Virus record (IMG/VR): IMGVR_UViG_3300027782_000297
Location: 1 to 27,396 of that record
Direction: 5' to 3' (one strand)
From: a virus
Length of the DNA: 27,396 bases
Shown here: one piece after another, positions 1 to 27,396 of the stretch
Layout of the letters: every line of letters begins with the position of its first letter
How positions within the stretch are numbered: the stretch's first letter is position 1
Made by a program: the position numbers and the translations under genes
Notes under the pieces: generated by a model
What the model saw: only the letters and a program-made list of their open reading frames with translations
The model's database searches: none
What the model was told of the DNA's origin: nothing

Positions 1-50
1 TTAGTGTCATTGTGGATGGTTACCCCATCTCTTACTATTCTTATTCCCAT
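1..50 (-). CDS. 5' end of an unidentified leftward gene, cut by the window edge
   Basis: An ATG on the minus strand at 50..48 opens a frame of 16 codons that stays open to the left edge (protein begins MGIRIVRDGVTIHND). It starts 18 nt after the stop of the collagen-like gene and its leader is A/T-rich, like those of other starts here. It continues the late leftward transcription unit. The fragment is too short to identify. Confidence 0.5.
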   Translation of the reverse strand, partial: MGIRIVRDGVTIHNDT

Positions 51-68
51 ATTTATTTTATTACTTTA

Positions 69-2534
69 TTAACTTAATGATCCTCTTAAATTTCCACCAC
101 CACCAATGTTAAAACATCTCCAAGTTATACCATTTCCAAATGCAATAGTTTTATTTTGATTATATTGATTACCTGTTGCTATTGTTGGAGCAAATGTATT
201 AACAACATTTATATGACCTGTAGTTGTTTCTGATGCATAAAAAGTAATATTTCGTGAGTTGGTAGCACCATCATTGAATATCCAAACTTTAACTTCTCTA
301 CCTTCAGTTAAATTGTTAATAAATATTGATCTATTAGCAGTAAAAGCAACAATCCAAGTAACCCTATCATATAATGAAGCATCTACTGTTAAATTACCAT
401 CTAATGTACTATTCAAATATGTATATGTTGCTGGTGATGTTCCTGAAGTTCCATTAGTTCCATTAACACCTGAAGTTCCGTTAGTCCCATTGGCACCACT
501 TGTTCCATTTGTACCATTGATACCTGAAGTTCCATTGACCCCCGATGTCCCATTAGTTCCGTTAATACCTGATGTTCCGTTTGTACCATTAGTTCCGTTA
601 ATACCTGATGTTCCATTTGTACCATTTACCCCCGATGTTCCATTTGTTCCTGTCGCTCCATTTATTCCTGATGTTCCGTTTGTACCTGACACACCTGATG
701 TTCCGTTAGTTCCTGATAAACCTGAAGTCCCGTTTGTACCATTTGATCCCGATGTTCCACTTGTCCCTGAAGGTGTTGTTACTACAATAAATAATATTGG
801 GTCATTATTTGAAAAAGAGTGAGTAGATGTAACCAAACTTACTCCATAAGTCCAATATGTTGAATTATCCGTTTTACTTGTAATAGTCCAAGTTTGATAA
901 TTTAAATGACTTGATTCATCTTGAATAGTGATAACACTTCCAACTGAAAGATTACCTAAAAATAAATCAACATTAACATTACCTTGTTCTAATTCAGAAA
1001 CATTAATACTAGTTGAAGCTGATTGAGTAACATTATTCCAAATAATATGTCCATTACCAGGATTACCTGATTGACTATTTGTTTTTGCTTGATAATTAAA
1101 AAATGAATTTGAAAGTCCATCTTGACCTGATGTTCCTGACGATCCATTAGTTCCGTTAGTCCCTGATATACCTGATGTTCCATTAGAACCTGATGTTCCA
1201 TTTACACCACTTGTTCCGTTAGTCCCTGATATACCACTTGTACCATTAGATCCTGATGTTCCATTTACACCACTTGTTCCGTTAGTCCCTGATATACCAC
1301 TTGTTCCATTAGATCCTGAAGTCCCTCGTGTCCCACTTGTACCATTAGTACCTGATATACCACTTGTACCATTAGTACCTGATATACCACTTGTTCCTGA
1401 TGTCCCCCTTGTTCCACTTGTTCCATTAACACCTGATGTTCCTGATGATCCTGAACTACCATTATTTCCACTTATTCCTGATGTTCCATTTGTACCTGAA
1501 TTACCTGATGTACCACTTGTACCTCTAGTTCCTGATGTTCCGTTAGTTCCTGATACACCTGATGTACCACTACTACCATTTGTTCCTGAAGTTCCGTTTG
1601 TTCCAACAGAAACAATACTAGACCAACTATAAGATACACCATCTAAAGTAAGAGTATCAATATCAATTTGAAGATTGTTTGATGCATCATTATTATCTAC
1701 CATTCTTATGGTAGGGAAAGCATTATCATTAAGATATAATGTTCTATTATTTGTAAAGTTTGTTGATTGAATTGAAGCATTACCAATTCCACCATAATTA
1801 CTTATACCATTTCCTTGATTAACAACTTGTTGTAAGTTTTGAGTACCACCACCTCCTGTAATTCCACTAACACTAATTGTATTACCATTAAGGGATGTTA
1901 AGGTTAATTCTGTTGTTCCACTATTATATGTCCCACCTGTATATGCATATTCTTGGAAATTATTACAATCTAATAATGTTTCACAAGTAAGTAATGTAGC
2001 ATATGTTGATTGATTTGGTTGAACGATAATTGTGGTTGGGGCTTCAGGTATAATACAATTGACTTGTCTTATTCTTAATACAAATCTTGCCACAATACCT
2101 GTCGCTTTGTCAGTTGTTTCATCTACCGCTGGATAGAATGATACGTCCTGTGATATCAATACACCATATTGTTGCCAATCATTTTGAATATGAACAATTA
2201 AATCCTGAACACATTGCAACATATCACTCAATATCTCCTGTGAATTGTCTGATGGGAAACCATTTGTATCCAAGTAGTTCTCTTGGATATTGATTTTATC
2301 CATAAACATAATGGAAAATGATATATCAGGTATGGCTGATTTATTATTTGATGCCGTAGCAATGTTATTATCTTCATTTAGAATCGTCCACATATAAGGG
2401 AAATTCATCTGACGTGATGTTCCAATATCATATGGTTCTCCAAATCCATAATCATTTAAGATATAGTGGTTCTCTTGGAAATTCTGAAACCAATCTATTA
2501 ACTGATTAAGTGTTACTATACTTGTTATACTCAT
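69..2534 (-). CDS. collagen-like repeat virion protein (probable tail fibre), 821 aa
   Basis: The N-terminal part (about residues 1-165) looks like a compact globular domain with a central DISFSIMFMDK strand and an EILSDMLQCVQDLI helix. This pattern occurs in conserved Bacteroidota phage structural proteins, but I cannot name the family with certainty. Residues 311-473 and 590-698 are Gly-X-Y collagen repeats (GTS, GTN, GIS, GIN, GVN). They are separated by a roughly 115-residue non-collagen domain (474-588). The C-terminal 120 residues are beta-rich and end Gly-rich. Collagen repeats in phages form triple-helical shafts, so a trimeric fibre is the expected structure. The ATG overlaps the stop of the preceding frameshifted chaperone frame (TAATG), suggesting translational coupling. 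It could be a head fibre rather than a tail fibre, since the sequence alone does not place it in the virion. Confidence 0.8.
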   Translation of the reverse strand: MSITSIVTLNQLIDWFQNFQENHYILNDYGFGEPYDIGTSRQMNFPYMWTILNEDNNIATASNNKSAIPDISFSIMFMDKINIQENYLDTNGFPSDNSQEILSDMLQCVQDLIVHIQNDWQQYGVLISQDVSFYPAVDETTDKATGIVARFVLRIRQVNCIIPEAPTTIIVQPNQSTYATLLTCETLLDCNNFQEYAYTGGTYNSGTTELTLTSLNGNTISVSGITGGGGTQNLQQVVNQGNGISNYGGIGNASIQSTNFTNNRTLYLNDNAFPTIRMVDNNDASNNLQIDIDTLTLDGVSYSWSSIVSVGTNGTSGTNGSSGTSGVSGTNGTSGTRGTSGTSGNSGTNGTSGISGNNGSSGSSGTSGVNGTSGTRGTSGTSGISGTNGTSGISGTNGTSGTRGTSGSNGTSGISGTNGTSGVNGTSGSNGTSGISGTNGTSGVNGTSGSNGTSGISGTNGTNGSSGTSGQDGLSNSFFNYQAKTNSQSGNPGNGHIIWNNVTQSASTSINVSELEQGNVNVDLFLGNLSVGSVITIQDESSHLNYQTWTITSKTDNSTYWTYGVSLVTSTHSFSNNDPILFIVVTTPSGTSGTSGSNGTNGTSGLSGTNGTSGVSGTNGTSGINGATGTNGTSGVNGTNGTSGINGTNGTNGTSGINGTNGTSGVNGTSGINGTNGTSGANGTNGTSGVNGTNGTSGTSPATYTYLNSTLDGNLTVDASLYDRVTWIVAFTANRSIFINNLTEGREVKVWIFNDGATNSRNITFYASETTTGHINVVNTFAPTIATGNQYNQNKTIAFGNGITWRCFNIGGGGNLRGSLS
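441..767 (-). repeat. collagen-coding repeat block 2 of the 821-aa protein
   Basis: This DNA encodes about 109 residues of Gly-X-Y triplets with strongly recurrent GTS, GTN, GIN and GVN units. The 9-bp-periodic sequence resembles the other collagen blocks in the window and is a likely substrate for slippage or recombination. Confidence 0.85.
1116..1604 (-). repeat. collagen-coding repeat block 1 of the 821-aa protein
   Basis: This DNA encodes about 163 residues of Gly-X-Y repeats. Higher-order units recur, such as GSNGTSGISGTNGTSGVN, which appears nearly unchanged several times between residues 407 and 460. That suggests expansion by unit duplication. Confidence 0.85.
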
Positions 2535-3330
2535 TATAGTGTGTTTTTATTTTTTAATTCTTCTTTATTCTTAAAATATCCCAACCAATTCAGACAATGA
2601 ACATATGCCATCTTATATACCTCATCTTCTTTTAGTTTTAACTTATCCATTAGAGTATAAACAAAATCCAACCATATATATCGGTTATCCATTTTCTTTT
2701 TATCCCCCAATTTCTTGGCAAATCTTTCGTTATCAGTTTTTACTTCTCGTTGTTTTTGGAAGAGTCCATCGTATTGTTGTGTGATGAATCCCTTCCAGTT
2801 AAAAAAAAAGAGAATATGTGGTTAATTTCATTTATTTTAATCTTTTTAAAACTTTCCTCACGAGACATAAAACTTGTCTTGTATGATTCTAACTTACCAT
2901 TTTCTTTTTTCTTACGTAAGAAGATACATAATAACTTAGACATCACCTTTTTTATATCTCCTTCTGCTGATTGTAAGATCGTCTCAATTGAAATAACCTC
3001 ACCAGCAGTATACTTATTGAACTCTGTATATAGGAAATATTCTTCACCATCTACAATTACTGATTCTTTTTTATTTTCTGTAACTGGTTCATATACGAAT
3101 GCCAAGTTTTTAATCAATTCTTTGAAATCCTCGTAATCAATTTGTTCAATTATATCCCTACTAATTCCTGTCAACTTATGGATCACCTCAAATGTATAGA
3201 ACATACCTTGATGTATATTCGTATCAATTGAGTATAAATTCATAAATTGTTGTATCGTTACCTCTGACCAATCTGTTGGAAATTGGTATTCTTGTAATTC
3301 TTCATCTACTTCAACGTTAATCTGTATCAT
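2534..3330 (-). CDS. predicted -1 frameshift product of the tail assembly chaperone gene, 265 aa
   Basis: The 196-aa frame beginning at 3330 passes through T TTT TTA at 2806..2800. A -1 slip there gives 177 residues from the first frame plus 88 from the -1 frame (beginning NWKGFITQQYDG, ending ELKNKNTL). The stop is TAA at 2536..2534, which overlaps the ATG of the next gene as TAATG. Just upstream of the heptamer the -1 frame has TGA and TAA stops, and its first ATG is only at 2692, so most of it has no start of its own. The extension is lysine- and acid-rich with aromatic residues and looks like real coding sequence. Tail assembly chaperones of long-tailed phages are classically made as a short and a frameshifted long form (lambda gpG/gpGT). 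I infer the same here. A sequencing error in the T9 run would be the alternative. Confidence 0.7.
2740..3330 (-). CDS. tail assembly chaperone-like protein, short form, 196 aa
   Basis: The protein begins MIQINVEVDEELQEYQFPTDW and contains a SEVTIQQFMNLYSI segment and a LTGISRDIIEQI segment. The layout of a beta-rich N-terminus followed by helices resembles tail assembly chaperones of Bacteroidota phages. That assignment is by pattern and by the frameshift arrangement, not by a database match. The last 19 residues (after the slippery site) are Ser/Asn-rich and look like a non-conserved out-of-frame tail. It lies 44 nt downstream of TerL, whereas in most long-tailed phages the chaperone gene lies between the tail tube and tape measure genes. 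Confidence 0.6.
   Translation of the reverse strand: MIQINVEVDEELQEYQFPTDWSEVTIQQFMNLYSIDTNIHQGMFYTFEVIHKLTGISRDIIEQIDYEDFKELIKNLAFVYEPVTENKKESVIVDGEEYFLYTEFNKYTAGEVISIETILQSAEGDIKKVMSKLLCIFLRKKKENGKLESYKTSFMSREESFKKIKINEINHIFSFFLTGRDSSHNNTMDSSKNNEK
2757..2806 (-). promoter_or_regulatory. -1 programmed frameshift signal: T TTT TTA heptamer plus downstream stem
   Basis: The heptamer T TTT TTA (2806..2800) is in the correct phase for the upstream frame and is the same slippery sequence used by HIV-1 gag-pol. Two bases after it, TGGAAGGG (2797..2790) can pair with CTCTTCCA (2764..2757), giving eight pairs including one G-U around a 25-nt loop. The 2-nt spacer is shorter than the usual 5-9 nt, so the stem may act only after partial opening or may be incidental. 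Confidence 0.65.
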
Positions 3331-3374
3331 AATTCTTTTTATTAAAAATAAATATCTCCACTAGGGAAATGTTT

Positions 3375-4577
3375 TTATGCATTCATAAATCCTACGAATG
3401 GTTTATTACCACCTTCTTTTCGTTTACCCAATTTCATCATTATACCATACCTCATCGCATCCATTGCGTGATTGTACATATCAATGGGTTCAGGGTCATA
3501 TCCCCCATTTCTATTCTTCTTATACATATACTTGGATAGTTCTTCAAGGACATTAGTTGATCGTCGTGTAATAAGTAATTTATACTCTTGAACTAATTGA
3601 ATACCAAACTTAACACTATCCTTACCTTTCTCAACGGGTTTAACTTGATGTCCATATCGTTTTAGTTCAGCAATGGACTTAGGTTCAGCTGAGTCAGAAA
3701 AGATCTCACCAGTGACACCATTCTGTTTCATCAAATTTGATAGTTCACTATTAAGAACTCCCGTCTGATATACAACCTCATCAATAATTAAATTATCATT
3801 ATACTTATATATCCCAATCAATGCTGCTGGATCTGAACTAAAACCAAAATCTAATCCCCAACATAACAATCTTGCTTCTTCAGGTATCTTATCTATTACT
3901 TCATAATCCTTATAGATCGTTCCTTCAACTGATCCAATTTCCCCTAACCCATAAACTTTCCACCAATTCTCCCAATATGATGATGTCTTACCTTTATCCC
4001 TATTCATTTCTAATGATGATATTATATCTTCTGATAACGCTTCATTGTCTTTATATGTAAGGATAAGTAATTCTGAATTTGGTTGTGTTAGAACTTCTGT
4101 ATGAACCCAAAATGATGAGGTTGGGTTAAAGTCAATATAGATGTCCTGATCGGTTCTCATTTCTAATTGAAGGTAGGCATCATAGTTTATATTGTTTGCC
4201 TCATTCATATATAAGATATTTCTTCTTGCTCCCCTTAGTCGTTCTTCTGAATCACAACTAAAAAACTCTATATATGATCCATTTGTAAATGTGTATTTTA
4301 ATAGGGTCTTATTATAATTGTTGGGGATATACCTATTAGTGTTTTTCATTATAGACAGGAAATCTTTTAGACAACCCCTTCTAAGATGCGGTATTGTTTC
4401 TGATACAATAGAGATCTCAAGGTTAGGTTGTTTGATTGCCTTATCAATTAGGGTGGCAAGGATTGAAAATGTCTTTGATGCTGAAGTTCCCCCTTGTATT
4501 ATTTTAATACGGGACTTCATTTTTCTAATCTTTCTTAATGCCGTAGTGTATATGAACTTATTCTTCTCCTTCGTCAT
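3375..4577 (-). CDS. terL: terminase large subunit (TerL), PBSX/Terminase_3 type
   Basis: This 400-aa protein is the ATP-driven packaging motor and headful or site-specific nuclease. The ATPase domain has a Walker A variant GGTSASKT (residues 29-36) and a Walker B region ILYMNEAN (121-128). The nuclease domain shows the expected acidic residues: D243 in GLDFGFSSDP, D295 in IFSDSAEPKS and D373 in HAMDAMRYG. The length is normal for this family. Its start overlaps the end of TerS by 20 nt, as expected for a terminase pair. I see no inactivating change. Confidence 0.94.
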   Translation of the reverse strand: MTKEKNKFIYTTALRKIRKMKSRIKIIQGGTSASKTFSILATLIDKAIKQPNLEISIVSETIPHLRRGCLKDFLSIMKNTNRYIPNNYNKTLLKYTFTNGSYIEFFSCDSEERLRGARRNILYMNEANNINYDAYLQLEMRTDQDIYIDFNPTSSFWVHTEVLTQPNSELLILTYKDNEALSEDIISSLEMNRDKGKTSSYWENWWKVYGLGEIGSVEGTIYKDYEVIDKIPEEARLLCWGLDFGFSSDPAALIGIYKYNDNLIIDEVVYQTGVLNSELSNLMKQNGVTGEIFSDSAEPKSIAELKRYGHQVKPVEKGKDSVKFGIQLVQEYKLLITRRSTNVLEELSKYMYKKNRNGGYDPEPIDMYNHAMDAMRYGIMMKLGKRKEGGNKPFVGFMNA

Positions 4578-4956
4578 CTAAGAATAATGGTTGTTCTGTA
4601 ATGGTTATCTCTGTCTGTTGTTTTATTGGGGCATCCAATCCCAATAACTTAGCAAGTTGAGCCAATGACTTATTCCAATTCCCCCTGTCAATAAAGTTTT
4701 CATCTGTTTTTGCTGATTCAATCAATTCCAAGTACTCCTTAATAAGGAACTCACGGGTTACTTCTAACTTCTCTGATGTCTTATTCATCTGTTCTTGGAG
4801 GTATTCTTCAATTTTAGCATTTTTGAGCAATCTATCCCCACTAGGACCAGCCACACTATCACTAACTCCATAGACAGATTTGTATGCTTGAGTAGCATTA
4901 AGACCATTTGCTAAATACTCATCACAGAATGATTTATGTTTTGCTGATAGTTTCAT
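4558..4956 (-). CDS. terS: terminase small subunit (TerS), Terminase_2 type
   Basis: I chose the ATG at 4956 (protein begins MKLSAKHKSFCDEYL, 132 aa) because it overlaps the stop of the upstream gene as TAATG. The reading frame could start at 4995, which would add 13 Lys-rich residues. The N-terminal helix-turn-helix shows the Terminase_2 pattern: KHKSFCDEYLANGLNATQAY, then RLLKNAKIEEYL. A helical oligomerisation region and an acidic C-terminus (LFLDDEGEE) follow. It recognises phage DNA and recruits TerL, encoded directly downstream. Confidence 0.87.
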   Translation of the reverse strand: MKLSAKHKSFCDEYLANGLNATQAYKSVYGVSDSVAGPSGDRLLKNAKIEEYLQEQMNKTSEKLEVTREFLIKEYLELIESAKTDENFIDRGNWNKSLAQLAKLLGLDAPIKQQTEITITEQPLFLDDEGEE

Positions 4957-5294
4957 TATCCTTTGTTTTTCTTTCTTTTTGAACATTTGGTACATCCAAC
5001 TTTATTTGCTTCAACAATATCCACATCTATTTCAGGTGCTACCATATCAAATAATGGTTCTTCTAATAATGGTTCTATTGTACTAATTACATCTTCAATT
5101 ATCTCTTGAGTTTCCAACCAATTTAGTATCATACTTTGTCCGTGCTTCATTTGAGCTGAACATTTGGTACATACATTATACTTTGGATCAATCTTCTCTC
5201 TAATCACATTTTCCATATCTAAAGCGTGTGATTTTGACATTCTATGTAGTGTTGCAAGATAATTACAATGATCATAAAATTGTTGTGTTATCAT
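4956..5294 (-). CDS. small zinc-ribbon-like protein upstream of TerS
   Basis: This 112-aa protein (start ATG 5294) has two CxxC knuckles, CTKCSAQMKHG near the middle and CTKCSKRKKNK at the end, plus an acidic stretch between them. Four cysteines in two CxxC pairs can bind one zinc ion. Its position just before TerS, with a TAATG overlap, suggests a packaging or DNA-binding accessory role. I do not recognise the family. The frame stays open to 5390, but only with a TTG start. That extension contains a second copy of the DHCNYL motif. Confidence 0.6.
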   Translation of the reverse strand: MITQQFYDHCNYLATLHRMSKSHALDMENVIREKIDPKYNVCTKCSAQMKHGQSMILNWLETQEIIEDVISTIEPLLEEPLFDMVAPEIDVDIVEANKVGCTKCSKRKKNKG

Positions 5295-5376
5295 ATATTC
5301 TTTTTTAATTAAATATATAACTATTTGATTTGTTGTGAAGGGTGTGGGTAGGTAATTACAATGATCACAAAAATTA
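5254..5376. repeat. imperfect direct repeat, 93-bp spacing, around a gene start
   Basis: AATTACAATGATCA occurs at 5261-5274 and again at 5354-5367, with similar flanks, exactly 93 bp (31 codons) apart. In the minus-strand frame both copies read DHCNYL. The near copy lies inside the zinc-ribbon gene and the far copy lies upstream of its likely start. It may be a duplicated gene start or a paired protein-binding site (it contains TGATCA). Confidence 0.5.
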
Positions 5377-5417
5377 CTTACTACCCACAATTATAAACCT
5401 ACAACAAACAATAAAGA

Positions 5418-5471
5418 AGAGAGGGGGTGTAGATAAAAAAAATATAAACTAAACAATAGTGCCCCCTCTCT
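5418..5471. other. 10-bp inverted repeat with 34-nt loop in a 220-bp gene-free gap
   Basis: AGAGAGGGGG (5418-5427) is exactly complementary to CCCCCTCTCT (5462-5471). It is the most GC-rich feature of the gap between the 79-aa gene and the zinc-ribbon gene (5295-5514). The long loop and lack of a U-tract argue against a simple terminator. A protein site or RNA structure is possible. Confidence 0.4.
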
Positions 5472-5514
5472 GTATACTCCTTTAATTATAAATATACTTG
5501 TTAATCAGTAAATA

Positions 5515-5754
5515 TTATTCGTTATCTTCCAAGTAAGTTTGGATTGTTTCTAATCTCTGACCTATTTCTTTGGAATATCCATTTTCTACATAATCTACAA
5601 CTACATTTGTGATGGATACTAACTCTTTTAACGTTAAACAACGATTACAACTATTACTCCATTCCAACACGGTTTTTAATGAACTCTGTGTTGCTATTTG
5701 GCGTGATGTACTTTGTGGTTGTTTTTTTGGATTTTCTAATGGTGTCTGTGGCAT
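5515..5754 (-). CDS. hypothetical protein, 79 aa
   Basis: The N-terminus is Gln/Ser/Pro-rich and probably disordered. It is followed by a helical segment (LKTVLEWSNSCNRCLTLKELVSITNVVVDYVENGYS) with one CxxC pair and an acidic end. It lies 14 nt after the 71-aa gene and is probably co-transcribed with it from the promoter at 6013-6044. I do not recognise it. Confidence 0.55.
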   Translation of the reverse strand: MPQTPLENPKKQPQSTSRQIATQSSLKTVLEWSNSCNRCLTLKELVSITNVVVDYVENGYSKEIGQRLETIQTYLEDNE

Positions 5755-5768
5755 TTTTCTTTTTTTTA

Positions 5769-5984
5769 TTAATTAATACAATATTCATAATCGGTCTCAG
5801 CCGCTTCTTTCATCATTTCATACTCTTCATCCATCTTGGAACAGATAACGTCGTATGCATACTCCATACTTTCTTTATACTGATTCCACTGATCATTAAG
5901 TTCTTTATTCTTTTGTTCTACCCAAGCGATGTACTCAGGGTCTTGACATTGTTGCTCCATTAGAGCGTCTACTAAATTACACAT
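5769..5984 (-). CDS. hypothetical acidic protein, 71 aa
   Basis: This is a small, strongly acidic, Tyr/Met/Glu-rich, mostly helical protein (for example WVEQKNKELNDQWNQYKESM) with a few scattered cysteines. It is the first gene after a very good Bacteroidota-type promoter (6013-6044). Its A/T-rich leader is typical of this genome. No family is recognised. Confidence 0.6.
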   Translation of the reverse strand: MCNLVDALMEQQCQDPEYIAWVEQKNKELNDQWNQYKESMEYAYDVICSKMDEEYEMMKEAAETDYEYCIN

Positions 5985-6012
5985 ATTTTTCTATTTTTTA
6001 TTGTTTATACTA

Positions 6013-6044
6013 CAAATATAATAGATAATATCCGTTTTATCAAA
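6013..6044 (-). promoter_or_regulatory. leftward Bacteroidota-type promoter
   Basis: On the minus strand, TTTG (6044..6041) is followed by 20 nt and then TATATTTG (6020..6013). This matches the -33 TTTG and -7 TAnnTTTG consensus exactly, with standard spacing. The predicted start of transcription is about 20 nt upstream of the ATG at 5984. The -33 box overlaps the end of the preceding sigma-like gene. Confidence 0.75.
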
Positions 6045-6561
6045 TGGTTTTTGGAATATTTTTAATTATTTGATCTTTTATTTTCTTTATTTCGTGAAAA
6101 CTAAGACAATGTGAAATGTTATTTTCTCTTCCAATCTGTCTATGTGTCTTACCTTTAGTGTAGTATTCATGCCATAGGTATTCTTGGAAGTATGTTTTGG
6201 GGATTGTTGTATAAATTTTATCTATGATGAGGTATTTTTCTTCTTTTGTTTGTTTGGTTTCTATATCTGATTCGTCAATCACTTCAATATTTTCTATGTA
6301 TTGAAAATCTTTTATTCTGGTATTCTTGTGGAATCCACTCGTTGAAGATTTAATTTGATTAACACAAGATCTGATGAAGTAGTATTTAAACCATCCATCT
6401 TTAATTACCTTATTAATTTTTTCCTCATTTTCTAAAAACCCAATTGATAACTCACTGATAAGTTCAGGAATTAAGTGGAAGTTTGGTGTGATAATATTTT
6501 GTATTATCTCATAGTATACACTACTCGGTGTCGCAATCTCCACTAATGTCTTCTTCAACAT
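6040..6561 (-). CDS. sigma-70-like / phage transcription regulator, 173 aa
   Basis: Two regions match the outline of a small sigma factor. A helical region-2-like segment (about 35-75) contains GWFKYYFIRSCVNQIKS, followed by a linker. A C-terminal region-4-like segment (about 110-168) has a helix-turn-helix around TKGKTHRQIGRENNISHC. The first residues overlap the 89-aa gene by 41 nt. Phages of Bacteroidota often carry such divergent sigma-like proteins. The role (late transcription activator) is inferred. It could instead be a non-sigma HTH regulator. Confidence 0.55.
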   Translation of the reverse strand: MLKKTLVEIATPSSVYYEIIQNIITPNFHLIPELISELSIGFLENEEKINKVIKDGWFKYYFIRSCVNQIKSSTSGFHKNTRIKDFQYIENIEVIDESDIETKQTKEEKYLIIDKIYTTIPKTYFQEYLWHEYYTKGKTHRQIGRENNISHCLSFHEIKKIKDQIIKNIPKTI

Positions 6562-6790
6562 ATAATGCTATTAGTATTAAATGGGACATACGTCTGATTT
6601 CAGACCCTAATTCAAGATCGTTGGGGTATTCTATTATTAAATCGTGAATAGTCTCTAAAATCAAATTTTGTTCCCGTTTTATGATTGTTAAAATTGTTTC
6701 TTTTAGTGATCTAATTTCTTCACCAAGTGATTGGTCGTTATTTCTATCAATAATTGCCGCCAATATAAACTCTAAAATTGTTTTGTTCAT
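6521..6790 (-). CDS. hypothetical helical protein, 89 aa
   Basis: The protein is almost entirely predicted helix, with Leu/Ile heptad-like spacing and an internal similarity between DQSLGEEIRSLKETIL and DLELGSEIRRMSHLIL. This suggests a two-repeat helical hairpin. Its ATG at 6790 faces away from the rightward genes, so the 6791-6877 gap is a divergent control region. No family is recognised. Confidence 0.55.
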   Translation of the reverse strand: MNKTILEFILAAIIDRNNDQSLGEEIRSLKETILTIIKREQNLILETIHDLIIEYPNDLELGSEIRRMSHLILIALYVEEDISGDCDTE

Positions 6791-6877
6791 ATAATATAAA
6801 TATATAGTTCTTTGATAAAAAACAAACTATTTTTATTATTAGTTGATTTTTTCATAAAATTATACTATTTATTAGAT

Positions 6878-7234
6878 ATGAAAAAACAAAAATTATTACA
6901 ATTAACAAAAGAGGATCTTGTTGAAATTATTTTAATGATTGAAGAATCTAAACCATATGTGGGAAATTTGATTGATAATCTGATTATTGCATTAGATGGT
7001 TCTGGTGTTGCAACTTACTTTGAAAGTTTTTGGTGTGAAAATTTAAAATTAAACAATAAGGCAAGATTGAAATTAAAAACTTATGTAAATGAGTACGGTT
7101 ATAATAATGTCGTTGAAGGTATTGAGATTGCAATATTACAATATGATGATTTTAATGAAGCGATGAATAAATTAGGTGGTATATTATATAATAGATTTGG
7201 TAAAAATATGAACCAAGTAGTTAGATCAAAATGA
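6878..7234 (+). CDS. hypothetical protein at the head of the putative replication module, 118 aa
   Basis: I chose the internal ATG at 6878 over the far ATG at 6812, because the extra 22 residues are hydrophobic low-complexity sequence and would cover the divergent promoter region. The C-terminal part (LKTYVNEYGYNNVVEGIEIAILQYDDFNEAMNKLGGIL) loosely recalls helical C-terminal regions of DnaD-type replication proteins, but I would not assign it. The last codons (MNQ) are encoded by the first iteron of the array downstream. Confidence 0.55.
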   Translation: MKKQKLLQLTKEDLVEIILMIEESKPYVGNLIDNLIIALDGSGVATYFESFWCENLKLNNKARLKLKTYVNEYGYNNVVEGIEIAILQYDDFNEAMNKLGGILYNRFGKNMNQVVRSK

Positions 7235-7327
7235 ACTATAGTAAGTTCAATATGAACCAACTAGTTAGGTCAATATGAACCAAGTGTCAGTCAATATGAA
7301 CCAACTAGTTAGGTCAATATGAACCAA
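7207..7327 (+). repeat. iteron-like array: six repeats at about 22-bp spacing
   Basis: TATGAACCAA occurs at 7207, 7251, 7274, 7295 and 7318. A degenerate copy (AAATGAACTA) sits near 7228. Start-to-start distances are 21-23 bp, two helical turns. The fuller consensus is TCAATATGAACCAACTAGTT, which includes the palindrome AACTAGTT. Repeats phased in this way on one DNA face are typical of iteron origins bound by a replication initiator, or of multi-site operators. Confidence 0.8.
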
Positions 7328-7403
7328 CTCAATAACCACTATTAATTACTCATTATTAAAACCATTATTAAAAACCATTATTAAACCATTATTAAGTATT
7401 ATT
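7207..7403. other. putative replication origin (iterons plus AT-rich unwinding region)
   Basis: The repeat array is followed at about 7350-7399 by four tandem copies of an AT-rich unit (CATTATTAAAA and variants), and then directly by a winged-helix gene at 7404. Iterons, AT-rich 11-13-mers and an adjacent DNA-binding gene form the classical layout of an iteron origin. The function is inferred. The alternative is an autoregulatory operator. Confidence 0.5.
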
Positions 7404-7778
7404 ATGAAAGAAAAATATATTAACATAGAAGAGAAATTATTGAAGCAAGGTTATACAATAACTCAATCTGCAATCATTTCATATTTGAAAAGATTTCAAC
7501 TAAATGGAAAGTATTGTTTCCAATCTAAAAGACAAATTGCTGATTTTTTTAATATTAGTGAATCAACATTAAAACGAGAACTTTCTAAACTTGAAAAGTT
7601 AGGAGTTATAATCATTTCAAATGAAAAAAAATATATACCAGTTACTTTCTATAATAAAAAAGCGATTGTATATATTGATGGTATAATTGAAACAAATGAA
7701 TGTTATATTGAAGAAAAAGAATTAAATAATAATAATAAAAATGTTAATTGGGGTAAATTCTCAGAAATAATGAATTAA
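7404..7778 (+). CDS. winged-helix DNA-binding protein (HTH_36-like), candidate initiator or regulator
   Basis: Residues 38-72 (CFQSKRQIADFFNISEST, then LKRELSKLEKLGVI) form a textbook winged helix-turn-helix like those at the N-terminus of phage replication initiators and replisome organisers. A short wing and an Asn/Lys/Glu-rich tail follow, with no clear second domain. At 124 aa it is shorter than full initiators. Its gene begins immediately after the iteron-like array, so those repeats are its most likely target. Confidence 0.65.
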   Translation: MKEKYINIEEKLLKQGYTITQSAIISYLKRFQLNGKYCFQSKRQIADFFNISESTLKRELSKLEKLGVIIISNEKKYIPVTFYNKKAIVYIDGIIETNECYIEEKELNNNNKNVNWGKFSEIMN

Positions 7779-7784
7779 GATAAT

Positions 7785-7973
7785 ATGGATAAAGAATTAG
7801 CACGAGATATTCTATGGAATTTTGTAAAAGAAAAAACAAAAGAAGGAAAAGATCTTCCAATTTATGATGAGGTAGTAACTACAACTTATGAAAATAATGT
7901 TTTGGGTACTTGGACATTTAGAGGATTGTTAAAATTTATTTATAAATTAGAAGATAATAATAAATTAAATTAA
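7785..7973 (+). CDS. hypothetical protein, 62 aa
   Basis: A small protein (MDKELARDILWNFVKEKTKE, ending KLEDNNKLN) of mixed charge, 6 nt downstream of the winged-helix gene and 6 nt upstream of the HNH gene. The tight spacing supports a real operon member. It is not recognised. Confidence 0.5.
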   Translation: MDKELARDILWNFVKEKTKEGKDLPIYDEVVTTTYENNVLGTWTFRGLLKFIYKLEDNNKLN

Positions 7974-7979
7974 ATTAAA

Positions 7980-8534
7980 ATGGGTAAAAGAGAAAATAGT
8001 ATTGAATGGAGAAAGAATAATCCAAAAAGAATTAAAGAATTAAATGACTATCATAACAATAAAAGAATTTTAAATATAAAACTTCAACGATTGAATGAAA
8101 TGAATATTGATAATGTAGAATGGTTTGATATCAAAGGATTGGAAGGTAGATACCTCATCAATAAAGAAGGAGAAATACGTAACGCTAAAACTTATAAAAA
8201 GAAAGCAACTAGGATTGATAGATCAGGATATAAAGTTCTAACGATTGATGCAACAACTCATTTACACCACAGGCTAGTTGCTTTAACTTTTATTTGGAAT
8301 AATGATAAAATTAATAAGAAAGAAATTAATCATATCAATGGAGTAAAATCTGATAATAGAATTGAAAACTTGGAATGGTCTTCAAGATCAGCAAATATGA
8401 AACACGCATTTGCTACTGGATTGTGGAAATCAAATTTGATAGAATGGCATAAAAAGAAAAAGGAAAAGAATGAAGAGTTATCTGAAATTAAAAAAACAAT
8501 TGACAGGCCTAGTACTGGGCATGAGACAATGTAA
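7980..8534 (+). CDS. HNH homing endonuclease with NUMOD4 domain
   Basis: After a basic N-terminus, residues 42-60 (VEWFDIKGLEGRYLINKEG) match a NUMOD4 domain. The HNH_3 core follows: HHRLVALTFIWN, then EINHINGVKSDNRIENLEW, then the SANMKHAF helix. The histidine and asparagine residues of the nuclease core are present. Freestanding enzymes of this class cut a specific site and spread their own gene. Its 3' end overlaps the sigma-like gene downstream, which may be its target. No intron boundaries are obvious. Confidence 0.92.
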   Translation: MGKRENSIEWRKNNPKRIKELNDYHNNKRILNIKLQRLNEMNIDNVEWFDIKGLEGRYLINKEGEIRNAKTYKKKATRIDRSGYKVLTIDATTHLHHRLVALTFIWNNDKINKKEINHINGVKSDNRIENLEWSSRSANMKHAFATGLWKSNLIEWHKKKKEKNEELSEIKKTIDRPSTGHETM

Positions 8535-9141
8535 TTATATTCCATATACAGATCGTATGGACATACTTCAGGATAGTTGGTTAAAGATTATGGAGAAGAT
8601 GGACGAAGGTGTCTTAGAAGACGACTATAACAAAATTAAGGGGTATACGTTCCTAATTGTTAGAAACTTTTGTCTTTCATTCCACAATAAAAATAGATTA
8701 ACCTATACCGATGAGTTAGATACTACACTTCAATGGGAAGAACCTGAGTATGAAGTTGAAATGGAAAAAGAAAGATATAAATCAATATTATTTGAATGTA
8801 TAGATGATCCAAAGTTTAGTGATGTCCAAAGAGAATTGATGAAGATGTTATTGGAAGATAAAACTGAAGATGAAATTAAAACCAAATTAAATTTTAAGGT
8901 TGGTGATATGGGTTCAATAAAATACAATATGATTCAAAAAATGAAAACATCTGTTGGAAAAAGATCAAAGTATGTAATTAAAAATAAAAAAATTGCAATT
9001 ACACACATACCTTGTTTTTCACGAAGCGACATTGAAATGAAATTAGATTACAAATATACTATTCGCCAAATAGATCACGCATTACAATTTAATTTAAATT
9101 TGGGTGATTATTACATTATTAAAATGATAAACCCCAACTAA
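8470..9141 (+). CDS. sigma-70-like regulator overlapping the HNH gene
   Basis: A region-2-like segment (DRMDILQDSWLKIMEKM, then IKGYTFLIVRNFCLSF) is followed by a region-4-like helical segment (FSDVQRELMKMLLEDKTEDE). A further 60-residue C-terminal part ends near the hairpin at 9129-9150. The start is uncertain. ATG 8470 gives 223 aa and a 65-nt overlap with the endonuclease gene, while ATG 8521 gives 206 aa and a 14-nt overlap. The upstream residues (LKLKKQLTGLVLGMRQ) look like part of a first sigma helix, which favours 8470. The family assignment is by pattern. Confidence 0.55.
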   Translation: MKSYLKLKKQLTGLVLGMRQCNYIPYTDRMDILQDSWLKIMEKMDEGVLEDDYNKIKGYTFLIVRNFCLSFHNKNRLTYTDELDTTLQWEEPEYEVEMEKERYKSILFECIDDPKFSDVQRELMKMLLEDKTEDEIKTKLNFKVGDMGSIKYNMIQKMKTSVGKRSKYVIKNKKIAITHIPCFSRSDIEMKLDYKYTIRQIDHALQFNLNLGDYYIIKMINPN

Positions 9142-9150
9142 ATGGGGTTT
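9129..9150. terminator. hairpin between convergent genes
   Basis: AAACCCC (9129-9135) pairs with GGGGTTT (9144-9150) across an 8-nt loop. It overlaps the stop codon of the rightward sigma-like gene and lies 3 nt past the stop of the leftward 217-aa gene. Its position suits a bidirectional terminator, though the U-tracts are short. Confidence 0.5.
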
Positions 9151-9153
9151 AAA

Positions 9154-9780
9154 TTACTTTCTTGGTGGTGGAGTATTTGTTCCATTTGCGTATGGGACTT
9201 TTCCATCCACTTGAATATTTCTTGGTTGATCTGCAGATGGAGCCTTAACCAAATTCTTTGACTCTGTATCATACTTGTACTTAACCCACATATGTTTGCA
9301 ATTTGCACCACCTCGCCAATCAAATACTGAATAAGAATCTGAACCACCTTTACCTAATCCAGGGTTAGATGAATTTAATCTTGTTATATCTTGTTGTCTC
9401 ATTAAAGATGCATTTGTTCTACTAACCAACATCTTACAAAATCTTCTTGTGTTAGGTCCGATACTACTCGGTCCATACTCCATTGAAATATATCTATATA
9501 AATTGATCACAGAGAAGTTCTCCTGAGAGAACTGAGTCGTAGATGAAGGAATACCCTTATCATCATCGTTAAGGTCCCAGATGTAATCTAAGATATCTAA
9601 ATCAGCTACTGTAATACCCAACCCCGCAATTGGAATACCCAAATTGTTTAATGTTTCAAACCAATCACAAAATTCTTCCTGTTCAACCATATCCTTAAAG
9701 AATTGGTATTTATAGTCATCAGAAAGATTTGGATGGTTCAATAGTTCATCTATGTTCCATTCTTTTGTTATATCACACAT
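9154..9780 (-). CDS. conserved virion-associated protein, 208 aa
   Basis: I chose ATG 9780 (MCDITKEWNIDELL), because the longer frame from 9807 overlaps the upstream gene. The C-terminal half contains TRRFCKMLVSRTN and then YSVFDWRGGANCKHMW. That Cys/His motif recurs in structural proteins of Bacteroidota phages, which supports a virion or head role without a precise function. A Pro-rich tail (NTPPPRK) closes the protein. It is the last gene of the portal block and faces the rightward island. Confidence 0.55.
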   Translation of the reverse strand: MCDITKEWNIDELLNHPNLSDDYKYQFFKDMVEQEEFCDWFETLNNLGIPIAGLGITVADLDILDYIWDLNDDDKGIPSSTTQFSQENFSVINLYRYISMEYGPSSIGPNTRRFCKMLVSRTNASLMRQQDITRLNSSNPGLGKGGSDSYSVFDWRGGANCKHMWVKYKYDTESKNLVKAPSADQPRNIQVDGKVPYANGTNTPPPRK

Positions 9781-9800
9781 ATTATATCTTAAATTAAAGT

Positions 9801-10409
9801 TTAACAATTACCATCCCAACAAGGACCGAATCCACAAGGGAATGTACTACCATAAGGTTCGTACCAATTCATTATATTTCCTCTAACACCACCACGAGGT
9901 ATATACACACCTGTAAAATATGCTTGAGCGGTCTTAGGTAAGTTATCTAAAGCATCAGGATTACTATACCAAATAAACATTCCAGGGTGATCTAATAAAT
10001 ATTTTACCATTCTTCTCTTATAGAATTGTGACATATCTAATATTGATGATCTTAAATACTTAATTTCATCCAAATCTGCTGGTGTTGAAAACTCACTTGA
10101 TTCTTTTGATATCGCTTTATTTGTAGATTTCCAATTTAAGAATGGAAACATAAGATAGAAAGCGTATTGAGCAATCAATGGTTGAACGTAATTTCTCATA
10201 AACGCTTGTTCATCAGATGTCAAAGTATTATTTTGAACTGCAGTATTCAATGCATTCATACCTGTCTCCCCTATTCCTTCTTGAAGGATCGTCTGTTGAG
10301 CCTGTACAATATATGGTAGGATTTTATCGTCGTCTACGTTGTCCTCTATTGGAGTATTTTCACGAAGATATGTGGTTGATATGAAATATACTATTGGAGT
10401 GTAACTCAT
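9801..10409 (-). CDS. head-tail adaptor (connector)-like protein, 202 aa
   Basis: The N-terminus (YFISTTYLRENTPIEDNVDDDKILPYIVQAQ) has the pattern of the all-helical head-completion adaptors of Bacteroidota phages (DUF6712-like), which dock under the portal. A helical core follows, then a Gly/Cys/Pro-rich tail (STFPCGFGPCWDGNC). Its place 15 nt after the portal gene fits this role. Confidence 0.6.
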   Translation of the reverse strand: MSYTPIVYFISTTYLRENTPIEDNVDDDKILPYIVQAQQTILQEGIGETGMNALNTAVQNNTLTSDEQAFMRNYVQPLIAQYAFYLMFPFLNWKSTNKAISKESSEFSTPADLDEIKYLRSSILDMSQFYKRRMVKYLLDHPGMFIWYSNPDALDNLPKTAQAYFTGVYIPRGGVRGNIMNWYEPYGSTFPCGFGPCWDGNC

Positions 10410-10424
10410 TTTATTTTATTTAAT

Positions 10425-11558
10425 TTAGTTTAGTGTTAATAATCCTGTTTCATCAACATCAGAATATTGTTTTAATCTTAAAGGTTCAACATATCCAATA
10501 TCTTTTAATACATTATTTAATGCGTATTCCAATTGTTCTTGACGTTGAGTTGTATAATATACCTGTAGTTCCGCCATCATTTCCTTACGTTCAGCAGATG
10601 ACCCCAATTTACCAGGTTCTGTTGAAATCAAACTGATTGGAAACTCATGAGCCATTGTGATTTGTTCCACAACTTGACTCTGTAACATTAAGAATCTTTC
10701 ATCAGAGTTATTTAATTGTATTGGAATTAACTCAGGTTTTGACTCACCCCCATCAGAATAGGTAATTAATATCTTACCCGCTCCATCTGCACCTTTATAG
10801 TTACGTTGAAACTCACGGAAGAACATATTTTGTTCATCTTGTGTTGGTATTCCTGTAGCAAAGTTCAAAATAAATGAAGGAGAAAAACCTTGTCTTACCT
10901 GATTTACGTGGAACTTACTGATTTGGTAATCTAAATCAATCCAATTTATTGCCGTGGAATAATTAGGGATCGGATATAAGTTGGTATGTGCGGGATTTGG
11001 TTCAATATAATATAACAATTGACGACCTGTTCTATCAGTAGGATCATATTTTTTAATATACTCAGGTTTATGTTCATCTTTTTTGATATTTGCCCAATCA
11101 GTACTATACCAAAAATAATCTGCCTCATCTTCTTCTTCTTTTAAACCTATTCTAATTGTATGTAATGGAACATATCCTAATTCAAAGGTTGATCCATCAC
11201 GAGACCATCTAACCTCCATACAGAACCCATTATACAATTCAAAATCTTTTGCCAAATATTTGAATAAATGAGGTATTTTGTTTTTATCACACCACAATTG
11301 TAATCTTTGATCAACAATAGGTTTAAGTCCAAAACCAGCACTTAACTTTGATTTCTTATTAACAATTGCACGATTCAAACTAGAACCATAATTATTATAA
11401 AGTTCAAGGATATAAACAGGATATTGATTTGAATTACCCCAACTTAAAAAATGATACTCACCTTTCTTCTCAAATCTGTATACAGGTGGGATATACGCCT
11501 CATTAAAAGTGAATATTTTAACAGGTATTCCTTTTTCTTCTTTTATTTCTTCTTTCAT
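10425..11558 (-). CDS. portal protein, 377 aa
   Basis: The protein shows the outline of a Bacteroidota phage portal: an N-terminal wing (NSNQYPVYILELYNN, AIVNKKSKLSAGFGL), a central KYLAKDFELYNGFCMEVRW segment and a long C-terminal helical stem. It also has EFPISLISTEPGKLGSSAERKE, the loop with Gly/Ser that recurs near the C-terminus of portals. A dodecameric ring at one vertex through which TerL pumps DNA is expected. It is somewhat shorter than many portals. The partner terminase genes are 6 kb away beyond the rightward island. Confidence 0.86.
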   Translation of the reverse strand: MKEEIKEEKGIPVKIFTFNEAYIPPVYRFEKKGEYHFLSWGNSNQYPVYILELYNNYGSSLNRAIVNKKSKLSAGFGLKPIVDQRLQLWCDKNKIPHLFKYLAKDFELYNGFCMEVRWSRDGSTFELGYVPLHTIRIGLKEEEDEADYFWYSTDWANIKKDEHKPEYIKKYDPTDRTGRQLLYYIEPNPAHTNLYPIPNYSTAINWIDLDYQISKFHVNQVRQGFSPSFILNFATGIPTQDEQNMFFREFQRNYKGADGAGKILITYSDGGESKPELIPIQLNNSDERFLMLQSQVVEQITMAHEFPISLISTEPGKLGSSAERKEMMAELQVYYTTQRQEQLEYALNNVLKDIGYVEPLRLKQYSDVDETGLLTLN

Positions 11559-11564
11559 AATTTT

Positions 11565-11945
11565 TTATTCAAATACATATTTAGTTTGATTAGGTGAAAC
11601 ATAAATAGGAGCAGGTGCTGGTGTTGTTCCATATATCCAAGCTGCTCCTGTTTCAACAACATCATTAGTCGTTAATCCTGTGATTGTAAGAGTGTTTCCC
11701 GTTGTTTGCCAAACTTTATAACTATATTGACCTTGAATAAGATTATATGGTGTTAAATCAATCGGAAACCAATTCCATCTATTTATATTAGCTGAAGTAT
11801 CTCCCGTCAAAAACAATAATGTTTGATCATTAAGTTGCTTACCATCTAACTCTAATATATATGTCGTTGCCGATAAAGGAAACGTTGTCTTCTCCAATAG
11901 AGTAAACGGAGTTAATGATGTTTGATAATTTGGAATTTTAATCAT
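11565..11945 (-). CDS. small structural protein of the portal block, 126 aa
   Basis: A beta-rich sequence with LIQGQYSYKVWQTTGN and GAAWIYG, then a Pro/Ala linker and a final YVFE. This pattern resembles small conserved Bacteroidota phage structural proteins. It lies 6 nt upstream of the portal gene and is the first leftward gene after the terminator at 12224-12258. The function is unknown. A decoration or neck protein is possible. Confidence 0.5.
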   Translation of the reverse strand: MIKIPNYQTSLTPFTLLEKTTFPLSATTYILELDGKQLNDQTLLFLTGDTSANINRWNWFPIDLTPYNLIQGQYSYKVWQTTGNTLTITGLTTNDVVETGAAWIYGTTPAPAPIYVSPNQTKYVFE

Positions 11946-11979
11946 CTTTTTTTAATTAAATATTATTTGATGATTTTTG

Positions 11980-12011
11980 TTTGGCAGATTCAAATAATCT
12001 ACGTATTTTTG
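11980..12011 (+). promoter_or_regulatory. rightward Bacteroidota-type promoter with an internal palindrome
   Basis: TTTG (11980-11983), a 20-nt spacer and TATTTTTG (12004-12011) exactly match the -33/-7 consensus. Transcription would start near 12018, about 10 nt before the ATG at 12028. The spacer contains AGATT-CAAAT-AATCT (11986-12000), a 5-bp inverted repeat that could be an operator. Confidence 0.75.
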
Positions 12012-12027
12012 TATAAATAATTGAAAT

Positions 12028-12225
12028 ATGACGACAAACGACTTAGTTAAAGAATTAAATGACAGAGGATACGTGGTATCCCTATTTACTCACTCTCATT
12101 GGATGTTAGAAAATGAACCTGAAATTCCAATTGATTATGTCCAATCACAGATCTATTCTTTCCAAGAAGAACTTGATGAGGTATTTGGGGATATTATTAT
12201 AACCATTTATGAAAATGATATGTAA
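12028..12225 (+). CDS. lone rightward small protein, 65 aa
   Basis: Acidic protein (MTTNDLVKELNDRGYVVSLF, ending ITIYENDM) encoded against the direction of the surrounding structural genes. It has its own strong promoter 17 nt upstream. Its stop codon lies inside the U-tract region of the leftward terminator. This is the layout of a separately expressed accessory or early gene. I do not recognise it. Confidence 0.65.
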   Translation: MTTNDLVKELNDRGYVVSLFTHSHWMLENEPEIPIDYVQSQIYSFQEELDEVFGDIIITIYENDM

Positions 12226-12258
12226 AAAAAACCCCCAAACCAATTAGATAAGGGGGTT
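12224..12258 (-). terminator. Rho-independent terminator of the head operon
   Basis: On the minus strand AACCCCC (12258..12252), a 15-nt loop and GGGGGTT (12236..12230) are followed by an uninterrupted run of T to 12224. This is a strong intrinsic terminator lying 34 nt past the stop of the tail-tube gene. It should also limit leftward readthrough into the lone rightward gene. On the plus strand there is no T-run. Confidence 0.85.
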
Positions 12259-12264
12259 CTAGAG

Positions 12265-12280
12265 AAGGTCATAAGACCTT
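12265..12280. other. small hairpin upstream of the terminator
   Basis: AAGGTC-ATAA-GACCTT forms a 6-bp stem with a 4-nt loop, 11 nt after the tail-tube stop codon. It may stabilise the mRNA 3' end or assist termination. Confidence 0.45.
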
Positions 12281-12291
12281 GAAGATTAAGA

Positions 12292-12813
12292 TTACGCTAC
12301 AGTGATTGTAGTTCCTACTAAAGATCCATTGATTAAGTAAGCACCATTGGCAGATTTCCAAGAGATAGATTGATTAAGACCATTCATATCACCTAAAGCA
12401 GTTCCTAAAGATGCATCACCAGCAGAAGCTCTACCACTTGATTCAAGACCTAAGTAGTAGTAATCACCTGCGTTTGATTTAACAACCGCAAATAAAGGTG
12501 CTCTACCTAATTCTACCATTCTATTACGAACGTTACAATCAAGTGTTATTAATTTAATAGATAAGATTGATTCGTAGAATACTGTTCCGTTCTCACGAGA
12601 GTAGTTTCCTGTTTGAGCCAATCCTGCGTGTTCAATATCCTGTTCAAAAGAGTATACTGTTAAACCAGTTGTTGTAATACCTGTGATAATACCACAAGAA
12701 TCTTGTTGTATAACAACATCATCAACCCATTCACCAATCCATACCTTTTCAACACCACCGATAGAAGAACATCCTAAAACGTATCCATCTGTTAAGTTAC
12801 AAGTAAAAGACAT
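12292..12813 (-). CDS. probable major tail tube protein, 173 aa
   Basis: A beta-rich protein beginning MSFTCNLTDGYVLGCSSIGG. The central part has FEQDIEHAGLAQTGNYSREN followed by GTVFYESILSIKLITLD. The Gly-rich end (GLESSGRASAGDASLGTALGD, then ISWKSANGAYLI) follows the pattern of small tail tube proteins of Bacteroidota siphoviruses. It directly follows the major capsid gene and precedes a terminator, suggesting high expression. A head decoration protein is the main alternative. Confidence 0.55.
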   Translation of the reverse strand: MSFTCNLTDGYVLGCSSIGGVEKVWIGEWVDDVVIQQDSCGIITGITTTGLTVYSFEQDIEHAGLAQTGNYSRENGTVFYESILSIKLITLDCNVRNRMVELGRAPLFAVVKSNAGDYYYLGLESSGRASAGDASLGTALGDMNGLNQSISWKSANGAYLINGSLVGTTITVA

Positions 12814-12842
12814 ATTTTTTTATTTTTTTTAGTTTATTTTAT

Positions 12843-12863
12843 AAGGGGGAATTACACCCCCTT
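12843..12863. other. hairpin between the capsid and tail-tube genes
   Basis: AAGGGGG and CCCCCTT form a perfect 7-bp stem around a 7-nt loop, 15 nt past the capsid stop codon. No T-run follows on the minus strand. It may be a partial terminator, an mRNA processing site or a 3'-end stabiliser that sets the ratio of capsid to tail-tube protein. Confidence 0.55.
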
Positions 12864-12878
12864 GATTAGTTGGGTTAA

Positions 12879-13808
12879 TTACACTAATTTGAAGTATACA
12901 ACATATTCCCAGAACGCTGCATTCACACCTGATTTCCATTTAGAAGCCATACGTACTTCTTGGAAATCTTGAGAATACCACAATTCAAAGTTCTCATAGT
13001 CATTCAATAAATCACATCCGAAGAATAAGTTAGATTTAGTTGAGATGAAGAACTTGTTAGTTCCGTTCAATCCTTTAACTGCTACCAATTTAACATTAGA
13101 AGAAGGGATAGTGATCATAAAATCATTTGCTCCTGTTTCTACTGAAGGGTAGTTGTATAAGTTTTGATTTCTTAATGCCGTGAAGTAAGTTCTTGCGAAG
13201 TCATAACCACAATATAAGTACAAGTCATCCATTGCTACGATGTTAGCAGGAATTTCTTCAATAGCGTTATCAACTGCGGCAACAATATTACCTGCAGTAA
13301 TAGCAGTAAGTGCTCCAACATTTCCTGTTACAACAGAACCTGAATAAGTTGTGTTTGCTAATTTGATAAATCCATTACATAATCCTGTGTTACCAGTTAC
13401 AGATGTATTACCTTGCCAAATCAATGTGTCAATTAATGAACTGATTTGAGATACTTTCTCCTCAGCGTAGATTTGCTCAAAAGGAATAGTTGTGTTATAT
13501 GAACCTGGATTCATCATTGCTTGAGTATAGTATTGCTCAAGTGTATCCAAACATATGGATTCGTTTACCTTCAAAGGACAAACGTTTAGTGTGTTTTGTG
13601 TTAAGATAGTCTCACCTTCATCTGTAAATCCACATCCACCTGCTTGTGCAACTAAGTCAGAAGACAACAAGTTGATTGATGCCGCTGATTTAACATCAGG
13701 TTGGATTGTTAAGAATTGAGTAGAACGACCACCTAAGATCATTTTTTTGATTAAAGCCATACGTTCTTGATCTACATATGCTGATAATCCTGCTACATTT
13801 AAACTCAT
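12879..13808 (-). CDS. major capsid protein, 309 aa
   Basis: The protein has the layout of the Bacteroidota phage HK97-fold capsid proteins. An N-terminal helix (AYVDQERMALIKKMILGG) precedes a TIQPDVKSAASINLLSS segment, an acidic EEKVSQISSLIDTLIWQG spine region and a C-terminal beta strand ending WEYVVYFKLV. It follows a scaffold-like gene and precedes a putative tail-tube gene, the usual capsid position. No internal protease site is obvious. Confidence 0.85.
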   Translation of the reverse strand: MSLNVAGLSAYVDQERMALIKKMILGGRSTQFLTIQPDVKSAASINLLSSDLVAQAGGCGFTDEGETILTQNTLNVCPLKVNESICLDTLEQYYTQAMMNPGSYNTTIPFEQIYAEEKVSQISSLIDTLIWQGNTSVTGNTGLCNGFIKLANTTYSGSVVTGNVGALTAITAGNIVAAVDNAIEEIPANIVAMDDLYLYCGYDFARTYFTALRNQNLYNYPSVETGANDFMITIPSSNVKLVAVKGLNGTNKFFISTKSNLFFGCDLLNDYENFELWYSQDFQEVRMASKWKSGVNAAFWEYVVYFKLV

Positions 13809-13843
13809 TTTTAAATAGTTTTTTTAGTTTATTTTTATTTTAA

Positions 13844-14644
13844 TTATCTTCCTCCGAAGAATTTTGCTCTATCCATCTTATCAGATGTTTTTGATAGAAT
13901 TTCTTGTTTTTTTGTTACTGATTCTGTTGATGGTTCAGCAGAAAATTTGTTGAATTTTTCTTTCAACTCAGTGTTTTCTTTAGTTACATTTGAAATACTT
14001 TCTTTCAATTCACCCACTAGTAAAGTTAATTGAGATACTGCTTCAAACATACTTTTCATTTCTTCAGAACTATTTTTGTCTGATGCTTCTTCAGCTGCCG
14101 TTGATAATTCGTTAATAAAACCTTCTGCATCAACATTAATAGTTAATCCACCCTCAAGTTCGTGATCTCCTTCTGGTGCTTTACCAAAATTACCTTCAGC
14201 GTCCTTAACCAAAACTTCATCACCAACAGATAAAGCGTCACCTTTAGATAAGATTTTCACTTCTGTTCCGTCAATTAGTTTTGTCATAATTTCATTTTTG
14301 TAATCTGCCATATTTTCCTCAGCTATGGTTGCATCTTCTTGGGCTGAACTTGCGGTATCAGTTCCCATTTGTGTTTTACCCAAATTTTCTTCGGCTCTAT
14401 ATTCGTTGACTTCTTTGATGACATTACCGATAGTTGAAATTGTCTTTCCATTATTTAATAGGTAATTTCCGTCAGGAAGATCAGTTTCTACACCGCCAAT
14501 TACTTGTGCGACTCTTTCTCCTACTGCCAAACTACCACCTAAACAACGAATAATTTCATTTGTTGCTGCCGTGTAATCTTCCATCATTTTTTGATCTGCG
14601 AACAATTCTTTGATTTTGGATAAAATGTTTGTTTTTGTGCTCAT
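13844..14644 (-). CDS. scaffold-like head protein, 266 aa
   Basis: A Glu/Lys/Ala-rich protein with two similar beta-type modules (LPDGNYLLNNGKTISTIGNV near residue 54 and PEGDHELEGGLTINVDAEG near 157). A long C-terminal coiled coil (about 190-235) contains VGELKESISNVTKENTELKE. Its place between the protease region and the capsid gene, and its composition, fit a scaffolding or capsid-associated protein in Bacteroidota phages. The duplicated module is characteristic but of unknown function. Confidence 0.6.
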   Translation of the reverse strand: MSTKTNILSKIKELFADQKMMEDYTAATNEIIRCLGGSLAVGERVAQVIGGVETDLPDGNYLLNNGKTISTIGNVIKEVNEYRAEENLGKTQMGTDTASSAQEDATIAEENMADYKNEIMTKLIDGTEVKILSKGDALSVGDEVLVKDAEGNFGKAPEGDHELEGGLTINVDAEGFINELSTAAEEASDKNSSEEMKSMFEAVSQLTLLVGELKESISNVTKENTELKEKFNKFSAEPSTESVTKKQEILSKTSDKMDRAKFFGGR

Positions 14645-14686
14645 AATTTTATTTTAATTATATTTGTTTATTTTTTGTTTAATACA

Positions 14687-15115
14687 TTAATTTTTTGGGT
14701 TAATTTCTTTTGTAAAACCTATTATCTTTTTAAGTGATTTTCCAAAGTCCACAATCCTATCTGTTAGTCCTTTTCCTTTTATCCATTTAATTTTTTCATC
14801 AATACTTGTGTATTCAATCCAAATTAAAATTGAGGCAAAAAACTTGGTGAAAGCCCAATCAAACCAAATGTAATTTTTTGTTATTTCATTTACGATAAAT
14901 TTATCAATTAAATATACACAGATTAAAACCAAGAAATAGATTAATGATTTTCTACAAAATCCAATTCTTGTTTTTCTTGATGTTATTAATTCATTATTTT
15001 GTCTTGCGTACCATCTTCCAACAAAAGTATCAATAATCATAAATAAGGTAATGATTAAAGCCAGTGGTAATAAAGGACTTATAAAAGCCGTAAAAAGCAT
15101 TAAGAAGTTTTTCAT
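14687..15115 (-). CDS. holin-like membrane protein, 142 aa
   Basis: Three hydrophobic segments (about 7-30, 57-75 and 84-101) are separated by a loop carrying GRWYARQNNELITSRKTRIGF, a pattern seen in holins of Bacteroidota phages. The C-terminal tail is basic. Holins form the membrane lesion that starts lysis. No endolysin is visible beside it, and its place inside the head operon, between protease and scaffold genes, is unusual. A structural or superinfection-exclusion membrane protein cannot be excluded. Confidence 0.6.
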   Translation of the reverse strand: MKNFLMLFTAFISPLLPLALIITLFMIIDTFVGRWYARQNNELITSRKTRIGFCRKSLIYFLVLICVYLIDKFIVNEITKNYIWFDWAFTKFFASILIWIEYTSIDEKIKWIKGKGLTDRIVDFGKSLKKIIGFTKEINPKN

Positions 15116-15119
15116 ATTT

Positions 15120-16091
15120 TTATTTTATATTTAATAATTTTTTTATTTTTAATTCTTTATCATCATCGGTATCACTTGAAGATAGTATACTTTCTAACTC
15201 CTCTTCAATACGTGATATCATATCATCTTCATATTTTTCAATAAAGTATCCTTCTAAACTAAATCCATTAAATTCTCCCGATTTTATTTGATCCCAAACC
15301 TCATCATTTTCAATATAGAATGTAGCCATCCAACTACCCTCAGGTAAATCAGGGAAAACTTTTGACTCATTTCTATCACCCACAATATAACTTTCAACCA
15401 TATATATCCCATCTTTACGAGATCTTGGATCGTGATTTGTATTAACCTTGTGTATTTTGTTTTCCTTGAAATATTTTTTCATCATTTTCTCAATGGTATC
15501 TGATGTAAACTTAACCCAGTATTTACCAAGATCAGGATTATATCTTAGAATGGGGGTTTCAGCCAACATAATAGGTGAGGTTACCATTCGTTTTTCCTCA
15601 TTAAGATCACTAAATTCTTGTTTCTTAAAGCCAGACAATCTTAATTCTTTGTTGATCTTCTCCATTTTACGAATTGCCCAATCAACTCCTGCATCTCCAC
15701 CCCAAGCATCCCACATTAATCCTCCACAACCTTTGTCATAGGGAACATTTTTATTCTGTTGATGTCTTTTGAATGAAGCCATGCGAGCGATGGTCTCAAT
15801 TGATATGTTTCTTCTACCACATAATTGATTGGCTCTTGACCAACCAACTCTTGTTCCACAATCTATATCAGGGTGTTTATCCTTATATCTTAATGCTCTA
15901 CACGCATTATCACCAGCACTGAATGGATAGTCATTGTATGATTCCTCAATGGTCTCAAATATCCTCCATTGAATGTCTGTGGCTGGTTTATCTACAAAAG
16001 AGATGGCATCCATCCCCTCATTCATATTATCCTCTTCAAAATCAAGATATAGTGTAGGTTCTTCCATATTCTTAAATACATATTTTATCAT
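15120..16091 (-). CDS. XkdF-like prohead protease with an N-terminal conserved domain, 323 aa
   Basis: The start MIKYVFKNMEEPTLYLDF and DAISFVDKPAT (28-38) are typical of capsid proteases of this group. Residues 55-145 hold a separate conserved phage domain (CGTRVGWSRANQL, ARMASFKRHQQN, GGLMWDAWGGDAG). Residues 170-290 match the XkdF (Peptidase_S78_2) domain: SPIMLAETPILRY, TNHDPRS with candidate H220, VESYIVGD, and GFSLEGYF with candidate S278. It would cleave head proteins during maturation. A charged coiled-coil tail follows. Confidence 0.86.
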   Translation of the reverse strand: MIKYVFKNMEEPTLYLDFEEDNMNEGMDAISFVDKPATDIQWRIFETIEESYNDYPFSAGDNACRALRYKDKHPDIDCGTRVGWSRANQLCGRRNISIETIARMASFKRHQQNKNVPYDKGCGGLMWDAWGGDAGVDWAIRKMEKINKELRLSGFKKQEFSDLNEEKRMVTSPIMLAETPILRYNPDLGKYWVKFTSDTIEKMMKKYFKENKIHKVNTNHDPRSRKDGIYMVESYIVGDRNESKVFPDLPEGSWMATFYIENDEVWDQIKSGEFNGFSLEGYFIEKYEDDMISRIEEELESILSSSDTDDDKELKIKKLLNIK

Positions 16092-16103
16092 CTTGTCTAA
16101 TCG

Positions 16104-19019
16104 TTAAAATTCTACACTTCTTTTTATTCTATCTACACGTCTCTGTGTACTACTAACATCAGTTTCAACCACATACGCTCGGATAGGTTGTTGTTTACTA
16201 TCTTGTTGGAATACTGTTGATGGTACTCCTTGTGTATTAGATGCAGGTAAATCAGGTACCAATTGTTTTCCTCCACCACTTTCATTAATTTGACTTAATA
16301 ATTGAGGATACATTTTTGCTGATTGTGAATTAATAACAAACTCACCCGGTGCTAACATTGAAGGAATTGAATCTATATTACTAGGACCATCACCAGGAAC
16401 AATACCACCATAAGCTGCAGTAAAAGTTTGGTTGGCAATCATGGCTACTTGTGCTGCTGCAAAAGCTGCTGCAATCGCTGCATAAATAGGTCCTGTCGCA
16501 ATACCAATGATAGGAGTAGCCGCACCTGACGCATATGCTGCTAATACTGCCTGTGTTCCTTGAATGGTTGCATTAACAATATTTAATTTCTTGGTTTCAT
16601 TAAATTTCTTTAATGCCAATTGTGTTTCTTCTTGTGCTCGTTGTTGATCTAATTGTTTAATTTTATTATCGTATTCTTCACGACTAATAAGTTCATTTCG
16701 TAATTGACCATCTAAAGATTCTTTTTCCTTATCATATAAATTATCAATTTGTTGTGATTGGGCATTAAATCTTTCTTCGTTTCTTTGTGCAATTAAATCC
16801 CCCGCTTGAGACCATATCTCCGCTATTTTATCAACATATTTACTAATAGTGTCAAGAGTTTTAGTTAAACCATCAAGTGCTGTTTCTTGAACTCCCTTAG
16901 TACCATCAATTGTCTCTTGAACTTTGGTTTGAGTTTCTTGATTTATCTTTAATACATCCTGATTATACTTCGTTTCAATCTCTTTTCTTTGTCCTGCGGT
17001 AAGTTCTTCATTCTGTAATTGTTTGTCCTTCTGAAGAGTTAATGCACTAATCTGATCTTGACCTGATCGTTTAATCAATTCAACTTCTTTATCAAGATAT
17101 TTCTTTTTAACTTCAAGAATGGCTTCTTGTTTTTTCTCTTCAGTTTCAACACCATTTGTAATTTCTCTAATTTCTTGTGCTTTCTGAAATTCAAGATCCA
17201 TCAATTCTATTTGATCCTGAATTGATTTAGTTGATTGAATTGTAATCTGTTCTTCTAAAGTATATTTGTCTTTAATATTTTGAATATCCTCATCTAAGAA
17301 TGTTTTCTTTGCCTCTAATAATTTCTTTTCACTATCAAGTAAGTTTCCATCACCTTTGGCTTTGATTTCAGCAATACCTTTATCGTAATCTGCTTGAGAT
17401 TTACCTTCAGCCTTAAATTTTTCTTCAAAGGCAGCAATCTCTCTAGCGATAGAACCATTAATTAGTTTTTGTTTTTCATCACCATATTGTTTGTTTAGAA
17501 GTTCTATTTCTCTTTCTTGAACATTATCAATTCTACTCGTGGTTATTTTTTCTAATTCTTTTTCAGCTTCTGTTTGTCTATTAATTTCAGATTTAATTTT
17601 CTCAAGTGCGTCAGCATATTTATTTGATAGGTCAATATTATTCTGTATTGCGGGTGTGTGATCATTAGTGGCATCAGCCGCTTTAAATAAGGCATTTGAT
17701 GTTGAATTTATTTCTTTATTTAAAGCATTAATTGTTGTTCCATATCCCTCAATAACATCATTTGAAATTCTAACTGAACCTAAATAATCAAATACCTCGT
17801 TTTGTAATATTTGAAATTGTTTTCCTTGACCAAAAAGTCCTGCATCTAAAAGGTTTAAATTACCAACAACCTCTTTTCCTGCTTGAACTTGTCTTGCAAA
17901 GTTTAGTATATATTGTTTTTGAGCCGTATTTAATATCCCCAATGAACCTGATAACTTTGCTATTGTTGTTTCTTGTTTTGAAAATTCAGCCTCAATTGCC
18001 TTTTCATTTGCTTGTAATCTAAATTTAACACGAGCAAAGGCAATGTAGTCAGAAACCGACTTTGTTACTTGATCTTGAAAGAATTTTTCATCTTTTAGAT
18101 TTTTAATTGTTGTTCCATAAGTGGCATTACTTTGTTTGATTAAACTTAATCTTTCTTTAGAACCCGGTAAAGATGCCTTTATTTGTGCGGTTAAAGATAC
18201 GAATCCTGATATTTGACTTGCAAATAAATTAGAACTTTCTTTAATTCTCGCATTATATTCTTCCTGAACTTTTTTAGACTTAGCTAATTCTTCGTTTTTC
18301 TTTTTCTCTTTTGCCGCAGCCTCTGAAGAACTATTTGCATATGTTATTAAACCAGCAACTAATAATCCTATTGCCGTCACAATTGCCACCAATGGTAATG
18401 CGTTAAGTGATACGGCAAATGCACCTGTGGAAACTGCTGCTCCATCAGCCGCAACCGCTTCAGCAGTTTCAGCTATTGCTACTTCTGTTGCCGAAACCGC
18501 AGTTGCCTGTTGAGCTACTGTAACAATACCCAATGTTTGAGCAAGACCCATAAACCCTGATTTGATTTGAGTGATCTTGTCTCCCAATCCACCAAAGGTT
18601 TCAATCGCCTGAGTTAAATTAAGTAATGCCCCAAATTGAGCCAATGATTTATTTAATGCTTCATTTTCAGCACCAAATAATGTTTGTGCTGCTAATACAG
18701 ATTGAAATCCTGCAACCCCTAATTGAGTTGCACTACTTAATGCCCTACCAAAGTTTTCTGTAACATTACCTGCAGTTGCATTAATTACCGCATTTGTATC
18801 TTGAATTGTGTCTCTTAATTGTCCTGCTCGTTGTGTTAACTCTTGAAATCTTGCACTACCAGGTGCAAGACCTTGAAGTTCTGTTGTGATTTGTTTTAAC
18901 TCAACCTTTAAATTAACAGACGATTTAGTTGCATTACCAATTGAATTAGATAATTGATTAACATTATCTTGTGCTTGTTTTGAATTTACATTAATATTAA
19001 TATTTGCCGTTTGAGCCAT
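16104..19019 (-). CDS. tape measure protein, 971 aa
   Basis: The longest helical protein of the window. An N-terminal coiled-coil part contains QITTELQGLAPGSARFQ. A hydrophobic segment around 203-227 (ALPLVAIVTAIGLLVAGLI) is followed by a long Lys/Glu/Gln coiled coil (about 460-830). A second hydrophobic stretch (833-866) precedes the typical ending YGGIVPGDGPSNIDSIPSML with GEFVINSQ. This sets tail length. At about 0.15 nm per residue it suggests a tail of roughly 145 nm, which fits a siphovirus. It lies directly upstream of the head protease, not beside the tail tube. Confidence 0.93.
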   Translation of the reverse strand: MAQTANININVNSKQAQDNVNQLSNSIGNATKSSVNLKVELKQITTELQGLAPGSARFQELTQRAGQLRDTIQDTNAVINATAGNVTENFGRALSSATQLGVAGFQSVLAAQTLFGAENEALNKSLAQFGALLNLTQAIETFGGLGDKITQIKSGFMGLAQTLGIVTVAQQATAVSATEVAIAETAEAVAADGAAVSTGAFAVSLNALPLVAIVTAIGLLVAGLITYANSSSEAAAKEKKKNEELAKSKKVQEEYNARIKESSNLFASQISGFVSLTAQIKASLPGSKERLSLIKQSNATYGTTIKNLKDEKFFQDQVTKSVSDYIAFARVKFRLQANEKAIEAEFSKQETTIAKLSGSLGILNTAQKQYILNFARQVQAGKEVVGNLNLLDAGLFGQGKQFQILQNEVFDYLGSVRISNDVIEGYGTTINALNKEINSTSNALFKAADATNDHTPAIQNNIDLSNKYADALEKIKSEINRQTEAEKELEKITTSRIDNVQEREIELLNKQYGDEKQKLINGSIAREIAAFEEKFKAEGKSQADYDKGIAEIKAKGDGNLLDSEKKLLEAKKTFLDEDIQNIKDKYTLEEQITIQSTKSIQDQIELMDLEFQKAQEIREITNGVETEEKKQEAILEVKKKYLDKEVELIKRSGQDQISALTLQKDKQLQNEELTAGQRKEIETKYNQDVLKINQETQTKVQETIDGTKGVQETALDGLTKTLDTISKYVDKIAEIWSQAGDLIAQRNEERFNAQSQQIDNLYDKEKESLDGQLRNELISREEYDNKIKQLDQQRAQEETQLALKKFNETKKLNIVNATIQGTQAVLAAYASGAATPIIGIATGPIYAAIAAAFAAAQVAMIANQTFTAAYGGIVPGDGPSNIDSIPSMLAPGEFVINSQSAKMYPQLLSQINESGGGKQLVPDLPASNTQGVPSTVFQQDSKQQPIRAYVVETDVSSTQRRVDRIKRSVEF

Positions 19020-19068
19020 AATACTTTATTAGTAAATATTAGTTATTTAGAAGTGTTTTTCTTGATTA

Positions 19069-19911
19069 TCATAACCACATATTTTCTTTTAATTTTGGTA
19101 GAAACTTTAATATTTCAAAATTATCTTCATCATTATATAAGTTTTTATAAAGATCTTCATCCTCAAATTTTCTACCCCAAAATTTATAAATTGCAATTTT
19201 AGTCTCAGTATATTCTAAATCTCTAAACGTATAATGATTAATTACCAAATTATCCAATACTTGAGTTTTAGTTATGAATTTATGAGGTTCAATGTTTTTT
19301 GGATTACCTAAAGCATCCACGTGAAGATAATTTTGTTTTATTATCCCATAATGTACAGATGGTAAATTTATAAAAGATTCTTTTCTTATTAATGATTTAG
19401 TATGTCTCTGAGGGTCAAATTCAATATCTTTACTATCTTTAAATTTACATTTTGTTAATTTTTCAATTATTAATTCACCATCTTTAAGTCTATAATTTGA
19501 ATTTCCCATTAACCTCCAATTCACCCCAATTTGTCCGACATTTGAGTCAAATTTAATTATGATATCTTTTAAATTATTTTCTTTTGTTGGGTATAAAAAC
19601 TCATCCACATTTAAAAAAATAAACCAATCTGAGTCAGATTCATTAATATGTTTGTTTATTATTGGCATTGAATAGTTAAGTAATATTTGTTCATTTTTAA
19701 AACTATTTTCCCCCACATTTGCATCTTTTAGTAAATCAGTAATTTTTACAATACCTTTGTCAATGTAAGGTTGTAACACTTCAAGATAGTTGTCCACACT
19801 TAAATGGTTAGTTAGGTAAAAATTATCCACACCTACAAGTAGATGGAACTCAATCCATTCTTTTAAATATTTTGCTTCATCTCTAAACTGAGAAATAATT
19901 GATATTTTCAT
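19069..19911 (-). CDS. glycosyltransferase, GT92 / Glyco_tranf_2_4-like, 280 aa
   Basis: ATG 19911 (MKISIISQFRDEAKYLKEW) was chosen because it leaves a 4-nt gap after the upstream gene. The protein shows the GT-A pattern of this family: IISQFRDEAKYLKEWIEFHLLVG, VDNFYLTNH, the metal-binding NVDEF (101-105) and LVINHYTFRD near the end. It would transfer a sugar from a nucleotide donor. It sits in the tail operon between the HAD protein and the tape measure gene, so a virion protein is a candidate acceptor. Host surface glycans are the alternative. Confidence 0.82.
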   Translation of the reverse strand: MKISIISQFRDEAKYLKEWIEFHLLVGVDNFYLTNHLSVDNYLEVLQPYIDKGIVKITDLLKDANVGENSFKNEQILLNYSMPIINKHINESDSDWFIFLNVDEFLYPTKENNLKDIIIKFDSNVGQIGVNWRLMGNSNYRLKDGELIIEKLTKCKFKDSKDIEFDPQRHTKSLIRKESFINLPSVHYGIIKQNYLHVDALGNPKNIEPHKFITKTQVLDNLVINHYTFRDLEYTETKIAIYKFWGRKFEDEDLYKNLYNDEDNFEILKFLPKLKENMWL

Positions 19912-19915
19912 ATTT

Positions 19916-20512
19916 TTATACCTTAATAATCTTGGTTTTAAGATCATCCCGTTTGGATGCTATATCAATTACTTGATCACTATTATCATAGTGTCTCACG
20001 ATGTCTAAATCCTTCAATTTTTGGACTTTGTTTGTGTTAGATCCTGTAGCATAAACTCTTGATGAGGGGATTCCTAATTCTGTTGCCAATTTTAACATAG
20101 GTGTTTTCCTATCTCTTGCTGAAATAACATACACAATATTATTATCGTCTAATTCTTTTTTAACAAGTTCTCTATTCTTTGCTACTGTCAATGTGTCATC
20201 ATAATCAAATGATACTCTCAATCTTTCCATTTTAATGTCTACACGATCATCTGTTTCTTGATTGTCGTAACCACATTTATGACAGATATAAGGATCATTT
20301 CCACCATCAGATATATTCCATTGCCAACCACAATTTTTACAAGTAATTTCACCTATGGTATTAAACTCATCATAAGTTAAACCTTGAATCGTTGCACTTT
20401 TCTTGGCATTCTTTTTACTTCCCTCATTGTTTGGGGAGTAAGTGTAACATTTACCACTATCTCCCCACTTATAACCTGATTTGTTATCTTCTTGACAATC
20501 TTTAACTGGCAT
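19916..20512 (-). CDS. zinc-ribbon plus HAD-like phosphatase fusion, 198 aa
   Basis: Three parts are visible. Residues 1-45 carry KSGYKWGDSGKCYTYSPNNE, a short motif that recurs at the ends of phage head proteins. Residues 55-85 form a zinc ribbon with C58, C61, C77 and C80. Residues 98-190 are HAD-like, with DYDDT (103-107), S131 in VISARD, a downstream Lys and D176 in RHYDNSD. The protein is a small phosphatase or nucleotidase candidate. The fusion to a virion-type motif and its place before the glycosyltransferase are unusual. Confidence 0.68.
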   Translation of the reverse strand: MPVKDCQEDNKSGYKWGDSGKCYTYSPNNEGSKKNAKKSATIQGLTYDEFNTIGEITCKNCGWQWNISDGGNDPYICHKCGYDNQETDDRVDIKMERLRVSFDYDDTLTVAKNRELVKKELDDNNIVYVISARDRKTPMLKLATELGIPSSRVYATGSNTNKVQKLKDLDIVRHYDNSDQVIDIASKRDDLKTKIIKV

Positions 20513-20528
20513 AACTTAATTTTTAATT

Positions 20529-20891
20529 TTATTTATATTCAAATAGATCGGTATCAATGATCTCAATATCTGTTGCTTTGATATCAAACTTTCTTGAAGT
20601 AAGAATGATAAACATCCCATAGTACTTTAGATTTAATCTAACACGATCTGGTAGGTTATAATACTCTATATCAATAATTCCTTTAACCTCATCACTAATA
20701 GTGTCTATATCCTCTCCATTTAAAGTATAATTACCTTCTATAAATGTGTCTCCTCTATCATTTTTATACTTATAACTAATTATTAACTCATTGAAATCAC
20801 TTTTGATTTGAATATTAGTTATAATACCAACCATCTTACCATATATATTACGTTCATTTGTATATACAGATGATTTAGTTATTATCTTCAT
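20529..20891 (-). CDS. hypothetical beta-rich protein, 120 aa
   Basis: A protein with alternating hydrophobic and polar strands (GIITNIQIKSDFNELIISYKYK, then GMFIILTSRKFDI) and no hydrophobic leader. It lies in the tail operon, 1 nt after the preceding gene, so a minor structural role is plausible. The family is not recognised. Confidence 0.55.
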   Translation of the reverse strand: MKIITKSSVYTNERNIYGKMVGIITNIQIKSDFNELIISYKYKNDRGDTFIEGNYTLNGEDIDTISDEVKGIIDIEYYNLPDRVRLNLKYYGMFIILTSRKFDIKATDIEIIDTDLFEYK

Positions 20892-20892
20892 A

Positions 20893-21114
20893 TTAGAAAA
20901 TTAAACCAGTAACGGGTGTTGGATTACACCATTCAATCATAGGTAAATCTTTAACCCATAAAAACTCTTCATTAGTTGTGTTATCAATTTCTTCACTTGA
21001 AATAATCCAATTGTCATTACAATCTTTTACTGGATTATAATACCAATCTATCGTAACCATTTGATCTGTTAATAAATCTTTTTCTGCTTCTGTTAATAGT
21101 CCTACTAGTGTCAT
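20893..21114 (-). CDS. hypothetical protein, 73 aa
   Basis: A small acidic protein with an internal similarity to other small phage tail proteins only at the level of composition (LTEAEKDLLTDQMVTIDWYY, then NPVKDCNDNWIIS). It lies 10 nt after the stop of the broken tail gene. It is not recognised. Confidence 0.5.
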   Translation of the reverse strand: MTLVGLLTEAEKDLLTDQMVTIDWYYNPVKDCNDNWIISSEEIDNTTNEEFLWVKDLPMIEWCNPTPVTGLIF

Positions 21115-21124
21115 ATTTTTTTAT

Positions 21125-22037
21125 TTAATTTTGTCTTCCTAATGTTGTTTGGCATGCTTGAACTACCGAATATAGATTTGATGCATCAGTTGATGTTAAA
21201 TTTGTACCAGCAGAGGTAAAACAAAAATTTTGATTAGAATAACCATCACCATAAGGACTACCATTTAAATTAAGAGTTCCAATAAATAGATCTTGTACTG
21301 ATATACCATTACCACCACTTGATCCATTTAAATTTAATGTTCCATTTAGATAATATTTAGGGGAATTTGCTGATCCTTTTGTTATAACATAAAATCCTTT
21401 AACCGTTGAAATACTATTACTATCAACTCCTTCATTAAATCTGGCAACATAATTTGATGATCTTACCCCAAATAATGAATTTTGTTATAACATAAAATCC
21501 TTTAACCGTTGAAATACTATTACTATCAACTCCTTCATTAAATCTGGCAACATAATTTGATGATCTTACCCCAAATAATGAACTATATGATAGACCACCT
21601 GTACTAGGTAATACACCAATATCAACAGTATCACCTTTACTCATCGCATTGTTGGTGTTAAGATATATTGTCATATGCTCATTATTAAATGTTGCATTAC
21701 TAGCAGGATTGTAATAAGTTTTTGCGTAACCATTTGTACCATTAGGTCTAAATCCATCTGTGTATGTTATTCCACCAAAGAAAGTTAATCTAAATGCCGC
21801 ATCTAAATCTCTTGGATCTTTTAAGTTATACTTATTTGATGTTGCCGTACCCCCAACAAAAGGATAGATTACTTTTAATTTAGTCCATAACCCATATGAC
21901 TTTAGATCTACAACCATAGTGTTTATTGCACTTTCTATAGTTGGACTTGTATTACCAATTGCAGTTAAAAATGCTGCAGCATCTGGATCTAATGATGATC
22001 CTACTGATTTAATAAATGAAAAAGGATATACAATCAT
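21125..22037 (-). pseudogene. tail protein gene frameshifted by a 103-bp tandem duplication
   Basis: The frame from ATG 22037 encodes a conserved Bacteroidota phage tail protein: VDLKSYGLWTKLKVIYPFVG, NLKDPRDLDAAFRLTF and NGTNGYAKTYYNPASNATF, followed by a lectin-like beta region. It stops early at 21435 (200 aa) because an exact 103-bp tandem duplication shifts the frame. Removing one copy restores a single frame that continues VITKGSANSPKYYLNGTLNL and ends QTTLGRQN at a TAA (21127..21125), giving 269 aa. The start abuts the stop of the 525-aa fibre gene. The protein is probably a tail tip or fibre part. The copies are identical, so the event is recent or an assembly artefact. Confidence 0.85.
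21377..21582. repeat. exact tandem duplication, 2 x 103 bp
   Basis: Positions 21377-21479 and 21480-21582 are identical as read base by base, and the flanking bases differ. The unit starts TTTTGTTATAAC and ends CCAAATAATGAA. Because 103 is not a multiple of three, the encoded tail protein is put out of frame. Confidence 0.95.
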
Positions 22038-23615
22038 TTAAGTGAAGTTTTGTATATAAGAAGCGAAGTATTTAGATCCATCATAAATGAATGTATACAC
22101 ATCAAATTTATTGGCAGTTGCCGTCATAGTAGGTGTTGTCCCTCCTGCCCAAGTAACTGTACCTGGCCAAGTAATAGTGTTAGAACCACCTGATGATTGT
22201 TTTATTATCAATATATAAGTTGCTCCTGAATTTGGATTACTAAATGTAAAAGTTGTTGATGCTCCTAATGTATATTCTTGAACATTACCATTATTAAAAT
22301 TAACAGTTGTTGCACTTGTTGTTGTTCCTGTTGTTGGTAATGTTACCCAAGTTTGTCCTGATGTAATTTGTATATTACCAGTATAGGGTGATGCAAACGA
22401 TGTTCCTGATGTTCCATTAGTTCCTGAAGCTCCATTAGATCCACTTGTCCCATTTGTTCCTGATGCTCCATTAGTTCCTGATGTCCCGTTAGTTCCATTT
22501 GCTCCACCTGTAGTTTTAATTACTTTATTATTACTATCTAATCCAAGAAATGATATTGAAGTTCCTGTGGTTGCTGATACAATAGTTAAATCAGGAACAT
22601 AAACCATATCATTAGTTGTTCCTGTTATTCCACTACCACCAATTATTGCAGATCTTAATGTACCATTTAATGCATTATTAATTCCACCTATTATGGCAAG
22701 ATAAGCAGATGGAACTCCAATAATTTTATTAGATAAACCTGTTATAAAATTATAACTACCTCCTGAAGTTATATTATTTCCACCAAATACCGAAGTATAA
22801 CTACTATTAGTTAAAGTATTACCTCCACCAAAAATATAATTATAAAAACCACTTGTTGATGTATTACTATTACCAAAAATACCACTACCTGCACTATTAG
22901 ATGTATTTGAAGAACCTATAACAATATTACCTAAAATTCCTGGTGATCCAGATGTGCCTAAATTATTATCATTTCCAACTAATAATGTATACTCATTTGT
23001 ATTAGTATTTCCAGTGCCGGCAATTCCTGTTATACTTCCTAATGTTGATCCTGATGTCCATAATATATCTCCACTTATACCCGAAGTTCCATTACTTCCT
23101 GAAGTCCCTGAAGAACCATTAGTTCCATTTGTACCTGATGTTCCATTAATTCCTGAAGTACCATTAGTTCCCGATGCTCCATTAGTTCCTGAAGTTCCTG
23201 CAACTCCACTAGTTCCTGAACTACCTGATGATCCACTTCCACCTGTTGAAGTAATCGTATTACCTGAAGCATCTAAAGCTAGAAATGTTGAACTTGAACC
23301 TGAACTTAATCCTGAATATACAATGGTATTACCATTAGAAATTACAATATCAAATCCATTACTGAAATTACTTGTATATAATACTTCACCTAATGTTGGT
23401 GTTGTTGCAGTTAAACCTGATAATGATATTGGATAGATACCATTGTCCGTTCTAACCCATAATGCATCATCTGTAGTATTACAATACATCTCACCGATAA
23501 ATAAATCAGTAGGAATCATTTCATTCAATGTAGTACCTGTAGGTATAGTTGGAACTTGTCCTGTTAGACCTGTTCTCTTTAATAATAATCGTGAGTATTC
23601 TATCTTATCAGACAT
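22038..23615 (-). CDS. collagen-like / beta-roll tail fibre, 525 aa
   Basis: Residues 34-68 (IPTDLFIGEMYCNTTDDALWV) resemble the N-terminal linker seen on many phage fibres. Collagen blocks lie at 125-183 and 370-406. Between them (205-345) is a series of N-x-I-x-G-G-x-N-type repeats (IFGGGNTLTN, VFGGNNITSG, ITGLSNKIIG, IIGGINNALN), like the left-handed beta-rolls of trimeric adhesins. The C-terminal 110 residues are a beta-rich head (TGNIQITSGQTWVTL to KYFASYIQNFT). A trimeric host-binding fibre is the best inference. Confidence 0.8.
   Translation of the reverse strand: MSDKIEYSRLLLKRTGLTGQVPTIPTGTTLNEMIPTDLFIGEMYCNTTDDALWVRTDNGIYPISLSGLTATTPTLGEVLYTSNFSNGFDIVISNGNTIVYSGLSSGSSSTFLALDASGNTITSTGGSGSSGSSGTSGVAGTSGTNGASGTNGTSGINGTSGTNGTNGSSGTSGSNGTSGISGDILWTSGSTLGSITGIAGTGNTNTNEYTLLVGNDNNLGTSGSPGILGNIVIGSSNTSNSAGSGIFGNSNTSTSGFYNYIFGGGNTLTNSSYTSVFGGNNITSGGSYNFITGLSNKIIGVPSAYLAIIGGINNALNGTLRSAIIGGSGITGTTNDMVYVPDLTIVSATTGTSISFLGLDSNNKVIKTTGGANGTNGTSGTNGASGTNGTSGSNGASGTNGTSGTSFASPYTGNIQITSGQTWVTLPTTGTTTSATTVNFNNGNVQEYTLGASTTFTFSNPNSGATYILIIKQSSGGSNTITWPGTVTWAGGTTPTMTATANKFDVYTFIYDGSKYFASYIQNFT
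22398..22508 (-). repeat. collagen-coding repeat block, distal part of the 525-aa fibre
   Basis: Encodes residues 370-406, Gly-X-Y triplets (GTN, GTS, GAS, GSN) of the same type as the blocks in the 821-aa gene. Confidence 0.8.
23067..23243 (-). repeat. collagen-coding repeat block, proximal part of the 525-aa fibre
   Basis: Encodes residues 125-183, Gly-X-Y triplets (GSS, GTS, GTN, GIN). DNA units are close to those at 441-767 and 1116-1604. Confidence 0.8.
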
Positions 23616-23675
23616 TCTTTTTTATATTAAATATTTTATTATATATGTTGTTTTTATTACTTTTACCACAATATT

Positions 23676-26600
23676 CTATGGTTTTAATGTTGCAGTTGGT
23701 GTTAGAGTTGCAGTTGGTGTTCTTGTAACTGTTTGTGTTGGTGTAGGTGTCGCAGTTGGTCTATCTATAGTTGGTGTAGGTGTTGGTGTTAAAGTTTTAG
23801 TAGGACTAGGAGTTAAAGTTCTTGTTAATGTCGGAGTATTAGTCGGACTTGGTGTCAGAGTTATTGTTGGTGTAGGTGTAGGTGTTGTATTAGTAGGCGT
23901 AGGAGTAGGTTCAGGCTCTGGTGTTGGAACAGGTGGTTGTTTATCACTTCCATCTATTACAGGTCTTAATTTACTATCCCCACCATAGTTTCTTACTGAC
24001 TCATATGTCCCATCAATAATATCTATAAGATTAGTTTTACCAATATACATTACAGTTTCATAACCAGCATCAGTAATTGTTGGATAGTAAAAACTTAAAC
24101 CATCAGAATTAAGAACTAAATTACCAACAACAATTGTATCACTTGTTATTGAGTCGTGGTTATTACCAATAATGAACGCATTCCTTGTGTCCGAATTTAC
24201 TGAGTTTCCCTCTCCAAGTACAAATACATTTTCAGCCGTAGAATCTACATAGTTATCACTACCTTGAACTATTACAGTATTGGAATTAATAATATTTTGA
24301 TTCTTAGTAAGTGGGAATGGTCTTTCTGTATATATTCCACCTGATTGTGCTTGAAATTGAGGTGCAACACCACTTGATCCAAATGGAATCATTCCTGTTT
24401 GATCTCCCCAAGGCTTATTAGGATCATTTATAATTGGTTTTTTTGCCTGACAATAACCATTTGTCCAATAACCACCCCATTGATCACAACAATCTTCCGT
24501 TATTATGTTTCCTGATGGGGATACAAATATCCAACCAACCTTAGTTTTCTTAATTACAATATCAGTTGGACAATCTATTTGTGATCCTGCAACCTGTTTA
24601 TTATCATTATAGAAAATATCTATGTCATTTAATTTATATAAAATAACTTTTGTGGTCTTATCAATTGCATTAGGGTTGTAATCAACAATTGTATTGACCC
24701 TCCAATATGCATTATCAATAAAGATTATATCTCTAAAATCAAATTGATTTAAATCACTTGGGGTAAGATGGAAATACGCTTCTAATAGTTTGGCATTAAC
24801 ATCAGTGATATCGTTTAATGTAGCTAAGTAAAATTGATTTACAAGGTTATTATCGGGGCAACATAATGATGTATTGTAATATAATGTATTTGAATTATTC
24901 CATTCCAAAGTATACTCAGGATCTAATGGATCATCATACATACCAGCATATACATATTTTGTTTGTATACTTTGAGTTCCACCTGGAGCATTTCTATAAG
25001 TTATTGGTGACGTTGTGGTAAGTTTTTTTGAAAATAGAATACGGGGTTTTTGTTTTAATGGTTTTAAATTACTATTTGTATCTATATCACAAAAGAATGG
25101 TGCAATATATGGTGTAATATAATTACTAGTTACAGGTGTTGGAGCAAAATCTAATTTAATTTCCTTATCTGTTGTTGAAAACTCATTTAAGAAATCAATT
25201 CTAGCATCACCATAAACTCTTCCTGATTGTTGTTCGTATGATTTATTATAAAAATCATTATCTTCATCATAAGTAAAATAATAACTTTTAACATCTAACT
25301 CACTCATTGGAGTTTGAATAACATCTTGATCATAATCTAATTTCAATGTCCAATCCTTAACCAATTGTTTTGTTTCAAAGTATTGATCTCTCGGTTCAAT
25401 TATTAAATTATTAGGAATATTTGGATCATCACTTACAACTAAATTAAACATCTTTACAATATTGATGAAAAAATCTCTCATCTTTATTATTGGTAATATT
25501 GGTGATAAATAAATTAGAGCATTAACATTATAATTTACGTTAGTTGCTGGTTTAACCTCTAATCTATTAACTGATCCACTATTTGTTGTTGGTTTCATAA
25601 CTGCCGCAACTAATACTTGATCCGTATTTGATGCCCAAGAAACTGATGTAGGATATAATAACTCATATTTTATCCTAATTTTATCACCAGCATTTAACCA
25701 TACTGAACCAACATTCATATCCATAAGATATTCAGCATCTGATAACCACCAACCTGGCATATAACCTGTTGCAGGAACAGTTGTATTTCCATATGCACTT
25801 CTACCTGTTGAGTTTGCAAGTGGTGGTGTTATTGATAATGTGTTTGTTGAAACTATATCTGTTTGTGAACCATTAGCAGCAACTTTAACTATAGTAGCTT
25901 TATATGATAAAGTACCTGAATTATATCTAAATGAAGATCCTCCTTGATGTCGGTAATACATTTGAAATGATGATTTAACATCAACCGAATAATAACCAGC
26001 AACAGATGCGGTATATTCACACACTTGTGGTTGAGCGTTTGTATAAAATTTCCATTCATTTGATGGATCTTGTAATACTATTTGATTAAATACACCTGAT
26101 TCTAAACTATATGGAACATACCAATACCCATTATTAGAATTACGATACCAAGTATTAGATTTGCTCAACATAGGACTTATTGCAGTACACAAATCTAATA
26201 ATATTTGAGGACTCACAGGTGATCCAAACCAATAACTTTGTAATCCATTATCTAATGCAGATAACATAGTAAATGCATTATAGTATGCTTGTAGCGCAAT
26301 TCTTACGGTTCTGTCGTTGATAGATTCACTATCATAAGTTGGTGTCTCAGTAGGTATTATTAACGCTTTGAAATAATCTGAATTAAAAAATTGTGATTCA
26401 TAAGTATATCCTGCCCATTTAAACATTTTATCCATAATGGTTTTAACATATACACCAGGGTTTAAATCAAATGCATTAAATACCCTATTAGCAACAGAGT
26501 TATTACCTGTTACAGTTAAAGGGTAGATATAACCAACACCAGGTGATTCTTGAGTTAGAACATTATTAACAAATATTTTATTATCAAATGAATTTATAAT

Positions 26601-27038
26601 GTTATTAACATTACGATAATGACTAAACTCATCAAAGTTTAATTGATCAATATAGTAATCTGAGAATGCTCCAATAATATTTTTGAATAAACCAGTAATA
26701 ACAACCTCATATTCAACCATCTTTTGATTGGTAACAATATTTAAAAGTTGTAAATTACCATAGAATACCATCTCATCCCCAATTAGAATTTGTGTTGGTA
26801 ATGATTTCTTTGGATTAAAATTAGTATCAGATATATCAATATTTATTTCAAATATATTTTGAAAGAAATCATTATTATTTGGGGTACCAGGAATTAATAT
26901 TGTTTTAGAGTAAGATGATTTCTTTGTTGAAATATCTTCAATATCATCTATCTGATAAGTTAAAGATATGTCAAAATTGTCGTATGTCTCAATCTGTCTA
27001 CCCTGTGATATAATCTTAAATTGGTTAATTGCTGCCAT
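23676..27038 (-). CDS. large tail / distal-tail protein with Pro/Thr-rich C-terminus, 1120 aa
   Basis: The N-terminal domain (about 1-150: [47 protein letters not shown]) follows the pattern of large tail proteins of Bacteroidota siphoviruses. A long beta-rich central body follows. Residues 920-975 contain beta-roll repeats ([35 protein letters not shown]). The last 88 residues (1033-1120) are an almost pure Pro/Thr tail ([15 protein letters not shown] type). Its ATG overlaps the preceding stop as TAATG. It probably forms the tail tip or a side structure that connects to the fibres encoded next. Confidence 0.75.
23679..23942 (-). repeat. low-complexity Pro/Thr coding region
   Basis: Encodes the final 88 residues of the 1120-aa protein, with recurring TPTPT, TPSPT and TLTPT units. 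The region is 6- and 12-bp periodic and likely to vary in length by slippage. Confidence 0.85.
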
Positions 27039-27396
27039 TAAAATCTAAATTCATTGTTTGATACTCTCACATTAAAAGTATATGAGAATAATTGTTCGTT
27101 TATGTTCTTATAAATCTCAGTTTTTGGTTGATCTAAATGACAATTAAATAAACGATTGTCAGGGGTTTGAATATATACGGAAGGTGATTGTACCAAGTCA
27201 TTGATTAAATACCTCTCAAACTCATATAACCACCCTGAATTTAAGGTTAAAGATTCTCTACTTCTTTCATAGAATACCTTTTCCCCAACTCCATAATCTT
27301 CATAATCAAATGTATTGTTTTCCCAATTACCTTCTTGTTGATAATAAGTTTTCTTCTCACTCTCAATATAATCACGACTCACATAAATGAAAGGGT
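27038..27396 (-). CDS. C-terminal part of a tail protein, cut by the right edge
   Basis: The frame is open to the window edge. The only in-window start would be GTG at 27382, but codons upstream (PFIY) remain open, so I treat it as a 5'-truncated gene. The visible part has the pattern [34 protein letters not shown] and [14 protein letters not shown], typical of the C-terminal region of Bacteroidota phage minor tail proteins. Its TAA overlaps the ATG of the 1120-aa gene. Confidence 0.65.

What the first reader, a model, noticed from the sequence alone, without database searches (positions are those of the whole stretch)
7207..7403. Six helically phased iterons plus AT-rich repeats: a candidate phage origin
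Repeats of TATGAACCAA recur every 21-23 bp, with a longer consensus containing AACTAGTT, followed by four copies of CATTATTAAAA-type units, then a winged-helix gene. This is the architecture of iteron-controlled replication, more typical of plasmids. The first repeat lies within the coding end of the previous gene.
Basis: partly seen in the sequence, partly recalled or inferred. Interest (0 to 1): 0.7.

Follow-up and report, generated by a model that had tools for sequence, protein, structure and literature searches.

The report
Iteron-type replication origin of small phage
The repeats are very probably the DNA replication start site of a small phage of Bacteroidetes bacteria, built on the same plan as the origins of phages lambda and SPP1, and related phages have swapped in other initiator genes that each carry their own version of such an array.

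Summary
Window 7207-7397 has five exact TATGAACCAA copies plus one degenerate copy, with starts 21-23 bp apart. Most units are imperfect palindromes of 18-20 bp. Four CATTATTAAA units follow, then a 124-aa winged-helix gene. No such array arose in 200 shuffles. [quoted passage not shown] Evidence: the protein matches phage replication-initiation families. A relative with only 49% identical protein keeps both iterons and AT repeats. Near-identical phages carry four or six units, as lambda (4) and Stx phages (6) do. In relatives the same genomic slot holds unrelated genes (a second winged-helix type; DUF6291), each with its own iterons plus AT-rich repeats inside the gene. In all six relative loci tested, this slot is the strongest short-period repeat region. 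The genome closes at about 29.7 kb with no other replication gene recognised. 'More typical of plasmids' is not right: it is a standard phage layout. Binding and origin activity are not shown. New member of a known kind; mildly novel are the very short initiator without a recognised loader domain, and DUF6291 as a probable initiator.

The parts
6878..7234 (+). first gene of the early operon (118 aa, unknown function); its 3' end contains iteron 1 and its stop codon starts iteron 2
   Evidence: homologue in L018 41% identical; no family match
7209..7228 (+). iteron 1, TGAACCAAGTAGTTAGATCA (14/20 dyad-symmetric)
7232..7249 (+). iteron 2 (degenerate in the direct repeat, but perfect 6-bp inverted arms TGAACT...AGTTCA)
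7253..7272 (+). iteron 3, TGAACCAACTAGTTAGGTCA (16/20 dyad-symmetric)
7276..7293 (+). iteron 4, TGAACCAAGTGTCAGTCA (weaker dyad, 8/18)
7297..7316 (+). iteron 5, identical to iteron 3
7320..7337 (+). iteron 6, half-site only (TGAACCAACTCAATAACC), at the junction with the AT-rich region; strongly conserved in L018
7338..7403 (.). AT-rich direct repeats, 4x CATTATTAAA, candidate DNA unwinding element; among the least stable stretches of the window
   Evidence: duplex stability within the lowest 0.15% of 100-bp windows
7404..7778 (+). candidate initiator: 124-aa winged-helix protein (HTH_36; N-terminal domain of phage replication-initiation families)
   Evidence: Pfam HTH_36 9.5e-6; phrog_270 2.3e-9, phrog_428 2.6e-8, phrog_678 O-like 6.8e-7

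Best explanation
This is the replication origin and initiator gene of a small tailed phage of a Bacteroidetes host. The 124-aa winged-helix protein, most likely as a dimer, binds the 18-20 bp palindromic units and stacks them into a nucleoprotein complex. This opens the adjacent AT-rich CATTATTAAA repeats. The host helicase, primase and polymerase are then recruited for theta replication. Shown by sequence: the array, its dyad symmetry, the AT-rich repeats, the initiator-family match, conservation in relatives, and the replacement of the whole cassette by other genes with their own arrays. Inferred: binding, opening and host recruitment.
For: (1) The array is far beyond chance. (2) Five of the six units carry inverted half-sites, one of them weak. 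In L018 the unit TGAACCAACGGTTGGCTCA keeps 16/19 dyad symmetry although its centre differs from that of the window. (3) The protein matches phage replication-initiation families by HMM, and L018 and L007 homologues match the same ones. (4) L018 (protein 49% identical) keeps five units at 21-22 bp pitch plus the AT repeats. A 36-nt stretch at the last iteron matches at 32/36, against a median of 24/36 for the cassette. (5) L007, a prophage-like locus of Cochleicola gelatinilyticus (39% identical domain), has four different palindromic iterons (GCTCATTTTGAGC type, pitch 24-31) plus three 15-bp AT-rich repeats upstream of its 397-aa initiator. (6) In L021, L022 and L024 the slot between hyp89 and the HNH gene holds unrelated genes, DUF6291 or a second winged-helix type matching DnaD-like/replication-initiation PHROGs. 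Each has its own iterons and AT-rich repeats inside the gene; L054 likewise. (7) In all six relatives this slot is the strongest short-period repeat of the locus; in the window it has the highest z-score, 49.6. (8) No other replication gene was recognised in the genome, about 29.66 kb once closed by L001/L006.
Against: No binding, origin-activity or read-depth data. GC skew simply follows gene direction, so it does not help. No helicase-loader gene or domain was found, so the recruitment step is unknown. No DnaA box near the array. The AlphaFold model is poor (mean pLDDT 50). The AT-rich repeats are not the single least stable stretch of the window.
Confidence: 0.85

Rival explanations
1. The repeats are only an operator array: the winged-helix protein is a repressor that controls its own operon.
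For: A winged-helix protein next to palindromic sites is also the layout of an autoregulator; some weaker PHROG hits are transcription regulators. Initiators often autoregulate, so this can be true in addition.
Against: The sites lie between gene 1 and gene 2 of the operon, not at the AT-rich leader upstream of gene 1 that all relatives share (read). In L021, L022, L024 and L054 the corresponding arrays lie deep inside the coding sequence. The AT-rich direct repeats beside the array are not needed for an operator. The best family hits are replication initiators.
Confidence: 0.09
2. Partition (centromere-like) or packaging (pac/cos) site.
For: Iterated sites also occur in parC/parS-type centromeres, and terminase genes lie within 3 kb.
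Against: No ParA/ParM-type gene was recognised among the proteins searched. The array follows the initiator gene when cassettes are exchanged, while TerS/TerL stay.
Confidence: 0.03
3. Neutral tandem duplication without function (slippage).
For: Copy number differs by exactly one 44-bp pair of units between near-identical phages (L002/L004/L005 against L003).
Against: Units are kept in L018, where flanking coding DNA is about 60% identical, with dyad symmetry preserved. Equivalent arrays of unrelated sequence occur at the same slot.
Confidence: 0.03

Closest known systems
Phage lambda ori and O protein (and Stx phage origins)
   Same: Initiator gene, an array of O-binding iterons followed by an AT-rich tract; O is a dimer; 4 iterons in lambda and 6 in Stx phages (PMC7466680), like 4 versus 6 units here
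   Different: Lambda's array lies inside gene O, here just upstream of the gene; lambda O is longer and works with helicase loader P, and no P-like gene was recognised here; Pfam Phage_rep_O hit only 19.5 bits, below its cut-off
SPP1 oriL/oriR and gp38 replisome organizer
   Same: Direct repeats plus AT-rich unwinding element; oriL lies within the initiator gene (PMC6316719), as in relatives L021/L022/L024
   Different: SPP1 encodes a helicase loader (gp39) and helicase (gp40); none recognised here; no second array of this sequence in the window
Iteron plasmids (Rep with two winged helices, Rep_3 type)
   Same: Iterons with about 22 bp pitch next to an AT-rich region
   Different: One short winged-helix domain only; no Rep_3 match among the listed Pfam hits; sites are palindromic, the lambda-like arrangement

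Membership tests
Iteron-type phage replication origin (lambda/SPP1 layout) | Array of several initiator-site repeats, beyond chance | tested here: met
Iteron-type phage replication origin (lambda/SPP1 layout) | AT-rich, easily melted region directly beside the array | tested here: met
Iteron-type phage replication origin (lambda/SPP1 layout) | Initiator gene next to or around the array | tested here: met
   phrog_270/428/678 hits
Iteron-type phage replication origin (lambda/SPP1 layout) | Array conserved together with the initiator gene in relatives | tested here: met
Iteron-type phage replication origin (lambda/SPP1 layout) | Specific binding of the initiator and start of replication at the site | not testable with these tools
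   needs EMSA/footprint and replication assay
Lambda O family proper (Pfam Phage_rep_O) | Match above the curated cut-off | tested here: not met
   19.5 bits against 28.7; so it is not filed as a lambda O member
Lambda O / gp38 type initiators | C-terminal part that engages a helicase loader encoded beside it | tested here: not met
   the protein ends about 30-50 residues after the wing; no loader-like protein found among those searched

The most novel reading that the evidence does not exclude
A 124-aa, one-domain winged-helix initiator with no phage-encoded helicase loader fires the origin of a 29.7-kb phage by recruiting host replication proteins directly through a short C-terminal tail. 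Related phages exchange whole initiator-plus-origin cassettes, including one built on the uncharacterised family DUF6291, which would thereby be a replication-initiator family.
Probability: 0.45. Interest if true: 0.5.

Novelty: new member of a known kind. Interest (0 to 1): 0.36.

Why it matters
It locates the likely replication start in a group of uncultured Bacteroidetes phages whose initiator gene has no match in the annotated phage collection. It shows initiator and origin moving as one exchangeable cassette in a single genomic slot. It also gives a sequence-based reason to assign DUF6291 to replication initiation.

Tried and rejected
GC skew as an origin signal: it only follows gene strand. 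DnaA-box and IHF-site scans: none near the array. The sigma-70 promoter scan was no better than shuffles. Structure prediction from three sequences was too poor to search with. PDB sequence search: weak regulator-like winged-helix hits only. A search of annotated phages with the initiator gave nothing. No annotated relative close enough to compare the region was found: FpV9 shares TerL at 52% but was not analysed for an origin; the nearest portal matches are 25% or less.

Full report
OBSERVATION. Five exact TATGAACCAA copies lie at 7207-7327 on the + strand and nowhere else in the record. A sixth, degenerate copy sits at about 7230. TGAAC starts alternate 23/21/23/21/23 bp. In 200 dinucleotide-preserving shuffles no 10-mer occurred more than twice within 150 bp. 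Four CATTATTAAA units (7351-7397) follow, then the ATG at 7404. Iteron 1 lies in the end of ORF 6878-7234, and that ORF's stop codon begins iteron 2.

ANATOMY. The unit is better described as a palindromic site than as a 10-bp direct repeat. TGAACC-N8-AGGTCA is 16/20 dyad-symmetric at 7253-7272 and 7297-7316. TGAACT-N6-AGTTCA at 7232-7249 has perfect 6-bp arms although it is the 'degenerate' direct repeat. The last unit (7320-7337) is a half-site next to the AT-rich region. The AT-rich region is within about the lowest 0.15% of duplex stability at 70- and 100-bp scale, but it is not the single least stable stretch. Such sites suit a dimeric winged-helix protein; dimer binding is inferred.

PROTEIN. 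The 124-aa product is HTH_36 in Pfam. It matches the N-terminal domain of phage replication-initiation PHROGs: phrog_270 2.3e-9, phrog_428 2.6e-8 and phrog_678 (O-like) 6.8e-7. It has almost nothing after the wing. The Phage_rep_O match stays below its cut-off. The structure model was poor.

GENOME. Contigs from other metagenomes (L001, L006) run from the window's last base through 2263 bp into its first base, so the map closes at about 29.66 kb. The gap holds no recognisable replication gene, and no other replication gene was recognised among the window proteins searched. The large subunit of terminase is 52% identical to Flavobacterium psychrophilum phages, so the host is probably a member of Bacteroidetes.

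RELATIVES THAT KEEP THE GENE. Near-identical phages have six units (window, L001, L003) or four (L002, L004, L005); L003 and L002 differ by one 44-bp pair of units. L018 (protein 49% identical; CDS about 60% at DNA level) keeps five alternating units and the AT repeats, again starting at the upstream stop codon. A 36-nt stretch at the last half-site matches 32/36, against a median of 24/36 over the cassette; the other stretches that high lie in the HNH gene. L007, which lies in the Cochleicola gelatinilyticus genome, has a 397-aa homologue and a different iteron set with three AT-rich 15-mers upstream of it.

RELATIVES THAT LOST THE GENE. With portal about 91-96% identical, L021, L022 and L024 keep HNH, sigma-like, hyp89 and hyp173 genes on either side, but the slot holds other genes. 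L021 has a DUF6291 protein. L022 and L024 have another winged-helix protein matching DnaD-like and replication-initiation PHROGs. The window's repeats are gone, and each gene carries its own array inside its coding sequence. In L021 these are TCAACCTGTGGTTGTTTT units at 22 bp pitch beside TCATTWACATTA repeats. In L022/L024 they are 16-bp ACCCTGA-type units beside three 15-bp AT-rich repeats. L054 shows the second type in a different phage. A short-period repeat score computed over all 200-bp tiles put this slot first in all six relatives, and gave it the highest z-score in the window.

MECHANISM. The common factor is an initiator gene linked to its own iterons and AT-rich repeats, the layout of lambda ori (PMC7466680) and SPP1 oriL (PMC6316719). 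The likely sequence of events is binding, opening of the AT repeats and recruitment of the host replisome; all three are inferred. How the helicase is loaded is open, since no loader was recognised. Autoregulation of the operon may occur in addition, but an operator alone does not explain in-gene arrays with AT-rich repeats.

VERDICT. Very probably a real phage replication origin, well supported by comparison but not demonstrated. It is a new member of a known kind, with modest novelty in the minimal initiator and the cassette exchange.

Noticed in passing
L021:10424-10846 (-): A DUF6291 protein occupies the initiator slot and has 22-bp-pitch palindromic iterons and AT-rich repeats inside its gene, suggesting that DUF6291 is a replication-initiator family; no paper in the library mentions DUF6291.
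   Followed up: partly
L018:5284-5748 (-), L022:8170-8727 (-), L024:3108-3665 (-): Two different winged-helix initiators share the same C-terminal tail (FDEDDI.SIM..N...E.INYLNK); either a recombination junction or a conserved contact with a host replication protein.
   Followed up: no
7980-8534 and 8470-9141 (+): An HNH endonuclease gene (HNH_3, NUMOD4-like) overlaps the start of a sigma-factor-like gene; the pair is kept in the portal-related loci that span this region.
   Followed up: partly
9128-9151: A 9-bp stem with T-runs at the convergent junction of the early operon and the head genes, a likely bidirectional terminator.
   Followed up: no
69-2534 and 22038-23615 (-): Two predicted tail or fibre proteins with long GTSG/NGTSG collagen-like tracts; the first tract aligns only in pieces between relatives.
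   Followed up: no
window ends; L001:335-2597: The window is not complete: contigs L001 and L006 join its end to its start through 2263 bp, giving a circular or permuted map of about 29.66 kb.
   Followed up: yes
L007:10281-10309 and 10353-10381: Two further iteron-like copies lie inside the 397-aa initiator gene of L007, besides the four upstream.
   Followed up: no

Follow-up and report, generated by a model that had tools for sequence, protein, structure and literature searches.

The stretch of DNA analysed here, which we call the window, is the complete IMG/VR record IMGVR_UViG_3300027782_000297 (27,396 nt, class linear), and according to its gene annotation it is a tailed-phage fragment with terminase, portal, protease and holin genes, together with a 971-aa gene read as the tape measure. 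The source is a lake virus of bacteria, a Bacteroidota-type phage; its nearest isolate terminase relatives are Flavobacterium psychrophilum phages (52% identity), the host is likely in the Bacteroidota, and megablast against isolate phages gave zero matches. The genes and features at the locus under study are as follows:

18983-22474, no strand: variable module, not covered by any near-identical sister contig
20893-21114, minus strand: conserved partner gene of 73 aa, directly downstream of the lectin gene, with a same-strand homologue in 137 of 146 lectin loci (IMG/VR)
21125-21478, minus strand: remainder of the lectin gene in the original frame, 34 residues repeating the first copy plus 83 residues (translation)
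21377-21479, minus strand: 103-bp unit, 3' copy in the gene (second in translation order), 100% identical to 21480-21582
21480-21582, minus strand: 103-bp unit, 5' copy in the gene (first in translation order), 100% identical to 21377-21479
21435-22037, minus strand: open reading frame of the lectin gene as it stands, 200 aa, with 186 native and 14 out-of-frame residues (translation)
22038-23615, minus strand: collagen-like tail fibre gene, immediately ahead of the lectin gene in translation order (PHROG collagen-like minor tail / tail fibre, Pfam Collagen)

As a whole, the window is part of a map that is circular or circularly permuted, as 2263 nt of the sister contig L086 (12443-14705) that are absent from the window connect both window ends, and this stretch holds most of a 650-aa gene whose final part is window 27038-27396. 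Elsewhere in the window, iteron-like 23/44-bp repeats at 7205-7329, a candidate replication origin or operator, immediately precede an ORF that has a helix-turn-helix and weakly matches replication protein O, and a HNH/NUMOD4 homing-endonuclease-like ORF (7980-8534) stands amid small plus-strand genes.

Tandem Repeats Finder and a second repeat search agree on a period of 103, with 2.0 copies and a 100% match over 21377-21582, and an exact self-match of the window found this to be its sole exact tandem duplication of 30-400 nt. An exact repeat of 103 nt is far beyond chance. The two perfect tandem copies and the junction at 21479/21480 described in the sequence-only reading were thus correct in coordinates and arithmetic, and its claim that the event is very recent was borne out as well, since the copies are identical. 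The 5' copy is 86% identical to the single copy in the relative L002. The bases flanking the unit differ at both ends, which makes this a duplication with zero microhomology. A target of a diversity-generating retroelement was considered and ruled out, because the copies are identical and adjacent and are not two similar repeats differing at adenines.

The lectin gene starts at 22037 and runs through 186 native codons to the junction, followed by 14 shifted codons and a stop, since the extra 103 bp (34 codons plus 1 nt) put the reading out of frame; with the second copy the original frame resumes and stays open to the stop at 21125. Translation therefore confirms the frame break that had been claimed from the letters alone, and the further claim that deletion of one copy restores a 269-aa protein also holds, as 186 + 83 residues give 269, exactly as in the intact L002 and L003 orthologues. 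No ATG, GTG or TTG was found in the remainder frame (21125-21478). In the predicted structure of an orthologue, the lost residues 187-269 comprise the strands 192-196, 199-203 and 237-243 and the C-terminal helix 248-264; going by this model, the truncated product should not fold, and a working product from the two-copy gene is unlikely.

Regarding the function of the intact gene, no Pfam model matches the product and there is no solved relative by sequence, while in PHROGs the family is present without an assigned function. For the orthologue, structure prediction (pLDDT 85.8) gives a two-sheet jelly roll of the concanavalin-A-like / LamG kind, whose nearest solved fold is AbnA domain 4 (Z 17, rmsd 2.6, 181 aligned residues); in fold only, it is also like the lectin-type domains of sialidases and clostridial toxins, and its BFVD matches are phage collagen/lectin proteins. 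In some relatives the lectin domain is fused into a longer protein, and a scan of genome contigs for the lectin gave only two matches, both distant MAG relatives. The 269-aa lectin most likely helps the particle to bind glycans on its Bacteroidota host, as far as the model and the neighbouring genes indicate. It resembles the concanavalin-A-like / LamG jelly-roll proteins of phages (PHROG 17104) in predicted fold, neighbours and family; for this family the fold is a predicted one and sugar binding is putative. The host-contact role proposed earlier is therefore plausible for a lectin jelly roll beside a collagen-like fibre gene, whereas the more precise term “tail-tip” goes too far, as PHROGs assign no function and the placement follows from neighbours and fold. 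The small partner gene (20893-21114) matches no Pfam family; proteins of this kind, of about 70 aa, may be a partner or an assembly helper of the lectin protein.

The surroundings of the gene are variable. Identity to L002 is about 90% in the block 20515-22496 but only about 67% in its flanks, so that the duplication lies in a mosaic, exchangeable tail module, and the block is, judged by this contrast in identity, a recent tail-module exchange. The variable module also holds a family 92 glycosyltransferase gene (19069-19947), and at the DNA level the relatives compared hardly match window 19001-20000. Near-identical contigs from other IMG samples (L086, L087, L168 and L169) share 99.7-99.98% identity with the window, L086, L087 and L169 being gapless over more than 23 kb and L168 having three gaps in 10.6 kb. 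None of the four spans the duplication locus or 18983-22474; they break at 18982, 18461 and 22475, and every sister contig ending near the module indicates a region that is hard to assemble. The first 127 nt of L086, and no more, are identical to window 22475-22601; about 430 nt follow that diverge in the fibre gene, after which L086 is identical again. The middle of the fibre gene (22602 to about 23030) is replaced there (128 to about 595 of L181, the start of the L086 contig), and from 23037 on L086 is 99.98% identical. Because the last k of a JGI SPAdes recipe is 127, the 127 shared nucleotides are probably the trace of a graph branch between coexisting alleles, and this suggests that two fibre alleles coexist in the L086 sample.

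The homologues in L002, L003, L005 and L007 are intact, with 268-279 aa and one copy each; the L002 orthologue (269 aa, single copy) is 90% identical across the N-terminal 186 residues, and that of L003 (269 aa, single copy) is 72% identical. All of 86 family loci were intact in a sample biased to full-length matches, as were 78 of 80 in a less biased sample chosen by the N-terminal half only, where of the two others one is truncated at the end of its contig and the other (L299) has an unrelated indel. A frame-breaking duplication at the lectin site was found in none of the 86 + 80 family loci. In L299 it is a simple indel without duplication that puts the lectin-family gene at 3177-3940, the first of two tandem lectin domains, out of frame at a comparable place. 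An exact search of IMG/VR with 33 nt of the unit returned no other contig, hence there is no same-lineage one-copy allele for comparison. In a census of 2.28 Mb of other non-redundant IMG/VR sequence, the only duplications were in-frame ones of collagen repeats, 36, 63 and 72 bp long, and a further 0.79 Mb held no tandem duplications; such events, whatever their kind, are rare in comparable contigs, and those found are too few for statistics on a pile-up at assembler k values.

We infer that the DNA molecule truly carries the duplication, and the reading that we favour over a joining artefact, with a probability somewhat above even, is that of a real, recent and accidental null allele. Several observations argue in its favour, namely the exact repeat, the intact single-copy orthologues, the gapless alignment of the sisters L086, L087 and L169, and a local de Bruijn test. 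In this test the two copies emerged as a single contig only from k = 104 upwards, which requires reads that cross the junction, and a mixture of molecules with one and with two copies would interrupt the contig; the argument presumes that the assembler works on k-mers and does no joining afterwards. Against it stand the zero microhomology, which is unusual for slippage, and the expectation that a deleterious allele should vanish quickly, yet the unbroken contig suggests that it is the main allele. To put this together as a course of events, one very recent accidental 103-bp tandem duplication would have arisen within the tail-lectin gene, the resulting frame shift would leave only the first 186 residues correctly made, the product would be dead, and the phage would tolerate the null allele because the module is exchangeable. 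Deletion of one copy could then revert the gene, which would not amount to a two-way switch. As a single recent accident, the duplication is ordinary in kind.

The most serious competitor, which we regard as quite possible albeit below an even chance, is that the true phage has one copy and that two contigs sharing a 103-nt end (k = 103) were joined with the overlap kept, amid coexisting alleles. The JGI MEGAHIT k-list is 23,43,63,83,103,123 (PMC6081815, PMC6646334), so that 103 is a JGI MEGAHIT k, although the record's own assembler may differ. In a k = 103 graph of the two-copy locus, exactly the 103-nt unit is common to the unitigs of the two flanks, whose lengths (1079 + 1021 = 2100) add up to that of the locus; the lack of microhomology at the unit ends, the opening of L086 with 127 shared nt (as a k = 127 branch would leave where alleles coexist, 0.9 kb from the unit) and the breaks of the sister contigs at 18982, 18461 and 22475 also fit such a joint. 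However, the MEGAHIT recipe ends at k 123, where joints would be expected, and without k-mers that span it the junction cannot arise from a de Bruijn graph. Moreover, no such duplication occurs in the 2.28 Mb + 0.79 Mb of other IMG/VR sequence, and about 5-9% of the lengths that could be resolved would match some JGI k by luck. A literature search gave no direct description of k-length false tandem duplications. Another form of artefact, a rotated circle in which a k-length end repeat is kept inside, is ruled out, as the window does not contain the 2263 nt that lie between its ends in L086. The earlier caveat of an assembly artefact or a mixed population was apt.

It is very unlikely, in our estimate, that the two-copy allele is the main lake form and reverts often by deletion, which would make it a self-restoring “off” tail lectin in an exchangeable host-range module. 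We give even less credence to reversible phase variation of the host-contact protein through gain and loss of the 103-bp copy, the on/off switch of the sequence-only reading. The unit does shift the frame, the adjoining fibre gene differs between near-identical phages, and in deletion assays in E. coli 101-bp tandem tetA repeats are prone to losing one copy and are often deleted (PMC8378479). Those repeats are alike in unit length and head-to-tail layout, but they sit on an engineered plasmid and were assayed in the deletion direction only. As the unit ends have no homology, the one-copy state has no repeat at either end, and a one-copy phage has no slippage template with which to remake the duplication. 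Of the easy reversal by slippage that was proposed, the loss from two copies to one is therefore plausible, the repeats being present, while the regain from one to two would be untemplated. Lectin genes of the relatives are intact, no other locus has such a duplication, and within the window the repeat is the sole exact tandem duplication in the 30-400 nt range; with unit ends lacking homology, and neither a second copy nor a variable copy number in relatives, the switch is unsupported.

Phase-variable tandem-repeat loci likewise have a frame-changing repeat unit, but they keep a repeat tract in both states, which is missing here (zero microhomology, single-copy relatives), and their copy number differs between related genomes, which was not seen in the 86 and 80 family loci; the window has neither a conserved repeat in the one-copy state nor variation in relatives. 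In Enterococcus phage EfV12-phi1, tandem duplications inside a tail-fibre gene arose in 4/4 coevolution replicates (PMC6365445). Both cases are tandem duplications within a host-contact gene whose copy number can vary between molecules, yet the EfV12-phi1 duplications are 1.8 kb long, in frame, repeatedly selected and known from a cultured phage with reads, while that of the window is 103 bp long, frame-breaking, seen once and known from the assembled record alone.

Finally, it is scarcely credible that a full-length protein, a 303-aa variant with 34 repeated residues, is made by +1 ribosomal frameshifting, since although neither frame has a stop between 21484 and 21435 (a 50-nt overlap), this overlap has no X-XXY-YYZ slippery heptamer, there is no homopolymer or A/T run of 6 or more near the junction, the codons before the stop form no recognised shift-prone motif, and the repeated residues would insert strands in the jelly roll.

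If the accidental null allele is real, as we favour, it would be a further example of an environmental-phage tail adhesin gene lost by a mutation that deletion can reverse; if the repeat is an artefact, it would be a warning that k-length joints can produce frame-broken host-contact genes in assembled viral contigs. Of greater use is the setting, a lectin with its conserved small partner in a module that differs between phages 99.9% identical elsewhere, and this pair, together with the exchange of fibre-gene alleles, is what a phage specialist might pursue.
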